Source: a virus. Taken from it: a stretch of DNA of 64,000 nt. Shown here one piece after another: positions 1 to 64,000 of this stretch. The notes beneath the pieces were generated by a model. That model was not told the origin of the DNA, did no database searches, and was given only the letters and a program-made list of their open reading frames with translations. The stretch spans positions 1-64,000 of the IMG/VR virus record IMGVR_UViG_3300022933_000005; one strand, 5' to 3'. Position numbers and translations under genes: made by a program. The first letter of the stretch is position 1. Each line of letters opens with the position of its first letter.

Positions 1-48
1 CTGTGTTGTGTGTCGGCGGTTGCGGCTGCAAACCAAGGAGGACGACCA

Positions 49-198
49 GTGAGTGACTCGGAGATGGTGCCGTTGTCTACTGCTGACCGACGACTGATCG
101 TGTCCGCTCTGTGGTGGGTGCGACAGATACAACCGACAGCCCCGATGGCTGTTGAGATGGAGGCTCTAATGGGCCGACTGGAGGCAGCAGATGAGTGA
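49..198 (+). CDS. small hypothetical protein (49 aa)
   Basis: Short protein of unknown function. I chose the GTG at 49 because AAGGAGG lies at 35-41, seven bases upstream; an upstream in-frame GTG at 10 has no such site. The product has an aromatic stretch (ALWWVRQ) and an acidic C-terminus (EAADE), with no motif I recognise. The stop overlaps the next gene's ATG at 191, so the two are probably translationally coupled. It opens a run of five tiny overlapping genes, an arrangement typical of phage early regions. Confidence 0.6.
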   Translation: MSDSEMVPLSTADRRLIVSALWWVRQIQPTAPMAVEMEALMGRLEAADE

Positions 199-295
199 CC
201 TGACACCTGTGGCGCATGTGGCTCTCTCTGGTGGATCGTTTTATGTGTACGAGGGTGTGGCCAAACTGGATAAGGCAGCGGGCGACAGTGGATGA
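191..295 (+). CDS. tiny overlapping hypothetical protein (34 aa)
   Basis: ATG at 191 lies inside the end of the preceding gene (stop 196-198) and the frame stays open for 34 codons. The next gene's likely GTG start at 288 overlaps its stop in turn. The short product (MSDLTPVAHVALSGGSFYVY...) has no recognisable domain. Support is the tight gene packing and overlapping starts and stops; a chance ORF of this length cannot be excluded. Confidence 0.45.
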   Translation: MSDLTPVAHVALSGGSFYVYEGVAKLDKAAGDSG

Positions 296-674
296 GGTAG
301 CGATTTACTATCGCAAAGACCCAAGCTGGATGGCGAAGACGCCTCTGAACCCACCCGTCGAACACAGTCCTTATTCGTTGGTTGAGGTTTTTCACGAAGA
401 GATAGCGAACGTCGCCATTATCGCTAACGTGCCCGAATGGCAGGACTACTACTTTAGGAAGCTTCAGAACATCGAACGTGGCGACCTACCCGAGAAGTTG
501 GGCATTCGCTCGATGATGCATGGTGACATCATCACCCTCATCGGTAAGAGTGAACGCCGAGCATGGCAGTGCGAGATGATTGGATGGAGAGAGATCCGTC
601 CTGAGTGGTTGGTCAATGGTGATCTTCCGCATCCATCTCCTGCGCTAGTCTCGTTGAATGCGAAAGAAACGTAA
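288..674 (+). CDS. hypothetical protein (128 aa)
   Basis: The longest gene of the left-end cluster. An ATG is available at 216, but the GTG at 288 fits the preceding gene's stop (293-295) and has a GGATAAGG purine run at 268-275. The product is mixed alpha/beta-like and rich in Trp and Tyr (WQDYYFRK, ERRAWQCEMIGWREIRPEWL). No catalytic motif or transmembrane segment is visible and I do not recognise the family. The next gene starts at 658, inside its 3' end. Confidence 0.6.
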   Translation: MDEVAIYYRKDPSWMAKTPLNPPVEHSPYSLVEVFHEEIANVAIIANVPEWQDYYFRKLQNIERGDLPEKLGIRSMMHGDIITLIGKSERRAWQCEMIGWREIRPEWLVNGDLPHPSPALVSLNAKET

Positions 675-822
675 GAAGACGCAACAACATGTAAGGAACA
701 GGGCCAAGTTGAGTCCTGCTAAAGCGAAGCGTCGTGCCTTGCGTAAGAAAGAAGCCGATGCTAGACGCAAGGCTTACTACGAAGAGTTGATTACCGTCAA
801 CAAGATAGGAACGAACAAGTGA
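658..822 (+). CDS. small highly basic protein (54 aa)
   Basis: The ATG at 658 overlaps the end of the preceding gene and the frame closes at 820-822. The N-terminal 40 residues are extremely Lys/Arg-rich (RKKRKKT, KAKRRALRKKEADARRK), predicted helical and nucleic-acid-binding-like; the C-terminus is neutral. The function is unknown. Possible roles are a DNA or RNA binding accessory protein or a small host-takeover protein. The GTGA overlap with the next gene (GTG at 819) supports coupled translation. Confidence 0.5.
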   Translation: MRKKRKKTQQHVRNRAKLSPAKAKRRALRKKEADARRKAYYEELITVNKIGTNK

Positions 823-983
823 ACAGCGGGGCTGAAGAGCTCGACGATGACGAGGTGGTGACTGAGTGGGTCACTCCGTTTGGGAAGGTGACTCTCGATC
901 CGAAACAGGGGACGACGAAGACCGAGTATTTCGATGTGAAGCCACGGTCAATCGGGTTGAGAAAGAAATACCGCAAGTTCTAA
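819..983 (+). CDS. small hypothetical protein (54 aa)
   Basis: The GTG start at 819 overlaps the previous stop. The product is acidic at the N-terminus (AEELDDDEVV), has a probable beta-strand middle (TEWVTPFGKVTLDP) and ends in a basic tail (GLRKKYRKF). No family is recognised. It is the last of the overlapping cluster; an intergenic promoter-like sequence follows before the next gene. Confidence 0.45.
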   Translation: MNSGAEELDDDEVVTEWVTPFGKVTLDPKQGTTKTEYFDVKPRSIGLRKKYRKF

Positions 984-1002
984 AGAAAAAGCGTCATAAA
1001 GG

Positions 1003-1031
1003 TTGGCAGTAGTCGCAATAACGACTAGGTT
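1003..1031 (+). promoter_or_regulatory. sigma70-like promoter for the 1071 gene
   Basis: TTGGCA at 1003-1008, a 17-base spacer, then TAGGTT at 1026-1031. The predicted start point near 1038 leaves a leader of about 33 nt that contains the GGAAGGGG ribosome-binding site of the 1071 gene. The pattern matches other promoters in this window. Confidence 0.4.
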
Positions 1032-1070
1032 GTTTGTTGTAAGGCAAATCAACCCATGGAAGGGGTTTAA

Positions 1071-1268
1071 ATGGAAACCGAAGCAAGGCCAAGAGTCCGC
1101 ATGAAGGGAACACTGACCGGAACCGAAGTTGTGGGTAACTACCTACACCTCTGGTTCGCCAGTCCTGACGGCGACTCGTCCGATTCGCAGATCTTTCGAA
1201 TGCGCTGTGTCGATGAGGTACAAGCCAAGTTCATCGAAGATCAGCACCGTTCTGTCTGGGGCATCTAG
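1071..1268 (+). CDS. small hypothetical protein (65 aa)
   Basis: ATG at 1071 is preceded by a good ribosome-binding site (GGAAGGGG). The product looks like a small beta-rich domain (RMKGTLTGTEVVGNYLHLWF) with alternating hydrophobic residues, ending SVWGI. No known family is recognised. It is a single-gene unit between a likely promoter (1003-1031) and a hairpin terminator (1312-1361). Confidence 0.6.
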   Translation: METEARPRVRMKGTLTGTEVVGNYLHLWFASPDGDSSDSQIFRMRCVDEVQAKFIEDQHRSVWGI

Positions 1269-1311
1269 GAACCCCTTCCCCCCTCATCCACCTAGGGGTC
1301 ACGGACGGGTT

Positions 1312-1361
1312 AGCGGCTCCACTCTCAGGCTACGGCTTGGGGGTGGGGCCGCTTTCTTTTT
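1312..1361 (+). terminator. rho-independent terminator
   Basis: Arms AGCGGCTCC (1312-1320) and GGGGCCGCT (1344-1352) can pair with one G-U, followed by TTCTTTTTG. It follows the 1071-1268 gene and overlaps the 3' end of the convergent minus-strand gene. Confidence 0.5.
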
Positions 1362-1611
1362 GCTGTAGCAACTCTTCTAACGTGAGCTCCTCCGGGGGAG
1401 TCCCGCATGGGTAGCTAGAAGCGTGATGCCGAGCAAGGATTCCGCATTTCGAACACTCGGTAACTTTGAGGGCAGAGTTGTTGACCTCGTTGAATCGGTC
1501 GGCGAGACGAACGGTTCTCCAGCTGTGCGATTGCGTGTTGTCTTTTGCTTCTTCAGGGGTACCCGTGAACGTTGGAACCAGACGAGTAAGTTTTCCCCAG
1601 AAGTGGGACAC
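1330..1611 (-). CDS. hypothetical protein with Cys/His motif (93 aa)
   Basis: Start ATG overlaps the stop of the upstream gene (ATGA at 1608-1611). The middle carries CSKCG followed by HH and YPCG, which could bind one zinc ion; the C-terminus is acidic then Pro-rich (EELTLEELLQQ). The N-terminus contains SHSWRTVRLADRF. No family is recognised. It is the last gene of a short minus operon and converges on the 1071 gene. Confidence 0.55.
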   Translation of the reverse strand: MSHFWGKLTRLVPTFTGTPEEAKDNTQSHSWRTVRLADRFNEVNNSALKVTECSKCGILARHHASSYPCGTPPEELTLEELLQQKESGPTPKP

Positions 1612-2054
1612 TACTCAGTCTCGGGTTCGACAGGTTGGGGAGCGTTGTTCTCTTCGAAGATCTCATCGACAATCAGCTTGGCGTAGCGTTTCCGAAGTCG
1701 CCAAATCTTCTTGTTCATCTCGTACATGGCCTTGGTGTCACGAGCTTTATGGGTGACTTGCGGGTCAAAGACGCCGAACTTGTCGAACATGGCGTTCTCC
1801 AGATCCGGGGCTTCTAGCAAGATGTCAGAGATCCACCCGCCAGTTTCGTCGATTTTGATCATCATCTCTGCGAGTCCTTCGGGTCCGAATTCTGAGTGAA
1901 CCCGTTGGACAAGGGTTGAGCAGAGGTGTGAGCGATACACCTGCTCGATACGCATAGTGCCCGACATGAAGTCGCCAAGGAACTCAATTAGCTCCTGACG
2001 GCTAACTTCGCCGGTATCCGAACTCGATTCTCCGCCTTCGATTTCATCAGACAT
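1611..2054 (-). CDS. hypothetical protein (147 aa)
   Basis: Start ATG at 2054 has an AGGAAGGGA ribosome-binding site. The N-terminal 20 residues are acidic and Ser-rich, the body is largely helical (RQELIEFLGDFM, LAEMMIKIDETGG), and the last third is basic then acidic (KKIWRLRKRYAKLIVDEIFEE). No catalytic motif is visible and the family is unknown. It is translationally coupled to the zinc-motif gene downstream. Confidence 0.6.
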   Translation of the reverse strand: MSDEIEGGESSSDTGEVSRQELIEFLGDFMSGTMRIEQVYRSHLCSTLVQRVHSEFGPEGLAEMMIKIDETGGWISDILLEAPDLENAMFDKFGVFDPQVTHKARDTKAMYEMNKKIWRLRKRYAKLIVDEIFEENNAPQPVEPETE

Positions 2055-2111
2055 ACCAGTCCCTTCCTTTCGACAAGCGCAGCCTCCCCTATTGTGCCAT
2101 GCGGGGATGCT

Positions 2112-3134
2112 CTAAAGAGACAGTAGGTATTCTTCTGCAGCCGATTTCTTACTCGACACCCATGAATTGTGGGTCATTGAGGCCAGTGCACGGTCCTTGG
2201 GTTCGGCGTCACGGGTGTGGTCGAAGTACTCAACTACTGCGTTGTAGGCAGACCATGCGTTGTACCCGTAGCCACCTGCGTTCCGGGAAGAAGTGAACAA
2301 ACGGCGAATAACCGATCCGGTTTCTTCACGATTCGACCGTTGCCTGCTGGTTTCGTTGCCCTTGGGAGGAAGTACAACATTTAGAAGTCTGTCAAATTGA
2401 CGTGAACCCGCAATCATTGGTGTGGCCAACATCTCGTTGGCTGTGGTCTTGAAACCGTCAGCCCAGTCCGTGGATATCCCGAGAACTTCTTTGGCGTGAT
2501 CAACAGCAAGCTTGGCATTGCGAGTGTGCTTAGCGGTGAAGACAGACTTGGCAGTTTTCTTGCCGAGGGTGACCGTGTTGTTGCACACGCTTCGGATAGC
2601 CGTGTTGGCGTAGGTCATAGCGATCTTGCCGTCATGACCCGTGTGTACTAGTAGGTATCGTTCCAACCTGTCGTTGATACCCGTGGGGTCGATGATCAAT
2701 CCGCCCATGTCGATGCAGGCGAAGAATTGGCGACCTCCATGCAGTACTCCACATGTGTCGACGACTGCATCTCCGGCTGAGGCGCCGACGATGTCTAATG
2801 CGTACTGAATGCAGTCCCTGTTCTGCTGAACGACGTATCGGGTCCCTACGGTCGCTAATCCGTTAAAGCTTCCGTCGTTGTTTTGTCGCAGAGTGGCTCG
2901 TGAGTCTTCAACAATGATTTTGCTGCCATCCGGATTGAGAATCCAATTGCCGTCGTCATCAACAGCGGCGACTTTGGCGAGAATTACGTCGTAATCGGCT
3001 TCTGCCGCTTCAAGCATTGCTTCAGCAGTTTGAAGTCCACTCATGGGTTTGCCTAGGCGATGCCATGGAATTTCTCGGTTGGAATAGGCGAATTTGGCCG
3101 TTCCATCGGTGCGTAGTTCTAGGTCGTGGCTCAT
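2112..3134 (-). CDS. DUF932 / phage-plasmid-like protein (340 aa)
   Basis: Matches the DUF932 (TIGR03299, phage/plasmid-like) family. The N-terminus has the hallmark REIPWHRLGKPM, followed by a typical sequence with YVVQQNRDCIQYALDIVG, TYANTAIRSVCNNT and a C-terminal NAWSAYNAVVEYFDH segment. The length of 340 aa is usual. The role of the family is not settled; it occurs on phages and plasmids near replication or transfer genes and has been suggested to act in DNA metabolism. There is no Shine-Dalgarno sequence: a promoter-like element (3141-3169) ends six bases before the ATG, so the transcript may be leaderless. Confidence 0.85.
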   Translation of the reverse strand: MSHDLELRTDGTAKFAYSNREIPWHRLGKPMSGLQTAEAMLEAAEADYDVILAKVAAVDDDGNWILNPDGSKIIVEDSRATLRQNNDGSFNGLATVGTRYVVQQNRDCIQYALDIVGASAGDAVVDTCGVLHGGRQFFACIDMGGLIIDPTGINDRLERYLLVHTGHDGKIAMTYANTAIRSVCNNTVTLGKKTAKSVFTAKHTRNAKLAVDHAKEVLGISTDWADGFKTTANEMLATPMIAGSRQFDRLLNVVLPPKGNETSRQRSNREETGSVIRRLFTSSRNAGGYGYNAWSAYNAVVEYFDHTRDAEPKDRALASMTHNSWVSSKKSAAEEYLLSL

Positions 3135-3140
3135 GGGTCA

Positions 3141-3169
3141 AGCGTACACCGAATACCAGTTGAATCCAA
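3141..3169 (-). promoter_or_regulatory. promoter of the DUF932 gene, probably leaderless
   Basis: On the minus strand TTGGAT (3169-3164), a 17-base spacer, TACGCT (3146-3141), then six bases to the ATG at 3134. No ribosome-binding site lies between. Confidence 0.45.
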
Positions 3170-3179
3170 CCAGAAAGGC

Positions 3180-3217
3180 GGAACCCCCCAGTGACAGGGC
3201 AGAAACTGGAGGGTTCC
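3180..3217 (-). promoter_or_regulatory. strong stem-loop upstream of the DUF932 gene
   Basis: Arms at 3180-3192 (GGAACCCCCCAGT) and 3205-3217 (ACTGGAGGGTTCC) pair over 13 bases with one mismatch and a 12-base loop. Read on the minus strand it is followed by CGCCTTTCTGG, a weak U-tract, so it may terminate transcripts from the small genes at 3.3-5.0 kb, before the DUF932 promoter. Confidence 0.4.
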
Positions 3218-3262
3218 ATGATTTCACCCGTGAGCGCTTCTAGAGCTCATCGGTAGTCCCGC

Positions 3263-3511
3263 TTACGAGGGAACGATCCACATGTGTTCTTCTCCAAAGA
3301 GCGATTGCATCCTCTTGTTGTACTCCTCCAACAAATGCGGACGATAGAAGCGTCCCCTGTACGGTTTGTCACCGCTGGGGTGGTTCTTGACACACCAAGA
3401 GCAGACATGTTGGAGTTCAGTCCATGTGCTGCTCCTTTGAGAAATGACGGACGGACCACCTTTAATCGAGGCCGGTCCTCCAGCCTGCCAGCCTCTTTCG
3501 ACGGAGAGCAA
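3263..3511 (-). CDS. possible small protein with CxxC motif
   Basis: Open frame whose C-terminal half looks coding: HVCSWCVKNHPSGDKPYRG followed by an amphipathic helix and EEHMWIVPS. The CSWC pair suggests half of a zinc site. The start is doubtful: TTG at 3511 is the only conventional candidate at this end, and it has no ribosome-binding site. The frame is open further upstream, so the 5' end may differ. Confidence 0.35.
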   Translation of the reverse strand: MLSVERGWQAGGPASIKGGPSVISQRSSTWTELQHVCSWCVKNHPSGDKPYRGRFYRPHLLEEYNKRMQSLFGEEHMWIVPS

Positions 3512-3573
3512 CGCAGGCTCATGAAAATGGAGGACTCTTAGTTGACTTTGACGAATGTCTTGTACTCGTTGTG

Positions 3574-3684
3574 CTAACCCGGCTCCGTCAAGTGGTGACC
3601 GAGATAGCTACGGCACTCACAGTCCCGCCTTTTGGCTAGCGCGGCGACGCCATGGCGAGTGGCATCAGTGGCTGGGTGCGACAA
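3574..3684 (-). CDS. possible tiny protein after the zinc-repeat nuclease gene
   Basis: A 36-codon frame from a TTG at 3684 to TAG at 3574-3576, ending RRDCECRSYLGHHLTEPG. It lies in the same frame as the 417-aa gene directly upstream, after that gene's TGA, and stays open for about 52 codons past the stop. It could be an independent small gene, a remnant of a longer C-terminus, or chance. The start and reality are uncertain. Confidence 0.25.
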   Translation of the reverse strand: MSHPATDATRHGVAALAKRRDCECRSYLGHHLTEPG

Positions 3685-3732
3685 GAGATCCGCAGGTGGT
3701 CCATAAGGGGCGAAAGTGTTCCCCGTAGTCCG

Positions 3733-4986
3733 TCAGATTGTGTCCCTTCTGGGTGCGAGTGTGTCGATGTAGTCGATGGTGTTGGCTAGGCCGACCTTGC
3801 GCATGCTGGCCGTCTCAGTGTGACCACCTCGCATGTGCGCCTTCTCAACATTGGGCGGTGCGTTCAGGTCTTGTCGCCAGTGCCGTATGACTTCTTGTTC
3901 GATGTCCTCTGCCTCTTGACCTGTTGTGATGTCCCAAGTCTTTACGATGGCGAATCCATTGCGAACGTTGTCACCCATTCTGCGGTCAGCGGACTCTGCG
4001 CCTGCAACGCCTACCTTCAATGCGTTATGTCCCGTGTGCTTCAAGAGGTAGACGATGGCTTCCTCCATGTAGTTGAACGAGGAGTGGCAAGCTTTGCAAC
4101 CTGAGCCCCCTTTAAGGTTCGTGAGAGAGGGGGTGACGACAGCGCCACATGAGTGCTTCATCTTCCACTTCTTCTGAGAGCCGCTGTATTCGTCGATGGG
4201 TTCGAACCCTCTGGAACGAACGTAGTCTGCTGCTGCTTCTGGACTGATGGTGTGTGGGTGTGACCATCTAGGGCTGGCACCACCCGTGAGGCTGCTGGGG
4301 TCGATTGACTTTCGTGAACATGGGTAGCAACCTGAGCCTCCACGTCTGATTAGTTCAAGGGTGGAGTGACGTTCGCCGCCGCATTCGACATGGATGGTTC
4401 GCCAAGGTGACTTGATGGACAGGAACGGCTCCAGAGGTTCGTGCCCTGCTTGCCTCATCTCTTCGAACACTGCTTCCTGAGAGATTCGTGGCTTAGCGCC
4501 TGTTCCCTTTTGGCACTCACATTGCGTGATGGTCCAACCCTTCTTGATGGCCTGCTTGATCATGACTGGCTTGACCGTGACTGTGGCCCCACAGGTGTGT
4601 CGGCATTTCATGGGAACCTTGCTGCCTGTGTACTCCTCTAGAGGGGTGAAGCCATTGTCGATCATCAAAGCCGTTGCGTCGACTGCTGCCTTCTTGATGC
4701 GTTCTGCTACCAGACGCTGGTATCCACATGTCCTGCATCCGCCTGTAGCGAAGAGACTTCCGATAGTGGGCGATCCTTTGGTGTCGCAGGTCAAGCACTT
4801 GACCTTCCAAGGTTGGGTGGTGCGTCCATGCCAAGGCTCCAGTGCGACGAGGTTCTTCTCTTTCAGCCGAGCGTTGGCTTCTTTAGCGGAGAGCGATCGG
4901 TTGCGCATGGGTGCGGCGTGTCGATCACAGGTGCAGTCCTTCTTACACTTCAGTGCCTTGCTTCGGGCTGCGGTGTCGTATGCCAT
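3733..4986 (-). CDS. GIY-YIG/MUG113-like protein with four zinc-finger repeats
   Basis: 417 aa. Four tandem units of about 50-55 residues (roughly 37-90, 103-160, 173-225, 251-303) each have a helix, a G[FH]xPLExY-like strand, then a Cys pair and a second Cys pair (CLTC/CRTC, CRHTC/CEC, EC/CYPC, SC/CKAC). They look like treble-clef or zinc-ribbon DNA-binding modules. The C-terminal domain (about 305-375) has VYLLKHTGHNALKVGVAG...RRMGDN, the GIY-YIG superfamily pattern (MUG113-like). This is the layout of a free-standing homing-type endonuclease or DNA-targeting nuclease, but nuclease activity is inference. It is isolated between unknown genes. Confidence 0.6.
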   Translation of the reverse strand: MAYDTAARSKALKCKKDCTCDRHAAPMRNRSLSAKEANARLKEKNLVALEPWHGRTTQPWKVKCLTCDTKGSPTIGSLFATGGCRTCGYQRLVAERIKKAAVDATALMIDNGFTPLEEYTGSKVPMKCRHTCGATVTVKPVMIKQAIKKGWTITQCECQKGTGAKPRISQEAVFEEMRQAGHEPLEPFLSIKSPWRTIHVECGGERHSTLELIRRGGSGCYPCSRKSIDPSSLTGGASPRWSHPHTISPEAAADYVRSRGFEPIDEYSGSQKKWKMKHSCGAVVTPSLTNLKGGSGCKACHSSFNYMEEAIVYLLKHTGHNALKVGVAGAESADRRMGDNVRNGFAIVKTWDITTGQEAEDIEQEVIRHWRQDLNAPPNVEKAHMRGGHTETASMRKVGLANTIDYIDTLAPRRDTI

Positions 4987-5033
4987 GTGCGTACCTTAGT
5001 TGGATGTCAACGTCGTGTCAAGGAGAGGCAACA

Positions 5034-5318
5034 TCAGTCAAGGCTGCGGATGACAGCGAGGACATCAGCGAAAGACATGGAGGGCGAAAGCTTCTCCTGA
5101 TGTCGGATGTTCCTACGTTCCCTCCGAGTAGTGCCGCCCCAGATACCAAGGAGGTCAGGTTGAACGAGGGCCTCAGCGAGACAGGAATCTCTCACATCAC
5201 AATGATGGCAGTACTCCAAGGCTGGACCTCTACTGCCTCCACGTTTGGAGAAGAAGATGGTGGTGTTAGCAGAGATGCAGGCTGCCTTGTGCTTCCACGG
5301 CTCTCTACTCATCAGCAT
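5034..5318 (-). CDS. WhiB-family iron-sulfur regulator (94 aa)
   Basis: Has the four WhiB cysteines (AAC, CHHC, SC) that bind a 4Fe-4S cluster, the GIWGGTT turn and the basic RRERRNIR tail that contacts DNA. WhiB proteins are restricted to Actinobacteria and their phages and act with the host sigma factor; a phage WhiB (TM4) is known to repress host whiB2. Start is ATG at 5318, or the second ATG at 5312. The first codons overlap the end of the LysM-like gene (stop 5305), so the two are coupled. Confidence 0.85.
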   Translation of the reverse strand: MLMSREPWKHKAACISANTTIFFSKRGGSRGPALEYCHHCDVRDSCLAEALVQPDLLGIWGGTTRRERRNIRHQEKLSPSMSFADVLAVIRSLD

Positions 5319-5592
5319 TACCCGTGGAGGGCACGCGAATTTCCTGACCAATCTGGATCGACGCCGTCCCACCATTGAGTTGGACGAAGTGGTACACGGC
5401 GTTCTCAAGGTTGCCTTCACACCGGGTGCGTGCAATCTCCCAGATGGTGTCGAACGCTTCAGCCACATGGGTCCCACTCTCACAAGTGAAACGGGAGTGG
5501 CGTTCGTTCGTCCAACCGAGGCCCCAGATAGCAAAGACCATGAACGCTGCGATGGCTGTAGCCGCCGCCGTGAATCTGATTAGCCCTGTCAT
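5305..5592 (-). CDS. membrane-anchored LysM-like protein (95 aa)
   Basis: One N-terminal transmembrane segment (residues about 7-27, RFTAAATAIAAFMVFAIWGL) and a C-terminal domain with the LysM rhythm: AFDTIWEIARTRC...FVQLNGG...IQIGQEIRVP. Such proteins bind peptidoglycan; actinobacterial and Firmicute relatives (YneA/ChiZ-like) can block division. Start chosen at ATG 5592, because a promoter-like TTGCTT-N17-TAGGCT ends seven bases upstream and there is no ribosome-binding site. It overlaps the following whiB gene, suggesting joint control of host envelope or division. Confidence 0.55.
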   Translation of the reverse strand: MTGLIRFTAAATAIAAFMVFAIWGLGWTNERHSRFTCESGTHVAEAFDTIWEIARTRCEGNLENAVYHFVQLNGGTASIQIGQEIRVPSTGNADE

Positions 5593-5599
5593 GGGGATA

Positions 5600-5628
5600 A
5601 GCCTAGCGGTTATGCCAACAACAAGCAA
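5600..5628 (-). promoter_or_regulatory. promoter of the LysM-whiB operon, probably leaderless
   Basis: Minus strand TTGCTT (5628-5623), 17-base spacer, TAGGCT (5605-5600), seven bases to the ATG at 5592. Confidence 0.45.
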
Positions 5629-5738
5629 CCTCGCAACACGATTTGCTGGGAAAAGCCAAGGAATACCATCCCCCCCCTCGACACGCCGAGAACCGAGTTG
5701 TCTTCTGCCCCGCTTCGCAAGCTCAACCGGCGAGCAAC

Positions 5739-5782
5739 ACCCAAACGAAACCGTGAGGCAACCCAAACGAAACCGTGAGGCA
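5739..5782. repeat. 22-bp tandem direct repeat, two perfect copies
   Basis: Units at 5739-5760 and 5761-5782 are identical (begin ACCCAAACGAAACCG, end TGAGGCA). They are followed by looser AACGAA-containing sequence. The region 5593-5908 has no credible gene; it holds the LysM-whiB promoter, this repeat and a run of eight C at about 5671. The repeat may be a regulator binding site upstream of the promoter. Confidence 0.6.
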
Positions 5783-5908
5783 ACCCTGAACGAATCCGAA
5801 CGAAGTTACCGAACCGTCACTTCATAGTCCCGCAAACTTTTCGAACACACGTTCGGGCTGTGGGGGCACGCATACAGAATTTTGGTGTGTATGTTTCTCT
5901 GGTTTAAT

Positions 5909-6271
5909 TCAGGAGAGTGCGGAGTAGAGGATGGTTGCGAGTGCGATGGTTGTGATGAGTGTGAGTGTCCATTGCAGGTGGAGTTGGTTCTTTTTTTTGT
6001 TGTAGAGCTTGATGCCTTTTTTGTAGGCGTCTTTGGTGAGTTCGTCTCTGTCGATGATGATGCCGTGTGTTTCGTAGTTGTGGCTGTTTAGGAGGATTTC
6101 GAGGAGGTTCTCTATGACGAGGCTTGTTTTTAGGTAGTCGTCTGGTTCTTCGTTGAAGGATAGGTGGCTGAGTTCGTTGATATAAATTTCTAGGGCTTCG
6201 TAGATTGTGTTTTGTCCGGGTCCCGTGGGGCCTTTTTGGGAGGGGGGTGTGGGTTGTTCAGCCCCGGTCAT
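5909..6271 (-). CDS. hypothetical C-tail-anchored membrane protein (120 aa)
   Basis: Residues 1-20 are Pro/Gly-rich and disordered, the middle is helical and charged, and the last 22 residues (about 99-120, QWTLTLITTIALATILYSALS) form a single hydrophobic helix preceded by a Lys-rich stretch (YNKKKNQ). That is the layout of a tail-anchored inner-membrane protein. The gene is last in the minus operon 7001 to 5909, next to the small two-helix membrane gene and opposite the endolysin, so a lysis role (holin accessory or spanin-like) is possible but unproved. Confidence 0.55.
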   Translation of the reverse strand: MTGAEQPTPPSQKGPTGPGQNTIYEALEIYINELSHLSFNEEPDDYLKTSLVIENLLEILLNSHNYETHGIIIDRDELTKDAYKKGIKLYNKKKNQLHLQWTLTLITTIALATILYSALS

Positions 6272-6330
6272 GTTGTGGGGTGCCTAAAAATTTTTGAGGG
6301 GTTTGTTTTCTTTTGTTGTTGCATGGGTTT

Positions 6331-6489
6331 TTAGGGGTTGCGCGGTTTGCGTTCTCCGAGTGTCCATCCTGCGTAGGCTCCGGCGGGGATGAGGATTGCG
6401 AAGGCCCACCATTCGCCGACGAGCCCTCCGGAGATGATTCCGCCTGAGATGGCGAGGATGGTGCCGAAGAAGAGTGATTTGAGGTTCAT
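6331..6489 (-). CDS. small two-helix membrane protein, holin-like (52 aa)
   Basis: Starts ATG at 6489 with GGAGG nine bases upstream; the ATGA overlaps the previous stop. Two hydrophobic helices: residues 5-23 (SLFFGTILAISGGIISGGL) and 27-43 (EWWAFAILIPAGAYAGW), a short turn, and a basic C-terminus (GERKPRNP). The size and topology fit class II holins, and the endolysin gene lies 600 bases away, transcribed divergently. There is no specific sequence match that I recognise. Confidence 0.55.
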   Translation of the reverse strand: MNLKSLFFGTILAISGGIISGGLVGEWWAFAILIPAGAYAGWTLGERKPRNP

Positions 6490-7001
6490 CCGCTTTCGCC
6501 TCCGTATTCGAAGTTGGGGTTGTATCCGCTTAGACCGATTCTTCTTTTAATTTTTTTTTTGGTAACGATTGGTCGGACAAGTCGGACCACTCTGAACATC
6601 TCGGCTCCGTCGATCAGGTCTTGGAGGTCTGTTTTGGAGTCGAGCATTTTGGGGGTGATTTTGTTTCCGTCGGTGGGGAGAGCTTTGGCGATGTTGTCTG
6701 TGGCGACGTGTGTTTCTCTCTCTAGGCTTTTGTCGATGATGCCGTTGGGGGAGTTCCGCATTGTGGCATCACAGATCGCCGGTCGAAGATCGAGTTTGAG
6801 GATGCCCTCGACAACTTCAACGACGCAGTCGGCAACGATGAGGAAATCTTGGTAGTCAAGTTCCTTTTGCTGAATCCATTTGCGACGCATGAGACCCTCT
6901 AGTGGGGGCATGCCGGATTTGGCTACAGCTTGAGCTCGTTCGGTGAATCGGGCTTGCATGGCTTCGATTTTGATGATGGCTTCTGCGCTGACTTCATCCA
7001 T
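6486..7001 (-). CDS. hypothetical protein (171 aa)
   Basis: Soluble, mostly helical protein with no recognised motif (contains GLMRRKWIQQKELDYQDFL, a DxNIAKALPTDG segment and a basic KKKIKRRIG near the end). It is the first gene of the 7001-5909 operon. There is no ribosome-binding site; TTTACA-N17-TAACGT ends seven bases before the ATG, within an inverted repeat. Sharing an operator-like promoter with the holin-like gene suggests a lysis-timing or membrane-related role, but this is only context. Confidence 0.6.
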   Translation of the reverse strand: MDEVSAEAIIKIEAMQARFTERAQAVAKSGMPPLEGLMRRKWIQQKELDYQDFLIVADCVVEVVEGILKLDLRPAICDATMRNSPNGIIDKSLERETHVATDNIAKALPTDGNKITPKMLDSKTDLQDLIDGAEMFRVVRLVRPIVTKKKIKRRIGLSGYNPNFEYGGESG

Positions 7002-7008
7002 AGATGTG

Positions 7009-7049
7009 ACGTTAGCAGCTTTACCCCCACCTGTAAACCCAAGCTGCTA
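7009..7049 (-). promoter_or_regulatory. promoter with operator-like inverted repeat
   Basis: Minus-strand promoter: TTTACA (7037-7032), 17-base spacer, TAACGT (7014-7009), seven bases to the ATG at 7001. A 9-bp perfect inverted repeat, TAGCAGCTT (7013-7021) and AAGCTGCTA (7041-7049), brackets the -35 and runs into the -10. A dimeric repressor bound here would block the operon with the holin-like gene. The divergent endolysin starts at 7086. Confidence 0.5.
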
Positions 7050-7085
7050 GTCTTTATTTACGTTAACGATTGAAGGTGATAGCGA

Positions 7086-7862
7086 GTGGACATAGACCTG
7101 CCAGTGACATCCCGTTGGGTGCGGCTCGATGAGTTGCATCCTCGGTTCAAATTACGCTTGGGGGCGTTTTTTGACGATCCGATTATTCGTGGCCGGGTGG
7201 CTATCGTGTCGGGCGTGAGAACGATGGCTGCACAGCAGGCGTTATACGATAAATATAAATCAGGCAAGGGAAACTTAGCTGCCAATCCTCAAAGACGTTT
7301 TGGAAATGGCTTTCAGGGTAGCTGGCATATGGCTCAGCCTGCATTTGACAATTACGGATTTGCTGTCGATTTTCGCATTACCGGTAAAGGCTTATCCACT
7401 TGGGAAGTCAATAATACTGCTAAGCAGTATGGCTTACACCCTACAGTGAGTGGCGAGTGGTGGCATCATCAACCATATGGGCGTTTTCTAAACGGACAGT
7501 GGAATTGGTTTGATGCTCCGGCGCTGAAGGGCGAGCAGTCTGAAAAGGCGATTCGCGTAAAAGATCAAGAATTGGCAAAAGCGAAGCATCCTCTCCAAGA
7601 ACTTGCTGAGGCTATTGCTCGTGCCCGCCGTCAAGTTTTGCGCAAGGGTGATCGCGGAGAAGCTGTAAAGCTGCTTCAAATGTTGTTGGAGAAACAGGGC
7701 ATTAGCACGGCCAAAACTTCTAGTCGCACGATGACCGGAAAAGGTATAGACGGGATCTTTGGACGCGGTACTGAACGTGCCGTAAAGCAGTTCCAAAGGA
7801 ATGAGAGCCTTACGATGGATGGCATTGTTGGTCCTGCGTCTTGGCAGGAGCTCTTCGACTAG
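7086..7862 (+). CDS. endolysin: VanY-type D,D-carboxypeptidase/endopeptidase plus peptidoglycan-binding domain
   Basis: 258 aa. Residues about 1-140 are a Peptidase_M15 (VanY-like) domain: SGVRTMAAQQALYD, then zinc ligands and catalytic residues in SWHM (His81), FAVD (Asp95) and GEWWH (Glu124, His127). A charged helical linker follows. Residues about 195-258 form a PG_binding_1 domain (GDRGEAVKLLQMLL, GIFGRGTERAVKQFQ, DGIVGPASW). It should cleave peptide bonds in the host wall at lysis. There is no signal peptide, so export needs a holin. Start GTG at 7086 has GAAGGTGAT six bases upstream. Its stop overlaps that of the convergent gene. Confidence 0.88.
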   Translation: MDIDLPVTSRWVRLDELHPRFKLRLGAFFDDPIIRGRVAIVSGVRTMAAQQALYDKYKSGKGNLAANPQRRFGNGFQGSWHMAQPAFDNYGFAVDFRITGKGLSTWEVNNTAKQYGLHPTVSGEWWHHQPYGRFLNGQWNWFDAPALKGEQSEKAIRVKDQELAKAKHPLQELAEAIARARRQVLRKGDRGEAVKLLQMLLEKQGISTAKTSSRTMTGKGIDGIFGRGTERAVKQFQRNESLTMDGIVGPASWQELFD

Positions 7863-8029
7863 ATTTGTCGCCGCTTCGCGGTCTCTTTGAGCATCAACCC
7901 TTGTTGCTGCTCAAGCGTGACAATTTTAGATTCCAGCATCTGCAAACGTCGTCGAACATCGTTTACGGTGTCGCGTAAAGCGCCGATGACGGCTTCAATT
8001 TCCTGCAGTTCCCCGTCCCAAGTGGCCAT
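7859..8029 (-). CDS. small coiled-coil protein (56 aa)
   Basis: Convergent with the endolysin; the two stops share the CTAG at 7859-7862. The product is a near-continuous heptad helix (LQEIEAVIGALRDTVNDV, LQMLESKIVTLEQQQG) ending in a basic tail (KETAKRRQI). It lacks a Shine-Dalgarno sequence, and TATACT lies six bases before the ATG. The function is unknown; small coiled-coil proteins beside lysins sometimes regulate lysis. Confidence 0.55.
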   Translation of the reverse strand: MATWDGELQEIEAVIGALRDTVNDVRRRLQMLESKIVTLEQQQGLMLKETAKRRQI

Positions 8030-8047
8030 CGTACTAGTATACCTGAT
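8030..8047. promoter_or_regulatory. divergent start region with overlapping -10 elements
   Basis: Only 18 bases separate two divergent start codons. The shared TACTAGTATACC gives TAGTAT on the + strand (seven bases before ATG 8048) and TATACT on the - strand (six bases before ATG 8029). Both transcripts would be leaderless. The -35 matches are poor on both sides. Confidence 0.35.
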
Positions 8048-8281
8048 ATGCCTCCCGAGTCCACTCCAAATATGTCATGGGAAGTCACACCAAGGACGCC
8101 TAAAGCCGATGCGTCATTAGACGAATTGGCCGCAGAAGCTAAAACTTTGGTGGATGATTTCTTTAAAACTGCCGAAAGGTTGCCTCACTGGGGAATTGTG
8201 CTGCGTCGTATCCGTTTGGCTGCGATGCGTGAAAAATTTGATTCTTGGCTTGAAGATTTAACAACAATTTCTGACAAGTAA
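8048..8281 (+). CDS. hypothetical protein (77 aa)
   Basis: The N-terminal 20 residues are Pro-rich and the remainder is helical (SLDELAAEAKTLVDDFF, LRRIRLAAMREKFDSWLEDL). No domain is recognised. It is followed closely by the convergent tRNA cluster. The ATG at 8048 has a -10-like TAGTAT seven bases upstream and no ribosome-binding site; an internal ATG (MSWEV) is possible. Confidence 0.5.
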   Translation: MPPESTPNMSWEVTPRTPKADASLDELAAEAKTLVDDFFKTAERLPHWGIVLRRIRLAAMREKFDSWLEDLTTISDK

Positions 8282-8290
8282 ATCAAATAG

Positions 8291-8363
8291 CGCCCCCGGC
8301 AGGATTCGAACCTACAACCTTCGGGATAGAAGCCCGCTGCGCTATCCGTTGCGCCACGGGGGC
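8291..8363 (-). tRNA. tRNA-Arg (anticodon TCT)
   Basis: Full cloverleaf: acceptor GCCCCCG/CGGGGGC, D-arm GCGC/GCGC, anticodon loop CTTCTAT (TCT), T-arm GTAGG TTCGAAT CCTGC. The 3' CCA is not encoded. It reads AGA (and AGG by wobble). Confidence 0.93.
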
Positions 8364-8367
8364 CTAG

Positions 8368-8440
8368 CTCGGCGGGGAGGGCTCGAACCTCCAACCTTCG
8401 GGTCCAAAGCCCGACGTTCTGCCAGTTGAACTACCGCCGA
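8368..8440 (-). tRNA. tRNA-Gln (anticodon TTG)
   Basis: Acceptor TCGGCGG/CCGCCGA, D-arm GTTC/GAAC, anticodon loop CTTTGGA (TTG), T-arm GGAGG TTCGAGC CCTCC. No encoded CCA. Four bases separate it from tRNA-Arg. Confidence 0.93.
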
Positions 8441-8444
8441 TTGG

Positions 8445-8516
8445 TACCCCCAACGGGGATCGAACCCGTGTTCCCAGCGTGAAAGGCTGGTGTCCTGACC
8501 ACTAGACGATGGGGGC
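8445..8516 (-). tRNA. tRNA-Glu (anticodon TTC)
   Basis: Acceptor GCCCCCA/TGGGGGT, anticodon stem CCAGC/GCTGG with loop CTTTCAC (TTC), T-arm ACGGG TTCGATC CCCGT. No encoded CCA. Confidence 0.93.
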
Positions 8517-8520
8517 TGAG

Positions 8521-8593
8521 TGGGAGCGGCGGGAATCGAACCCGCAACCGTCGGATTAAAAGTCCGCTACTCTGCCAATTGAGTTACGCTCCC
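8521..8593 (-). tRNA. tRNA-Lys (anticodon TTT)
   Basis: Acceptor GGGAGCG/CGCTCCC, D-arm ACTC/GAGT, anticodon stem GCGGA/TCCGA with loop CTTTTAA (TTT), T-arm GCGGG TTCGATT CCCGC. Confidence 0.93.
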
Positions 8594-8597
8594 GAAG

Positions 8598-8681
8598 TGG
8601 CGATGGCGGGATTCGAACCCGCATGACTCAAGAGTCGGGAGATTTTAAGTCTCCTGTGTATGCCTATTCCACCACACCGCC
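8598..8681 (-). tRNA. tRNA-Leu (anticodon TAA)
   Basis: 84 nt with a long variable arm as expected for Leu. Acceptor GGCGGTG/CATCGCC, anticodon stem GGAGA/TCTCC with loop CTTAAAA (TAA), T-arm GCGGG TTCGAAT CCCGC. First tRNA of the cluster in transcription order; it reads UUA. Confidence 0.92.
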
Positions 8682-8773
8682 CGTGCCTTAGTAATAGTTG
8701 CTTATACCTCCAAGGGGCTAGTAAGAAGGTGGGAACGCCTTAGGAGGGCTGTGTGGCTGTCTGAGAGAGAAAT

Positions 8774-8833
8774 AGGGACCCCCTCCGGGTTGCCCATGCA
8801 TCTCTGTACCGGGCAATGCCAGAAGAGGTCCCT
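8774..8833 (-). terminator. structured hairpin downstream of ssb
   Basis: Outer arms AGGGACC (8774-8780) and GGTCCCT (8827-8833); inner stem TTGCCC (8790-8795) with GGGCAA (8811-8816). On the minus strand it is followed by ATTTCTCTCTC. It lies between ssb and the tRNA cluster, so it may be a weak terminator or an RNA-processing element. It is not a tRNA: no T-arm or anticodon arm can be formed. Confidence 0.4.
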
Positions 8834-8873
8834 AAATCCTCGCGCTGTGGTTTCCGCGTTACCTACGCGCGAC

Positions 8874-9320
8874 CTAGAACGGGTCTTTGACCAGTTCCTC
8901 TTCTACTTGTTTGCGCGGAGACGTAGCCGTAGCTCTCTTGGAGCCACCTTCTGCGTTGTCCCCAGCGCGCTTGCGAGTGAAGTCGGAGATGCTGCGAGTC
9001 TGGATGGCGATGTTCTCAGCCACCACTTCGACGATGTTTTGTTTGGTCCCATCATCTTTTTCCCAGACGCGCTGTTCCATGCGACCGGTGACGATAACGC
9101 CAACACCCTTCTCTAGAACGTCTGCGGTATCGTCGGCGAGCTTTCGCCATGCGATGACGTTGAAGTAGGAGGTGTCCTCTTCCCATTCGTCTGTCTTGGC
9201 GTTCTTCCAGCTGCGGTTACAGGCAATGCTGAACTTGAGCTTGGAGATGCCCGAATCGGTGTATTTCATTTCCGGGTCTTGGGTTACGTTGCCGCAACCG
9301 GTGAATGTCGAATTGTTCAT
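8874..9320 (-). CDS. ssb: single-stranded DNA-binding protein
   Basis: 148 aa OB-fold SSB: NSTFTGCGNVTQDPEMKYT at the N-terminus, KLKFSIACNRSW, DTSYFNVIAWRKLAD, and VIVTGRMEQRVWEKDDG, then a disordered basic/acidic tail ending in the protein-interaction tip EEELVKDPF. It protects ssDNA during phage replication and recruits partners through the acidic tip. I start it at the ATG at 9320, which fits the SSB N-terminus and has GAAGCGAG upstream, rather than the longer frame. The divergent 9408 gene faces it. Confidence 0.93.
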   Translation of the reverse strand: MNNSTFTGCGNVTQDPEMKYTDSGISKLKFSIACNRSWKNAKTDEWEEDTSYFNVIAWRKLADDTADVLEKGVGVIVTGRMEQRVWEKDDGTKQNIVEVVAENIAIQTRSISDFTRKRAGDNAEGGSKRATATSPRKQVEEELVKDPF

Positions 9321-9370
9321 TTCAGCTCGCTTCTCTTGGGTTTGGGGGAGAACCCCCATCGTTGTGTAGG

Positions 9371-9399
9371 TTGCACTCTAACACCGATTCGGTTAGCAT
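9371..9399 (+). promoter_or_regulatory. promoter of the 9408 gene, leaderless
   Basis: TTGCAC (9371-9376), 17-base spacer, TAGCAT (9394-9399), eight bases to the ATG at 9408, and no ribosome-binding site. Confidence 0.5.
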
Positions 9400-9407
9400 T
9401 GTCAACC

Positions 9408-9686
9408 ATGCCTACGAAAAATGCTGACTTGCGACTGAAGGTTATGAAGCACATCACCGTGATGCTGCTGGCCATTTCGGACGATGACGAGAGTCTTACC
9501 GACGCCGAGCTGGACGAACAGTACAATGACGCAGAGGAGTGGGCAGACTTGCTGTTGGAATCCATGGGATTCACCATTACAGAAACAACAGATGACGATA
9601 CTATTACGGCTACCTGCAAGCTTGAGGACATTGAGGCGTTCTTCACGGCCAAGTCCAAGGAGTATTTGGTAGCCGAAAACTTGTAG
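9408..9686 (+). CDS. small acidic protein (92 aa)
   Basis: Acidic helical protein with a basic N-terminus (PTKNADLRLKVMKHITVMLL), an acidic centre (SDDDESLTDAELDEQYNDAEEW) and a C-terminal LEDIEAFFTAKSKEYL. No family is recognised. The start at 9408 follows the promoter-like element by eight bases. It is the first gene of a + operon with the lytic transglycosylase (start 9696), so it could be a regulator or a cytoplasmic partner of the exported proteins. Confidence 0.6.
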   Translation: MPTKNADLRLKVMKHITVMLLAISDDDESLTDAELDEQYNDAEEWADLLLESMGFTITETTDDDTITATCKLEDIEAFFTAKSKEYLVAENL

Positions 9687-9695
9687 GAGGACCAA

Positions 9696-10715
9696 GTGCG
9701 ATACGACATCCGCAGCCGTGTCAAAGCTTTGACAATCTTTTCGGTTTCAGTTCTAAGCCTTTACGGTTTGACAATATGGGCCGACAGCAGGAGTGTTGCC
9801 GACCAACCTTTTAATCTCACGCGAGAAGATCTGCCCGTATCGGGGTTGAGCGTCAGTGGCGCTACCACTACGACCGCTCAGCCGGTGATCACTTGGGTGG
9901 CCACCTCGACCACGACTACAACCACCACGACGACTGCGAACCTTCCGACAGTGGAGGTGTTGGAGCCACCTCCGGATTGTGTGGTGTTGAGTGAAATACC
10001 AGAAGGATGGGCTCACCCTCTTCCAGAGTGGCCTCCCCATTGGGGAGACATCAATAACTATCCAGAATGTCCCCCAGATAACCACACTCCAGAGTTCTAT
10101 GACGATGAATTCAATCAGGAAGTAACGGTTACCGAATTATCACCTGAATTTGTAGAGACCTTTATCGAAGAGACAATCTTGGAGATTCTCAAAAGCGAGT
10201 ACACATTTTTTCGCTTTGACGAGGATGTGAAGATTCTCCAACACTATTTAGAAGTAGATGTAGACGGCATTTATGGCCCGATCACTCGTGGAGAACACAT
10301 CAGGGCTCTTGTCCGGCTAGGACAATGGCAGCCTGTTGATATGACCTTCAGCTTGGATGAAATAGTTGGAGATGGCGGGTACGACTATCCGATGGACCCC
10401 GAGAAGCGTTGCCCCGAGTGGGAGGACACGTTCGTTGCTTATGGCCTCGTCCCTGTCGACGTTTGGTCGTATGTTGCTTGGAAGGAAAGTCGCTGTAGGC
10501 CGACGGTCGTCAACGACACGTTGAATTCAGACGGTTCGATTGATTATGGCCTTGTGCAGATCAACTCGATTCACCGCAGGGCCGTATTCAAGGTGTGTGA
10601 GGGATGGGATCTGGAGGTAATGCTGCTTGATGTCGATTGCAACCTGCGTATGGCGCGATATTTGATGGACAACACCCGCAACCGGTTAGGAAACTGGCGC
10701 ATCTACATGTACTAA
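9696..10715 (+). CDS. exported lytic transglycosylase-like protein (339 aa)
   Basis: GTG start with GGAGG five bases upstream. Residues about 11-29 form a membrane anchor or signal. A Thr/Ser-rich linker follows (T runs at 57-60 and 72-80). Residues about 175-205 resemble a peptidoglycan-binding repeat (LQHYLEVDVDGIYGPITRGE). The C-terminal domain (about 238-339) is SLT/lysozyme-like: WKESRC with Glu264 as the likely catalytic acid, then DYGLVQINSIHRRA. It should cut glycan strands from outside the membrane. It is not the main endolysin; it may be a tail-associated or superinfection/lysis enzyme. It pairs with the exported protease downstream. Confidence 0.7.
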   Translation: MRYDIRSRVKALTIFSVSVLSLYGLTIWADSRSVADQPFNLTREDLPVSGLSVSGATTTTAQPVITWVATSTTTTTTTTTANLPTVEVLEPPPDCVVLSEIPEGWAHPLPEWPPHWGDINNYPECPPDNHTPEFYDDEFNQEVTVTELSPEFVETFIEETILEILKSEYTFFRFDEDVKILQHYLEVDVDGIYGPITRGEHIRALVRLGQWQPVDMTFSLDEIVGDGGYDYPMDPEKRCPEWEDTFVAYGLVPVDVWSYVAWKESRCRPTVVNDTLNSDGSIDYGLVQINSIHRRAVFKVCEGWDLEVMLLDVDCNLRMARYLMDNTRNRLGNWRIYMY

Positions 10716-10724
10716 CCAGTACTA

Positions 10725-11750
10725 ATGAAATCACTACTACTAGCAATACCCCTACTAATGAATCAATGCTCTGCGGCGGATCACATCGCCTATTGGAGTG
10801 AACCTCCGCCGCCCGTATGGGAACAGGTGTACGAGGATGTCCGCGATCTTGCGACTGACCGTCACAGGCCGGGTCAAGAAATTGATTTACGGGTAGCTCC
10901 CGATTTTCCCGCTGATCGTTTAGACGCCGTAATGGGCTTGTACGAAGAGGCCATCGGGTTTTGGTCAGGGGCGTTCGATTTTGATGTAGCACTTCCCCTT
11001 ACGGTGATGGATTCAGGGGACCGAGACTGGTGGGAGTCAACCACTACCAGAGGACCGCGTGATTTGTTCTCCCCACATTGGTGGAAAAGTTCCGTCCGGT
11101 CAGGGGGAACTGTTGGGATGGTGGATGCCGACGAGACTGGAATGCCGCACGTCATTGTGGTATCCGGAAGCAAGACGGATTTTGAACATTTTGGTGCGTT
11201 TAGTGCCGCGTTGATAGCCCATCATGAAAGCGCTCATTGGTACCAATATCAGGTAAGCGGTTGGATGACCGACAAGTGTTCAAACCCGAATTGGGAAACG
11301 GTAATGGGGTGGGAGAACTGGTCGATGCCGTGTCCGTGGACGCTGTTGCCCTGCTGGTTTATTGAGGGACACGCGGAGTTGTACACGATTCCATTTGGGT
11401 CGGAGCCCGGTACCTTGCGCGGTCTACGAATCTGGCAGATTACGAATTCTGACAGGTTGACTGAAAATGACCTATTGGAACGTTTGCAGCGTACCCAACA
11501 CAATTCGGTGACGAAGAACTATGAATGCACACGAGAGATCCAGTATTCGATGGGTCTGCTCGTCAACGAGAAATTGTTTTACGACTTTGGGGACGCGAAA
11601 GTTAACGAACTGTGGTTAGCGATAAACCAGCCGAGTAGTTCAACCCGGTCGGCTTGGGAGGTCGCGTTCAGCGACACATTTGGCATGACTGCTGAAGATT
11701 GGTATACAATTTCAGCTATTCCCTATCTTCTAGGAGTATTCGAAGACTAG
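10725..11750 (+). CDS. exported zinc metalloprotease, gluzincin-like (341 aa)
   Basis: N-terminal signal (KSLLLAIPLLMNQCSA), with a Cys at 15 that could be a lipidation site though the lipobox is poor. The core motif is HHESAH (HExxH, His167-Glu168-His171) and, 43 residues on, WFIEGHAELY, where Glu214 fits the third zinc ligand of gluzincins (EGxA type). Cys185, 203 and 210 may form disulfides. An exported phage protease is unusual; possible targets are surface proteins, pili or S-layer. It lies nine bases after the transglycosylase with no clear ribosome-binding site. Phage families with this exact layout are not known to me. Confidence 0.65.
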   Translation: MKSLLLAIPLLMNQCSAADHIAYWSEPPPPVWEQVYEDVRDLATDRHRPGQEIDLRVAPDFPADRLDAVMGLYEEAIGFWSGAFDFDVALPLTVMDSGDRDWWESTTTRGPRDLFSPHWWKSSVRSGGTVGMVDADETGMPHVIVVSGSKTDFEHFGAFSAALIAHHESAHWYQYQVSGWMTDKCSNPNWETVMGWENWSMPCPWTLLPCWFIEGHAELYTIPFGSEPGTLRGLRIWQITNSDRLTENDLLERLQRTQHNSVTKNYECTREIQYSMGLLVNEKLFYDFGDAKVNELWLAINQPSSSTRSAWEVAFSDTFGMTAEDWYTISAIPYLLGVFED

Positions 11751-11926
11751 CCGTGCCAGTGCTGGCTATTTTCGGCAGTCTGATATTCCCTATTGGAAGG
11801 TTCTTTAACTGCTTCCTTGATGATGTCTATTTGGGTTTGTGCATCATCACCTAAAGTGAGTTTCTCTAATTCAAGGCATGCATTCCAGCAGGCTGTCTGA
11901 ATTTCATCAGAAATAGTTGAATACAT
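11747..11926 (-). CDS. small hypothetical protein (59 aa)
   Basis: ATG at 11926 with a good AGGAGATAAAAC leader. Helical N-terminal half with two Cys (TACWNACLELEKL), an acidic centre and a polar C-terminus ending QHWHG. No family is recognised. It is the last gene of a six-gene minus operon (13588 to 11747) and converges on the metalloprotease, overlapping its stop by four bases. Confidence 0.6.
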   Translation of the reverse strand: MYSTISDEIQTACWNACLELEKLTLGDDAQTQIDIIKEAVKEPSNREYQTAENSQHWHG

Positions 11927-11936
11927 GTTTTATCTC

Positions 11937-12080
11937 CTAGCGGCGAGTCACAGAGCTGTCGACCCACTTTTCGACTGTTTCGGGTTTTATCTTTAAGTTC
12001 CAACAAATTGATTCTACTGAAATTCCGTGGTCATATAATTCACGGATGTAATCAGAGTATGTGTATGGCTTGTAAGACAC
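11937..12080 (-). CDS. small HTH-like protein (47 aa)
   Basis: GTG start two bases after the previous stop. YSDYIRELYDHGISVESICWNLKI followed by KPETVEKWVDS has the spacing of a helix-turn-helix, with a basic tail (TRR). This may be a very small DNA-binding protein. No ribosome-binding site is visible, so translation probably relies on coupling. Confidence 0.5.
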   Translation of the reverse strand: MSYKPYTYSDYIRELYDHGISVESICWNLKIKPETVEKWVDSSVTRR

Positions 12081-12082
12081 GG

Positions 12083-12187
12083 TTAAGACCGGTTCTTGCG
12101 ACTAGGAAGCCAACCCTTGTTGTCGGCCAGTGTAAGTAGAAGAAACACGAGACAGCTGCCGATGACGAAAGCGATTAATGAGCCCAT
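12083..12187 (-). CDS. small single-pass membrane protein (34 aa)
   Basis: MGSLIAFVIGSCLVFLLLTL forms one hydrophobic helix, followed by a short basic tail (PSRKNRS). Its position in a tight operon (six bases after one gene, two bases before the next) supports coding. The function is unknown. Confidence 0.5.
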   Translation of the reverse strand: MGSLIAFVIGSCLVFLLLTLADNKGWLPSRKNRS

Positions 12188-12193
12188 GACTAA

Positions 12194-12346
12194 TCATTTT
12201 ACTATGTTCGCGTCTGGCGGAATGATGGCTGCGAGTGAGCGTGGAGTGTGATGAACCTCGCCGTTGATATCGACCCATTCAATCCAGAGGTTGGGGTCCG
12301 CAAGAACTGGGATAATCAGGCTGGCGTCGTACTTTTCTCTGGCCAC
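12194..12346 (-). CDS. small hypothetical protein (50 aa)
   Basis: GTG start one base after the stop of the jelly-roll gene. A compact beta-rich sequence (SLIIPVLADPNLWIEWVDINGEVHHTPRSL) that may be a small folded domain. No known family. Confidence 0.5.
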   Translation of the reverse strand: MAREKYDASLIIPVLADPNLWIEWVDINGEVHHTPRSLAAIIPPDANIVK

Positions 12347-12347
12347 C

Positions 12348-13205
12348 CTATGAGTCTAGAGCGTCAATCTGGTCTGCGATTCTCCTGAGTTGATCAGACA
12401 AACTCGGAGTCATCTCTGCCATCGTGTCTACCGGTTTCGGAGACGCTTTAATGAATGGCACCGGATTTTCAGATTCTGCGGTTTCCCTAGCAGCTTCTTC
12501 TTTTTCGGCGATCATCTTGGCGAGGCCCGCCCAGTCGATGCCCGGGTCGGCGACATCAGGGCCGAGGTTCTCCAACTTGTAATCGGAAATGTCCCACGCC
12601 ATGTTCTCAGGGGCCACGGCTGGACCACCGTAGTAGGCATCTAACCACGCCCATGTGACAGCGGTCTTGTCGGTAACGACAAGGTTGTGACGAACCCAGT
12701 CGCCACCATCGACGCGAGCCCGAATGAAGCCCTCGTCGAAATCGGCTTCACATTCAAAGAGAACGGGATTACCGCCTACCTTGAGTTGTCCGACCTTGAC
12801 CGAATCACCCCACTTGGGGACCTGTCCAAGATGGTAGAAATACATGCCGATGGGCATGTAGCCATCCTTAGTCTTACCGAACCATGTACGGAATGAGAAG
12901 CCGTCAGGATCAGGCTGTCGGTTTCCGTGCCCGTAGGACCGGCCTCTGGCGTCCTTGTAGCGCAGATCAGCGAACCCCAGTGTCTTGCCAGTGCTGTGGG
13001 AGTTCCAGTTGCTGAGTGCCCTGACCATGTAGGACACCTTCACATGGCGGCAGGGTGGCACTTCCTTGTAGAGAGCGCACCCGTAGTGGTCGCCGGTTCG
13101 GAACATCAGCCGCAAAGAGTCGCCACTTACATAAGCGTTGTGGACCTTCCCCTTCCATGAATCCTGCCAACCATCTTCAAATGTCTCGTGAACTAAGAGG
13201 CTCAT
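12348..13205 (-). CDS. jelly-roll protein, polysaccharide lyase-like (285 aa)
   Basis: Residues about 1-220 are beta-rich with many aromatic residues (HETFEDGWQDSWKG, HYGCALYKEVPPCRHVKVSY, GFADLRYKD, FSFRTWFGKTKDG, IGMYFYHLGQ), resembling concanavalin-like folds of polysaccharide lyase families such as PL14. I cannot place catalytic residues. The C-terminal 60 residues are helical and charged. In phages such domains bind or cut capsule or wall glycans, often in tail proteins, but this gene lies in an early-type operon. It overlaps the Lys/Ala/Pro-rich gene upstream (ATGA). Confidence 0.45.
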   Translation of the reverse strand: MSLLVHETFEDGWQDSWKGKVHNAYVSGDSLRLMFRTGDHYGCALYKEVPPCRHVKVSYMVRALSNWNSHSTGKTLGFADLRYKDARGRSYGHGNRQPDPDGFSFRTWFGKTKDGYMPIGMYFYHLGQVPKWGDSVKVGQLKVGGNPVLFECEADFDEGFIRARVDGGDWVRHNLVVTDKTAVTWAWLDAYYGGPAVAPENMAWDISDYKLENLGPDVADPGIDWAGLAKMIAEKEEAARETAESENPVPFIKASPKPVDTMAEMTPSLSDQLRRIADQIDALDS

Positions 13206-13588
13206 TGGCGGCGCCCAAACAGTCGGGAGAAGAAACCTCGTTTCTTCACGACAATTGGTGATTCCATTTTCTCAGCAGCAGGAGGAGGTTTCGGAGCGTA
13301 AGGCAGCGGATCTTTCTTTTTCGCCGCTTTCTTTGCCGGGGGTGCCGAAGCACGTTCTTTCGCTGCCGGATTCCGTGGTGGAGTAGTAGCGCGAGTTCCA
13401 GATTTTGCTGCTGGCTTTTGGGCCGCAGGCTTTTTCGCCGCTGGCTTACTGGCTGCTGCCTTTTTCGCCGCTGGCTTACTGGCTGCTGCCTTTTTCGCCG
13501 CTGGCTTTTTGGCTGCTGCCTTTTTTGCCGCTGGCTTTTTGGCTGGAGCTTTCTTTTTAGCTGCGGGTTGTTTTTTCTTTTCAGCCAT
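13202..13588 (-). CDS. Lys/Ala/Pro-rich histone H1-like protein (128 aa)
   Basis: Residues 1-63 are tandem AAKKPAAKKAA-type repeats like the C-tails of histone H1 and actinobacterial HupB/Lsr2-like chromosomal proteins. A Pro/Lys-rich middle follows, and then a short distinct C-terminus KKRGFFSRLFGRR, a basic amphipathic patch that could bind membrane or protein. It likely binds DNA non-specifically. ATG at 13588 has AAAGGAC upstream. First gene of the six-gene minus operon; the repeats are also DNA repeats (13431-13550). Confidence 0.65.
   Translation of the reverse strand: MAEKKKQPAAKKKAPAKKPAAKKAAAKKPAAKKAAASKPAAKKAAASKPAAKKPAAQKPAAKSGTRATTPPRNPAAKERASAPPAKKAAKKKDPLPYAPKPPPAAEKMESPIVVKKRGFFSRLFGRRQ
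13431..13550. repeat. four tandem 30-bp units inside the H1-like gene
   Basis: Units at 13431, 13461, 13491 and 13521. The first two are identical and the others diverge at a few positions. They encode ten-residue AAxKPAAKKA units and explain the protein repeat by recent duplication. Confidence 0.7.
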
Positions 13589-13602
13589 AAATAGGGTGTC
13601 CT

Positions 13603-13631
13603 TTGTCAGTCTGTACCTTGTGTAGTCTACA
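13603..13631 (+). promoter_or_regulatory. promoter of the 13637 gene, leaderless
   Basis: TTGTCA (13603-13608), 17-base spacer, TCTACA (13626-13631), five bases to the ATG at 13637. No ribosome-binding site. Confidence 0.4.
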
Positions 13632-13636
13632 TAACA

Positions 13637-14269
13637 ATGGAGAACTACCCGGATACCTATTCCAAGCTGGCTCTTTCAATGACTGCAGCCCAACATGCCA
13701 AAGAAAATCTCGTTGATGAGCTCGGAGTGGGCGAGGATCTCCCCTTCAACTTTTTTGGTTGGTGTGAGGATGAATTGATATTAATAATTCAGTGTTCTAA
13801 GGCGGATATGAAGAAGCCTGCCGCTGCGCGTTTAGAAAAATGTGAACACGCAATACAAGCGATGCGTAAATTTTGGCAATGTGATGCAATCACACTCGTT
13901 GCAGAAGGGTTTCAATCAAAAACTCCAGAACTACATAAAGGGGAGGACATCTTCAAGGCATTTCTTGATAAAAGTGCGGAAATTGAAGAAGTTCTAACAG
14001 CTACGCATGTCGAGATGGATGATTTTAATACACCTATGGCGACATTGGTTAGCGTGCCATATCAATACCTTTTGGGCAGGCATGTCGTGTGGGGTGACGC
14101 CTTAGGATTCGAGAGGGGCGTTGGAGATGTCCTTACGAATGCGAAAATTCCAGCGACAATCGCTCGCTGTATTTCCGAATACCCCGATCCGGACATTATG
14201 GGTCAAGACATAGACATGGTTATGGGTGTGTTGACCGAAAATGGATTTAATGTTCAGGAATTTGGGTGA
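13637..14269 (+). CDS. hypothetical protein (210 aa)
   Basis: Soluble alpha/beta protein without signal or membrane segment. Visible segments include DLPFNFFGWCEDELILIIQCSK, FWQCDAITLVAEGF and a C-terminal DIDMVMGVLTENGF. The pattern of a central sheet with flanking helices is likely, but I recognise no family. A promoter-like element ends five bases before the ATG. It overlaps by four bases the two-helix membrane gene (GTG 14266), so a membrane partner is plausible. Confidence 0.65.
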   Translation: MENYPDTYSKLALSMTAAQHAKENLVDELGVGEDLPFNFFGWCEDELILIIQCSKADMKKPAAARLEKCEHAIQAMRKFWQCDAITLVAEGFQSKTPELHKGEDIFKAFLDKSAEIEEVLTATHVEMDDFNTPMATLVSVPYQYLLGRHVVWGDALGFERGVGDVLTNAKIPATIARCISEYPDPDIMGQDIDMVMGVLTENGFNVQEFG

Positions 14270-14565
14270 CCCCTAACGATTTCGTAAAGGGGTATCTGGG
14301 TCCTATCGACTTGGAGAAGGGGCAACGAAAGACGGGGGTGATGGGGTGGCTCCTTCTTAGTGCGACGGTGATCCTTTGGGACTTATGGGCTATAAGGACC
14401 CAGAGGGTAGAAACCCTTACTAGGAGCTTCTGGAGGCTTAGCAAAACCTCTTGGGGAGGGTTTGCCCTTCAAGCAATTTGGGGTATCCTGACAGCCCACC
14501 TACTAGTTGAAGCGCGACTGCGGCAAGCGTTAGAAGGCCGCAGGACTAATAAGGCGCGTTCATAG
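14266..14565 (+). CDS. two-helix membrane protein (99 aa)
   Basis: GTG start overlapping the previous stop (GTGA). Two hydrophobic segments: about 27-43 (GWLLLSATVILWDLWAI) and 63-80 (WGGFALQAIWGILTAHLL), separated by a basic loop, with a basic C-terminus (RQALEGRRTNKARS). This suggests a hairpin inner-membrane protein. Its role is unknown; its neighbours are an unknown soluble protein and a secreted protein. Confidence 0.65.
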   Translation: MTPNDFVKGYLGPIDLEKGQRKTGVMGWLLLSATVILWDLWAIRTQRVETLTRSFWRLSKTSWGGFALQAIWGILTAHLLVEARLRQALEGRRTNKARS

Positions 14566-14573
14566 GAATCAAC

Positions 14574-15500
14574 ATGAAAAAAATAACGTTGCCATTTTTG
14601 ACGGCAGGCGTTCTCGCAGGTTTACTGATGTTTGCGACCCCTGCGACCGCTACTCACGACGCGATCTACTCACCCTGCTCCACGGAGTACGGGTTCATCC
14701 ACATGACTTACGACGAGTGGGCCGCACACATCACCACGATGGAAGCTGACGGCACGATCCCTCCCGGCATCGTCTTCCGCTACTACGAAGAACTCCACGG
14801 AGGCAAGGGCACAAACGTCCAAGAGGATGGGACTATCCCGGCGTGGGATAACTGGGCTGGCGGTCTGACCGACGGGCAGATTCTGTCCATTGACGATTGG
14901 GCCAACGGTAACTACCCAGAGATCGAAGCGTTGATGTTCAGTTCGGGTCTAATCCCCGAATGGATTCTGGACGCCAACATGGTTATTCGCCGGTTCAACG
15001 ATCCCTACTGGGCCGCAGCGAACCCGATGACCCCAACCTTTACCGTCTGGCAGTCGCTCTGCATGGGTGACTACGGGTATTCCATACCTGTCATGGAGAT
15101 CAACGAAGACGGTGTGTGGGTTTCGAACCTTCCAGCGACCACAACGACGGTGGCTCCAGCTACGACTACTACGACAGTCGCACCGGCCACGACTACGACG
15201 GCTGCTCCAGCTACTACTACGACGACCCAAGCTCCCCTGCCCGATCCCGAACCCGGACCCGCACCCGAACAAAGCACTCCTGCCCCACCGCCTTCTTCGT
15301 CGGGTCTCCCTGACGGGTATGACCTGTTCGACGCCGAGTGGGACGGGTACCCCTTCGAGTACACGGTCCTTCTGTTGGAGGAACGGTACCCACCGGGGAC
15401 ACCGGGCAAGTTCCATTTCCGGCTGTCATACGCCGTTGAGTTTCTCCGCAACGGGGGGATGGTCAGGGGATTGGACAACCTGTGGGAGTCCACTTCCTGA
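14574..15500 (+). CDS. secreted protein with Thr-rich linker (308 aa)
   Basis: Clear Sec signal peptide (residues 1-27, hydrophobic core then ATPATA-T). Two soluble segments: about 28-190 (SIDDWANGNYPEIEALMFSSGLIPEWI, with a Cys pair) and about 245-305 (YPFEYTVLLLEERYPPG...), both with helix-turn-helix-like spacing of short repeats, joined by an ATTTTVAP-type linker (about 192-222) and a Pro-rich segment. Such linkers are common in exported actinobacterial proteins. I do not recognise the folded parts. It is probably released from, or attached to, the host surface. Confidence 0.65.
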   Translation: MKKITLPFLTAGVLAGLLMFATPATATHDAIYSPCSTEYGFIHMTYDEWAAHITTMEADGTIPPGIVFRYYEELHGGKGTNVQEDGTIPAWDNWAGGLTDGQILSIDDWANGNYPEIEALMFSSGLIPEWILDANMVIRRFNDPYWAAANPMTPTFTVWQSLCMGDYGYSIPVMEINEDGVWVSNLPATTTTVAPATTTTTVAPATTTTAAPATTTTTQAPLPDPEPGPAPEQSTPAPPPSSSGLPDGYDLFDAEWDGYPFEYTVLLLEERYPPGTPGKFHFRLSYAVEFLRNGGMVRGLDNLWESTS

Positions 15501-15514
15501 TGTAATGTTGGGGG

Positions 15515-15835
15515 ATGGTTGGTTACCCCCCGGACAGTGCCTATGAGCAACGCATGTCGGAAGCGATACGCATAGGCGAGTACAACATTGAGGTACTTCG
15601 TGCTGCCCCTATTGCCTGTCCTGTTTGCGGTGACCCTTCAGGTAACTGCAAGCCGGAAGGTGTCGATTCCTCTCCAGATCATATTTCTGGATATGGAGAT
15701 GGACAAACGCATCTAGTTGAAGAAGATATAACCGAAGAACGTCAGCTAGCGGGTGGCATTACCATTACAGTTTTGAAATATGCTAAGGGGAAACTCATCT
15801 CTATAGATGAGGCTAGAAACTTAGGATTGATTTGA
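15515..15835 (+). CDS. small zinc-motif protein (106 aa)
   Basis: CPVCGDPSGNC in the first third suggests a metal site; the remainder is polar (HISGYGDGQTHLVEED) and ends with a short strand-helix (GKLISIDEARNLGLI). It is similar in style to small zinc-binding phage proteins of unknown role. Start ATG 15515 follows GGGGG; an internal ATG (MSEAIRIG) at 15554 is an alternative. It lies 70 bases before nrdJ. Confidence 0.55.
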   Translation: MVGYPPDSAYEQRMSEAIRIGEYNIEVLRAAPIACPVCGDPSGNCKPEGVDSSPDHISGYGDGQTHLVEEDITEERQLAGGITITVLKYAKGKLISIDEARNLGLI

Positions 15836-15905
15836 CAGTTTCCGCAATTTCTGATTCGATACAATCAGAAGGCTGAACAAGTTTAGAAGCCCGAGAGAAC
15901 TAATT

Positions 15906-17831
15906 ATGACCCTGCTAACCCAAGAATTCGTAGACCGTTACGCCCTAGAGACGCCCCCATGGGGTTTTGGGGGGATGGGTGAAGTTGTCTATCTACGAAC
16001 GTACAGCCGATCAAAAGGCGATGGGACAATCGAGATATGGCCAGAGACGTTACAGCGGGTCATTAACGGCGCAGCTGACATCGGAGTTGACTACACGCAG
16101 AAGGAGGCCGAACGTCTGTTCGACCACATGTTCAATCTGCGCTGCTCCTTCTCAGGTCGCGCACTGTGGCAACTAGGGACGCCGCTGGTTCAGAAGCTCA
16201 ACGGTGCAAGTTTGAATAACTGTTACTACGTCAATATCGAAACTATCGAGGACTTTGAATTTCTGTTCGACATGCTCATGTTGGGTGGTGGCGTTGGTTA
16301 TTCAGTTGAACGTGCAAAGATCCACGAATTTCCCAAAGTCAAAGTGGGAGTGGAAATCACCCACGAGCGGACCAACGATGCCGACATTATCGTGCCCGAT
16401 TCGCGACAGGGATGGTCGCGGATGCTTCACTCTACGTTGAAGTCTTACTTGGACACAGGTAAATCCTTCAGCTATTCCACCATTTTGGTTAGGGAGTTTG
16501 GAGCGAAACTAAAAACTTTTGGGGGAACAGCTTCTGGCCCTGCAGCCCTTATCGACGGATTAAAAGACATCTGCGGTGTTATGGATAATCGCGCAGGTAA
16601 GAAACTTCGTAGCGTAGATGTTTTAGATATTTGTAACATAATCGGAAGAATTGTTGTTTCTGGTTCATCTCGTCGATCTGCACAGATCGCCATAGGGGAC
16701 CCGGACGACGTGCTGTTTCTGAGAGCTAAGAACTGGGGAACCGGAAAGATCCCGGCATGGCGCTCTAGCAGTAATAATTCAATTTATGCCGATTCATTTG
16801 ATGAAATCATGCCTGAATTCTGGAATGGGTATGACGGGAGTGGGGAACCATATGGACTCGTTAATCGTAAACTGGCTCGCCGGGTTGGAAGGCTCGGAGA
16901 GGCAAAGACAGATAACAGCGTGGAGGGGTTTAACCCCTGCGCTGAGATCGCGCTCGGTGACGGCGAGAGCTGCAATTTGGCGACGATTTTTCTCCCGAAT
17001 ATTGAATCGCTGAAAGAGTTCCGTGAGATTTCGTATCTCTTATACAAGACACAGAAGGCCGTTACCCAACTCGAATATCCTTATGAAAAAACCACAAACA
17101 TCGTAAGTAAAAATACTCGGCTTGGACAATCGATTACGGGAGTATTGCAATCATCTGAGAAGCAGCTGGCTTGGTTGCCGACGATGTATGAATATTTGGA
17201 TGATTTAGATAAGCGAGAGTCAGAGAAAATGGGACTGCCAGAGTCGGTACGAATTACAACAATTCAACCTTCGGGCACATTGTCTCTCTTGCCGGGGATT
17301 ACGCCGGGAATTCATCCCGGGTTCGCTAAGTATTACATTCGCCGTGTTCGATTTCGTTCTACCGACCCCTTAGTTGAAGCGTGTCGCAAGCGTGGGCACA
17401 ATGTCCAATACGACGTTGGGCTAGATGGGCGCGAGGACCACACCTCCTATGTGGTGGAATTTCCATGTCAATCTCCAGAGGGTGCCATTTTGGCTGCCGA
17501 TATGACTGCTGTGGATCAGCTGGAATGGGTTAAGCGAATGCAAACAGACTGGGCGGACAACTGTGTGTCTGTCACGGTGTATTACCGGAAAGACGAACTT
17601 CCGGAGATAAAAGAGTGGCTAAAGAATAACTATACAAAATCAATTAAGTCTGTTTCATTTTTGTTACATGCAGATCATAATTTCCCTATGCCCCCATATG
17701 AAGAGTTTTCTGAGGCAGAATATATAAAGATGCTTTCTAAGATTGACTTTTCAGTTCCGTTGTCACAAACGAATGGCAACCACGAAGTTGAAATAGACGA
17801 TTGTGAAGGGGGAGCTTGTCCCATCAAGTAA
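15906..17831 (+). CDS. nrdJ: class II (B12-dependent) ribonucleoside-triphosphate reductase, monomeric
   Basis: 641 aa, like the monomeric adenosylcobalamin-dependent RTPR of Lactobacillus leichmannii but about 100 residues shorter. Active-site residues are recognisable: Cys106 (NNCYYV) and Cys356 (SCNLAT) form the reducible pair, FNPCAE supplies the thiyl-radical Cys345 and Glu347, and the C-terminal CEGGACP (Cys633/Cys638) shuttles electrons. It makes dNTPs for phage DNA synthesis, depends on host cobalamin and needs no oxygen and no second subunit. GAGAG precedes the ATG. It stands alone on the + strand. Confidence 0.93.
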   Translation: MTLLTQEFVDRYALETPPWGFGGMGEVVYLRTYSRSKGDGTIEIWPETLQRVINGAADIGVDYTQKEAERLFDHMFNLRCSFSGRALWQLGTPLVQKLNGASLNNCYYVNIETIEDFEFLFDMLMLGGGVGYSVERAKIHEFPKVKVGVEITHERTNDADIIVPDSRQGWSRMLHSTLKSYLDTGKSFSYSTILVREFGAKLKTFGGTASGPAALIDGLKDICGVMDNRAGKKLRSVDVLDICNIIGRIVVSGSSRRSAQIAIGDPDDVLFLRAKNWGTGKIPAWRSSSNNSIYADSFDEIMPEFWNGYDGSGEPYGLVNRKLARRVGRLGEAKTDNSVEGFNPCAEIALGDGESCNLATIFLPNIESLKEFREISYLLYKTQKAVTQLEYPYEKTTNIVSKNTRLGQSITGVLQSSEKQLAWLPTMYEYLDDLDKRESEKMGLPESVRITTIQPSGTLSLLPGITPGIHPGFAKYYIRRVRFRSTDPLVEACRKRGHNVQYDVGLDGREDHTSYVVEFPCQSPEGAILAADMTAVDQLEWVKRMQTDWADNCVSVTVYYRKDELPEIKEWLKNNYTKSIKSVSFLLHADHNFPMPPYEEFSEAEYIKMLSKIDFSVPLSQTNGNHEVEIDDCEGGACPIK

Positions 17832-17842
17832 GGGATGTGCGA

Positions 17843-18061
17843 CTAGTTTTCGTCAGGCGTTTCTGGCCCAGAACCAAATGGTGATTCCGAATGGTCTCGA
17901 ATCGCCGCATCTTGTATCTCGTTGACCTTCCCACAATGGGGACAATGCCAGCTTTTTTGAACATATTGAAGTCCGGGCAGGCTCAAAGACCATGACCACC
18001 AGTTTTTACAGTCTGAACAGGTGAAGTGGTATAGCCATTCACAAGTGTATTTGTGAGCCAT
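17843..18061 (-). CDS. zinc-ribbon protein (72 aa)
   Basis: Two Cys pairs, CSDCKNWWSW and CPHCGKVNE, about 22 residues apart, form a rubredoxin-like zinc ribbon, with an acidic C-terminus. Small phage zinc ribbons often bind nucleic acid or transcription machinery. It converges on nrdJ and is last of the minus operon that starts near 23.2 kb. Confidence 0.6.
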   Translation of the reverse strand: MAHKYTCEWLYHFTCSDCKNWWSWSLSLPGLQYVQKSWHCPHCGKVNEIQDAAIRDHSESPFGSGPETPDEN

Positions 18062-18077
18062 GTATTAAAGTTACCAC

Positions 18078-18584
18078 TTACCGATAAGACAACGAACTAG
18101 ACGGCGCCTGATGCGTCAGGTCAGCGATCCTGACATTGAAGCAATCGGCTGATGCCACCCAGCCATTTGAGTGATCTATCTCGCCCTTCTTGACAGGGCG
18201 GGCTTCTGCAAAGAACAAGTCTTTGAACATCGCTCCGCAGTACCAACCTTGGGTCATGTCCTCGTGTACCCGAACGAAGGCGTACACGTCACAGTCCTGC
18301 TTAGTGTTAGACGCGGCGATAGAGCATTCGTAATGGGGGCGTGGGGCGGACGTAACCATCTTGGTCTTCACATCGACACGCATACCGCTACGCATGACAA
18401 CGTCGAAGTCATAGGTGTTCTCATGGTTACCTCCGACGAGGCGTAAGAACACCAGCTCGCCGAGGAACCCGTAAACCGTTCCCTCGCCTTTCCGAATGGA
18501 ATGGGGGAGAAGAGGAACCTCCGCTGCCAGTCGCTTGGCTTCTTCGATCATCTGATCGTCAATAGCGCAGCTGAGGATAGGCAT
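18078..18584 (-). CDS. PD-(D/E)XK nuclease-like protein (168 aa)
   Basis: Sequence elements fit the PD-(D/E)XK fold: a helix with Glu (GFLGELVFLRLVGG), then YDFDVVMRSGMRVDVKTKM, with the second Asp and the DxK pair as likely metal ligands, followed by a strand (CDVYAFVRVHED). This is typical of restriction-like or Holliday junction resolvase-type enzymes. Activity is inference from spacing. Neighbours are zinc ribbons and replication genes. Confidence 0.55.
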   Translation of the reverse strand: MPILSCAIDDQMIEEAKRLAAEVPLLPHSIRKGEGTVYGFLGELVFLRLVGGNHENTYDFDVVMRSGMRVDVKTKMVTSAPRPHYECSIAASNTKQDCDVYAFVRVHEDMTQGWYCGAMFKDLFFAEARPVKKGEIDHSNGWVASADCFNVRIADLTHQAPSSSLSYR

Positions 18585-18589
18585 TCAGA

Positions 18590-18790
18590 TCACCATTTAT
18601 CGATAGGACAGTGAAGACCCGGAACACGAACCTTTAACGGCATAAAGCAACCACATTCTTTGCAACGCTTGGTGAGCCTCTTGAATCTATCGCACTCAAG
18701 ACAGAATGCGTACTTTTCCGCAGGGCGGAGCTCAATCACCGTCGGTTCTCGATGTGGGTTTCGTTTGAGCTCCATAGGCGAGTGTCGCAT
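18590..18790 (-). CDS. small zinc-binding phage protein (66 aa)
   Basis: The C-terminal half has CLECDRFKRLTKRCKECGCF then MPLKVRVPGLHCPIDKW. This pattern, CxxC...CxxCGCFMPxKxR...CPxxKW, recurs in small proteins of many phages, including cyanophage and T4-like groups, with unknown role. Start ATG at 18790 overlaps the end of the RHH gene; the next ATG (MELKRNP, 18775) is an alternative. No strong ribosome-binding site is seen at either. Confidence 0.6.
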   Translation of the reverse strand: MRHSPMELKRNPHREPTVIELRPAEKYAFCLECDRFKRLTKRCKECGCFMPLKVRVPGLHCPIDKW

Positions 18791-19323
18791 TTAAGACATC
18801 GTTCGGACCATGGATAGCTCTCTCGGTATTCCATGGGGTGAGAACAGTCTAAAATTTCCGTAACTGAAGTATTGACGATGTCACGAACAAATCCAGATAA
18901 CGACTTACCTTCACGCTCGGCTGCGACTTTCCAGCGCTCATGATCTTTTTGCGTGGAGCGAATAAGAATCTGCTTATCAGCCGGGCCGTCGTCGTCACTG
19001 ATCTTTGTAGAAATTTTGGGATCTAAGGTTTCTGCCAGTTTGTCCATAGCCGCTTCGACGTTGTCCTGTTGAGTAGCAATCTCATTGTCGTCGTGGATTT
19101 TTTGGGACAGTTGAGCGGCAGCCGCAAGTGGGTCATATTGAACTGTTGGTTCTGGTTTTGGCTCTGGTTCTGATTCCATAGCGAGCTCAATCCCCCCCAT
19201 CTCGTCGAGAAAAGCTTGGAGCTCGTCGGTCTCAACAGTTTCTGTCTGTTCAGGTTCCTCGGCGTCGTCCTCGGCATCTGCGGGGAGGTATTGAGACATC
19301 GGGATATTCGTTGAGTCGCTCAT
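18736..19323 (-). CDS. RHH-like DNA-binding protein with acidic N-terminus (195 aa)
   Basis: Residues about 1-60 are acidic and Pro/Glu-rich. About 118-155 (KQILIRSTQKDHERWKVAAE then SLSGFVRDIVNTS) match a ribbon-helix-helix fold as in Arc/CopG or DUF1778 proteins. The C-terminus carries CSHPMEYRE...ERCLKCDTRLW, a probable zinc site. A DNA-binding regulator is likely. It lies six bases downstream of the TerS-like gene. Confidence 0.55.
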   Translation of the reverse strand: MSDSTNIPMSQYLPADAEDDAEEPEQTETVETDELQAFLDEMGGIELAMESEPEPKPEPTVQYDPLAAAAQLSQKIHDDNEIATQQDNVEAAMDKLAETLDPKISTKISDDDGPADKQILIRSTQKDHERWKVAAEREGKSLSGFVRDIVNTSVTEILDCSHPMEYRESYPWSERCLKCDTRLWSSNETHIENRR

Positions 19324-19328
19324 GTATA

Positions 19329-20009
19329 TCAGTCTAGGTCTTCAGACTGGGCTGGTAGGGGAAGCTCTATAATCTCCGCTTCGACGATGCCGTCATCGGC
19401 GGAATCCAAGATGTCTTCTTCAGGAACATCTAATACTTTGGAACCCAACATTTGGTCTACTTCTTCTTGTGGCAAAACACCGCTTTTGGCCATCAATTGC
19501 AACAATTCTTTGGCTTCTTGCTCGGGAGAGAACTGGGCTAGTGGTGCAGCATCATTGTCGCCAACCATAGACACTCGAATGGGGTCGGAAAGGTTGGTCG
19601 ACATGTCCATTTGAATGGAAATATTATTACTTTCCATACCTAAGAGCTTCGAGCGTCGGTCCATAATCGACAGAACTTGCTGAATTGCCTTCATGTCTGG
19701 CTCCACTTGAATTTCCGTGCCATCGTCTAGAGAAACCCTGCGATGTTGGGTCATGGGCCAAATTGCCGCTTGTAGCGAATCAAGACGTTCCAATTCCATT
19801 CGTAGAACTTCTGGATAAGCCATAAGGGCTTCACGGTTCATGCGTTCTAGCTGCCGACCGATGGATTTTGAAACTACAGAAGTGGATACCCCAAAACGAC
19901 GACCTATTTCTTGGGAAGTTACGCCACCCTGCCGCATTTTGAACATGCGAAGGTCGCGTTCTGCCAGAAACTCCCTAGTCAGGGCTTTGCTTGTTCCGTC
20001 TGCTGCCAT
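19329..20009 (-). CDS. terminase small subunit-like HTH protein (226 aa)
   Basis: Residues about 18-52 form an HTH (MFKMRQGGVTSQEIGRRFGV, STSVVSKSI). A helical region follows with the pattern often seen in small terminases, MKAIQQVLSIMDRRSKLLGME, then an acidic C-terminus (PEEDILDSADDG). TerS binds pac/cos DNA and hands it to TerL. Here it is more than 34 kb from terL and on the other strand, which is unusual, so a generic DNA-binding regulator is the alternative. It sits directly behind the primase-helicase gene. Confidence 0.5.
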   Translation of the reverse strand: MAADGTSKALTREFLAERDLRMFKMRQGGVTSQEIGRRFGVSTSVVSKSIGRQLERMNREALMAYPEVLRMELERLDSLQAAIWPMTQHRRVSLDDGTEIQVEPDMKAIQQVLSIMDRRSKLLGMESNNISIQMDMSTNLSDPIRVSMVGDNDAAPLAQFSPEQEAKELLQLMAKSGVLPQEEVDQMLGSKVLDVPEEDILDSADDGIVEAEIIELPLPAQSEDLD

Positions 20010-20011
20010 AA

Positions 20012-21796
20012 TTAACTTACGTCCATAAACTGTGTTACTTCAAAGGGAAACTTTTTCCCGCGCTTCATTTGCAACGGCCAATATCTTATGTCGCGTGCGC
20101 CTCTGAAGTGATTAACTTCATATACATATTCTCCCATATGGGTGGGATCTGGTTGTAAAGCAAGCCCGAATTCGGGCCAACGAGACCAAACGGCTGACCC
20201 GAAAGGACGCAACTCTCGGCTAGTCATGGAGCTCCCTAAAGGGGCGTGATGTTCTAACCACAGGGCACATCCATAGATAGTGCGGAGCGTGTCTAAGTAT
20301 CGGGCTACCTCGACGGCCACAGCTTCGGAAGTTCGGGTTCCCGGATCTAGGAAAGCTTTGTAGAGCGGTCCCATTACCAGCATGTCTGGTTTGGTTTCCT
20401 CTATGTGTTGCTCTAGCAGAATTCGGTCATGAGCATTTAGTAGATCAAGCCCGTCTGGCTTAATGAATAAATGTGCATGCATTTTGTCAGCGAAGCCCAT
20501 GGACTTGGCCGCACCAACGATGTTTCTGGATGTGCGCCGGATGATTCTTTCGGGATTTTCTAAGTCAACTGTCAGTGTTCGGATTTGGGGCATCTTCTGG
20601 AATGTAAATGGGTTTACGCCCAAACCAGAACAAATGGCGACTTGTCGGGCGAGCATTGTTTTGCCGACACCTTCTGCAGCTACCACCATTACCCGTTCTC
20701 TACGTTCTAGAAGGCCGGGAATCAACCAGTCATAATCGTCGTTGACAGTTTCTTGGAGGAACTCGTCCCATACGACCAAACGACCCTCATCTCTGAGAGT
20801 CGTTTCTTCACGGGTCTGGGTTAGTTGTTGTGCCTTATTAAGTATTTGTGTTGGGGTTTTGTTGGGGTCATCAAGAAGTTGCCGTATTTGTTCGAGAGCC
20901 AGTTCTTCCGGTGAAGGTGGGGGAAGCTCTTCTTCTGGTGTTTCTTCTAGCTCTGGCTGTGATTCTTGCCCCTCAAACTCAGACTTGAGTATGTCTGACT
21001 CAACTTTTATGAGTTCGGTTGTAGAACCCCCAGCTTCGATATGGTCAGTGATGTCTTTTGCTTCTGGACATTTGAAAATCTCAACATCACAGCCCGCCTT
21101 TTTGAGTTCCCCATAGACATGAAGAGCGTGCTTTCTTCCGATTTCATCGTTGTCGGCGATGATGTCTACCGTTGCCCCAGCAAGAGCTTCAGTATGTATT
21201 TCTAACCACTTTCCCGCACCACCCGGCATCGTTGTAGCGCAGGCACCCAGTTCGGTCAGTGTGTCGCAGTCCTTCTCGCCCTCCACGACGAAGATGGACT
21301 CGCCGTTCTCTTTCTGTCTAAGCACCTTAGGCAAATTGTAAAGAACCTTAGGCGTGCTGCCCAGCTTGTAGGTCCATCCACCAGAACCGTCAGGTCGTCT
21401 TTGACGAAACGTTTTCTTACCATCAGGTTCAACAAAACGAACTTTTTCGAAAAGAAGCACATTGTCGGCATCTTTGTATTCATATTTACTTACAAAAGTA
21501 AGTTTTTTAGGTGTTGACTTTTCGTACTTAGGCGGGTCGAAATCTGTTGACGAATTCTTGCTGTCTGGTCGTAAATCTGCCAGAGTTAAACCAATAGACG
21601 CAACTATTTCTGCAGCGCCACACGCTCCTGCAGATCGATGACAGTGGACCAATATTTGTCCGTCATCTTTTTCGTGTATGGATAACGATGGATTATTGTC
21701 GTCTTGTCTACAAGGACAACGGGCTTCCCATCCATTACTGGAAGTAGTGACACCATCGAGACGTTCTAAGAAGGAAGCGGTGTGGTTATAGTTCAT
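20012..21796 (-). CDS. primase-helicase (594 aa)
   Basis: N-terminal zinc-binding primase module with Cys27, Cys29, Cys52 and Cys59 (CPC, HCHRSAGACG). TOPRIM domain around 165-255: IFVVEGEKDCDTL supplies the Glu and DIIADNDEIG the acidic pair. A Pro/Glu-rich linker (about 275-310) leads to a RecA/RepA-like (AAA_25) helicase: Walker A AAEGVGKTML (about 371-380), Walker B-like PDMLVMGPL, and LEHHAPLG. It should unwind DNA and prime lagging-strand synthesis. This fused layout is common in phages. It overlaps the second whiB gene (start 21796, stop 21793). Confidence 0.85.
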   Translation of the reverse strand: MNYNHTASFLERLDGVTTSSNGWEARCPCRQDDNNPSLSIHEKDDGQILVHCHRSAGACGAAEIVASIGLTLADLRPDSKNSSTDFDPPKYEKSTPKKLTFVSKYEYKDADNVLLFEKVRFVEPDGKKTFRQRRPDGSGGWTYKLGSTPKVLYNLPKVLRQKENGESIFVVEGEKDCDTLTELGACATTMPGGAGKWLEIHTEALAGATVDIIADNDEIGRKHALHVYGELKKAGCDVEIFKCPEAKDITDHIEAGGSTTELIKVESDILKSEFEGQESQPELEETPEEELPPPSPEELALEQIRQLLDDPNKTPTQILNKAQQLTQTREETTLRDEGRLVVWDEFLQETVNDDYDWLIPGLLERRERVMVVAAEGVGKTMLARQVAICSGLGVNPFTFQKMPQIRTLTVDLENPERIIRRTSRNIVGAAKSMGFADKMHAHLFIKPDGLDLLNAHDRILLEQHIEETKPDMLVMGPLYKAFLDPGTRTSEAVAVEVARYLDTLRTIYGCALWLEHHAPLGSSMTSRELRPFGSAVWSRWPEFGLALQPDPTHMGEYVYEVNHFRGARDIRYWPLQMKRGKKFPFEVTQFMDVS

Positions 21797-22173
21797 CTTT
21801 GCTTAGGTCTGCCCGGGCTATACCCTGTTGGATTCGAAGATCGTGTTCCACCACGCCCACTTCGGGCACCCGGTAAATACACTCGTGCAGAACGATCAGC
21901 GTAAATGTTTCTAGAGCGTCTTAGTATTGCACGTTCTGTTTCATCCATGCCACCCCATATTCCTAGGGGCTCATGATGAAGAGAATATTCCAAACACTCA
22001 CTAATACTAGAACACGACTGACAGATCAACTTTGCTACAATTGCGTTTTCTTTGGCTTCTGCTAGAGCTGCTCCCTGTGTTTCTTTCTTTCGGAGAGGAA
22101 ACCACCAGTCTGTGGGTTTCCCGGTACAGGCCCCCGTGTCGGGCGGCATAAGAGGCGGTTTCTCTATAATCAC
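21793..22173 (-). CDS. WhiB-family iron-sulfur protein, second copy (126 aa)
   Basis: Cysteines at GAC, CQSC and EC provide the four ligands of a 4Fe-4S cluster, followed by the diagnostic GIWGGMDETERAILRR turn and a basic, Gly/Arg-rich tail (GARSGRGGTRSS). It differs from the copy at 5034 in the cluster spacing and the long tail, so the two are not recent duplicates. It lies in the replication operon and overlaps the primase-helicase start. Confidence 0.85.
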   Translation of the reverse strand: MIIEKPPLMPPDTGACTGKPTDWWFPLRKKETQGAALAEAKENAIVAKLICQSCSSISECLEYSLHHEPLGIWGGMDETERAILRRSRNIYADRSARVYLPGARSGRGGTRSSNPTGYSPGRPKQR

Positions 22174-22174
22174 G

Positions 22175-22600
22175 CTATCCCTTCCGCCTAGTAATCCGAT
22201 TTACGTCGTCAGCTGATAGAAACACCAACGCAGACTGGATTTCCAGATTTCCCCCAGCGTCCACGGCGACTATGTCGATGACATCGGACGGAACCGAAAG
22301 CTCTCTGGCGAGTGCTGCACGAGTCTGCTCGATGACCAACTCATCTTGTCCTAGATCGGCGGCGTAGTCAATGCTTATGATGGAATTTTTTTCAGCGGCC
22401 CCCGGATTTTTCCACTCAGCATCTCGCTCGGCTGTCTTCAAACACCAAACGCAAGCAATCTTGGGTGCCGTAGACGCCCTGTTACGGACCTCTATGTGGC
22501 CACACTCTAAGTGGTGATGGTATTTGACTTTCCCCCAACCACCGAGTCGCTCGATTCGCTCAACGGAACGTCGGGGAGATTTGCGGTGCTCCGTCGTCAT
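22175..22600 (-). CDS. hypothetical protein with zinc-site residues (141 aa)
   Basis: Start chosen at ATG 22600 (MTTEHRKSPRR); the longer frame begins with a TTG. YHHHLECGHIEVRNR followed by IACVWCL gives a His/Cys zinc-ribbon-like site in the first third. The C-terminal half is alpha/beta (VIDIVAVDAGGNLEIQSALVFL). No family is recognised. One base separates it from the whiB gene. Confidence 0.55.
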   Translation of the reverse strand: MTTEHRKSPRRSVERIERLGGWGKVKYHHHLECGHIEVRNRASTAPKIACVWCLKTAERDAEWKNPGAAEKNSIISIDYAADLGQDELVIEQTRAALARELSVPSDVIDIVAVDAGGNLEIQSALVFLSADDVNRITRRKG

Positions 22601-22665
22601 GCCTACATTGAACCACAAGGGGGTCGCTTTGCGGCGTCTTTTAGCTTAAGATTCTGAAATGACGA

Positions 22666-23067
22666 TCAGCGCTTACCGCCATGATAAACCGTGGCATGAC
22701 CCCCGTCGACCAGATCCTCATTCAAGCAGGCGCTCTTATTCTCATCACAATAGATGTCGGCCAATATTCGTCCGAACTTGCCGCTCTTGTCTTTGTGAGT
22801 TTGAATGTAGATCGTGTCGAGACCATCAAGCCAATCGATGGCGTAAGCCGTGGCAGCCTTACCCGCAGCCTTTTCAACCAAATCCTTGGTACGAGTCTCG
22901 GGAGTGTTTATCCCGAGGAGGCGAAGACGAGCTTTGTGATGAATGTCGAAACCGACATCGATCATGGCGTCGATAGTGTCACCGTCGACTACTCGTAAAA
23001 CTTTTGCTGCGTAGAAGTATTTAGATTCTGTACGGCAGTCACAATTGGGATCACATTGACATTCCAC
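22666..23067 (-). CDS. thermonuclease (SNase)-like nuclease (133 aa)
   Basis: Staphylococcal-nuclease fold: VVDGDTIDAMIDVGF, then ARLRLLGINTPE with the Arg and Glu of the active site, and KFGRILADIY with the second Arg. An extra Cys-rich N-terminus (CQCDPNCDC) may bind metal. It is a Ca-dependent nuclease in well-studied homologues; a role in host DNA breakdown or phage DNA processing is inference. There is no signal peptide, so it should act in the cytoplasm. GGAGAGG lies upstream. Confidence 0.82.
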   Translation of the reverse strand: MECQCDPNCDCRTESKYFYAAKVLRVVDGDTIDAMIDVGFDIHHKARLRLLGINTPETRTKDLVEKAAGKAATAYAIDWLDGLDTIYIQTHKDKSGKFGRILADIYCDENKSACLNEDLVDGGHATVYHGGKR

Positions 23068-23078
23068 AGGCGCCTCTC

Positions 23079-23249
23079 CTAATCATTCTGGGTGAACTTT
23101 GTGTTCTCGACCCGCTTTTTTCTTATAGCTCGCGGATGCTCTTCTTCGACAACTAAATCTTCAAAGTCTTCAGGGTCACCCCTGAAGTCCTTACCGAGAC
23201 GCCGGTATTCTTCCCAGTAGTCATTGTCTGCGTTCGCATTCTTCGCCAC
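23079..23249 (-). CDS. small charged protein (56 aa)
   Basis: GTG at 23249; -10-like TAATAT ends six bases upstream and there is no ribosome-binding site. Highly charged helical sequence (DYWEEYRRLGKDFRGD, EDFEDLVVEEEHPRAIRKKRVEN). No domain is recognised. It precedes the SNase gene by 11 bases and follows the late-operon terminator, so it may start the replication operon. Confidence 0.5.
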   Translation of the reverse strand: MAKNANADNDYWEEYRRLGKDFRGDPEDFEDLVVEEEHPRAIRKKRVENTKFTQND

Positions 23250-23284
23250 GGCTAAATATTACTACTTGTAAGCCCCAATAGAAG

Positions 23285-23317
23285 TAGAAAACCCCCGGCC
23301 CGTAGTGGACCGGGGGC
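23285..23317 (-). terminator. rho-independent terminator of the late operon
   Basis: Minus strand: CCCCCGGTCC (23316-23307), short loop, GGGCCGGGGG (23301-23292), then TTTTCTACTTCT. Nine of ten pairs. It lies 66 bases past the capsid gene. Confidence 0.8.
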
Positions 23318-23382
23318 TTTCTGTTGTGCTTTTCTGTGTGCTACTTAGCCATTTGCTAAGTAGAGCTTCTCCCTAAGTCAGA

Positions 23383-24717
23383 TTAGGAAGTCGGAGCGTT
23401 GTTGAAGGTAACCTTCACAAACGCTTCAGGGCGCTTCACAGCAAGAGCGAGCCTCTGCTCCGCAAGCACCACGATGGCGTTGCGAATGAAGAAGTCCGAG
23501 TGCTGTTCACTGATCCGAATGCTGGCCTGCTCACGGTCATAGAGCTGTGCACCGGTACCGAATGCGCCGACGACACAAGTGCCTTCAGCGATGGCCGGAG
23601 TCTCAATGACAGGGAGTCGCCACACGCGAGGCTCGCCGCCGAGCGCCACAGAAACCGCGACCAAGTACTGGCCGTTGGAATCTTTGGTGAGCTCAACGTC
23701 TTCCCAGTCGTTCGGGTGCATCACGACGCCTGTGGGCTCGTAGTATGCGAGGAACGACAAGGTTGCCGCACGCCGGATGGCGTCCGCTTTGGTGTCGGGT
23801 ACTGGAGTGAATGCACCTGCAGACCAGTTGTAGGTCTGGATACCAGTGGTGGCGGTGATACCAGTGAGGTTTTCACCGGTACCGGCACCGCTGATGATCT
23901 GTGCATCTTCCTGAAGGCGAAGGCCGTAAAGAAGCTCGTTGTCGATGATCGACCGGAGCTGCGGCTCGTCTGCCAGCACGTTGCGGTGAGCAGCTTCCCA
24001 GTGTGCAAGGGTGCGCACGGGTGCTTGCTCGCCGACGAACGCCAAGGTCGACTGCGGCTTGGCGGTGAACGCCTCAGGCGTACCTGAGCGCTCAGACACT
24101 GCAGCAGCGTTGTTGGTGAAGCCGGACATCCGGAAGTACTCGATGACAGCAGCGTTGGTTGTGCGGCTCGGGAACAAGTCACGAACGCGCTTTGTACGCT
24201 GTGGGGGCATGACGATTGGGTCACGCTGGATGGTGCCGAAAGAACCCGGAGTGCCCGTGGGCAAAGCGGAGTAAACATCCTTCTGGCCGTAAAGGTCTTT
24301 GGAAGCAAGGCTTCCGGGGACACTGAACGGAGCAGGCATGTTCGCGCCAGCAGCGCCATTGGCAAGAGCTTTGAACTCAGCAGAGTCTAGAAAAGCCTCA
24401 CCGACAGTGCGGTACTGCTGAACAGCCTCTTTGACTTCGCTGCTGTTTGCCCATTCGGCTGCAGCTTCTGCGGCGACGGACTCGGTCGAGGGCTGTGAAC
24501 CCCACTCGCGAGCTTTTTCCATCTCCTGAATGCCATCAATGAGACCTTTGATCTCTTTGATGTCTTTCATGTTTGTGTCGAACGCAGCTTTTTGGTCTGC
24601 ATCGACTTGGACAACGCCGTCTTCGATTTCGAAAGAATCGGCGATCTCCTTGTTTGTATCCATCTTCGTCCGCATTGCGGTTTGCAACTCGGAAAGACGG
24701 GAGGTGTCCTCGCTCAT
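23383..24717 (-). CDS. major capsid protein, HK97 fold (444 aa)
   Basis: Typical HK97-type layout: an N-terminal helical delta/scaffolding domain (about 1-110, charged coiled coil) that is normally removed by the prohead protease, then the shell domain with VIEYFRMSGFTNNA, PQSTLAFVGEQAPVRTLAHW (E-loop region), the IIDNELLYGLRLQEDAQIIS helix, GENLTGITATTG, VVMHPNDWEDVELTKD and the P-domain end EQRLALAVKRPEAFVKVTF. Strong GAGGAGG precedes the ATG. It is the last gene of the late minus operon and has its own promoter-like sequence and a terminator. Confidence 0.93.
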   Translation of the reverse strand: MSEDTSRLSELQTAMRTKMDTNKEIADSFEIEDGVVQVDADQKAAFDTNMKDIKEIKGLIDGIQEMEKAREWGSQPSTESVAAEAAAEWANSSEVKEAVQQYRTVGEAFLDSAEFKALANGAAGANMPAPFSVPGSLASKDLYGQKDVYSALPTGTPGSFGTIQRDPIVMPPQRTKRVRDLFPSRTTNAAVIEYFRMSGFTNNAAAVSERSGTPEAFTAKPQSTLAFVGEQAPVRTLAHWEAAHRNVLADEPQLRSIIDNELLYGLRLQEDAQIISGAGTGENLTGITATTGIQTYNWSAGAFTPVPDTKADAIRRAATLSFLAYYEPTGVVMHPNDWEDVELTKDSNGQYLVAVSVALGGEPRVWRLPVIETPAIAEGTCVVGAFGTGAQLYDREQASIRISEQHSDFFIRNAIVVLAEQRLALAVKRPEAFVKVTFNNAPTS

Positions 24718-24815
24718 ATTTCCCTCCTCGGGATTAATTATTGGACGTAATTGTTAGTTGTTCGTCCGATCCCAAGGTAAGCACCCGAGCCGGTACAAGT
24801 AATAGCATACTAGTG

Positions 24816-24845
24816 ATAGTGGTACCAGTAGGGGAAGACTGTCAA
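24816..24845 (-). promoter_or_regulatory. possible promoter for the capsid gene
   Basis: Minus strand consensus TTGACA (24845-24840), 18-base spacer, CACTAT (24821-24816). It lies in the only sizeable gap of the late operon (24718-24868) and would boost capsid expression over the giant proteins. The leader would be about 90 nt. Confidence 0.4.
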
Positions 24846-24863
24846 ATATTCAGGTGTTTTTTT

Positions 24864-24884
24864 CTGGTTTATTTTTTAAACCAG
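24864..24884 (-). other. perfect hairpin covering the end of the 24-aa gene
   Basis: CTGGTTTA (24864-24871), five-base loop, TAAACCAG (24877-24884). It includes the stop codon of the small peptide gene. On the minus strand it is followed by A7, not a U-tract, so it is not a standard terminator; it could protect the mRNA 3' end or reduce read-through into the capsid gene. Confidence 0.45.
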
Positions 24885-24943
24885 TAATACCAATAGATGG
24901 CTATCGCGAATGACGAAGCGCAAATCAGTGAAGCAATTTTCAT
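24869..24943 (-). CDS. 24-aa membrane peptide
   Basis: ATG at 24943 forms an ATGA overlap with the stop of the Zeta-kinase gene and has GGAAAG eight bases upstream. The product is one hydrophobic helix (KIASLICASSFAIAIYWYYW) with a basic end (FKK). The good ribosome-binding site and coupling argue for translation. A role in head maturation, membrane contact during ejection or regulation is unknown. Confidence 0.45.
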   Translation of the reverse strand: MKIASLICASSFAIAIYWYYWFKK

Positions 24944-27681
24944 TGGTTATCTTTCCAATACCTTTCTACATACTTTGCACCGATGTCACCGAAGAAGGCA
25001 TCGAACTCAGTTTTGCTATTGATTTCGAAATGCCCATCTCTATTTCTGAACGCTATCAGTCTTGGCGCATCTCCAGTGTTCTCCCACAGGAAGAACTCGT
25101 CATATAGGCCTTCTGTTATTTGTCTACTTACATGGCCTCTTAGTTCTCCAGCGATTTGGGTACCAAAACCGGTTGGGATATCAGGCCCACCAGCTGCTTT
25201 TCGTTGGGCGATCCTCTTATTTGCTACATCGCCGGGGACATGAACAAAATGACCAACAGTCGAATAACCGCGCGATCTAGCAGTACGGAGGTGTTCGGCT
25301 CGTTTCCCCGTGCCCTGCACTACAGCATCCATCTTGGCGTTGATGGCACTATCCAGAACGCCGCGAGTCGCTGTAACGGATGCTCCGTGGAATGCCATAG
25401 CGTTTTTGGGGTCCCAGCCCTCTAGGCCCGTTTTGATGAAATCCGGATCTATGTGGGCAGCTTCAGTGTCGTTTGGAACACTTATGGAGCCATTGCTAAT
25501 CAAAGTGGACTTACCGGAACCCGTTGTACCACCAATGAAGTAAAGGGTTCTATCTTCCTTGTCTCTGTGTTCTGGCTTGACCTTGGCAAGTATTCGTTGG
25601 CCCATTGCTTTTCCGCCGCTACCAAAGCGTCCGCTTCGCATCCCACCTGAAAAATCATTGCGTATCTGGAGTGCTTCACGTTTCATCTTGTCTGAAGCAA
25701 CCGCTCGCACACTTGCTGGGGCTTCAGCCCAAAGACCGGGATTATCTTGAAGTATCTTAAGCCACTCTTTTTCACTAGGGCTTAAACGATCTCTACGCGA
25801 ACGCAGACCCTGACCGGGGTCGAGGGCAATTCGCCCTTCAGCGAGCTCGCCCCTGATTGCGTCTGCGTTGGCCCTTTGAGCCAACTTGGCTTCTAGGGCT
25901 TCGCGATAATTGTCTCTGGCGGATTCAGTGCCGTTCCCGTGGTATTTACTAATCTGATCCTGAATGAAGTCTATTTCACGTTGTATATCTGAAGTTTCTT
26001 CTCGTATCCGAATCAAATCATCCCAGTAGCCGGTGTATTCGTTGAAGGTATCCCTTCCCCATTGATCTTCACGCCACTCAGGTTCACTACTGCCACCGTA
26101 TGGCAGATCTGCTTCGTTGGTTTCGAAGGGACCGTATTCACGCTCAATAAAGGTATCCCTATCTTCGTCGCCGTCGATAGCCGCTAAGAAATCTCTAGTG
26201 TCTGCGTGATATGGCCTTGAAGCGCTTTCCGTTGCGCTATCGAGCTCATCTTCTTTTTCCCTGAGTTCAGTTGTTAAGTCGTTGCGTTCAATCCCTGAAT
26301 TTTCAATAAAGTCTGCCCACCACTCGACCTGACTCCAAAGCTCGTCATGCTCTTCGATAATGTTTTGATCTATTTCGGGTAAATCTGCGAACTCGTCTCC
26401 ACTCGCATATTCGTCTGTTGACGGTTCTCCTACTTGCCGAATTCGCCTATCGTTAGGTCGATGAATGGAATATCTATGAAAATCAATTCGATTATGTTCA
26501 TCTAAGAAAGCGAAATACTCATCTATGTCAGCTCCCATATCTTCAATATTTTGCTCAGGGGTCTGAAGCATATGATCGATTTGCCGTCGAGAACGTATGC
26601 CACCATTTGCAGAAGCTCCTAACGATAGAGCCGATCTGCTTTTACCCATGGCGGTACCGAGTTCTTCACGAAGACGCGATTCTTCCTGTTGAAGTGGCGC
26701 CATCATGCCCCTAATGCGAGCAACGTCAGCGTGACTACCTTCCTTTTGGGCTTTCTTGAGTTGTTGAAGGAGAGGGTCGAGTTTCTCCGTTCGCAACTTG
26801 TCAATTTCCTTGCTAAGAGACGCCATTCTGACTTCGTCGGTTACGGGTTCTGGCTTTGCTTTAGGTTCTGGACGTTTCAGCGTGCCGGGTTTCCCATCCC
26901 AAACGGAACGCACACCTCTTTTTTTCCCGGGGAGGTTGGTGTTAAGCCCGGGGATGGCAGGGCGTGCGTATGGGGTGCCCTCTTGAACTATCCCGTCGTT
27001 GTCGCCATCCCAAGCCTTTGGGTCAAACCGTGCGGTACGTCCGATACGGCGACCAATACCTTTAACTTCGTACACTTCTTCGAATAGACGCTTTTTACGT
27101 CGTTTCATTTTAGATAGCTCGTCACGAACAATGTTTCGTATTCGTTGACGTTCCAGTCTTTGCTGGTAGCGCCTTCCAAGAGCTGTACTGCCAGTGGCTC
27201 GTGCATAGTCCGTCATGTTGGTGCACGGGGTCCAAACCCTACGTCCGCTACGGGATATACGTCTAGATACACCGATACATCCCAATTGGCGTGCTCTACG
27301 ACGCGCTTGGTTGATGTTGTCGAAAACGTCCGTGTCACCGTCTACAGGTCGAAAAGTCATACCCTTGCCGGATACGAGTCCGCCACCAGACAGAGTGTCA
27401 ATTCCAGTGACACCCCGTTCTCTCAATTTGTCCCATTGGCGCTTAGTTTTCTTCTTGCGTTTGCGACCCTTTTGGGAACGGATCTTCTGAGTTTCTTCAA
27501 CGACATCTAAAGCGCTTTTTTCTTTTTCGCCGTTGGTGAGGCGCTCGTATTCTTCCATGGTGCTGCACGCCATCCATGTTCCATCGGGATGACGGTGCGC
27601 ACCGGTACAGCCGAGTTCAGCAGCCTCTCTTAGAGCCTGCGCTTTCTTGGCAGTTTCGGAGTCCGTGCGTGCCTCGGGCAT
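24940..27681 (-). CDS. giant multidomain protein with C-terminal Zeta-toxin-like kinase (913 aa)
   Basis: N-terminus: two copies of a Cys motif (LGCTGAHRHPDGTWMACST near residue 25, and LGCIG...VWTPCTNMTDY near 134), then a basic segment. The shared DxDxDG cassette starts at Phe219. A long charged helical region follows with GxRS linkers (GIRS, GLRS, GMRS at 680-683). The C-terminal domain (about 710-860) is Zeta-toxin/P-loop kinase: GGTTGSGKST (Lys724), HIDPDF (Asp745), MAFHGAS. Zeta kinases phosphorylate UDP-N-acetylglucosamine precursors; here the substrate is unknown. It is probably a packaged polyvalent effector. No antitoxin-like partner is seen. Confidence 0.75.
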   Translation of the reverse strand: MPEARTDSETAKKAQALREAAELGCTGAHRHPDGTWMACSTMEEYERLTNGEKEKSALDVVEETQKIRSQKGRKRKKKTKRQWDKLRERGVTGIDTLSGGGLVSGKGMTFRPVDGDTDVFDNINQARRRARQLGCIGVSRRISRSGRRVWTPCTNMTDYARATGSTALGRRYQQRLERQRIRNIVRDELSKMKRRKKRLFEEVYEVKGIGRRIGRTARFDPKAWDGDNDGIVQEGTPYARPAIPGLNTNLPGKKRGVRSVWDGKPGTLKRPEPKAKPEPVTDEVRMASLSKEIDKLRTEKLDPLLQQLKKAQKEGSHADVARIRGMMAPLQQEESRLREELGTAMGKSRSALSLGASANGGIRSRRQIDHMLQTPEQNIEDMGADIDEYFAFLDEHNRIDFHRYSIHRPNDRRIRQVGEPSTDEYASGDEFADLPEIDQNIIEEHDELWSQVEWWADFIENSGIERNDLTTELREKEDELDSATESASRPYHADTRDFLAAIDGDEDRDTFIEREYGPFETNEADLPYGGSSEPEWREDQWGRDTFNEYTGYWDDLIRIREETSDIQREIDFIQDQISKYHGNGTESARDNYREALEAKLAQRANADAIRGELAEGRIALDPGQGLRSRRDRLSPSEKEWLKILQDNPGLWAEAPASVRAVASDKMKREALQIRNDFSGGMRSGRFGSGGKAMGQRILAKVKPEHRDKEDRTLYFIGGTTGSGKSTLISNGSISVPNDTEAAHIDPDFIKTGLEGWDPKNAMAFHGASVTATRGVLDSAINAKMDAVVQGTGKRAEHLRTARSRGYSTVGHFVHVPGDVANKRIAQRKAAGGPDIPTGFGTQIAGELRGHVSRQITEGLYDEFFLWENTGDAPRLIAFRNRDGHFEINSKTEFDAFFGDIGAKYVERYWKDNQ
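26923..27027 (-). repeat. Excalibur-like cassette, copy in the 913-aa protein
   Basis: FDPKAWDGDNDGIVQEGT followed by RPAIPGLNTNLPG. DGDNDG with Glu at loop position 10 matches the DxDxDGxxxE spacing of Excalibur/EF-hand-like calcium loops. Confidence 0.75.
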
Positions 27682-27683
27682 CG

Positions 27684-27998
27684 TTATTCATCGCCGCTGG
27701 CAGCTTTTGCGGCGGCAGCGAAATCGTCGCCATGTCTGGATTGGTAGAGTTCAGCCTCTTCAAGTTCTTCTTTCCATTTTTCTCTGAACTCTTCGAAGGG
27801 TTCGCCTTCTAGTTCCCAATCTAGTTTTCCGCCCTCGGATGCTGGCGCGATAACTTCGTCGTGGTAGGCCATTAGTTCTTTACCAGCGATGTAATTCAAT
27901 TCGTCGCCATTCTCGTCGTCTTCGGTGGAGAACGGGGGGTACCGCAGAAGCGTTGAGAGCATTATGTGATATTCCTTATGATTTTCTGGAGTAATCAT
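27684..27998 (-). CDS. small acidic protein between giant genes (104 aa)
   Basis: ATG at 27998 overlaps the previous stop (ATGA); a second ATG at 27962 (MLSTLLRYP) is possible. It is very acidic (TEDDENGDELN, EGEPFEEFREKWKEELEEAEL) and mostly helical, ending AAAAKAASGDE. It could be a chaperone, immunity-type or scaffold-like partner for the giant effector proteins on either side. This is only suggested by position and charge. Confidence 0.6.
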   Translation of the reverse strand: MITPENHKEYHIMLSTLLRYPPFSTEDDENGDELNYIAGKELMAYHDEVIAPASEGGKLDWELEGEPFEEFREKWKEELEEAELYQSRHGDDFAAAAKAASGDE

Positions 27999-30900
27999 GC
28001 TCTAGCCCTTCTGCCTTCGCTGCGTACATCTGATGCTTGCTTGAAGAATTGACTCAATCCTGAAGAACCAAGGGTTCTGCCTAGGGTGATGACGGCACTG
28101 CGGTTCATCACCAACTCTACGCTACCCGACTGGATTGTGTCATAACCCAAGATGGGGGCAATAAGGTTTCTGCCGTTGCTGGTGTTATTAATTTTGTTAA
28201 GCAGCAACATGGCATTCAAAGAGTCGGGGTTGCCGCTGGTGCGGATCGAATCCAACAAGTGTGTCCAGAGTTGACCAACTTCGGTTTCCCAAATAGGGGC
28301 ACCTTCGGCAAGATCTGTTATTTTTGCTATTTCAGCATCCATTCTGGAGACGACTTCGGCAATGTCCGCTTTTTCCAATTCATCTCCGGGATAGGTTGCT
28401 CGTACAAGCTCGAATGCCCGACTAACGGATCTATTAGCGGTAAATTCGGCGTCTAGGGTGTCTCCGTCCATGCGGCGAACATTGGGTGTAAGAACAGCAA
28501 CCGTGTTGCCTCCTTCTACGGTTTGCCAACTACCCCAACTGCCTTGACCGGTTGACCAGTATTCGCCCTTGCCTGAGGCTTCTCCGCCTCCTCCGGGGAG
28601 GAAACGCAATTCGTCATCAAGATAATCGGTTGCATTGGAAGCGCTTCCGTGTCCTCGACCTATGACGGGATGGCCAGCATCAATTAGGGCTTCGAAGTTG
28701 TCATCGTCTACAACAACCGGCAAATCATTCATGCCCATAGCGTCCCAAATGACAGCCATTTCTGGGTTCTGATTGAGTATCTTCTCGACCTCATCTTCGC
28801 TAGCTCCGTCTGTGCCCTTACCGCCACGACCCTTCATTCTGACATCTTTCAGAACCGACTTGTCGCCAAGTAGTGCTCTGGAGGCTTTGCCGAGACGTGC
28901 GATACCTTCGTCGCTTGTAACTAACTTGCCATCTGCGTCGAAATCGACTGCTTTCTTGATTTGTTTCTTTTCAGAAGCATTAATTGCACCTTGGATACCT
29001 TTACGACCCTTAACGACCCGCAACTTGCGTCGCAGTTGAGCGACACGGCGGGCAACTATTGATCTTTTATCCTCTTCACGACGGAAACCGGGAAGAGAAC
29101 TTCCCGCCCCTCCGCGTCGAGCTTTTCTAAGCGCACGACGATAGGCATTGTTCGGGTTTGGAGCCCAAATACGTTGTGCCATTGATCGGGAGAACTCTCC
29201 CGCACGGCGCCTAACGCCGGGCTCAACAGCATCAATAGCGGCTTGACGTTCCGTGAACGTGCTGCCGATAGTCGAATTGATGCGATTGCCTTTACTGAGA
29301 CCCCAAGAAGCTTTACTTGTTTCTAGACGATCTTTATCAGCACCGTTTGCACGGTTGTAGATTCGGGCACGCTGTGTCGGCGTAAGATGCTCAAGGAATC
29401 GGAAGGCGTCAGGGTCTTTGCCGTTGTTGCTTTGTTCGACCATGTTTCGGTAGATTCGAATTTCCCTTAACTGGTCCTTGAGCTGGTCGGCAGCCTTGTC
29501 GGTCGCGTCGCCAGTCGCTTCGATTTGACTTTCTATCGCGGCTTCGATGGTGTCGATATCGGCGTCGGTGAAAATATAGTCCCTAAGTTTTTGGGCAAGC
29601 TCGTCACCTTCATAGTCTTTTTCAAAGTCTGGTCTGATTGCTTGATCGAAATACTGTTTTACGATCCCTCCGAGGGGGTTGACGTGGAAGGTTGCTTCCA
29701 TTTCTTCTTCGGGGGTCATTTCTGAACGCTTTTTTTGTTTTGGCTTGCGAGGATCTATGCCGTTCATGTCATTCCATGCGAGTCCGTGCATTCGTCTACG
29801 CATTTCTGTGTCAATCGCCGTTCCGACATGCGCTCTTTCAGCATCGGTAAGGTTTTCCCAAATCTGACCATCAATGTCTGAGTGACGATCAAGTCCGGGT
29901 TCAGCTTGACCTCGGCGTCGTCTGCGACTTGACCGCATGCCCTGCAATTGAGAGGCACGATCTACTGAAGCGTCGCGCGCCCTAGAGCGCATTCCACCCC
30001 TTGTAATTCGATCCCATTCACTACCAGCACCCGGTCGCGCTAACCGCCCCATGCTCGTACCCGTTTGGGCTTCGTGTTGGCGCCTTTCCGTAGCACGCCT
30101 AGCCATTTCAGATCTTTGGCCGGGGTCTGTAATGTCAATCCAATTGCCACCCCGTTCAGGTTTGTCGTGAAGAGTTGGACGGAATTCATAGATTGAACCG
30201 TCTGGCTCTTCATGGGTTTCTCTGGCGGCTCGCCCGACTCGGGTCATTTCGTCGAACTCGCCTCGCATTCTGCGATTCTCTCGTTCTTGTCGAGTTTCGC
30301 CTGACCGGTCTGGAATCGTTCCTGCATATGGGCGACGCTGGGAGCGCATGCCGCCACGAGGGTTATCTCTTCGTATCGCTTCTCTTAAAGCTTCCTCACG
30401 GTTGTCATATTCTTCGGGAAGCCGCATGTTTCTGTTGCCCGTATCAATGACACGCCATTTGCCAGCTTCATCTCGTGTGATGTCATATCGCTCAGAACGC
30501 ATGCCTCGTTGAGAGGGCATGCCGCCCGGGCTGCCCAGAATCTCGTCTGAGCGTTTCCATAGTGATTGCCGCTCACCGACATCAACTACATAGGAGTCAG
30601 TGCCTACGCCGCTCGCTCCGCCTTGCCCCAATCGGACGATAGTTCCCTCAGTGTCCTCGCCCCTGTGGCGAACGGTGACCTTGTCCCCGGGCTGTAGACG
30701 CTGAGAACGCATACCTTGTTCATCGCGATAGAAGCTGTCAGTAGTGCCTTCTCGGCGTCGCGGTACAGCAATATCAAGAAGTCGATCTAAATCATCTTCA
30801 CCAAAATATTCTCCATCATCCGTGATATCCCTTAGTGGGGTTTCCCAAATGTCATCATCTTCAGAGAATCCTGAAAGTGTGTTTCTGAGAGCTTCGGTTG

Positions 30901-31897
30901 CTTCGGGGAAATCTTCAATAACCTCTCCAACCGGAGTACTTAAAATCTCGTCTTGGGCACGGTTCTCTTCACGACGATTGCGCAATCTAAATTCGACACC
31001 GTCCGCGTCATCGCGTGGGAAGCTACGAGGCTTGGTTCGGGTATGACGTTGGCCCGGAAGATTTGTGTTAACGCCCGGTATTGAGGGACGTTCCCATACG
31101 GTGCCCTCCTGAACTATCCCATCATTATCTCCGTCCCAAGCGTTTGGATCAAACGGGTCTTTCATTGACCGTCCGATTTTGCGAATACCTCCGCGACCCC
31201 TGCCTCCGCCGCCTCCCGGGGCGAGTCTGCGACCAAGACGGTTAGCTTTTGTACGGATAGATGACGAATGTTCTTTTGTTCCGAGATACCCCGGATGTTC
31301 TTCTAGGTTTAAATGTTTCTCTAAAAGTACTGCTTTAGCTGCACGACGTGCATTCCCGGACCCCCGAGCAGTTTGAAATAATTCTTCGTTTAGGGCCTTC
31401 TGATCTGTTCCTTTTTCGGTGAAATTAAAACCTTTAGAATCGGCTCCGAAATGTCCTAAGCGTGCTTTGGCTAAAAGTGAAAGTCTTGCAGAATCGGCAC
31501 GAAAAGCTGATCCCTTATAGTCTGCTCCAATAAAGAAATCTTTATCTGTCAGATTTGATAGCCCAGCATCTTTTACTTGCGGAATCTCTCCGGCATATCT
31601 GTAGTTAACTGACTTGACATATACAAGCTGTGAGTGATCAGGAAAACGAACGGGCTTCCCTTCGGTTGCCTCATCAATCAAAGCTTGTGTTGTCGCTCTT
31701 ACGGGCGCGAACGATCCAACGGAAATTCCCGGCTGAAGATCGTCATAAATGGATTTGGTTAAACCCTTGTTGTAACTTTCAGCCCACTTTTTACCGGCAG
31801 CATGGACACCATGACAGACAGTAAAATCATCATCTTTAACAATAATTGCAAAAAGTTTATCCGAACTAACGTCTTTGATAATAGCGAACTGTCTCAT
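27995..31897 (-). CDS. giant multidomain protein with C-terminal ART-like domain (1300 aa)
   Basis: An N-terminal alpha/beta domain (about 1-160), a Gly/Arg-rich segment, then the DxDxDG cassette (from Phe249). GMRS linkers occur five times between about 390 and 650, enclosing an EEPDGS module (about 551-637). A long basic helical region follows (REIRIYRNMVEQS, RRALRKARRG). The C-terminal part (about 1055-1280) resembles ADP-ribosyltransferase-type effector domains: HPVIGRGHGS, YWSTGQGSWGSW, ILGYDTIQ, VELVMNRSAVI. Catalytic assignment is inference. Coupled to both neighbours by ATGA overlaps. Confidence 0.7.
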   Translation of the reverse strand: MRQFAIIKDVSSDKLFAIIVKDDDFTVCHGVHAAGKKWAESYNKGLTKSIYDDLQPGISVGSFAPVRATTQALIDEATEGKPVRFPDHSQLVYVKSVNYRYAGEIPQVKDAGLSNLTDKDFFIGADYKGSAFRADSARLSLLAKARLGHFGADSKGFNFTEKGTDQKALNEELFQTARGSGNARRAAKAVLLEKHLNLEEHPGYLGTKEHSSSIRTKANRLGRRLAPGGGGGRGRGGIRKIGRSMKDPFDPNAWDGDNDGIVQEGTVWERPSIPGVNTNLPGQRHTRTKPRSFPRDDADGVEFRLRNRREENRAQDEILSTPVGEVIEDFPEATEALRNTLSGFSEDDDIWETPLRDITDDGEYFGEDDLDRLLDIAVPRRREGTTDSFYRDEQGMRSQRLQPGDKVTVRHRGEDTEGTIVRLGQGGASGVGTDSYVVDVGERQSLWKRSDEILGSPGGMPSQRGMRSERYDITRDEAGKWRVIDTGNRNMRLPEEYDNREEALREAIRRDNPRGGMRSQRRPYAGTIPDRSGETRQERENRRMRGEFDEMTRVGRAARETHEEPDGSIYEFRPTLHDKPERGGNWIDITDPGQRSEMARRATERRQHEAQTGTSMGRLARPGAGSEWDRITRGGMRSRARDASVDRASQLQGMRSSRRRRRGQAEPGLDRHSDIDGQIWENLTDAERAHVGTAIDTEMRRRMHGLAWNDMNGIDPRKPKQKKRSEMTPEEEMEATFHVNPLGGIVKQYFDQAIRPDFEKDYEGDELAQKLRDYIFTDADIDTIEAAIESQIEATGDATDKAADQLKDQLREIRIYRNMVEQSNNGKDPDAFRFLEHLTPTQRARIYNRANGADKDRLETSKASWGLSKGNRINSTIGSTFTERQAAIDAVEPGVRRRAGEFSRSMAQRIWAPNPNNAYRRALRKARRGGAGSSLPGFRREEDKRSIVARRVAQLRRKLRVVKGRKGIQGAINASEKKQIKKAVDFDADGKLVTSDEGIARLGKASRALLGDKSVLKDVRMKGRGGKGTDGASEDEVEKILNQNPEMAVIWDAMGMNDLPVVVDDDNFEALIDAGHPVIGRGHGSASNATDYLDDELRFLPGGGGEASGKGEYWSTGQGSWGSWQTVEGGNTVAVLTPNVRRMDGDTLDAEFTANRSVSRAFELVRATYPGDELEKADIAEVVSRMDAEIAKITDLAEGAPIWETEVGQLWTHLLDSIRTSGNPDSLNAMLLLNKINNTSNGRNLIAPILGYDTIQSGSVELVMNRSAVITLGRTLGSSGLSQFFKQASDVRSEGRRARA
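29980..30244 (-). repeat. EEPDGS module, copy in the 1300-aa protein
   Basis: About 85 residues: VGRAARETHEEPDGSIYEFR, PTL, GGNWIDITDP, RRATERRQ, SMGRLARPGAGSEWD, ending GGMRSR. The other copies are at 39970-40240 and 41862-42135. Confidence 0.8.
31048..31153 (-). repeat. Excalibur-like cassette, copy in the 1300-aa protein
   Basis: FDPNAWDGDNDGIVQEGT then RPSIPGVNTNLPG, nearly identical to the copy at 26923-27027. Confidence 0.78.
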
Positions 31898-33834
31898 TGG
31901 GAACCGTCCAAGCGGGCGAGAATCGCGTTGTAGGCAGCAGCAAGTGTCTGGATACGAGCTTCAACAATTGTTTGAATAATATTTAGGTGAGTTTTTTCGG
32001 CTGCAGATAAAGCACCGTCGCGGTAAAGGCGATCCTTGTAATCAGTAAAATTGAATGTACGAGCTCTTTCAAGGAGGCGTTCTAGTTCGTTGCGAAATGC
32101 TTCCTGTTGGGCTTCTCGTAATTGTTGGTAATGCGAAGAATATATGCTTTCATTCGAAAGTGGTTTCATCGAAGAAATGCTTTCTTCGATTCTTTCTTGT
32201 ATGCTGATGTCGTCCAAATCTTTGAGTGCAGACGGTATATGTGTCGGCACTGTTGCTTCGCCTAGTTTCCCTACGGCAGTGGGCGGTCTATCGTTGACTC
32301 CGAGAATTAAGTCAGATAAGAGCATGCGTACTGCGTCTTCTGGATCTACATCATCGAATGTCCGATCAGTATCCATAGATGGGGCAGCGAGAACGTAGCC
32401 ACGCCGCTTGCCACCCTTCCCCGTAAACGCTGGGGGGAACGCTGCCAAACCTAGATGATTTTGGATTTCTGCTGCCGTAGCAACGTGTAAATGGTCGAAA
32501 TCGGTTTTCGAAGACTGCATAAGGTAACGATTATCGCCGACTTCAAAGATGCCTCCGGGTCGTTTCGTACCCGCTTTTCGCATCGCAGCCTGCAAAATAG
32601 ATGGATCAATTTCAGCAAGACTGCCCCCACCATTGATGTGGGTTACAGCGTCATCGACGTTACCAATTTTGTCGCCAACACCTTCGGGCACTTCAGCTTC
32701 AGGAACTTCAGCTTCCACTGTGGGTGTTTTGTCTGGCTTGGATTTGAGGGCATCCGCAACGGAACGAGCTGATCCTTTCCAGTCCTCCGTGTATGCGATA
32801 CCTGTTCCCGTCTCCTCGTCGACAAATTTTAGTCTGGCCGCAGGATCTTTAGAATTGTCTTTCTTCATGGCGGCATTAACCGTGCGGCCCAGTTTTCTAC
32901 GTTCACCGACAGTGAGCCCTCGAACCTTTTCAATAGAAAGAGAAGATCCGTCAGGAAGAACGTAAGAGATATTAGTAACTCCCGTATTGGACAGGAGACC
33001 CAACTCTTCGCCGCCCATTCCATCAACGGATGTGAGATTCATTAAGTAGGTGGCGCCTTCCATATCCCTGTTGTCTGGGATGGTTCTAAGGACGGCAGGA
33101 CTGACGACCGGCTCCAACTGGAACCCATCTCGACGGACGAGCCGAGCCGTGTTTATGTCGGGCTTACCCATGGCTTCTATGATTTTTCCAGTAGCACGAA
33201 TGCGTTCTTGGCGGTCGTCGTTGCCGACGCGGGGAATATCTGGCCTACGGCTTTTTAGAACGTCTTGGCCTGAGCGTCCACGAATTACTTCACCTTCGGG
33301 TCCTGCGGGTGCACCAGCAGCGGCCCTACGAATGGCGGCAATGGTTGCACCGATAGCAGATGGGATATCGAAAAGTTGTTGTCCGCAAGTGGATAGTTGA
33401 TTATCAGTAAACCGACCACCGTATTGGTAGCCCTCTGGGCATCGGTGTGCTCGTCCACGTTTGCGAATGCCTCGTCCACCTCCGGGGAGACCGGGAGTGA
33501 TTGCCCGCCATCCGGCGGAACGTAAGGGACTTCGAACTCTGGAAATGTTTCCGGGTGTGATGATTGAACCCGCAGCCTGAGCTGCTTGTCCAAGACGAGA
33601 ACCTGATCCAACTAAGCCCGCTTTGGTAGTTACGCTGATGTCGTACTGGCGAGTATTCCCATTTCTATGAGATAAAGCTTTATATTCGCCAATAGTTTCG
33701 TCAGATGCGCGTGCATGTCGGATTAGACCCGAAGGAATGGTGTCGTCAAGCTTTCGTAAAATTGTTCGTTTGACCTGCACTTCTAAACCGTCGCAGCAGC
33801 CCAATTCCTTCGTGTAGGTGTAGGAAGTCGCCAT
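31894..33834 (-). CDS. multidomain protein with HipA-like kinase fold (646 aa)
   Basis: Start at ATG 33834 (MATSYTYTKEL), two bases after the previous stop; a GTG four codons earlier is possible. Residues about 120-150 carry RCPEGYQYGGRFTDNQLSTC, a motif shared with the 2201-aa protein. The C-terminal half (about 415-560) resembles HipA/phosphoinositide-kinase-like folds: GGIFEVGDNRYLMQSSKTD (nucleotide loop and Lys), EIQNHLGL, RRGYVLAAP, and LLSDLILGVNDRPP with a catalytic-type Asp near 505. The metal-binding Asn is not obvious, so it may be degenerate. It overlaps the 1300-aa gene by four bases. Confidence 0.55.
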   Translation of the reverse strand: MATSYTYTKELGCCDGLEVQVKRTILRKLDDTIPSGLIRHARASDETIGEYKALSHRNGNTRQYDISVTTKAGLVGSGSRLGQAAQAAGSIITPGNISRVRSPLRSAGWRAITPGLPGGGRGIRKRGRAHRCPEGYQYGGRFTDNQLSTCGQQLFDIPSAIGATIAAIRRAAAGAPAGPEGEVIRGRSGQDVLKSRRPDIPRVGNDDRQERIRATGKIIEAMGKPDINTARLVRRDGFQLEPVVSPAVLRTIPDNRDMEGATYLMNLTSVDGMGGEELGLLSNTGVTNISYVLPDGSSLSIEKVRGLTVGERRKLGRTVNAAMKKDNSKDPAARLKFVDEETGTGIAYTEDWKGSARSVADALKSKPDKTPTVEAEVPEAEVPEGVGDKIGNVDDAVTHINGGGSLAEIDPSILQAAMRKAGTKRPGGIFEVGDNRYLMQSSKTDFDHLHVATAAEIQNHLGLAAFPPAFTGKGGKRRGYVLAAPSMDTDRTFDDVDPEDAVRMLLSDLILGVNDRPPTAVGKLGEATVPTHIPSALKDLDDISIQERIEESISSMKPLSNESIYSSHYQQLREAQQEAFRNELERLLERARTFNFTDYKDRLYRDGALSAAEKTHLNIIQTIVEARIQTLAAAYNAILARLDGSQ

Positions 33835-33836
33835 AT

Positions 33837-34481
33837 TTATTCGCACCCACAGTCCTTAGCTTCGCTGAAATCTGTAACCCATTCGTCGCCGTCGTCGCCT
33901 TCTCCGACTAATTCCCAATTGTTGTGATCTCGGAGGTAGGACGTGAAGTCCTTTTCCATCACAACGAAATCAGCTAAAACGGTTGAAGCATGCTTGAGGT
34001 CACTTGTAGTTACTACAGGATTATACCCTATAGTCGTATAAGAGCTCTTAGACTCTAAGAAGTCTCCGAAAAATACGTCTTCCTGATCCCAAGCCTCATC
34101 GAAACCTTTTTTACGTTTCTTGAAGCGCTTGCGTATTCGCTTGCTCCATTCGGCATCAGTCCATCCCAGCTTCCGAAGTTTTCCTTTACAATTCTTCATG
34201 CCCGGATGATGACACCCTTCGTTGGGCCATTTACCGGTGGTTTCGTGATGGAGCCACGCGCAAATTCTTTCCAGTGGGTATAACTCAGGGTGATTTTTAA
34301 GAATGACACGACAGCGTGTAAACCCGCCGGGCTTTTTCATGATTGGGCGCCAATATCTAAGCAATCTCTCCAGATTGCCTCGTCTCGGTCCACGTCCACG
34401 GGTAATCGATGTCAATCTCTCTTGAGGGAGATCGAGTAGAACGTCCTGTGGCCCTTTGATGTCGTAACTGTCAGTTGTCAT
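33837..34481 (-). CDS. hypothetical protein with YWRPIMKKPGGF motif (214 aa)
   Basis: Residues about 40-100: LERLLRYWRPIMKKPGGFTR, then ERICAWLHHETTGKWPNEG and CHHPGMKNCKGK, with His/Cys residues that could bind zinc. A very basic stretch follows (KRIRKRFKKRKKG) and an acidic C-terminus ending CGCE. Similar LHHxxTGxWP segments occur in structural proteins of actinobacterial phages, in my recollection, but the role is not established. It is in the late operon between giant genes. Confidence 0.55.
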   Translation of the reverse strand: MTTDSYDIKGPQDVLLDLPQERLTSITRGRGPRRGNLERLLRYWRPIMKKPGGFTRCRVILKNHPELYPLERICAWLHHETTGKWPNEGCHHPGMKNCKGKLRKLGWTDAEWSKRIRKRFKKRKKGFDEAWDQEDVFFGDFLESKSSYTTIGYNPVVTTSDLKHASTVLADFVVMEKDFTSYLRDHNNWELVGEGDDGDEWVTDFSEAKDCGCE

Positions 34482-34507
34482 GTGTAGTCACCTATAATAG
34501 TTTACGT

Positions 34508-34927
34508 TCAATTCAGTCCGGGATCTGCGAAGTTTGCAGGATTCAATGATGAAGTGATTCTTCCTCTATGCGTATGCCAAGGAGGAAATAAGAAACTTCC
34601 AACATCGACAACCTGCTCTAGCTGCTCATCTCTTTCATCTCTTGTCCGTTGTTTGCTGCGCTCGTAACGTTCAATGCGTTCTTCAATAGAGTTTCGACGG
34701 TTATCAATATGTGGATCAGACCCATCTTCTAATTGACGAAGAATCCCAACCAGTTCGTCACGACTATGACTCATCCCATTCCACTGGTTTGGTTTATAAC
34801 CGAGCGCTCGTTCTAACAAGCTTTGCCAATCCTGAATTGAAGGTTTTTCCAATTCTCCCCGCTCGGCATTTTTTGTGAAAAATTCAGCAGGTGGAATTTT
34901 GTCAGAGAATTTGAGCCATTTAGACAT
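34508..34927 (-). CDS. hypothetical late-operon protein (139 aa)
   Basis: Charged and helical (SIEERIERYERSKQRTRDERDEQ), with a C-terminal aromatic/His segment (VGSFLFPPWHTHRGRITSS). No domain is recognised. ATG 34927 overlaps the 1107-aa gene's stop by eight bases. It could be a small virion protein or a partner of one of the giants. Confidence 0.55.
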   Translation of the reverse strand: MSKWLKFSDKIPPAEFFTKNAERGELEKPSIQDWQSLLERALGYKPNQWNGMSHSRDELVGILRQLEDGSDPHIDNRRNSIEERIERYERSKQRTRDERDEQLEQVVDVGSFLFPPWHTHRGRITSSLNPANFADPGLN

Positions 34928-37900
34928 ATGTAGTTCCTCCCGATCGTATTTTTGGCGTTCCCTTAGGGGAAAGCCATTTAAATAAGCGGGTTAATGCATT
35001 CACTTCCGCAGGAGTAAGTTCTCGACGGCCATTCGGACCCCAAATTGGGAAATCCATTCCCGTAGTCATCAGAGTCATAAACTCTGCTACCAGTTCGTGG
35101 CGCCCTCCTCCTGTTAGCTCGTTGAGAAGGGCATGTGATGTATGTGCACCCGCGTAACTGCCATAAACCCTATACCCAAGATTATCTGATAAATTCCTCA
35201 GCAGGTCGATGTCTGTATCATTTAAGCCATCCCAGAAGCTGCCATCTTGAATAAGGGTTCCGACTAAGGAAGAAATAATTCCTTCGAGTGCTCCACCCTC
35301 TTCAAAGAGGCGATGGTCTCCCATGACATCTATGCCACGTTGCCCCCTAGGGTCACCGAAACTCTGGGTTTGATTGATTCGACTTCTATCAATGAACTTG
35401 TGGTCATAGACGAGAGAAGCAAGTAGTTGGTCAACTAATTTTTGTCTTAGTTCGACTCTCTGTTCAGGGCTTTTACTTGAAACGAATTCAGTAACCGGTA
35501 GTCCTGTTGAACTAACTTCGCTTTTCGACTCTTTGATTTTATTAAATCTTACTTTAAGAAGCTTGGCCAAATAGTTTTGACTCCTTTTTACTTCTTCATC
35601 ATTCAATCGCTTTCTTTCAGCACGTCTTTCTAGGTCTGTAGGGTTGAATGGATCTTTGAAAGCAGTTTGTACATTGGTGACAGGACGTGGGGCAACCGGA
35701 ATGGAAGATTTTTCATCAGCCAAAATACGATTAACTACTGCATGAGCATCGAGTAACGGTGCAACATCTTCTGGCGACACTCGTGCCGACTCGCGTATAA
35801 CGCTTGCGTTGTCGTCCGTGGCGCGAAACTTGAACCCGGGTATTCCGCTTTCCCTAAGTACCGTAGGTGCGGGTAAAACTCCTTGGTCGAGTAGCTCGAT
35901 ACCGTTGTCACGTTTATACCAGCCACCCTGAGCCAACACGTTATCCGGTACGGCGTCTAACGGTCCTATGTCATTGTCGTCGTCGAGTATAAATAGTGCT
36001 TTGTCATCAACCCTGATCCAGTTCTCTCCAGTAGCAGTTCCGTCTCTTGGCTTGTAGCTGAGATATTTACCCTTTCGATGATCTGTCAATGTGGTGACAC
36101 CATGGGCAGCGGATTCGCTGGAAAGCAATTGGTATTTTCCGAAATAGAAGCTGGGAGACATCCCGTACAAAACATGTGCAAGAGTTAATTCTTCACCCGG
36201 GGAGATGGTTAGGTCAACGTCTAGCCAAATAAGGGCAGCCTCACCTGCTAATGCGTTGAAATACTGGGCGAGTCCGGGAGTGGCTGTGTATGCGTTGCCG
36301 TCACCATCCATGATGGGTTGTCCCATCCATTCAATAAGCCGCTGAGCCCTATTGGAACCCGTCTTTTCCATAATGTCGAGATAACGCATCCATTGCCCGA
36401 CCCCCATAGTGTCAGGGTCGACACTTAGAACACCTCGGATATCGCCGTGGTTTGATAAATCTGCAGCAGCTCTATCCACGGCGAGAATCACCCTTGGGCC
36501 ATATGCTCCATGGGCCAAGGCATAACCACCAGTGCTGGTTTTATCTATATGTTCGCTATCCAGATCTAGCGCGGTTTTGTCAGCGATGGGGTTTTTTGCT
36601 ATACGATCTTTTATTCGTTCATATGCTCGTTTTAATGCGTTTTCTTCACCACCTGAATCTTTGTCTGCAAATGATTTAATATTTGCAGTATGACTTCCAT
36701 GTCCAGAGAATTCATGTGTTGCAATCGTGGCTCCAAATATTGCTTTACCTTGTTTGATAACTGCTGCCTGTTCACCTTCGGGCACATCGTCAAGGTGAGC
36801 TGCTAGGGCAATCAGAGCAGTAGTGGCGGTGTTGTGACCCCATTTTGAACTCTCTTCAGCATCTAAGCCGAGCTCAAAGTCAAGTAGTTGCGGATGATCT
36901 TTTTCTTTGCGTAAGCCGATAGTGATTCTTGGTTTTGTGTGACGAGATGGCGTTGTATCAATTTCGAACATTTCGTCAAGGCGTTCTGAGAACCGTTTGT
37001 TTCGTTCTTCCCGTGTACCCGTGGTAGCTCTCAATAGTTGTAGAGCTATTTTGTTGACCTTCCACTTCTTTCCTTGCTTGCTGGACGCTTGACCCGCAAT
37101 AGCAGGCGGTCCTTGAATGACTGGATTGCCGGGGGTTCGATTGTCCTCATGTGCAATTTCCAAGGTGTGGTTTTGAAGATCAGGGTTATCTCTTAAATTC
37201 CTCATTACAGTTAATGCCGTATATTTTTCATACAGAGAAAACTCTTCGTCGCCTTGCCGATCGGGGGTGATCAAGTCGAAATAGCTGCCCCCCGGATTGT
37301 CATATTTACGCCCTATTGGGTCACCATTCTGATTGTAACGAATTGTCATTCTTTGATTGAGGCCGGGTCCGAATCCGCTGTGAAGTTGAGCTGCAATTTC
37401 TCGAAAATCGTCAGTGGTTCGTATGGGACGCCCGTCAAGAAAGGCTTCACTCAATTCATTTTCTAAATCGATCCAACTTTGCAAGAGCTCTTCAGGGTCG
37501 TTGCCTGTGAGGTGGGCAGACAAGGCTGCTTCTGTTTTCTTCCAGCTGTAATAACGATTCTTGGCTACATAGAGGTCTTGTGGTGAAGCGTCAAACAAGG
37601 TTGTGGGATTTGGCGGCTCATCTTTCATGAACCGTTTCCGTGGTAGTTGGTTTGTTGACCTAAGACCATCCGGAGTTAGATTCGTTCGTACTGACGGCGT
37701 AGCAGCTCTAGCCCACTGGGTACCTTCCTGAATAAAGCCATCCAAATCACCGTCATGAGCATTTCTGTCAAACCGAATTCCTCTACGGAAACCTCTGACG
37801 GCTCCCGTAGCTGCACGACCAGCCATCCTGCCGACACTTCTCGCAAAAGCTTTTTCGTTGAGCCCTGCGGATATCAGCGATCGATATTCGATAGCTCGGT

Positions 37901-38243
37901 TGGCCTTCTCTTCCATTTGTCGGACACGACTAGGCCCGTCGTCTGTTTTAAACTTGCTAATCACATTTACGCCAACCAATAAATCAGCCGGTTCGGCAAC
38001 TCGGTCAATAAAGACGTGTTCCCAGCGAGGTTTTAGACTTCCCTTGTTGCCGGTCCAAAGAAATTTATGAAAATCTGAATCCATAAGACGCTGTATGCGC
38101 GGTTTTTTAGAGACGTATGCAAAAAAGTTGACGAATGTTGGAGGAGAATCGGGTTTGACCACTACACCGGTAGAGTCGTTATCTGATTCCAATAGATAAT
38201 AAATTCGACTATCGCCCGTATTGGCAACGTGTATAGCTTTCAT
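34920..38243 (-). CDS. giant multidomain protein with HExxxH motif (1107 aa)
   Basis: An N-terminal alpha/beta domain of about 100 residues, related in position to those of the other giants. The most divergent DxDxDG cassette starts at Phe158 (FDRNAHDGDLDGFIQEGT), followed by one GLRS linker. A central domain contains ATHEFSGHGSH (His510, Glu511, His515): HExxxH rather than HExxH, so a zincin-like fold is possible but activity is doubtful. The C-terminus has HALLNELTGGGRHELVAEFM, another His/Glu pattern. I cannot name the enzyme. ATGA overlap with the 2201-aa gene. Confidence 0.6.
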   Translation of the reverse strand: MKAIHVANTGDSRIYYLLESDNDSTGVVVKPDSPPTFVNFFAYVSKKPRIQRLMDSDFHKFLWTGNKGSLKPRWEHVFIDRVAEPADLLVGVNVISKFKTDDGPSRVRQMEEKANRAIEYRSLISAGLNEKAFARSVGRMAGRAATGAVRGFRRGIRFDRNAHDGDLDGFIQEGTQWARAATPSVRTNLTPDGLRSTNQLPRKRFMKDEPPNPTTLFDASPQDLYVAKNRYYSWKKTEAALSAHLTGNDPEELLQSWIDLENELSEAFLDGRPIRTTDDFREIAAQLHSGFGPGLNQRMTIRYNQNGDPIGRKYDNPGGSYFDLITPDRQGDEEFSLYEKYTALTVMRNLRDNPDLQNHTLEIAHEDNRTPGNPVIQGPPAIAGQASSKQGKKWKVNKIALQLLRATTGTREERNKRFSERLDEMFEIDTTPSRHTKPRITIGLRKEKDHPQLLDFELGLDAEESSKWGHNTATTALIALAAHLDDVPEGEQAAVIKQGKAIFGATIATHEFSGHGSHTANIKSFADKDSGGEENALKRAYERIKDRIAKNPIADKTALDLDSEHIDKTSTGGYALAHGAYGPRVILAVDRAAADLSNHGDIRGVLSVDPDTMGVGQWMRYLDIMEKTGSNRAQRLIEWMGQPIMDGDGNAYTATPGLAQYFNALAGEAALIWLDVDLTISPGEELTLAHVLYGMSPSFYFGKYQLLSSESAAHGVTTLTDHRKGKYLSYKPRDGTATGENWIRVDDKALFILDDDNDIGPLDAVPDNVLAQGGWYKRDNGIELLDQGVLPAPTVLRESGIPGFKFRATDDNASVIRESARVSPEDVAPLLDAHAVVNRILADEKSSIPVAPRPVTNVQTAFKDPFNPTDLERRAERKRLNDEEVKRSQNYLAKLLKVRFNKIKESKSEVSSTGLPVTEFVSSKSPEQRVELRQKLVDQLLASLVYDHKFIDRSRINQTQSFGDPRGQRGIDVMGDHRLFEEGGALEGIISSLVGTLIQDGSFWDGLNDTDIDLLRNLSDNLGYRVYGSYAGAHTSHALLNELTGGGRHELVAEFMTLMTTGMDFPIWGPNGRRELTPAEVNALTRLFKWLSPKGTPKIRSGGTTYV
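37672..37772 (-). repeat. Excalibur-like cassette, divergent copy in the 1107-aa protein
   Basis: FDRNAHDGDLDGFIQEGT then ATPSVRTNL. The Asp/Gly loop is conserved, but Trp is replaced by His and the Pro/Gly tail is altered. Confidence 0.65.
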
Positions 38244-41200
38244 CAGACCAAAACTCCTGCGGAGGCGTTGCGGTTTGGCTTCATTTCTTTCCGAATATCT
38301 TGAAGTAGTTCAGCTGCACGCTCTGCGATTTCAAGATGTATTCGTTTGCGCAAAACATCTGCAGGTGTTGTGCTCGCAATAGCTCCCGGAAGATTACTCA
38401 TGAACGAATCAACATTCATAAGGTCTATTCCGTCTGGGTTTGTGAATTTGACACCAACTCCAAGACGATCGAATCGTTCTTGTGCTTTTTTGGCTGCAAG
38501 ATGTTGGCGAAGCCAGTTGACATTTCGTAGACCTGTAACTCGTCCTTCGCTTATGGCGTCGTAGAAGTAACCAATTTCGGCGTCACTAAATCCTGCGCTG
38601 CGCAACCTAGCCGCTGCGGATTTGTCGTTTTTCCCTGTATCTGCATCACTGAGTTTGAGATTGCGCCAATTGAGCTTGTTGACCGGGTAGCGGACAAACT
38701 CGATGTCGTCCATATCGATACCCCCGGCGATTTGTGCTTCATGGTGCTCGCCGTCGGGGGAGAGGTCTCTGTAGTTTCCAGTTGTTCCCGCTTTTAACAG
38801 GTCGTGCATTTTCACGGTGTTGTTGAAGGGGCCGTCTTCTTGCCCGCCATTCCAGCGGGGGGTGTGTGCGGCCAGAATTTCGTCAGCATCGTTTGAATTC
38901 ATTGGTGTCGGGATAGCTCCACGACTCATGGCATCGCCAGTTCCGTAATGGGTTCTATCAGATACCTCTGGGCGCAGAACGATGTCGATGTCTCCACCCA
39001 TTGCTGCTGGATCTCCCCAAGGGGCTGTTCCTTCTGAATCCCAGAAGTCAGGGAGTCGCTCCATTAATGGTCCGTCAATGGCATCGAGGCTTTCGGATAT
39101 CTGGTCATCATCCATGGCGTGATACAGGTGCCCACTTATTGGTCGCTGAGACGCCGGGGTATTTGTGTCAAAACCGTTACGAAGGTCATAATCCATGCGT
39201 AAATCCGCAACACTGTTTTCGCCGTATGGAATATCTGGCCTTGAGTGGCTGCCTGTTTCTAATAGGTTTTCGAATTCGTCCGAATCGAGCAGGACTCTTG
39301 GTCTCCGGTCGAATCCTCGGTGGAATTGAACAGCAGCCTTGGCGATAGTCTCACTAACTTCGTCTTTTTCGTGGTTGGATAGAAACTCAGCAACCTCTGG
39401 GTCGATGTCCAAAAATGAACCATTTGGTCCCTGTAGGTATTTCCAATCTTCGGAGTAACGGTCAGATTCTAGAGTCGGCACATGCATTAGATCATCCAAA
39501 GAGTCGTTGAGCTTCTCATTGTGATCCGAAAGTGCCCTACTGCGACTTTGGATCGGCGGTAAGGCTCTAGAAGTGCGATCAGTTGCATAGTTGCTTCCCC
39601 AACCACTGGGAGCGGAGAACGCTGAGTCCGGAATCGCTTCAGCCAAGTCGGCGTTGCGGACGGTCATCGTTTCTGCTGCGCCGGGGTTGTCACTTTGCTT
39701 TCTCACACGAATCGACCGCATGCCCGTTCTGGAACCCCTGTCACGATGACGCTTAAGGATCGAGTGCTGCTGCTGGAGCCGCCGCTTACGTTCCTTCAAC
39801 GCTTCTCGCTCAACGGATATTTCGGCAACCGAATTATCAAATTCTTCACGGGTAATAACGAAACCATCTTCATCTTCTCGGAGCTGAAGGAGTTCTGTTT
39901 CGAGAGCCCGTTCGCGCCCTACTGCGGTTTGGATTTCACGTTCCATGTTTCGCAGTTCTATTTCTCTGCGCTGAGAACGCATCCCGCCACGAGTGATGTC
40001 GTCCCACTCGCTGTTGGCTCCCGGTCGTGCAAGCCGCCCCATGCTTCCGCCGGACTCAGATTCCTCAATACGTCGTCTTCTTGCACGGTCAGCCATATGT
40101 CGCCGCATGCTGGGATCAGAAAGATCAATCCAATTCCCGCCTTGTTCGGGTCTGTCTCGAAGAGTGGGACGGAATTCCCAGATTGAACCATCTGGTTCTT
40201 CGTGAGTCTCTCCATGGAATTTTCCGACTCGGGTAATTTCGTCAAACACGCCATCCATGCGACGGGAAGATCGCATTCCACGTTCTTCGATCGGGCTTTC
40301 AGGCAGTGAACTTTTCTGTTCTCTAAGCTCAGCCTGTCGTTTCGCCCATGTCCCCGGTACGTCTGGAAGCGTCGAAGGGTGTGGGGCAGCTTCATCCGGT
40401 CCAGCAGGTGCCCGCTGCATGCCCATATCGTCGGCAAAGGCCACCCCGTAACCAAGAGCCTCGTTGACTGGCATATGAACAACGACAACGTTCTTGTGGC
40501 CCAAGATTTCGTCTTCGTCTCCCGTCAGGCTGGCAACCGCTACGAGCATCGCCCAGCGGTGATGACCATCAAGAATGAATCCGTCATCGGTAACCAAAAT
40601 CGGATCTGAAGAACCTTCGAATCCCTTGAAGAGCCAGTGATCCGGGTTCTTGATATATGTCCCATCGGGTTGCTTTATGGTGGCCTTCCGGGCTTCTTTC
40701 ATCACCTTAGGTCCAATTAGTTCGTTCTGACTGGCCTTCAGGTGCAACAAAGCCTTTTTGATTGGGTTCTCTGTGCCGGTTTCGAGATCATCGCCGGGCC
40801 GCAAATCTGCTTTGCCAAATCCACCCTCGACTCGAACGCCGTCTGCCCTCAGTCGATCGATTAATTCGCGAGTGGTATCTGCTCCGAACTGGGTAGCTTT
40901 CGCTGCTTCTTCAAGGATTTCTTCCTCAGACAGTTTACCTTCCAGCCGAAGTTGTCTCGCCTTTTCGTCGAACTGGTCGTGCCAGAGTGTGGCGGCTTTT
41001 GTCGCCGCGCCCCCTGCATCCAACACTTCCTCGTGAGCTTCTCGTCTAGCGGTCCAGCCGTCCGTGGACTTGAACCAGTCTTCATATTCATCCGTTGAGG
41101 GGTCGACATGACCGGCTGCGTTGGCGAGCTTGGTAAGAGCATCCTCATACTGTTTCTGGTGTTCTTCTGTGTCGAAATCCCAGACAGGACCACTGAACTG

Positions 41201-44200
41201 AGGCATACTATTTCGTAATATGCCTTCGTGGTCATAGCAGAACATGTTTGAGCCCGCTACGGAAACCTTGCATAAGTCATAATGTTCCTTGCCGAGCATG
41301 AATGGGGTATTAGTAGCTTCCAACTGTGCGATTAGGCGCTGTGCTTCAACGTCGTTTCCGTTTTCCAATGCCTCCGCAATAGGTATTCCGTTTTCCAATG
41401 CCTCGGCGAATTCCTTATGCAGTAGCGACTGGATCTCTTCGCCGGTAACTGAATCAGTTGGAACAATCTTGACGTGCATGAGTTTGTCGGAATCAGATTC
41501 TTCAGGGTTAAGGCGGTAATTATCTAAAATGATTCTCATTGCAAGTTCTGTCTGATCAGCGGTGACGACGAGAGGTTTGCCATGGAAAAACTTCAGCTTC
41601 TCTTTGTCGCTAAGGTTCATGTAATCGTCGAGACTTTCGACGAACCTACCTTCAGCTAATGCTTCCTTAACGGCTGCAATACTCTCTCGGTGTCTTTGTT
41701 TGCGTTGTTCCAGCCCTTTGTGGCCACCAAACTTTTGACGCAACCGCCCCAAAATGGTGGGGGGCGCTTGGTCTAATCTGTCCAGCTCTAGCTCTAGGTC
41801 GTCGAGTATCACGTGATCGTTGATCTCCTCGGGAGTGAAACTTTGTCCCACAGTGGCCCTTGTGGAACGCATCCCGCCATCGCCCCTCCGGACAATGTTT
41901 TCCCATTCGCTTCCAGCCCCCGGGCGAGCAAGTCGTCCCATGCTTCGACCCTCTTGAGCCTCCAATTGGCGTCTGCGTGTGGCGCGTTCGGCTATTTCTC
42001 GTCGGTTTGCAGGGTCTGTCATATCACGCCAGAAACCACCTTTTTCTGGACGATCCCGAAGAGTAGGGCGAAACTCCCAGACTGAGCCGTCTGGTTCTTC
42101 GTGTGTTTCTCCGGAAAACTTTCCGACTCTGGGTCCGTTGTCGAATTGGCCCAATTCTCGCCTAGAGCGCATACCGCCCTCAGCGCCGCCCAACCACTGT
42201 CCATTCCATGCTTCAAACGGGCCGACGGCTGGCAAAATATCGTTGTCGATGAGCTCCACCAAAACTGCTGGGTCGAACAGGTCGTCAATTAGCACCTGCC
42301 ATTCGCCCTCACCACTTAATGCTCCGATCCAAACATATTTTGTTCCATCGGACGCAGTTTTGATTTCACCGTCCCCGCCGCTGCCCCAACTGTGTATTTC
42401 TGTTCGATGCCGCAATCGTCTAGCAGTTTCGAGCTTTCGCTTCTCCGTAGTTAGTTGGCGTTCTTGCCTCTTCCTCGCCGCTGCTGCTTCTATCTTTTTC
42501 ACAGCACTAGTTGGAATGATGATGCCTGATGGCGTCATAACTTCGCCCGGTTCGAGAGGAGTGTCCCAAGGCGCTTCACCCATGTCAGTGTCGGGAACAA
42601 TGGAACCGGGTTTAAACGGAACGTCAACCTCTGGAATCCCGTAGACAACGTCTGCTATGTCTGCGTCCATCCAATCAAGAACTTCATTGAGTTCGTCGCC
42701 TGCGATGCCTCCGGTTCGTTTAAGAGCCGCTAGTTCAGCTGTTCCCTCTAGAAACAACAGGTTGAGGTGGGCTTTCGCCGAATTGTGAACAGGTAGTCCT
42801 CTGGCGTCCAAAGGACTCACATATTGACCCGGAGTAATATCTTCTGCATAACCACCAGAGGTTGCTTGCAGGAAACCTTGAACCATGTCTTGGTAATATT
42901 GTCCTGCGAGAAGATGCAGCATGCTTCCCTCAAATTGGACCATGTCCATCGGGGGAAAGTCGGTAGTGGTGCCGGGTGGAAGCGCATCTTGGAATGTGGA
43001 GACAACGGCCATAACGAACTGTTCGTTTGTCCATTCAGAAGGATGTGCAGTTAATGATTCGAGTCCAGTGCCATCCCTTTTGTAAATCGAGAATTGACCA
43101 TCACGCTCATAAGCTTCCAACACACGTTGTGCAATCTGTTGATACTGTTTAACGTGCGCAAGTTCGTGGTATCCGACATGCATGGAAAAGGCTTCGAGAC
43201 TTCCGCCGTGAGCAGCAGCAGTAAGGTCATTTGCATATTGTTTATGCCAGTATTCCATTTTTTCAGTATGTGTAAGAAAGTCTGCGATTGCCGCCCATTT
43301 CTCGGCGTCTGTTACTGATGCTGAAAAGGTACCTCCAGCGTCAACCTGTACGAGTTTCGGTCGACCATCTGGACCCTCATGAGTTAGTCCACCCTCTTGA
43401 AACGGTCGCAGGGCAATGGCAGTAGCGTTGAATTCGAGTTTGGTAGCCATTCCGGTGCCGGTACCTTCCCAGAGGGGAATGCATTCCCCTTCGGTACCCC
43501 AATAGCTTTGGAAGTCGTCATAATCTGGGTTGTAGGCTCGGAAAGAAATCTTTTTGAGACCGCTCATGGCTCTCGGATCGTCTCCGAACTCGTGAAGAGT
43601 CGAACCTAAGAAGCCTCGCATCGCTGATTCGTGTCGACCAACAAGACCGTCAACCATTTCCATCGCAGTGGGGTCTTTGGCTCTATACGCATCCCGGATT
43701 GCTTGTGCGCCCGTTTTGGTTTGTGCACCCATGAAACTGAATACGTCTTCGCGTACTGTCGCACGCATCTTTTCCAAATTTTGACGCATCGTAAGATTGT
43801 CGTCCCAGAGTTCTTCTCCGAACATGCCGGTGAACAATCCCTTCCATTCCAGATCAGGGAAATCACCGGTATCTACGTCGGTCATCGCTTCCAACAATGA
43901 CCACATATCCTCGTTTAGTTCGTCTCCAGCCGAGATGCCGTACTGATCCATTAAAGATTGAATAACGGTGTTGCGTTCAATCAAGGCTGCTTCAATCGAT
44001 GCAGTATTACCAATAAGCTGTCCGGCCTTACCTGCGGTTGCGCGCCGTTCTGCGATATTGGATCTCAGCTGTTCCGCTTCGCTGTCGCCTCGACCGGGTA
44101 ATGACCAGCTTCGACCTCTACCGGATCTGAGACTATTGACAAGACCCCGGACTGTGTCGCGTAATACCTCCACAGGTGAAAAACAGTTTGTGCCGAACTC

Positions 44201-44848
44201 GTCGGTGAACTGGTTGGCTGCTGGGGTACCGGGGGGGCAACGAAACTTCCCTAAAGCGTCAACAATGAGACCAAGGCCGCTGGCGGCACGTCCCCCAAGG
44301 CTTTGGCCCGGAAGGGTGTCTTTGAGGGTTCTGCCGAGACCTTTGACCTTAATTTCTTCCTCAGTCTCAATGATTGGTTGACCCGTTCTTGGGTCCTGAT
44401 CGTAAGTCCGTATCCGAATCTGAGGTCGGGTTGCTCGCCACTGCATAGCGTCAGCCATATTGGAGCGCTGTTCTTCTTTCGGCACTGCTTTAGGCGGATC
44501 AATCCACCCGAAATTATCTTGACCTGTTTTGAGGTCACGAGCAGTGACATGCAGTTTGAAAACTTGTCCGGGATCACGAACACCCTTGGGGTCGTAACGA
44601 ACCTCGGGCTCTATTTCTTTAACTCCTGAACCGGCTGTGCGTTTTTTGGACTTATCTTTTTCCTGTTCAGGGGAATCTCCGATGCTGCCATCAAGCGCCT
44701 TAACTACAATTTGGGCGTTAAGGGTTGGCTGTGCAGCAAGAATGTTTCTGCGTTCAAGAAAGTCCAGCCCAGCAGCTTCTAAATCTCGCCGACTACGGCG
44801 AATTCTTGCTGAGAGGTAGGTTCTTTTTTTTGGAGAGAACTCGGTCAT
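38243..44848 (-). CDS. giant polyvalent-like protein: metallopeptidase, ParB-like and ART-like domains (2201 aa)
   Basis: Largest gene in the window. N-terminal region with RCPPGTPAANQFTDEFGTNC (about 205). Metallopeptidase motif HELAH at 561-565 with downstream helices. First EEPDGS module about 905-995, second about 1537-1626, each closed by GMRS. Between them, about 1380-1470, is a ParB/sulfiredoxin-like domain with DDGFILDGHHRWAMLV. A coiled-coil region follows, then a C-terminal ART-like part (about 1890-2070) with SGHLYHAM and HHEAQIAGGIDMDDIEFV. The combination is typical of phage polyvalent proteins. Activities are inference from motifs. AAGGTGGG precedes the ATG. Confidence 0.7.
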   Translation of the reverse strand: MTEFSPKKRTYLSARIRRSRRDLEAAGLDFLERRNILAAQPTLNAQIVVKALDGSIGDSPEQEKDKSKKRTAGSGVKEIEPEVRYDPKGVRDPGQVFKLHVTARDLKTGQDNFGWIDPPKAVPKEEQRSNMADAMQWRATRPQIRIRTYDQDPRTGQPIIETEEEIKVKGLGRTLKDTLPGQSLGGRAASGLGLIVDALGKFRCPPGTPAANQFTDEFGTNCFSPVEVLRDTVRGLVNSLRSGRGRSWSLPGRGDSEAEQLRSNIAERRATAGKAGQLIGNTASIEAALIERNTVIQSLMDQYGISAGDELNEDMWSLLEAMTDVDTGDFPDLEWKGLFTGMFGEELWDDNLTMRQNLEKMRATVREDVFSFMGAQTKTGAQAIRDAYRAKDPTAMEMVDGLVGRHESAMRGFLGSTLHEFGDDPRAMSGLKKISFRAYNPDYDDFQSYWGTEGECIPLWEGTGTGMATKLEFNATAIALRPFQEGGLTHEGPDGRPKLVQVDAGGTFSASVTDAEKWAAIADFLTHTEKMEYWHKQYANDLTAAAHGGSLEAFSMHVGYHELAHVKQYQQIAQRVLEAYERDGQFSIYKRDGTGLESLTAHPSEWTNEQFVMAVVSTFQDALPPGTTTDFPPMDMVQFEGSMLHLLAGQYYQDMVQGFLQATSGGYAEDITPGQYVSPLDARGLPVHNSAKAHLNLLFLEGTAELAALKRTGGIAGDELNEVLDWMDADIADVVYGIPEVDVPFKPGSIVPDTDMGEAPWDTPLEPGEVMTPSGIIIPTSAVKKIEAAAARKRQERQLTTEKRKLETARRLRHRTEIHSWGSGGDGEIKTASDGTKYVWIGALSGEGEWQVLIDDLFDPAVLVELIDNDILPAVGPFEAWNGQWLGGAEGGMRSRRELGQFDNGPRVGKFSGETHEEPDGSVWEFRPTLRDRPEKGGFWRDMTDPANRREIAERATRRRQLEAQEGRSMGRLARPGAGSEWENIVRRGDGGMRSTRATVGQSFTPEEINDHVILDDLELELDRLDQAPPTILGRLRQKFGGHKGLEQRKQRHRESIAAVKEALAEGRFVESLDDYMNLSDKEKLKFFHGKPLVVTADQTELAMRIILDNYRLNPEESDSDKLMHVKIVPTDSVTGEEIQSLLHKEFAEALENGIPIAEALENGNDVEAQRLIAQLEATNTPFMLGKEHYDLCKVSVAGSNMFCYDHEGILRNSMPQFSGPVWDFDTEEHQKQYEDALTKLANAAGHVDPSTDEYEDWFKSTDGWTARREAHEEVLDAGGAATKAATLWHDQFDEKARQLRLEGKLSEEEILEEAAKATQFGADTTRELIDRLRADGVRVEGGFGKADLRPGDDLETGTENPIKKALLHLKASQNELIGPKVMKEARKATIKQPDGTYIKNPDHWLFKGFEGSSDPILVTDDGFILDGHHRWAMLVAVASLTGDEDEILGHKNVVVVHMPVNEALGYGVAFADDMGMQRAPAGPDEAAPHPSTLPDVPGTWAKRQAELREQKSSLPESPIEERGMRSSRRMDGVFDEITRVGKFHGETHEEPDGSIWEFRPTLRDRPEQGGNWIDLSDPSMRRHMADRARRRRIEESESGGSMGRLARPGANSEWDDITRGGMRSQRREIELRNMEREIQTAVGRERALETELLQLREDEDGFVITREEFDNSVAEISVEREALKERKRRLQQQHSILKRHRDRGSRTGMRSIRVRKQSDNPGAAETMTVRNADLAEAIPDSAFSAPSGWGSNYATDRTSRALPPIQSRSRALSDHNEKLNDSLDDLMHVPTLESDRYSEDWKYLQGPNGSFLDIDPEVAEFLSNHEKDEVSETIAKAAVQFHRGFDRRPRVLLDSDEFENLLETGSHSRPDIPYGENSVADLRMDYDLRNGFDTNTPASQRPISGHLYHAMDDDQISESLDAIDGPLMERLPDFWDSEGTAPWGDPAAMGGDIDIVLRPEVSDRTHYGTGDAMSRGAIPTPMNSNDADEILAAHTPRWNGGQEDGPFNNTVKMHDLLKAGTTGNYRDLSPDGEHHEAQIAGGIDMDDIEFVRYPVNKLNWRNLKLSDADTGKNDKSAAARLRSAGFSDAEIGYFYDAISEGRVTGLRNVNWLRQHLAAKKAQERFDRLGVGVKFTNPDGIDLMNVDSFMSNLPGAIASTTPADVLRKRIHLEIAERAAELLQDIRKEMKPNRNASAGVLV
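39970..40240 (-). repeat. EEPDGS module, C-terminal copy in the 2201-aa protein
   Basis: VGKFHGETHEEPDGSIWEFR, PTLRDRPEQGG, then SMGRLARPGANSEWDDITRG closed by GMRSQRR. Confidence 0.8.
41862..42135 (-). repeat. EEPDGS module, N-terminal copy in the 2201-aa protein
   Basis: VGKFSGETHEEPDGSVWEFR, PTLRDRPEKGG, then SMGRLARPGAGSEWENIV closed by GGMRSTR; a GGMRSRR lies just before the module. Confidence 0.8.
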
Positions 44849-44872
44849 TCGGACCCACCTTTCGGGGAGCCC

Positions 44873-46690
44873 CTAAATGGGACCGTTGTTATTGGTTTCC
44901 TCCGCGAGTAATTCAAATTCGATCAGAGAAGCCATGAATTCTGCATCATCTGCACTCAGGATCGCTTTTTCGTCACTACCAGCAACCCAGTTGGTCGGAA
45001 TAAGTTCTTCCAGACCAAGATCTTTAGCTCGCTTCATAATGTGAGCTTTTGTTGCTGGTTTGTTACTTGCCCGACCATAAGCCTGAACCGCATTACGGAG
45101 ATCTTCTTCCGACACAATCGGATATGAACCATCCTTCATGGCGTGACCCTGATCGGCCAAATCGTCGCGCTCATCGTCTGAGAACGCACGCTTAAGGGCG
45201 ATTTCAGCAGCTTCGGCCTCGATGGCCTCTGCCTCGTCCGGCTCGTATGTGTCATAACCCAAAACTTCACCGTCAAGAGCAACGAACACATCATGTGACT
45301 TGCCATCTACGCCATTAATTTCTATCGCGTAGCAGTCGAAAGATTCGAATACATCCGGCTCTACGGCGTTGACTACACCTTCGATTGTCTTAACCGCGAT
45401 TTCGGCAGCCTCGCTGAAGTCAACAAGGTCAACTGTTTCGAAAGCATCTTTTTGTTCAAAGACAGAATCGTCGAGGCGGCTAAAGCCGAGAACCTCTCCA
45501 GACTTAGCTTCAACGAATACTTCGATAACCTTTTTGCCGTCAACATCAAGATCGCAGATAAAGAGATCTGCGCGATCTGAATAAACAGAATCAATTACCG
45601 TTGCGTACTCTGCGCCCTTGAATTGGACTTCAAGAGCTTGTTCAACTTCGAGCAAGCTGGGCATGCCCTTTTCAGAGACGCAGCCGCCCGGGCAGTCGTC
45701 GCAAACAGAGGCGTTGCCGGGGTAGACCTTTCGGTCGAGGGCACACAAATATGCACCGACAGATTTCTTAGCTGAGGACTCTTCGTATTCTTCATCTTCT
45801 TCCTCCTCCTCTTCCTCAGCAAGAGCTGGGGCTGGGGGAACTTCTTCCTCTTCGGCAGCGGGAGCCGGAGGGGCTTCCTCTACGGGAGCGGCTGGAGCAG
45901 CGGCGGCAGGATCGGCAGCAGGAGCAGCAGGAGGAGGAGCAGCAGCAGCAGGAGCCTCTTCCTCTTCGGCATCCTCTTCCTCTTCTTCCTCATCGTCGAC
46001 GTTTAGGCGGCTTTCGCGCATCATAACGCCAGCTTTTTCGTCCTTTTCTTCCTCTAGGCCGACCCAACCGTCATCTTCAGTTTTTTCTACGATCGGCTCG
46101 TCTTCAGAAATTGGTTCGTTATCAACCTTTTCATCGATTGACTCATCTTCGGTCTTTTCTTCTACATCATCTTCAGATTTAGCCTCTGTAGCTTCGTGCT
46201 CGTCGTGATCCGGGTCGTCATCGTCATCCTCTAATTGGGTATCAGAGTTATCGCGAGTGTCTTTTTCAATACGACGCTTTTCGGCTTCAACCTCGGAGAC
46301 CTCGTCCATGACGCTGGCTTTTTCTTCAAGTGCCTTGATCAGCACTGCGTCCTCGTCGTCCAGAGTTTCATCATTAACGATGGCTTGTTCCATTGGACTC
46401 TCTTTCAGTTCGACCGCTGATGCGCCACACTTACCGCACATCTTACTACCTGCAGTATACTCGCAATCAGTAGTACTGTAGCCCTTAGAACATGTAAGCG
46501 CTGTACCATCGGTGTTCAGCTTGACTACGTTTTCTTCTTCCAGACCCATTTGTTGAGGCTCCTTGTACTGCATGGCTCTGGACAGACACCCCTTAGGGTT
46601 GATGCAGCCGACACATGGCTTTGCGACCTTTTCGCCGCTCAACATGCATTGGTACTTCGATTGTTTGCCTCGGAGACCGCTATTAGACAT
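44873..46690 (-). CDS. acidic scaffold-like protein with Cys clusters (605 aa)
   Basis: The N-terminus holds Cys groups (CVGCINPKGC, CSKGYSTTDC, MCGKCG) that may bind zinc. Residues about 105-310 are extremely acidic with Glu/Asp runs and Ala/Pro-rich stretches, as in disordered scaffolds. A further Cys motif (CDDCPGGC, about 330) precedes a PepSY-like strand pattern. The C-terminal region (about 520-575) matches a domain common in actinophage head proteins: DGSYPIVSEEDLRNAVQAYG, then AHIMKRAKDLGLEELIP. Its position between the protease-fusion gene and the giants supports a scaffold or packaging-adaptor role. Good AGAGGTAGG ribosome-binding site. Confidence 0.6.
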   Translation of the reverse strand: MSNSGLRGKQSKYQCMLSGEKVAKPCVGCINPKGCLSRAMQYKEPQQMGLEEENVVKLNTDGTALTCSKGYSTTDCEYTAGSKMCGKCGASAVELKESPMEQAIVNDETLDDEDAVLIKALEEKASVMDEVSEVEAEKRRIEKDTRDNSDTQLEDDDDDPDHDEHEATEAKSEDDVEEKTEDESIDEKVDNEPISEDEPIVEKTEDDGWVGLEEEKDEKAGVMMRESRLNVDDEEEEEEDAEEEEAPAAAAPPPAAPAADPAAAAPAAPVEEAPPAPAAEEEEVPPAPALAEEEEEEEDEEYEESSAKKSVGAYLCALDRKVYPGNASVCDDCPGGCVSEKGMPSLLEVEQALEVQFKGAEYATVIDSVYSDRADLFICDLDVDGKKVIEVFVEAKSGEVLGFSRLDDSVFEQKDAFETVDLVDFSEAAEIAVKTIEGVVNAVEPDVFESFDCYAIEINGVDGKSHDVFVALDGEVLGYDTYEPDEAEAIEAEAAEIALKRAFSDDERDDLADQGHAMKDGSYPIVSEEDLRNAVQAYGRASNKPATKAHIMKRAKDLGLEELIPTNWVAGSDEKAILSADDAEFMASLIEFELLAEETNNNGPI

Positions 46691-46734
46691 TGTATCCTAC
46701 CTCTTGCGTCTTATTAGTATTAGTAGACATCATC

Positions 46735-49700
46735 TTATAAATCCGTATTTGGGATGTCGACTGTACGACCTGCTTCGTTCGTGGCTTTCCGTGTTCTGCT
46801 TTGAATTGCTTCTGTTTCTTTCAATATGAAAGTCGAAATAGCTGCAGAAGAAAGCTTTTCAATCAATTCCGCAAACATCTCTGTTCGAGACCCCTTTTCC
46901 GCAGTTTGACGATCCAAAACATGCATTAAAGCATCGAGCATCTCGTCAATCTCTGTCTGTGTGACAGTCAACGAACCAGCGTTAGTGCGCTTGTCGCCGG
47001 TTTTACCCGATTCTTGACGAGCCAATGTTCGTTTCAAGGTTCGGAGGGCATCAGCTGTTTGCTGATCTTTGTCTCGTGAAGCCATATCGATTTCTTTTTG
47101 AAGAGAATCTTCGATTTTTTTAAACCATGTGGCTTCGCCCGTAATCTGAGCACGACCTTCGCGCTCTGATCGCATGCCTCGGTTGCCCGTACTGGTTTCA
47201 TTATTTTGGTTGAGGTTGAGTCTGCGTGATGGAGCTGAATACTGTGGTCGAGGATTGCCTCTACTGGGTTTAGCTCCAAGCTCTCGCAATTGGCGTTCCA
47301 GACGATCCATTTCTTCTTTGTCACCAGTTGCTCGCGCGTTACTCCAAAGGTTGCGAAGATCTCCGATCTTTTCTTCTCTGGATGTATGAGCTTGCGAACG
47401 CAAACCTTGTCGTCGTCTGGCATCTACATACTCTCGCGTTGATGTACCCGACAGCTTGCTGCTGTTTTGTCGAATGGATCGTAAACCGCTTGGAGAAAAT
47501 AGTTCGAGGTTGTTGAGTTCCATAATGTCTAGGTCGTCGCTACCCCCACCCAGAGTTCGAATTTGAGGGGTGTCTCCTTCGGAAATAAATCGATCACCCT
47601 CATAGTCGGAAAGAAGATCTTCAATATGACTCTTACGACTTAGCGCGGCAGCACGCAATTCGCCTTCAACCGGCGACAGTTCGCCAGACTCTCTGCTGAG
47701 ATAACTCTCGAACAATCCATCAAGAGCACGCAATTGGGAATGGGTCAAATCATCCGACCCTGAAACTATGTCTAAAGCTTCAGACCAAATGTCTGCGTGT
47801 TCACTTCGAACTACATCCCCACTGTTGGTCGCTCTACTGTCAGCATTAGCAAACGATGACTCTAAGTTATTAAGAACTTTTTTACGTTCTGTTTTAGCTG
47901 TTTGTGCCGTTGTTCGTTGGGGCTCTCTATCTTCGGTTTCACGCTTGCGAACACTAGCTGGGAGTATGACTCCGCCTCTTCGAGCGCGTCGCTCCGCTAT
48001 CGTTTCAAAGCGACCCTCTGAACGGTCTCTGCGAAGCTCTCTTTTTTCTATAATCTTGTCTAATTCATTGTAGATACGGTCATAGTCAATTTGCCTCATC
48101 CCGCTCTTACTTGGAGTCATTTCCGCACTGAGGAGAGCGAACTTATCTTCAGTACTCAAATCGTCCCAATCGTCGGGCTTAACTTCTTCAAACTTCTTAC
48201 CTTTAAAGCGTTCTTGTGAATCTTCCATTACATGCCCCATGGGGCGACCGCGAGTCTCTGGTTTAGCTTCGTCGGCAGTTGCCCTTTGTGGGATTTTCTG
48301 CTCCGACCTCAAGCCACGACGCGCAGGGTCGAGACTGGTGCCAGTGGTTGCTTCATCCCATCGGGACAAAAGATCATTCGACTGTCGCCGCTCCGCCGCT
48401 TGACCTGCCTCGCGACGAGCTTCGGAACGTCGTGCGATTCTCTCAACTCGACGTTGTCCTAGACGACTAAGCGCAGCATCATCCATTGCGTTCCAGCGGT
48501 CGATATCCGCCCGATCCTCTGGCCTCACATCTCTGATATCAGGAATGATGTCCTCGCCGGTAGGTTCGTCAAATAGGGCGTCGGTATCCCCCGGGAAAGC
48601 TCGAAGTGACTGAGATCCACTGCGAGATTGTCTTCTCGTGCGGCCACCTCTACTCATATTGGGTCCACCCATGTCGGCCCTACGGGCACCCCTTAACGTT
48701 TCGACAACCGGCTCACCAGCGAGTTGGGGCAGATCTACTCGCGAACGCCCCTGTTTGGTGGCGTGTGTGTATTGGCCTTCCATGATTGCCCACCGTCGGG
48801 GTGAAGCAGAGCCGTGTTCTTTTAAGTCTGCGAACATCAAATAGTCGCGACCGGGCAAATAAAGACCCCGACGTTCACCCTCTGGAGCACCTATAGCTTC
48901 CATCATTTTTGCCTGATTGGCTGGAGTTATGTCAGGATGAGCACCATTGTTGATTCTCTTATTCCCGAATCCTCTGTATTTATTGTCTGGCAGGTCGAGT
49001 TGCGACGACCTAAATTTTTGGGTTGGTGAAAGTGCAGCGAATTCGAGTATGTCGCGACCTGTTTTGGGATGCATTCGACTTTGGGTAGGCGGCGAAACTT
49101 TCTCCCACGCATGGGTGAAGTCGTGATATTGCCCTCTAGGGATTTTTACTACCCCATCTTTGTTGGCAGCAAGTTTCTGATCATATTTTGCTAAAACACC
49201 ATTTACTTTGCTGTCTTTGCTTTTGCCAATCAGTGCTTTTATATGGGAACGAAGTGAATCGATCTCATCTGGCGTTAGCTCAAGTTCAACACCCTTAGAT
49301 TCGACGGGCAAACGAACAAAACTTTTACGTCCACCTTCCCAACTATGAATTGCCGCAGAAATCAAATGCTTTCTTCGTTCTGAATCCAACTGCATGAAAC
49401 GTTGTTTCATCTCAGCATATTCAGCGTCGAATCGTCCCACCTCGTCCATCTGGGCCTCTAGAACATCTAGTTTTTTATCCAGATCTTCAATTCGGTCTTT
49501 ACGTTCCTTAACCGACATATTTCTAATAGCTTGTGATGGAAGCTGCGCCTTCAGTGCGTCCCATTCAATATTTTCTGTTCGGGTACCGGGTCCTCGCGGA
49601 TTTACTGCGGCTGGACCTGCTCCAGTGCGTGCAGTAGCTCCTCGGCCCCCGCGTATCGGCGTTCCCTCTCTCGGCCCGGTAGGTTTGCGAGTACCATATT

Positions 49701-51870
49701 TATAAGTGTTGGATCGCACACTGCCCGCTCGTTCATCTTCAGCAATCTGGCTAAATACTTCGTTCGTATATTCTTCATGTGAGGGCAGGCCCAACATTTC
49801 GTTGAGGTCATCACTTCTTGCGTACTTCAACGTGGAGTCGTCGCCGGGCACATAGCCCTCTGGCTCATCAGCCCCACCGTGATACATGGGTATTTGTCGA
49901 GAACGGTCTTTGAGCATCTCTTGCACATTCTCTGATGCATCTAACGTCTCGCCCACCTTTTTGAGCTCTTCGTTTCCATACCGATGCAAAGGCTCTCCGG
50001 GACCAGTTGGTCCTTCCGAATCAGCGTATTTCTCTTTTCTAAACCACTCCGTTCTTCGCCCGAGGCCAAAACCGTCAAATGGAACCCAATTGCCGTGGCT
50101 ACCACCTTCACCCGATTCGAGAGCGTCGGCATCTCGAAGAACGTCACCTGTACCGGAACGCATATAGAACGGCTGGGTAGTTCCGTCAGCTAATTCGACA
50201 AGAAGTATCGGGCGTTTGTTTAGTTCAGTATCAGTGTGCATCAAGAGGGTTTCACTGATCTGAAAATCTCCCTCTCTGAGCGTCGGCGTGAGGCGATGGT
50301 CCCTAGTCTCTGAGCGCATGCCAGCGGCACGCTCCACCCTGCGATTCTGGACAGTTCGTTTACCCGGACGAGTTCGATTCGGATTACGACGAGGCTTCCG
50401 TGCCTCTCTGACGTGGGCACTGTCATCTGGGTAATCAGGGGGTTTGATTCTGGTTTTTGGTTCGCCGGGCCAGTTTGTGTTGATACCGGGAATAGATGGA
50501 CGCTGGAAAGGCGTACCTTCTTGAACTATTCCGTCGCCATCACCATCCCAAGCTTTTGGGTCGAACGCTGCGGTGAGGGCTCTCCCAGCCCTACGGCCTT
50601 TTCCCAAGCCACCACCTCGCCCCAGTCTTCCACCTAGGGCCTTCACAGCCGTATCTGCTGCGTCCTCAAATCCGGACGGATAATCACTACACAACAGCCC
50701 ATCGACACTAGGGGTCACTGTGACTCTGTAATAATCGAAAATTGGTTGAAGCATGTCTTTGAACTCAAACATGTTGTCCAATGTGCAGGAAATAAGATAA
50801 TCAGATTTAGCTTCTTCTGTTGTTTCTTTTCCCTGAATTGGGCTGACATGATGATTCGGCTTATGGCTCATTGGGCCGATGGGCGGCATGTTCGGTTGAA
50901 CCGGGGAATAAACCGTTTGTGGTTTAACTCGTGCTGGTTTGCCAAACATGTATCTGCCGTCGCTGGCCTTGTGGTATCCCATTCGATACATGCGGTTAGT
51001 CCCATCCACCATCTTGCGGAGGAACACCACCATGTTCTCGGTGGCCTCAACGATCTTGATCGGTACCTTTGTTCGTGAGTGAATTTCTTGAGCCAGTTCC
51101 ATGCGAGCTTCCATGTCAATGGGACCAGCCTCACCACGAGACCAAATGTCTCTATCGGCGTGGTGGGAATCGCTATCTGGTTTCTTAGGCATTGGAATAA
51201 CGATCATTTGCATGGGAACTCGTCCCATCATCTGACCCTTTTCGAAAATGAAAGCTTCCTCTTCTTCTGCCTGAATATCTGGTTCTGAAGCAATGTGGTT
51301 CTTTGTCCCACATTCACAACCACCAATTCCACAGGCACCGTATTCTCCGTCCTTGACAGAAATCGTGCCTGTCAGTTGGTTGGCACCATGCAGCACAGGG
51401 CTTACTTCATAAAGTTCAACCTCTTTGAGCAAGTTGGCCTGCTTGACCGGATCGAAAGTGGCTTGAAGGGTCTTATAGCCGATTGACCATTCCTGTTCTT
51501 CTCCGAAGAAGGCGACGTTAGCGAATGCCTCTCGCCCTTTTTCTGCACCCAGATTGAACTGGACTTTTGCAAACAAACCGCCGATTCCAGCACTCTTCAT
51601 TTTTTCTGGAAGTCGTGGGTCCGAGTTAGCGACTTCGTAGATCTCTAAAACTTTTCCAATGGGGTCGTTCCAGCTATGTCCCCAAACCACTCTGGGCTTT
51701 CTTCTTTTTAGGCTCTCATTGAAGGCGCCGGGAAGAACGATGTCGCCAACACTGTCTTTGTTGCCTATGCCAGAAACAAAACATTCGACAATCCCTTGGG
51801 CATTGTCAACACTGATCTGAGCGCCGTTTCGGGCTTTAAATTGAATGTCATCAAGCAGTTCGTTTGGCAT
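46735..51870 (-). CDS. prohead protease fused to a giant C-terminal extension (1711 aa)
   Basis: I start it at ATG 51870, which has GGAGG nine bases upstream. Residues 1-170 are an HK97-type prohead protease (S78-like): GIVECFVSGIGNKDSVGDIV, VVWGHSW with His65, IGKVLEIYE, EWSIGY with Ser129, and ELYEVSPV with Glu154. Normal family length is 180-250 aa; here about 1,500 residues follow. They include CGIGGCEC, a DxDxDG cassette from Phe436, six G[ML]RS-type sites, PMYHGGADEPEG, and GLYLPGRDYLMFADLKEHG. No frameshift or stop separates the protease. The tail may be a cargo or effector polypeptide cleaved by its own protease. Confidence 0.8.
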   Translation of the reverse strand: MPNELLDDIQFKARNGAQISVDNAQGIVECFVSGIGNKDSVGDIVLPGAFNESLKRRKPRVVWGHSWNDPIGKVLEIYEVANSDPRLPEKMKSAGIGGLFAKVQFNLGAEKGREAFANVAFFGEEQEWSIGYKTLQATFDPVKQANLLKEVELYEVSPVLHGANQLTGTISVKDGEYGACGIGGCECGTKNHIASEPDIQAEEEEAFIFEKGQMMGRVPMQMIVIPMPKKPDSDSHHADRDIWSRGEAGPIDMEARMELAQEIHSRTKVPIKIVEATENMVVFLRKMVDGTNRMYRMGYHKASDGRYMFGKPARVKPQTVYSPVQPNMPPIGPMSHKPNHHVSPIQGKETTEEAKSDYLISCTLDNMFEFKDMLQPIFDYYRVTVTPSVDGLLCSDYPSGFEDAADTAVKALGGRLGRGGGLGKGRRAGRALTAAFDPKAWDGDGDGIVQEGTPFQRPSIPGINTNWPGEPKTRIKPPDYPDDSAHVREARKPRRNPNRTRPGKRTVQNRRVERAAGMRSETRDHRLTPTLREGDFQISETLLMHTDTELNKRPILLVELADGTTQPFYMRSGTGDVLRDADALESGEGGSHGNWVPFDGFGLGRRTEWFRKEKYADSEGPTGPGEPLHRYGNEELKKVGETLDASENVQEMLKDRSRQIPMYHGGADEPEGYVPGDDSTLKYARSDDLNEMLGLPSHEEYTNEVFSQIAEDERAGSVRSNTYKYGTRKPTGPREGTPIRGGRGATARTGAGPAAVNPRGPGTRTENIEWDALKAQLPSQAIRNMSVKERKDRIEDLDKKLDVLEAQMDEVGRFDAEYAEMKQRFMQLDSERRKHLISAAIHSWEGGRKSFVRLPVESKGVELELTPDEIDSLRSHIKALIGKSKDSKVNGVLAKYDQKLAANKDGVVKIPRGQYHDFTHAWEKVSPPTQSRMHPKTGRDILEFAALSPTQKFRSSQLDLPDNKYRGFGNKRINNGAHPDITPANQAKMMEAIGAPEGERRGLYLPGRDYLMFADLKEHGSASPRRWAIMEGQYTHATKQGRSRVDLPQLAGEPVVETLRGARRADMGGPNMSRGGRTRRQSRSGSQSLRAFPGDTDALFDEPTGEDIIPDIRDVRPEDRADIDRWNAMDDAALSRLGQRRVERIARRSEARREAGQAAERRQSNDLLSRWDEATTGTSLDPARRGLRSEQKIPQRATADEAKPETRGRPMGHVMEDSQERFKGKKFEEVKPDDWDDLSTEDKFALLSAEMTPSKSGMRQIDYDRIYNELDKIIEKRELRRDRSEGRFETIAERRARRGGVILPASVRKRETEDREPQRTTAQTAKTERKKVLNNLESSFANADSRATNSGDVVRSEHADIWSEALDIVSGSDDLTHSQLRALDGLFESYLSRESGELSPVEGELRAAALSRKSHIEDLLSDYEGDRFISEGDTPQIRTLGGGSDDLDIMELNNLELFSPSGLRSIRQNSSKLSGTSTREYVDARRRQGLRSQAHTSREEKIGDLRNLWSNARATGDKEEMDRLERQLRELGAKPSRGNPRPQYSAPSRRLNLNQNNETSTGNRGMRSEREGRAQITGEATWFKKIEDSLQKEIDMASRDKDQQTADALRTLKRTLARQESGKTGDKRTNAGSLTVTQTEIDEMLDALMHVLDRQTAEKGSRTEMFAELIEKLSSAAISTFILKETEAIQSRTRKATNEAGRTVDIPNTDL
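50455..50565 (-). repeat. Excalibur-like cassette, copy in the protease-fusion protein
   Basis: FDPKAWDGDGDGIVQEGT then RPSIPGINTNWPG, nearly identical to the copies at 26923 and 31048. Confidence 0.78.
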
Positions 51871-51944
51871 ATTGAAACCTCCGTCAATACATAATAAGCG
51901 ACAGAAAGCTTCTACCGTGTAAGTAACAAGCATAAGAACTGCAG

Positions 51945-51968
51945 TTTCCGTAAACTATTTTACGGAAA
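51945..51968 (-). other. perfect 10-bp stem-loop between portal and protease-fusion genes
   Basis: TTTCCGTAAA (51945-51954), four-base loop, TTTACGGAAA (51959-51968), directly after the portal stop (51969-51971). No U-tract follows, so it is not a standard terminator. It lies in the 98-base gap 51871-51968 and may modulate the ratio of portal to the downstream giant genes. Confidence 0.55.
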
Positions 51969-53969
51969 TTAACTGATTGGGAAAACCCAAGCCCTTCGAG
52001 CCTCATCCTCAGCCAAAGCCGCTGGTGCTTTTGCAAGAAGGCTGGCAAATACGCTGACTAGCTCACCCTTAACCGCCGCATGACGGCGATCTTCGTCCTG
52101 TAATGTCATACAGGTGGTGATCTTTTGATTAATAATCTGCTCTGTATCTAAATTAATTGATTTAATACGATCCATTTGAGCATTCAGTTGAACCTGAACA
52201 TCTTCTCCAGATGGCGGTTCGTACTCATCAGATTCATTGGACTGCTTTTCTTGAGAGTCTTTAATAATTGAGTTCAAAACGGGTCGGATGTCTTCATCCA
52301 TCTGTCGATCCCATGTACCGAGAGTCATAATATTTTTGATATCCAAGGTGCCTTCGGTTAGAAGCGTGCGCGCTTTTCGTCCAGCAGCTTTTTCTAAAAT
52401 AACTCGTTGCTGTCTCTCGAACAGACGTTCGAAGCTGCGGTCGAGAATGCCCGTCCAACGCTCGTAGTCCACACCCAGATCGTCCTCTTTGGTCTCAATG
52501 TCGAATGGTTCACCCGAGAGTTGTCCCATATTGGGAGCAGCTTCGGCAGGTGGTCCAGCAGCCGGTGGGCTTTCTTGTTCTTGAGCCAAAGAACCTTGCA
52601 TGGTGTTCGGGTCAAGGGGTTGTTCACCCGGTTGCGGACCTTCCGCTCCCGGCGTTGGCATCCCGGGCTGAGGTGGCATCATGCCCGGTTGCCCGCCCAT
52701 CATTGCGTTGGGCTGCTCCATTTCCTTCTCAGTATTTGCGACAGGCGTCAAATTCGGGTTCATAAGTAATGAATCTGCAAGGTCAGATTTAACTGTCTCT
52801 TTGCCTGTCATGTCACGATATTCGTTGATGCTTATCAACCCGTTCTGGAGTTCATCCATCAAGTAACGATCGCGTTCTTGTTTATAAATAATTAGGTTGG
52901 GAACCGTTGAGGTGTCGAAGTCGATGTAATGAATAGGGTCAATTTCATCCAAGGCACGAGCTATTGGTTCGAGGTGGGGGAGCATTGTCTCCATCCAGAA
53001 AACACGAATCTCTTCTCCCGCGTTACTGAACGTTCTTCCCGAAGCGTTACCTATAACGGTCTCAGGAACTCCGAAGGCAGCAAAGATTTCTTCTTTGGTG
53101 ATGGTTCTCATTTGGATGTAGGCAGCATCGCGAGGACTCGATGAGGTATCGACAAAATCAACCCCGTCATCTGCTGCTACTACGGTGGTTGAACCAACGC
53201 GACCGAGATTGCCCCTAAATCGTGATCTCAATTCGTTCTTGTCGTCATCGTCGATTTCGCCACGGAGAACCAATAGGCCCCCGGGTCGGCCATCGTTAAG
53301 AAGGAAGTTGCGGTTGTATAGCTTCGCAAGGTTTTCGATTTCTATAGCAACGCCCGCAGACTCCATCGGGGTCATCGACAGGTAGGGATCTAAGGGGTGT
53401 GGTCTCCGAACCCAAACAACATCTTCTGGCTTAAGACGTACTTTCTTTCCGTCGGGCATGGCGACTTCATAACCAGACACAAATGTTTTTGGATGAGGCA
53501 CTGGTGCGGTGTGTTGAGGGGGAAGCAAATTAAGCCCAATAATTCTTCCGTCTCTAGAACGCACTTTCTCTATAAAGGCACCACGGCTACTCATCAGCAG
53601 TTGGGCTGAAAGCCGATATCTGAATATAAATGAATTTTCACCAATATTAGATTTAGTATTCAAGATATCTAATATTGTGCTTTCCCTCATGACGGAAGAG
53701 CTTGTAACTAGTTTTCCATCTGGAGCATTGCCCTCACGAAGAATAACCGGAAGGCGTGCTTGGTTACCAGCGATCACATCCACACAGCGGGCCACCCATG
53801 TGACCTTCTGCATGCCTTCTCGGTACGCCCGTTCAATATCCCAAGGGTCGAAGTAAGGTTGCCCAGCAAGTGTCGGGTTTGTGGCTATGGGCGCGCCGGG
53901 TCCCACAGCGGCATGTTTCCGCTGTTCTGATCCGTCAATAGATTTGTTATTAGTAGAGTTCCACGCCAT
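51969..53969 (-). CDS. portal protein, HK97-like, with long C-terminal extension (666 aa)
   Basis: Phage portal (HK97 gp3-like, Pfam Phage_portal) signature: WVARCVDVIAGNQARLP, the SNIGENSFIFRYRLSAQLLMS region, NLLPPQHTAPV, EDVVWVRRPHPLDPYLSMTP, NRNFLLNDGRPGGLL, and TKEEIFAAFGVPETVIGN with the crown region after it. Residues about 420-490 are Pro/Gly/Met-rich and disordered. The last 150 residues form a helical domain absent from minimal portals. It makes the dodecameric DNA gateway at the capsid vertex. It follows the small membrane gene by two bases. Confidence 0.92.
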   Translation of the reverse strand: MAWNSTNNKSIDGSEQRKHAAVGPGAPIATNPTLAGQPYFDPWDIERAYREGMQKVTWVARCVDVIAGNQARLPVILREGNAPDGKLVTSSSVMRESTILDILNTKSNIGENSFIFRYRLSAQLLMSSRGAFIEKVRSRDGRIIGLNLLPPQHTAPVPHPKTFVSGYEVAMPDGKKVRLKPEDVVWVRRPHPLDPYLSMTPMESAGVAIEIENLAKLYNRNFLLNDGRPGGLLVLRGEIDDDDKNELRSRFRGNLGRVGSTTVVAADDGVDFVDTSSSPRDAAYIQMRTITKEEIFAAFGVPETVIGNASGRTFSNAGEEIRVFWMETMLPHLEPIARALDEIDPIHYIDFDTSTVPNLIIYKQERDRYLMDELQNGLISINEYRDMTGKETVKSDLADSLLMNPNLTPVANTEKEMEQPNAMMGGQPGMMPPQPGMPTPGAEGPQPGEQPLDPNTMQGSLAQEQESPPAAGPPAEAAPNMGQLSGEPFDIETKEDDLGVDYERWTGILDRSFERLFERQQRVILEKAAGRKARTLLTEGTLDIKNIMTLGTWDRQMDEDIRPVLNSIIKDSQEKQSNESDEYEPPSGEDVQVQLNAQMDRIKSINLDTEQIINQKITTCMTLQDEDRRHAAVKGELVSVFASLLAKAPAALAEDEARRAWVFPIS

Positions 53970-53971
53970 CG

Positions 53972-54148
53972 TTACTCAAGACCCAGTAGAAATCCGAATA
54001 TGCCACAAGCTAGACCCCCAACTATAAGGCCCAACGGCGGATATACCATCGCTGCACCGATGCCTGTAAGTATGATAAATGATACCATTAGAGCGTTTGC
54101 TATTATTCCCCGCTCTTGCAGGCTTTGTATTTTCATCCAAATATTCAT
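53972..54148 (-). CDS. small two-helix membrane protein before portal (58 aa)
   Basis: I start it at ATG 54148 (MNIWMKIQSL), with AAGAGGGC upstream; the longer frame has no better site. Two hydrophobic stretches (IANALMVSFIILTGIGAAMV and LGLIVGGLACGIFGFLLGLE) separated by YPP. First gene of the late minus operon, divergent from terL. It may be a holin-like or head-membrane-associated protein; no specific match. Confidence 0.55.
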   Translation of the reverse strand: MNIWMKIQSLQERGIIANALMVSFIILTGIGAAMVYPPLGLIVGGLACGIFGFLLGLE

Positions 54149-54183
54149 GTGCCCTCTTACAATAGTCAAGAACAGGCTGCACT

Positions 54184-54212
54184 TTGTCGCCTATTCTAGA
54201 ATAGGCTAAGAC
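54184..54212 (+). promoter_or_regulatory. terL promoter with 18-bp palindromic operator
   Basis: TTGTCG (54184-54189), 17-base spacer, TAAGAC (54207-54212). The perfect palindrome GCCTATTCTAGAATAGGC (54189-54206) fills the spacer exactly. It lies between the divergent late operon and terL (start 54227), so a dimeric regulator here could switch both directions. Confidence 0.5.
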
Positions 54213-54226
54213 TGTGAGGTGATGGA

Positions 54227-55534
54227 GTGACTACGGATTGGAATAAGGTACTCGATTACCTAGAGCCGCGCGAATCACCTCACTGCCCAGAGGACGCGTC
54301 TCTTACCCAAAAAGTTTTCTTACGCACTTATTCGTTGGAAGCTCTCTTCGGTGGTGCGGCGGGTGGCGGAAAAAGTTCCGCCCTCTTGATGGCAGCACTT
54401 CAATATGTTGACGTGCCACAGTATTCGGCCATCCTGTTTCGTCGCACCTACGCCGACCTTGCTCTGCCGGGAGCGATCATGGATCGTTTCCAAATGTGGA
54501 CAGGTCCGGAAGAAGATGTGAAGTGGAACGCCAATACCTACACGGCAACTTTTCCCTCTGGTGCCCGAATCTCATTTGGTTACCTAAATAACAGTCAGGA
54601 TTATTTGCGATACAAGGGTGCGGAGTTCCAGTTCATCGGGATGGACGAGGTCACCGAAATCCGGGAAGCCGACTACCGATACCTATTCTCTCGCTTGCGT
54701 CGTCCGGCATCGGGTCCACTCTCAAAGGTTCCTCTACGGATGAGGTGTGCCTCCAACCCCGCGCCTAACTGGGTTAGACAGCGTTTCATTATCGAGGGTC
54801 AAAATGAGGGACGAATTTTCGTTCCTAGTTTTTTGGACGACAACCCGGGCATTGACGCTGATTCGTATCGACAATCGCTGCAAGCTCTGGACCCCGTGGA
54901 ACGCAGGCGACTCGAAGAAGGCGACTGGTGGTCTACCACTTTAGGTTCTCTGTTCGATAGGGAATCAGTTGTCCTGTTGGATCAGAACGAAATCCCAGAG
55001 CTGACCTCAATGGCAAAGGCCGTGCGTTTTTGGGACTTGGCTGCTACTGAACCGTCCTCAACCAACCCTGATCCAGACTGGACAGTCGGAACCCTCATGA
55101 TGTTCGACCAAGGAATTGCTTACATTTTGGATGTGAAACGTGCAAGGGTCAAAGGGGAAAAAGTGGAGCAACTAATCGCCCAAACCGCTTACGAAGATGG
55201 GCATGGGGTTCCAATCAGGATGGAACAAGAACCGGGCTCCTCTGGAAAAGCCCTTGTAGATCAGTACGCTCGCTACATCGTGCCCGGCTACGATTTCATT
55301 GGCATGCGTGCCACCGGAGACAAGGTCACTCGTGCCCGTCCATTTGCTGCCGCCCTTGCTAACGGCAACGTCAGGGCGGTGCGTGGGCCATGGTTAACCG
55401 ACTGGCTTGACGAATTATCCAGTTTCCCCGAAGCCTGCAATCACGACGATCAGGTGGACTCGGCCACGGGAGCTTTCACACACTTAGCCGGATTGGGGTT
55501 GCCTCAGCGCAAACGAGTTGCTATCGTTGTCTGA
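54227..55534 (+). CDS. terL: terminase large subunit
   Basis: 435 aa. ATPase: Walker A GGAAGGGKS (42-50), FRRTYADL, Walker B FIGMDE (136-141), and the coupling motif in CASNPAP. C-terminal RNase H-like nuclease: RFWDLAATE (first Asp), then NHDDQVDS (Asp pair near 415). It packages and cuts concatemeric DNA at the portal. GTG start with GAGGTGATGGA upstream. It heads the + operon of recombination genes and is divergent from the portal, an unusual split of the packaging genes. Confidence 0.93.
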   Translation: MTTDWNKVLDYLEPRESPHCPEDASLTQKVFLRTYSLEALFGGAAGGGKSSALLMAALQYVDVPQYSAILFRRTYADLALPGAIMDRFQMWTGPEEDVKWNANTYTATFPSGARISFGYLNNSQDYLRYKGAEFQFIGMDEVTEIREADYRYLFSRLRRPASGPLSKVPLRMRCASNPAPNWVRQRFIIEGQNEGRIFVPSFLDDNPGIDADSYRQSLQALDPVERRRLEEGDWWSTTLGSLFDRESVVLLDQNEIPELTSMAKAVRFWDLAATEPSSTNPDPDWTVGTLMMFDQGIAYILDVKRARVKGEKVEQLIAQTAYEDGHGVPIRMEQEPGSSGKALVDQYARYIVPGYDFIGMRATGDKVTRARPFAAALANGNVRAVRGPWLTDWLDELSSFPEACNHDDQVDSATGAFTHLAGLGLPQRKRVAIVV

Positions 55535-55567
55535 GTAATACAGAAACCCCTACTAACCGGAGTTGCT

Positions 55568-56056
55568 ATGAATTTGGAGAATATTAGAACCCTCCGCCTG
55601 CTTCTCTCACAGCTCGATGAACGAGTTGGCGAGATAGACAGAGAAACCCAAGATGTGGCCAACTTGGTCTTAGAGTTGAATCTGGCCAAGGTCGAACTTG
55701 GGATTATTTACGACCAAGTCTCAGGGTTGCTGGGCGACCTCATGATCAATGATCCACTTATCGAGTTGCGTGACGGCGCTCAGGTGGAACGCAAGATGGG
55801 GTCCACCCGAAAGGGCTGGAACCACAAAGACCTTGCCAACGTGGTCATGGACCGAATCCAGCAGTCCTCAGTTGACATGGATACCGGTGAAGTGGTGGCC
55901 ACCCCAAAGGACATGGCCATCCAAATGCTTGACTACCTTGCTCCTTCTTACTGGAGGGTGGGCAAATTGAGCGAGATTGGCCTTAACGCTGATCTCTACT
56001 GCGAGCCGTCTGAACCAAAGACGAGCGTCATTGTCAGGAGGGGTGAAGCCCGATGA
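55568..56056 (+). CDS. hypothetical protein (162 aa)
   Basis: N-terminal coiled-coil-like helix (LRLLLSQLDERVGEIDRETQ) followed by an alpha/beta part (KDLANVVMDRIQQSS, DMAIQMLDYLAPSYWRVGKL). It resembles conserved unknown proteins that accompany Rad52-type recombinases in actinophages. The ATG overlaps, four bases from its end, the Rad52-like gene, so it may be a partner in recombination. Confidence 0.65.
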   Translation: MNLENIRTLRLLLSQLDERVGEIDRETQDVANLVLELNLAKVELGIIYDQVSGLLGDLMINDPLIELRDGAQVERKMGSTRKGWNHKDLANVVMDRIQQSSVDMDTGEVVATPKDMAIQMLDYLAPSYWRVGKLSEIGLNADLYCEPSEPKTSVIVRRGEAR

Positions 56057-56712
56057 GCGACATACTAGCCCAGCTTTCAGAACCGTTCCCACGAGAAGTC
56101 GAACGCAGTATGAAAAAGGGAGGGACTTCCCTCACCTATATTCCTATCAGCGAAGTCATCACTCGTCTCAATACCGTACTCGGGATTGAGAACTGGTCCT
56201 ATGAGGTCAGAGACTGCCATCGTGATGCCTTGGACCCTGAGTGGGTTATCGCCCATGTCCGCCTCACTGTTGTGATCGACAGCAACGTTGTTTACAAAGA
56301 CGGCTTTGGTGGCCAAAAGATCAAGCGAATGAAAAACGGCGACCCTGTCGATCTCGGTGACGAGATGAAAGGTGCCGTTTCGGACAGCCTCAAGAAAGCC
56401 GCACAGGCTCTTGGCGTTGGTTTGTATCTTGCAAGGTCAGATGAATCACTTCAACTGGAGCAGGAGATTGCCGAAGAAGAGGCAATCGACCCAGCCGTTA
56501 AAGCGGCATGGGAATCCTTTACCTCTGTAGTGTCAAGCCTAAATGCCGACCAGAAGGCCAAGCTCAACGAGTTTTGGATGGAGTTCTCCGGCAATAGGCC
56601 CAAGCCGCAGCAAGATACAGCGACAGTAGCTGACCTGACGGCCCTCTCAGAAGAAGCAATTCGTCTGTCATTTAATGCGGAGTACGTTGATGATGACGAC
56701 TCAAACGAGTGA
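56053..56712 (+). CDS. Rad52-family single-strand annealing protein (219 aa)
   Basis: The family core is visible: LTYIPISEVITRLNTVLG with WSYEV, the central VVIDSNVVYKDGFGG, and GDEMKGAVSDSLKKAAQALG with GVGLYLAR. These residues form the ssDNA-binding ring of Rad52/RedB-like annealers. The C-terminal third is acidic (VDDDDSNE) and may bind SSB or the exonuclease. With the RecB-like nuclease (57039) it makes a recombination pair. ATGA overlap with the preceding gene. Confidence 0.8.
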   Translation: MSDILAQLSEPFPREVERSMKKGGTSLTYIPISEVITRLNTVLGIENWSYEVRDCHRDALDPEWVIAHVRLTVVIDSNVVYKDGFGGQKIKRMKNGDPVDLGDEMKGAVSDSLKKAAQALGVGLYLARSDESLQLEQEIAEEEAIDPAVKAAWESFTSVVSSLNADQKAKLNEFWMEFSGNRPKPQQDTATVADLTALSEEAIRLSFNAEYVDDDDSNE

Positions 56713-57046
56713 TGGCGCAACCAAACGCAATGCCGCAATGCGGTTGGTTGAATCAAACGCAAAGCCACACCTAAAGAGAGCAGCCAAGTGGGCGATTTAC
56801 CACATCGCCACAACATTCCCTTCTGACGTTCATTGGACAACCGATGCCGTCTTGGATCGTTTAGATCATCAGGGAGTAACTCTTCAAGATAACCGGCTGC
56901 TTGGGCCTCTTATGAAGGCCGCTGAAAAGGCCGGGCTTATCGAACCCGTAGTCTGTTCTACATGCAGGCGACCAGAGACTGCGCTATCCAATAGGCCATC
57001 GCGTCACAAGGCCCCACAGCACCTATGGAGGTCTGTTAGTGACTGA
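56690..57046 (+). CDS. winged-helix DNA-binding protein (118 aa)
   Basis: Start at ATG 56690 with CGGAG upstream, inside the end of the Rad52-like gene; another ATG follows at 56693. AAKWAIYHIATTFPSDVHWT then AVLDRLDHQGVTL and LGPLMKAAEKAGLI fit a winged helix. CSTCRRPETA and SNRPSRHKAPQHLWRS is a tail pattern seen in many actinophage HTH proteins. It likely binds DNA in recombination or replication. Its 3' end overlaps the RecB-like gene (57039). Confidence 0.65.
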   Translation: MMTTQTSDGATKRNAAMRLVESNAKPHLKRAAKWAIYHIATTFPSDVHWTTDAVLDRLDHQGVTLQDNRLLGPLMKAAEKAGLIEPVVCSTCRRPETALSNRPSRHKAPQHLWRSVSD

Positions 57047-57806
57047 GAAATTAGAAGCACCACCACATCTGTCCCCGTCTTCGATGGGCACATATAACCA
57101 ATGCCCGATGAAGTTTCGATTCAGCAAAATTGACAAGCTTCCCGATGAGCCCAGTGAGGCAACCCTGCTAGGAAACTTGGTTCACGATGTTTGTGAACAG
57201 TTTTACATGTATGACCCCAACGAGAGGACCAAGGAACTTATTGTTCCCCTCTTCGCGGAAGTGTGGGAGTCGGGTGACTGGATTAATCGGATTCACCCAT
57301 ATGTCAGGGGCGATAAACGCATCCGTCAATTCAAATGGCGTGCCGTGTGGTGTGTCGAGAACTTGTGGGCGGTCGAAGAACCCACGGCGATCGAACCAGA
57401 GGGCTTGGAGTATGAACTCAACGGAGAGCTCGGAGGGGTAACCCTCAAAGGATTTATCGATCGCTTTTCCTTGGCTGGCGACAAACTGGTTATCAGCGAT
57501 TACAAAACCGGCAAGACTCCCAATCCGAACTATGGTGACGACAAGTTTCTCCAACTCAAAATCTATGGCTCACTAGCCAAAGTGTTGGGGGTGGGTGAAA
57601 CTGAAAAATTAGAATTGCTGTATCTAAAAGATGGCGTAAGGCTGGAACATAATTTCACCCAAAGTGATTTTGATGAGACTGTCGAATACGTTGTAAATAC
57701 TAAAAAGGCCATAGATGTTTCATGTGAGACACATGAATTTGAGACCAGAAAAACGGCGTTGTGCAATTGGTGTGCGTATAAGCCTCAGTGTCCTGCTTGG
57801 AGTTGA
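57039..57806 (+). CDS. RecB/Cas4-like PD-(D/E)XK exonuclease with Fe-S cysteines (255 aa)
   Basis: Starts with LSPSSMGTYNQCPMKFRF, typical of the RecB/Cas4/AddB family, then LGNLVHDVCEQ (motif His), LKGFIDRFSL (Asp) and VISDYKTGK (DxK). Cysteines in CPMK and C-terminal CNWCAYKPQCP are placed as in 4Fe-4S cluster enzymes. It should degrade DNA ends to make ssDNA for the Rad52-like protein. There is no CRISPR in the window, so a Cas4 adaptation role is not implied. Confidence 0.85.
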   Translation: MTEKLEAPPHLSPSSMGTYNQCPMKFRFSKIDKLPDEPSEATLLGNLVHDVCEQFYMYDPNERTKELIVPLFAEVWESGDWINRIHPYVRGDKRIRQFKWRAVWCVENLWAVEEPTAIEPEGLEYELNGELGGVTLKGFIDRFSLAGDKLVISDYKTGKTPNPNYGDDKFLQLKIYGSLAKVLGVGETEKLELLYLKDGVRLEHNFTQSDFDETVEYVVNTKKAIDVSCETHEFETRKTALCNWCAYKPQCPAWS

Positions 57807-57808
57807 AA

Positions 57809-58318
57809 ATGCAAATAACAGATGATGCTTTTGCGCAATTAGTTGCGGAAGAAGTCAAAAACAAACTGTCGCCGGACCACCGAAAAACTCTGCTAGAGGC
57901 AAAAAATTGGGATCGCTGGAAGCGAGCCCTGAACGCATTGTCTGAAAACCTCTTGACTCAGATTGAGAGCATCGAAGCAGATGCCGAATCAGACGCGAAC
58001 CGTTATATGGCGTTAGGCAAAGACGGGCGCAAGTTGGCCAGAGAAGCAGAAAATGCATATACGTCTAAAAAAACAAAGGTTGAACGTTTTAAGTTCCATG
58101 TTGATAATCGTTTGAGTCAAGTAATGGGGATGATTCAGACCGGTAAACCCATCGACATGAATCCATTTGAGTCTGCCAATTTTTATCGTCGTGCAATCTT
58201 GAAGCATCGAGAACTTATGAATGTGCACGACCTTGAAGACACCGCTATTGATCGTGCCTTGTGGGCAGCGTTAGAGAATAAGTGGAACTTTGATCAGGTA
58301 ACTAGTGACGCCGTATGA
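57809..58318 (+). CDS. hypothetical protein (169 aa)
   Basis: Start at ATG 57809, three bases after the nuclease stop, with GGAG upstream. It is helical and charged, with RLSQVMGMIQTGKPIDMNPF and ANFYRRAILKHRELMN. No catalytic motif. It is packed between recombination genes (overlaps HNH start at 58315), and a DNA metabolism accessory is likely. I do not recognise the family. Confidence 0.6.
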   Translation: MQITDDAFAQLVAEEVKNKLSPDHRKTLLEAKNWDRWKRALNALSENLLTQIESIEADAESDANRYMALGKDGRKLAREAENAYTSKKTKVERFKFHVDNRLSQVMGMIQTGKPIDMNPFESANFYRRAILKHRELMNVHDLEDTAIDRALWAALENKWNFDQVTSDAV

Positions 58319-58695
58319 AACGCAAGAAGCCCATGAAGCGTGGTGGGCCGCTTAAACGAAGTGGCCCATTAAAGCGGACAGGCTCTCTTAACCCACGCAG
58401 CAAGAAGATGCAGCAGAAATACGTTGAGCGCAGGAAGGTGGTCTCTCGCCTCCTGCAAGAGCGGCCCTATTGTGAAGCGTGCCCGGTTTGGGCGCAGCAC
58501 GATGAGGTAACGCTTTACAAGCGGAATGCAAGCGTCGATATTCACGAATTGAAGCGTCGCTCACAGGGTGGCTCCATTCTTGAAGAAGAAAATCTTATGG
58601 CCGTGTGTCGTGATTGCCATGACCGCATCGGACGTGAACCGGCAACTGCAATCGAGCTTGGTTTGGCTGTTCCCGGGTGGCGGAAAAAGCCATGA
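58315..58695 (+). CDS. HNH endonuclease (126 aa)
   Basis: A basic N-terminal arm (KRKKPMKRGGPLKRSGPLKR) is followed by zinc Cys (CEAC) and the HNH core: VDIHELKRRSQGG, then ENLMAVCRDCHDRIG. It could be a packaging-associated HNH nuclease (often beside terL) or a homing or recombination enzyme; here it sits next to a RuvC-like gene. ATGA overlap with the resolvase. Confidence 0.82.
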   Translation: MKRKKPMKRGGPLKRSGPLKRTGSLNPRSKKMQQKYVERRKVVSRLLQERPYCEACPVWAQHDEVTLYKRNASVDIHELKRRSQGGSILEEENLMAVCRDCHDRIGREPATAIELGLAVPGWRKKP

Positions 58696-59219
58696 AGTTC
58701 ATGGGCCTCGACCTGTCCCTTACATCGACGGGTTACTCCTGTGACGGGGACATGGACGCAATTGCTGTCAAGAAGAAGGGCGTGGAACGGCTTGCGGCCA
58801 TCAGGGATGAAGTCATGCTTGCCTGCCGCGAACATCGCCCAGACGTGGTGTTGATTGAGGGTTACTCATTTGCTTCACGAGCCAGTCAAGCTCACTCCAT
58901 CGGAGAGTTGGGTGGCGTCATTCGTCTTGCTCTATATGAAGAGAATTACACCTTCGTGGACATCCCCCCGACCTGCCGTGCCAAGTTCGCGACTGGAAGA
59001 GGCAACGCATCGAAGGCTGAAGTCATCTCCGCAATCTCTGCCCGGACTGGATTAGTCTGGGAGGGCAAGGGTGCCGACGATATGTGTGATGCGTGGATCT
59101 TGGAGCAGATGGGACGTACCCGCTTTGGTTTGTCTGACGAAGAATGGCCAAAGAAGAACTTAGAGGCTTTGGAATCCATCGACTGGTCCCATGTTGTGAG
59201 GAAAGATAATGAACTTTAG
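58692..59219 (+). CDS. RuvC-like Holliday junction resolvase (175 aa)
   Basis: Start at ATG 58692 (overlapping the HNH stop) rather than the upstream GTG. RNase H-fold markers: GLDLSLTSTGY with the first Asp, VVLIEGYSF with Glu, SIGELGGVIRL, and ADDMCDAWILE with the final Asp pair. It resolves recombination or packaging junctions. It fits the pattern of phage RuvC-like proteins of about 170 aa. Confidence 0.85.
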   Translation: MKFMGLDLSLTSTGYSCDGDMDAIAVKKKGVERLAAIRDEVMLACREHRPDVVLIEGYSFASRASQAHSIGELGGVIRLALYEENYTFVDIPPTCRAKFATGRGNASKAEVISAISARTGLVWEGKGADDMCDAWILEQMGRTRFGLSDEEWPKKNLEALESIDWSHVVRKDNEL

Positions 59220-59547
59220 AGGCCCTATTAGTCAGGTAGAGATCGAACAACGACTGTTATATTTCCTTGACGAATTGGAAAGCGAAACAGAAGCTTTTGA
59301 AAGCCTCGCTGAAGACAATGCTAAAAAAGAGGCGAGGTATAAAGCGTCATGGGCTAAGGAGTATTTGTCGGCCAAGGGATCGATCAAAGAACGAGAATCT
59401 TGGGCCGACTACAAAATGGCTGACGAACAGTTTGAGTACAAAATATCGGAAGCCCTACTAAAATCGAAGCGAGAGAAATTGCTCTCCTTGAGAACGTCCA
59501 TCGACGCGATGCGAACGTTAAATGCAAACGTCAGAGTGCAGGTGTGA
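59209..59547 (+). CDS. conserved phage protein of unknown function (112 aa)
   Basis: Entirely helical and charged (LLYFLDELESETEAFESLAE, KKEARYKASWAKEYLSAKG, ALLKSKREKLLSLRTSIDAM). I recognise this sequence pattern from small proteins that flank recombination genes in actinophages; no activity is assigned. It overlaps the RuvC-like gene by 11 bases. Confidence 0.65.
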   Translation: MNFRGPISQVEIEQRLLYFLDELESETEAFESLAEDNAKKEARYKASWAKEYLSAKGSIKERESWADYKMADEQFEYKISEALLKSKREKLLSLRTSIDAMRTLNANVRVQV

Positions 59548-59549
59548 CC

Positions 59550-60332
59550 ATGAAGGGTAACTACAAAGTCCACGAGTCTCTCAACGAGTTGCTTGTCCCA
59601 TTGAGCGACCTCCAGCCCCTTCTCAATAACCCAAGAGTTGGAAATGTTGAAGCGATCGCTGCGTCATACGATGAATTTGGTCAAGTGAAGCCCATTGTGA
59701 TTCGTCTGAACGAAGACGATAAGGCCACGGTTATCGCTGGCAACCATCAGGTTGAAGCAGCCAAGAAGCTTGGCTGGACTCATATTGCCGCTGTGCCCTT
59801 TGATGGGGATGACAAACGAGCTGTTGCTTTTGCCCTTGCTGACAACCGGACAATGGAGTTGGGCCATACAGATAACACCAAGGCTGTCGACATGATTCTG
59901 AGTGTTGTTGATGAGTACAGCGATCTTATGGGCGACTTGGCGTGGGACGATTTCGAGATTGCTCTTTACGAAGAGCAGGCAGAAATCGCCGCAGACAGAG
60001 AAGATGGCACCACAACATTTACTCGTCCGTCTCTGATCGACAGGATGGATGATGCGCTAGATGCTTTAGTGCAGGATGGCGAGGATGGGGAACGAAAGAT
60101 TGTCGCCGACGACAGTGTCGACCATAACGATATTGCTATTCAGGGCAGCACAGTTACGCCTCAGGGTGAGTCAAATAAAGCAGTTGTCCAGTACACCTTG
60201 GTTTTCGATGATCCTGCCCAGCAGAAAGATTGGTACACCTTTGTGCGATGGCTTCGCGGGCAACCGGCCTATGAAGGCGATACAACTGCAGAGAAGTTGA
60301 TGTCATTTGTCGAGGCGCACTCAGAGTTATGA
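59550..60332 (+). CDS. ParB/sulfiredoxin-like protein, first copy (260 aa)
   Basis: Residues about 15-115 form the ParB N-terminal fold: VPLSDLQPLLNNPRVGNVEA, VKPIVIRLNE, TVIAGNHQVEAAKKLGWTHI and ALADNRTMELG. A C-terminal region (about 190-260) with YTLVFDDPAQQKDWYTFVRW looks like a second small domain. Related phage proteins may be nucleases or nucleotide-binding switches. Start ATG 59550; GTG 59544 is possible. It is coupled to the PAPS reductase-like gene, as in IbrB-IbrA pairs. Confidence 0.75.
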   Translation: MKGNYKVHESLNELLVPLSDLQPLLNNPRVGNVEAIAASYDEFGQVKPIVIRLNEDDKATVIAGNHQVEAAKKLGWTHIAAVPFDGDDKRAVAFALADNRTMELGHTDNTKAVDMILSVVDEYSDLMGDLAWDDFEIALYEEQAEIAADREDGTTTFTRPSLIDRMDDALDALVQDGEDGERKIVADDSVDHNDIAIQGSTVTPQGESNKAVVQYTLVFDDPAQQKDWYTFVRWLRGQPAYEGDTTAEKLMSFVEAHSEL

Positions 60333-61456
60333 CTCGTCAGCGGATGTTTCTAGACATCACATGTCTCGATGCTGCTCGTCAACGGATACGTCACGTTTAC
60401 GACACCTTCGATACCGTTTGTATTCAATTCTCTGGAGGCAAAGACAGTACGGCTGTTCTCTATCTGGCTAAAGAGGTGCACGAAGAACGTGACTTAGGTC
60501 CAGTCAAAGTCATATTCAGAGATGAAGAGATGGTTAGTCCTCTCGTTCTCGAATATGTCGAAATGGTCAGAAATTTCGATTGGGTCGACATGGAGTGGTA
60601 TTGCCTCCCATACGGGGGGGAGGTATGGGTTCTGGGCCGACGACAACCCGTGGTGTTGTGGGGGGAGTATCGAGAACAAACAGGGCGATGGGTACGCGAA
60701 ATGCCGGAAGATGTAATTAGCGCAAAATCGTTCGGGCTAGAAGGGGGTCAACCCCTACCTGAAGCTGTTGATTTTTACACGATGCAAGGGAAGCAAGGAA
60801 GCGTCGCCTTCATTACTGGCGTCCGGGCTGCCGAGTCGATGATCCGTTACCGATCCTTGGTGCAGAAGCTGCACGAGAATTACATCGTCACACCTTTCGG
60901 CATCAAGCGTGGAACACCTCTCAAATTTGCGAAGGTGATTTACGACTGGAATGTTAACGATGTACTCAAATTCATTACCGAAGAACATAATGCCCCCTAC
61001 TGTGAGTATTACGACAGGGCAGCATTAACTGGATCGAATACTCGTGTCGGGATACCACTCCACTCTGTCGCGATTCGACGCATTGGGGATGTGGTTGCCA
61101 CAGAACCAGAATTCTACGACAAGCTGTATGAATGCTTTCCCCAGATCGACGCTCAGCGTCGTTGGTGGAAGGACTTCGACATTGAGCAATTGATCAACAA
61201 CTATGCCGACGAGGGTTGGGACGGCGTAACTAGTGTCATCGAGGATTACATGATCGGTGATTCAAAAGCTCGAAGGGCTAAGGCGTATGCGGCTGAATTC
61301 AGAAAGAAACATGCTTTAGATCCGCACTCGTATCCGATTAATTGGTTAATCAGGAATCTCCTACTCAACGAACTCACCACAACTTCAGCCTCCCCCGTGG
61401 GGCCAAAAACGAGAGCCCACACAGTGAGGCAGAAAGCAGCAGAGGAAGCCTCATGA
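60329..61456 (+). CDS. PAPS reductase-like PP-loop protein, IbrA-like (375 aa)
   Basis: PP-loop SGGKDSTAVL (35-44) binds ATP; FRDEEMVSPLVLEYVEMV and the later WNVNDVLKFITEE fit the PAPS reductase/DndC/IbrA group. The CxxC of sulfate reductases is not clear, so sulfate reduction is unlikely. In E. coli the IbrA/IbrB pair couples this fold to a ParB-like protein. Here it lies between two ParB-like genes. Possible roles are DNA or nucleotide modification or transcription control; not decided by sequence. Confidence 0.75.
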   Translation: MTRQRMFLDITCLDAARQRIRHVYDTFDTVCIQFSGGKDSTAVLYLAKEVHEERDLGPVKVIFRDEEMVSPLVLEYVEMVRNFDWVDMEWYCLPYGGEVWVLGRRQPVVLWGEYREQTGRWVREMPEDVISAKSFGLEGGQPLPEAVDFYTMQGKQGSVAFITGVRAAESMIRYRSLVQKLHENYIVTPFGIKRGTPLKFAKVIYDWNVNDVLKFITEEHNAPYCEYYDRAALTGSNTRVGIPLHSVAIRRIGDVVATEPEFYDKLYECFPQIDAQRRWWKDFDIEQLINNYADEGWDGVTSVIEDYMIGDSKARRAKAYAAEFRKKHALDPHSYPINWLIRNLLLNELTTTSASPVGPKTRAHTVRQKAAEEAS

Positions 61457-62019
61457 GTGCAGAGCAATACACGATGTGGGTTCGGGATTACGAGGAGCTC
61501 AATATTCCAGAGTGGAATGCCACATATATCCTTAGACCGGATTTGTTGGTCCTGACAGCGGCCCTAATGGATTATGGGGTGCTTTCCCCACTTGTTGTTC
61601 AGAAGGACGGCATGAACGTAATTGACGGCTCTCAGCGGCTGCGAGCAATCAGGGGTAATAAACACCTGTCAGAACGGTTTGCTGATGGCGTACCTATTCA
61701 TGTGATTGATTGTGGCGAAACTGAGGCTATGGCTCTACACGTTCAATTGAATCGTGGTCGTGGGAACATGGTTGCCCATAAATTATCTCGAATCGTAAAA
61801 CAACTGAAAAGATCTAGAGCATTTTCGGTAGAAGATTTCGTGGCTCGTTTTTGTATGAAGGGCGATGAATTGGAATTGATGTTGGATGGCTCGATCATTA
61901 AGCACCGAAAAGTTCCGAATCATCGTTATTCGATGGCATGGGTTCCGGTGGAAGCTCCGCCCGGAACTGTTGACAAAAAAGAAGTCACAACAGAAAAACC
62001 TCCTAACGCCGATAGGTAA
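61453..62019 (+). CDS. ParB/sulfiredoxin-like protein, second copy (188 aa)
   Basis: Start at ATG 61453 overlapping the PAPS-like stop (ATGA). ParB-type fold: YILRPDLLVLTAALMDYGVL, SPLVVQKDGMNVIDGSQRLR, AIRGNKHLSERF and MALHVQLNRGRGN. A C-terminal extension with HRKVPNHRYSMAWVP is Pro-rich. It differs clearly from the first copy (no close repeats) and may form a complex with the PAPS-like protein. Confidence 0.75.
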   Translation: MSAEQYTMWVRDYEELNIPEWNATYILRPDLLVLTAALMDYGVLSPLVVQKDGMNVIDGSQRLRAIRGNKHLSERFADGVPIHVIDCGETEAMALHVQLNRGRGNMVAHKLSRIVKQLKRSRAFSVEDFVARFCMKGDELELMLDGSIIKHRKVPNHRYSMAWVPVEAPPGTVDKKEVTTEKPPNADR

Positions 62020-62091
62020 CAATTAACGGGTATATAGTGTAAGGGCCTAGTGCTACACTTAGAACTAGATCAAATCTAGGAAGGTGTTGTT

Positions 62092-62271
62092 ATGCCCTCA
62101 CCCGGTAGAGAACGCGAATTCGATTTTCGGCGAGCTGGACGAATTCGTCGTAGTATTCGCTCTCTTTTGCGTGGCCGTGAAGCCCGCCGTGGTCGTGGAC
62201 GTATAGCCAATGAGCGAGTGCGTGACATCATCCGTAGAGGCGGTAGGCGCCGTCGTCGCGCGATTAGATAG
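62092..62271 (+). CDS. small Arg-rich protein (59 aa)
   Basis: ATG with GGAAGGTG upstream. About 40% Arg (RREFDFRRAGRIRRSIRSLL, GRRRRRAIR), which suggests DNA or RNA binding, or a head protein neutralising DNA charge. It starts the connector module, 12 bases before the head-tail connector gene. The 72-base gap 62020-62091 has an AT-rich stretch (TATATAGTGTAAG, TACACT) that may be a promoter. Confidence 0.55.
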   Translation: MPSPGREREFDFRRAGRIRRSIRSLLRGREARRGRGRIANERVRDIIRRGGRRRRRAIR

Positions 62272-62282
62272 GAGCCTGCGAT

Positions 62283-62918
62283 ATGGCTCTGGTAACTCGT
62301 GCCAATCTTAAAACCTACATGGATATTGAGTTCAGCTTGCGTCAACAAGACGCTGCTGACATTGTTCTTGGCGGTCTTCAATCAGAACTGGAAACCTATT
62401 TAGGAAGAAAGATTGAAGCAGCCAACTTCACCGAGGATTACATTCTCGATTCGAATCATTTGGGTGTTCCTGAAACCTCATTTTTTTATGACAATAAACT
62501 AGATTCGAACACAAGCGGCATTCTTTCGTATACAGATCCTCCAGCGACGGTGTACTTACGAGAAAGTCCGGTTAACTCAATTGCGAGTGTCGTTCTTACT
62601 CCCGTAACTCCCGGAAGTGCCGCCGAAACTTTAGTTGCCGGAACCGAATACGTTGCACGTCGATACGGCGTAGACGTTTATCGCGGTAGCTCCAATGATA
62701 AATTAACGATTACTTACAATGCCGGTCTTGCTGGTGCAAACATCCCTACTTTTAAGTTAATGATTTTGAGGGCTGCTTCTAGAGAGATGCAGAACATGCA
62801 CGACGATGTTGTCGGCATTAAGGATCTCGAACCTCGAAATATCGCCCCTATGGAAACAGGGTTTACAGATAGGGAGTTGCTGGCGGTCAGACGACATCGC
62901 CGAATTCGGGTGGCTTAA
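62283..62918 (+). CDS. head-tail connector protein, gp6-like (211 aa)
   Basis: Starts ALVTRANLKTYMDIEF followed by DIVLGGLQSELETYLGRKI, the opening of gp6/gp15-type connector (Phage_connect_1-like) proteins, with a longer central beta insertion and a C-terminal helix (MILRAASREMQN) and basic tail. It forms a ring on the portal. GGAGCCTGCG upstream. It is next to the virion morphogenesis gene as expected. Confidence 0.78.
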   Translation: MALVTRANLKTYMDIEFSLRQQDAADIVLGGLQSELETYLGRKIEAANFTEDYILDSNHLGVPETSFFYDNKLDSNTSGILSYTDPPATVYLRESPVNSIASVVLTPVTPGSAAETLVAGTEYVARRYGVDVYRGSSNDKLTITYNAGLAGANIPTFKLMILRAASREMQNMHDDVVGIKDLEPRNIAPMETGFTDRELLAVRRHRRIRVA

Positions 62919-62919
62919 T

Positions 62920-63450
62920 ATGGCATTTCGAATCGGCATTCCTCAGCCGCTTCAAAGGGCGCGGCGGGCAAAAGGTGTTCAGATTGAGTTTGACACCGAA
63001 TTCAATACTCAACCTCTCAAACGAGAAATCAATGGTGTGCAGCGGCGTGCCAGAGATTTTGGCCCAGTTTTCGAACGCATCCGTGATGATTTAGAACAGC
63101 ACTGGGCGAAAAACTTCACGTCAAATGGACTACCCGTAGGGGGTTGGGCACCACTGGATGCTCAGTATGGCTCATGGAAAGCAGCTCGTTTTCCCGGAGC
63201 TCCGACGCTCGTACAGACGGGCCATTTATTTAATAGCCTGTCTAGCTTGAGGGGAAATCCAAACGAAATTCATCCCCACCGAGCAGTTTTTGGAACAGAT
63301 ATCGAATGGGCCAAATTTCATCAAATGGGAACAAGCAAGATGCCGAAGCGACAAATTATTTTTGAACCCCATGAGGCTCATATTCGCTGGGGCCAATGGG
63401 CCGTTGATTACATGTCAGAAGGCCGTGCAGCATTGGAAAGTAGTCTCTAA
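62920..63450 (+). CDS. head-tail joining / virion morphogenesis protein (176 aa)
   Basis: Start at ATG 62920, two bases after the connector stop; the open frame extends upstream but without support. HLFNSLSSLRG, RAVFGTDIEWAKFHQMGTSK and MPKRQIIFEP match the gpG/HK97 gp10 neck or tail-completion pattern. It helps join tail to head. Its stop overlaps the next start. Confidence 0.75.
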   Translation: MAFRIGIPQPLQRARRAKGVQIEFDTEFNTQPLKREINGVQRRARDFGPVFERIRDDLEQHWAKNFTSNGLPVGGWAPLDAQYGSWKAARFPGAPTLVQTGHLFNSLSSLRGNPNEIHPHRAVFGTDIEWAKFHQMGTSKMPKRQIIFEPHEAHIRWGQWAVDYMSEGRAALESSL

Positions 63451-64000
63451 TGGCAGCCCTGATGCATGGCGCACAGTTCGCCAAGAGTTATGTAAATGAT
63501 TTCTTAGAAACGGACCTTCCTGTTCGTCTTGTCGAATACAGAAACGGTTGGGGTGCCGACAGTGCCTCTTTGCCTGACCCTTTGAAATTTCTGACTTTTG
63601 AACCAGTCGCTATCGATGCTTGGCCAATGATTATTACCGTTGCCATATCGACAGCGAATATGGAAAGACTCGGCTGGTCGTCGGACACGCCGTCAGAACC
63701 CGAGTATCGAGTCAATTACACAATGCGTACTTATATTTGGGCAAAAGCAAATGGTTCTGAAGCTGCGACCTACATGCGCGATCGGTTAACAACCGTGACC
63801 AGAGCAGCTCTTCTTGATCGACCCTGTCTTAAAGCGACAGACGCGCGAGACACATGGAAAGTAGAAATCGATGAAGCGTCGATGCGTGAAGAGTTTTCCG
63901 ACTTGACATTAGTAAAAGGTGATCGAGTTATGGCTGGTTCGTACATTGGCTACACCTTGGGCATCAATGAGGTTGTTGCCAGAACCAATCTCGGCACGGT
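63450..64000 (+). CDS. neck/tail-terminator-like protein, truncated by window end (>183 aa)
   Basis: ATG at 63450 overlaps the previous TAA. The frame is open to the window end. Sequence DLPVRLVEYRNGWGADSASL, WPMIITVAISTANMERLGW and YRVNYTMRTYIWAKANGSEA has the alpha/beta look of tail-terminator/completion proteins, which usually follow gp10-like genes. The 3' end and final length are not visible. Confidence 0.65.
   Translation, partial: MAALMHGAQFAKSYVNDFLETDLPVRLVEYRNGWGADSASLPDPLKFLTFEPVAIDAWPMIITVAISTANMERLGWSSDTPSEPEYRVNYTMRTYIWAKANGSEAATYMRDRLTTVTRAALLDRPCLKATDARDTWKVEIDEASMREEFSDLTLVKGDRVMAGSYIGYTLGINEVVARTNLGT

Follow-up and report, generated by a model that had tools for sequence, protein, structure and literature searches.

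A gluzincin-type protease that looks exported in a tailed-phage fragment, and its relatives in uncultured viruses

What a phage might do with a protease outside the host membrane is the question raised by one segment of the window, a 64 kb stretch of a 91,339-base IMG/VR virus record. Genes for a portal, terminase, major head protein and DNA primase/helicase were found in the window, which is thus a tailed-phage fragment. The terminase has its nearest counterparts in Brevibacterium and Gordonia phages and also, oddly, in methanogen phages, and from the sequences we infer an actinobacterial host. The original prediction placed an operon for an exported lytic transglycosylase and an exported gluzincin protease at positions 9408-11750, where three genes are present, all on the + strand. 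Both predicted genes are real and lie within this range, one for the transglycosylase (9696-10715, matching PF18896 and PF01464) and one for the protease (10725-11750, with HESAH and EGHAE motifs). Position 9408, however, is the ATG of a 92-aa acidic open reading frame (9408-9686) that had gone unmentioned, and not the start of the transglycosylase gene, which lies 3' of it. This small frame had no family match above cut-off; it is kept at 93% in the related genome G001, inside a 135-aa frame there. The transglycosylase gene ends 9 bases before the protease gene starts. Scans for consensus promoters and terminators gave no more matches than chance, so it is the gene spacing that speaks for an operon.

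The 341 aa product of the protease gene was assigned from its motif, homologues, profile matches and structure model. H167-E-S-A-H171 (11223-11237, + strand) would provide zinc ligands and the catalytic glutamate, and E214 of E214-G-H-A-E218 (11364-11378, + strand) the third zinc ligand. The pattern HExxH-x(20-80)-ExxxE arose in 73 of 20,000 shuffles of the protease sequence; H167, E168, H171 and E214-E218 are identical in homologues at 54-59% identity, and a 19-member family sharing 15-26% identity has H167, H171, W211, E214, G215 and A217 among its best-conserved alignment positions. Taken together, these observations make a chance origin of the motif appear unlikely. AlphaFold2 modelling with the 19-member alignment gave a pLDDT of 76.5 and a pTM of 0.78, with the two motifs in predicted helices 161-177 and 210-219, while an alignment of four close sequences gave a pLDDT of 28.7. 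When the model was compared with the PDB using Foldseek, the top six matches were all M1-type zinc peptidases (probability 0.44-0.94, E 0.12-0.85); a search of BFVD returned nothing convincing. The predicted zinc site is intact, and its residues are invariant in the close homologues. The protease has HExxH and a downstream glutamate ligand, conserved in homologues, and its assignment as a gluzincin is well supported; zinc binding and peptidase activity would be expected of it.

Searched singly, the protease had no credible match in Pfam, PHROGs, NCBIfam, PADLOC, PDB sequences, INPHARED or PLSDB, and no named PHROG or NCBIfam family was reached at E 0.01. Searches of Pfam, PHROGs and the PDB with four close homologues found nothing. 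The Peptidase_MA_2 model (PF13485, curated cut-off 32.4 bits) had no match in the window genome and scored 17.7 bits, below that cut-off, on a distant relative in G006 only. Close homologues occur in a handful of viral contigs: they are near-identical in G002 and G003, 96% identical in G001 (L003) and 54-59% identical in G004 and G005 (L011 and L012), with a fragment in G007 (L042).

Scanning viral contigs with the degenerate motif P-x-W-[FL]-x-E-G-x-A-x-Y returned 35 stretches and disclosed a wider family. About 16 of these encode proteins of 320-415 aa that carry HExxH, EGxAxY and a leader at the N-terminus, falling into roughly seven sequence groups as grouped by reading. A profile, A4, was made from 14 divergent relatives of exported appearance on other viral contigs, P0002 included and sequences of the window group excluded. 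Run against the window genome, it picked out the protease (E 1.8e-12), the match covering the third-ligand region and the C-terminal part, and hhalign of A4 against the four close homologues gave 98.1% (E 7e-14, 249 columns); the A4 members had been gathered by a motif nearly shared with the window protease, and the alignment extends far past that motif. The nearest distant relative is L085, at 26%. P0002 (the same protein as L019) shows by itself a weak relation (hhalign 13.9%) that becomes convincing only inside the wider profile. Family members weakly match Peptidase_MA_2, M9, M61 and flagellinolysin, all of them zinc-peptidase families, with the Pfam models below cut-off. With some 16 viral contigs encoding proteins of one profile family, a phage-made protease of this kind cannot be called rare, as it had been. 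Other matches, to W[FL]xEGxAE, were set aside, either as very long proteins of another kind (L017, L018, L021, L022, L024 and L025) or because they lack HExxH and look like chance (L023, L032-L034 and L036-L040).

Among the carriers, G018 and G021 were confirmed as viral by a terminase gene and G013 by a major head protein gene; several other carrier contigs have endolysin genes, and the remainder are labelled viral by IMG/VR. Aquatic actinobacterial hosts are assigned to these uncultured phages by inference. The queried family members had no relative in INPHARED genomes, and no cellular relative of the protease appeared in two scans of genome contigs, which reach close relatives only. In the L070, L076, L078 and L081 groups, class Ia ribonucleotide reductase genes, a gene for a protein of 700-800 aa (Pro-rich in the L070 group) and the gene for the exported gluzincin occur in a common order. 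In L088 and L099 (HSYAH) and in P0002 (HKSLH), the zinc histidines and the EG motif are kept and the HExxH glutamate is replaced. These three are possible pseudo-proteases; with the catalytic glutamate gone from them, proteolysis may not be what every family member does.

Both products of the gene pair look exported, in agreement with the original prediction. The transglycosylase has a hydrophobic N-terminal segment (about residues 9-29; 9720-9782, + strand) that is kept in L003 and has a counterpart in the relative from phage DSL-LC01, and the protease begins with a short leader, MKSLLLAIPLLMNQCSA (residues 1-17; 10725-10775, + strand), shared with its homologues. A leader of the form MKSxLLxxxLLxxxC is common to all four full-length protease homologues, across which MKSxLL, C15, four further cysteines and the zinc motif residues are invariant. 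The residue preceding C15 is Q, Q, Y and C in the four, which departs from the lipobox pattern (A/G/S before Cys, PS51257-like); a lipoprotein formed through C15 is possible. Typical Sec-like N-terminal leaders are borne by the roughly 16 more distant relatives. Six cysteines are conserved in the transglycosylase, and those of the protease would suit an oxidising compartment. It is from the conserved leader, the Sec-like leaders of the distant relatives and the conserved cysteines that export of the protease is argued. The endolysin encoded 2.9 kb upstream of the protease gene (7086-7862; PHROG 2649, with a peptidoglycan-binding domain) differs in having no cysteine and, as had been stated, no leader.

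The transglycosylase, of 339 aa, is encoded by a gene with a GTG start and AGGAGG just upstream. Behind a hydrophobic anchor or signal at the N-terminus come a Thr-rich linker, a peptidoglycan-binding-like repeat (about residues 176-209, DVKILQ..L.VDGIYGPITR; 10221-10322, + strand) and a C-terminal lysozyme-like SLT domain (residues 254-334; 10455-10697, + strand). The repeat was recognised by eye and by alignment with P0003, and was not detected by Pfam. The protein scored above the curated cut-offs of PF18896 (SLT_3; 34.7 bits, E 2.5e-8) and PF01464 (SLT; 22.5 bits, E 8.9e-5), and matched the EtgA lytic transglycosylase in the PDB (E 6.6e-5). E264 and D283 are conserved; with the curated cut-offs passed and the catalytic Glu retained, it qualifies as an SLT-type lytic transglycosylase. 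As a second endolysin, the one without a leader, is encoded at 7086-7862, the transglycosylase need not be the lysis enzyme.

Comparison with related genomes indicated that the protease gene moves. From the portal and terminase genes on into the head-tail region, the window genome, G001, G004 and G005 keep the same gene order. The protease gene of L011 and L012 is near the terminase, between a PAPS-reductase-like and a ParB-like gene; the same site is empty in the window, where the PAPS-reductase-like stop overlaps the ParB-like ATG by four bases (61453-61456, + strand). One phage group thus carries this gene at two different places. The L011 and L012 contigs, which are fragments, yielded no transglycosylase relative, and the proposal that transglycosylase and protease form a functional unit was not borne out there. 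Comparing the window with L003 gives a synonymous divergence of 0.07 for the protease, 0.63 for the transglycosylase and 0.84 for the gene at 12348-13205, and saturation for ribonucleotide reductase; nucleotide identity is 95-100% across most of the protease and about 85% past 11.8 kb. The low divergence relative to the neighbours and the identity peak show that the protease gene was recently exchanged between relatives. Since the SSB gene (8874-9359) has synonymous divergence as low as that of the protease gene, the exchange may have come in pieces. The protease dN/dS of 0.216 in two independent pairs indicates purifying selection.

The window contains further genes that are described here for completeness. 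A 308-aa protein (14574-15500) has a Sec-like leader, a Thr/Ala/Pro linker and two conserved cysteines; it is 78-80% identical in G001 and G007, has no credible family match and, judged by these features, is probably also exported. The major head gene adjoins a gene for a 913-aa protein (24940-27681) that starts with DUF3721 and has a Zeta-toxin/AAA-like kinase domain at about residues 700-830. The PAPS-reductase-like gene and the overlapping ParB-like gene that follows it (60329-62019) are kept across the phage group. A Lys/Ala/Pro-rich repeat protein (13202-13588) resembles the tail of histone H1, and its repeat number varies among relatives. Five tRNA genes (Arg, Gln, Glu, Lys, Leu) form an array on the minus strand at 8290-8681.

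From these data the window protease is very probably an exported gluzincin with no part in the virion. As it belongs to a recurrent family that moves within viral genomes, it is probably a tool directed at the host surface rather than a part of the particle. In the best explanation, where export, zinc binding, activity, expression timing and the benefit of surface cutting are all inferred, the phage would make a zinc-dependent peptidase of the gluzincin class that crosses the host membrane, remains on or near the cell exterior and there cuts host envelope proteins. Loss of surface proteins would ease the release of progeny, which is the first choice, or would remove receptors. The neighbouring transglycosylase would be a separate wall enzyme, placed in the same gene string in the window lineage only. 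That the role is the cutting of host envelope proteins is an evenly balanced judgement, whether it serves release or exclusion. An M23 or CHAP endolysin gene with a peptidoglycan-binding domain stands about 1 kb from the gluzincin gene in the groups of L070 and L065, and in the window the protease gene has the endolysin gene 2.9 kb upstream and the transglycosylase gene next to it. This vicinity leans towards the final, lytic phase of infection; in G004/G005, G016 and G018/G021 the gluzincin gene is not close to endolysin genes.

The mobility of the gene fits superinfection exclusion equally well. By that account a protease anchored at the surface shaves off receptors, so that further phages cannot adsorb, and a cassette-like gene found at varied genome positions, exchanged between relatives and not bound to one lysis module is what accessory (moron) genes look like. 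Exclusion is nevertheless a doubtful reading, as the gene lies between terminase and head-tail genes in G004 and G005 and so is probably late, and the open-licence literature searched gave no precedent for a secreted phage metalloprotease or gluzincin in superinfection exclusion. It is unlikely that the protease is instead an auxiliary secreted hydrolase of host origin, serving nutrition or the handling of exported phage or host proteins and having no role in lysis or exclusion. The nearness of relatives in other phages to ribonucleotide reductase genes and the resemblance of the family to secreted bacterial peptidases (M9, M61, flagellinolysin) are consistent with such a hydrolase, but the two genome-contig scans, within their reach of close relatives, gave no cellular counterpart.

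Lytic enzymes are part of the tail in many phages, and a virion-associated protein aiding entry would have been in keeping with this; it is highly improbable here given the leader, the conserved cysteines and the position of the gene. In the window, head and tail genes occupy about 23-54 kb and the part past 62 kb, and neither the protease nor the transglycosylase gene is inside these modules, as expected from the original view that they are not structural tail parts. Equally improbable is a zinc-binding, non-catalytic surface protein, a decoy or mask for which proteolysis is ancestral only: L088, L099 and P0002 do keep the histidines and the third ligand without the glutamate of HExxH, but the window protein, L003, L011, L012 and about 16 further relatives retain the full motif.

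Phage proteins whose targets beyond the host membrane are other proteins, not peptidoglycan or glycans, have been little studied, and the recurrent, apparently secreted protease family found here is absent from the phage protein catalogues and INPHARED genomes searched. It offers a lead on surface alteration of living cells, superinfection exclusion and release from protein-rich envelopes. A tentative generalisation is that these proteins form an as yet unnamed gluzincin family that is widespread in uncultured phages, travels as a mobile cassette and, during infection, reshapes the set of proteins on the host surface, some of its members having become catalytically dead zinc proteins. If true, mobile secreted gluzincins would make up a new class of phage effectors acting outside the cell.

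In INPHARED the transglycosylase has a single relative, the SLT protein of Actinomycetia phage DSL-LC01 (46% across residues 169-337), which likewise has an N-terminal hydrophobic leader, a peptidoglycan-binding-like part and an SLT domain, and keeps E264, D283 and four cysteines; the Thr-rich linker region is longer in the window protein. No protease of the window gluzincin family was found in DSL-LC01, the genome of which is a lake metagenome assembly with an actinobacterial host by prediction only (PMC10611076). The likeness of the transglycosylase to EtgA (PDB 8urn, 4xp8) is confined to the catalytic domain around E264 and D283. Exported phage endolysins are of the signal-peptide or SAR type; like them, the transglycosylase is a wall hydrolase that begins with a hydrophobic stretch and bears a peptidoglycan-binding-like repeat.

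For the protease, Peptidase_MA_2 (PF13485), Peptidase_M9 and flagellinolysin (NF033876) share the third-ligand motif P-x-W-F-x-E-G-x-A and a helical C-terminal part. These models are matched by family relatives, whereas the window protease itself matches none of them and has no flagellin or collagenase setting. The best fold matches of the model are to the Deinococcus radiodurans M1 zinc metallopeptidase (PDB 6iff, 6a8z). Compared with M1 peptidases and M61 glycyl aminopeptidases, the window protease is shorter, with a short leader, about 42 residues between the zinc motifs, an identity of 10-14% and a best fold E of 0.12; with them it has in common weak profile matches and the placing of HExxH and a downstream glutamate in helices, in its case predicted ones.
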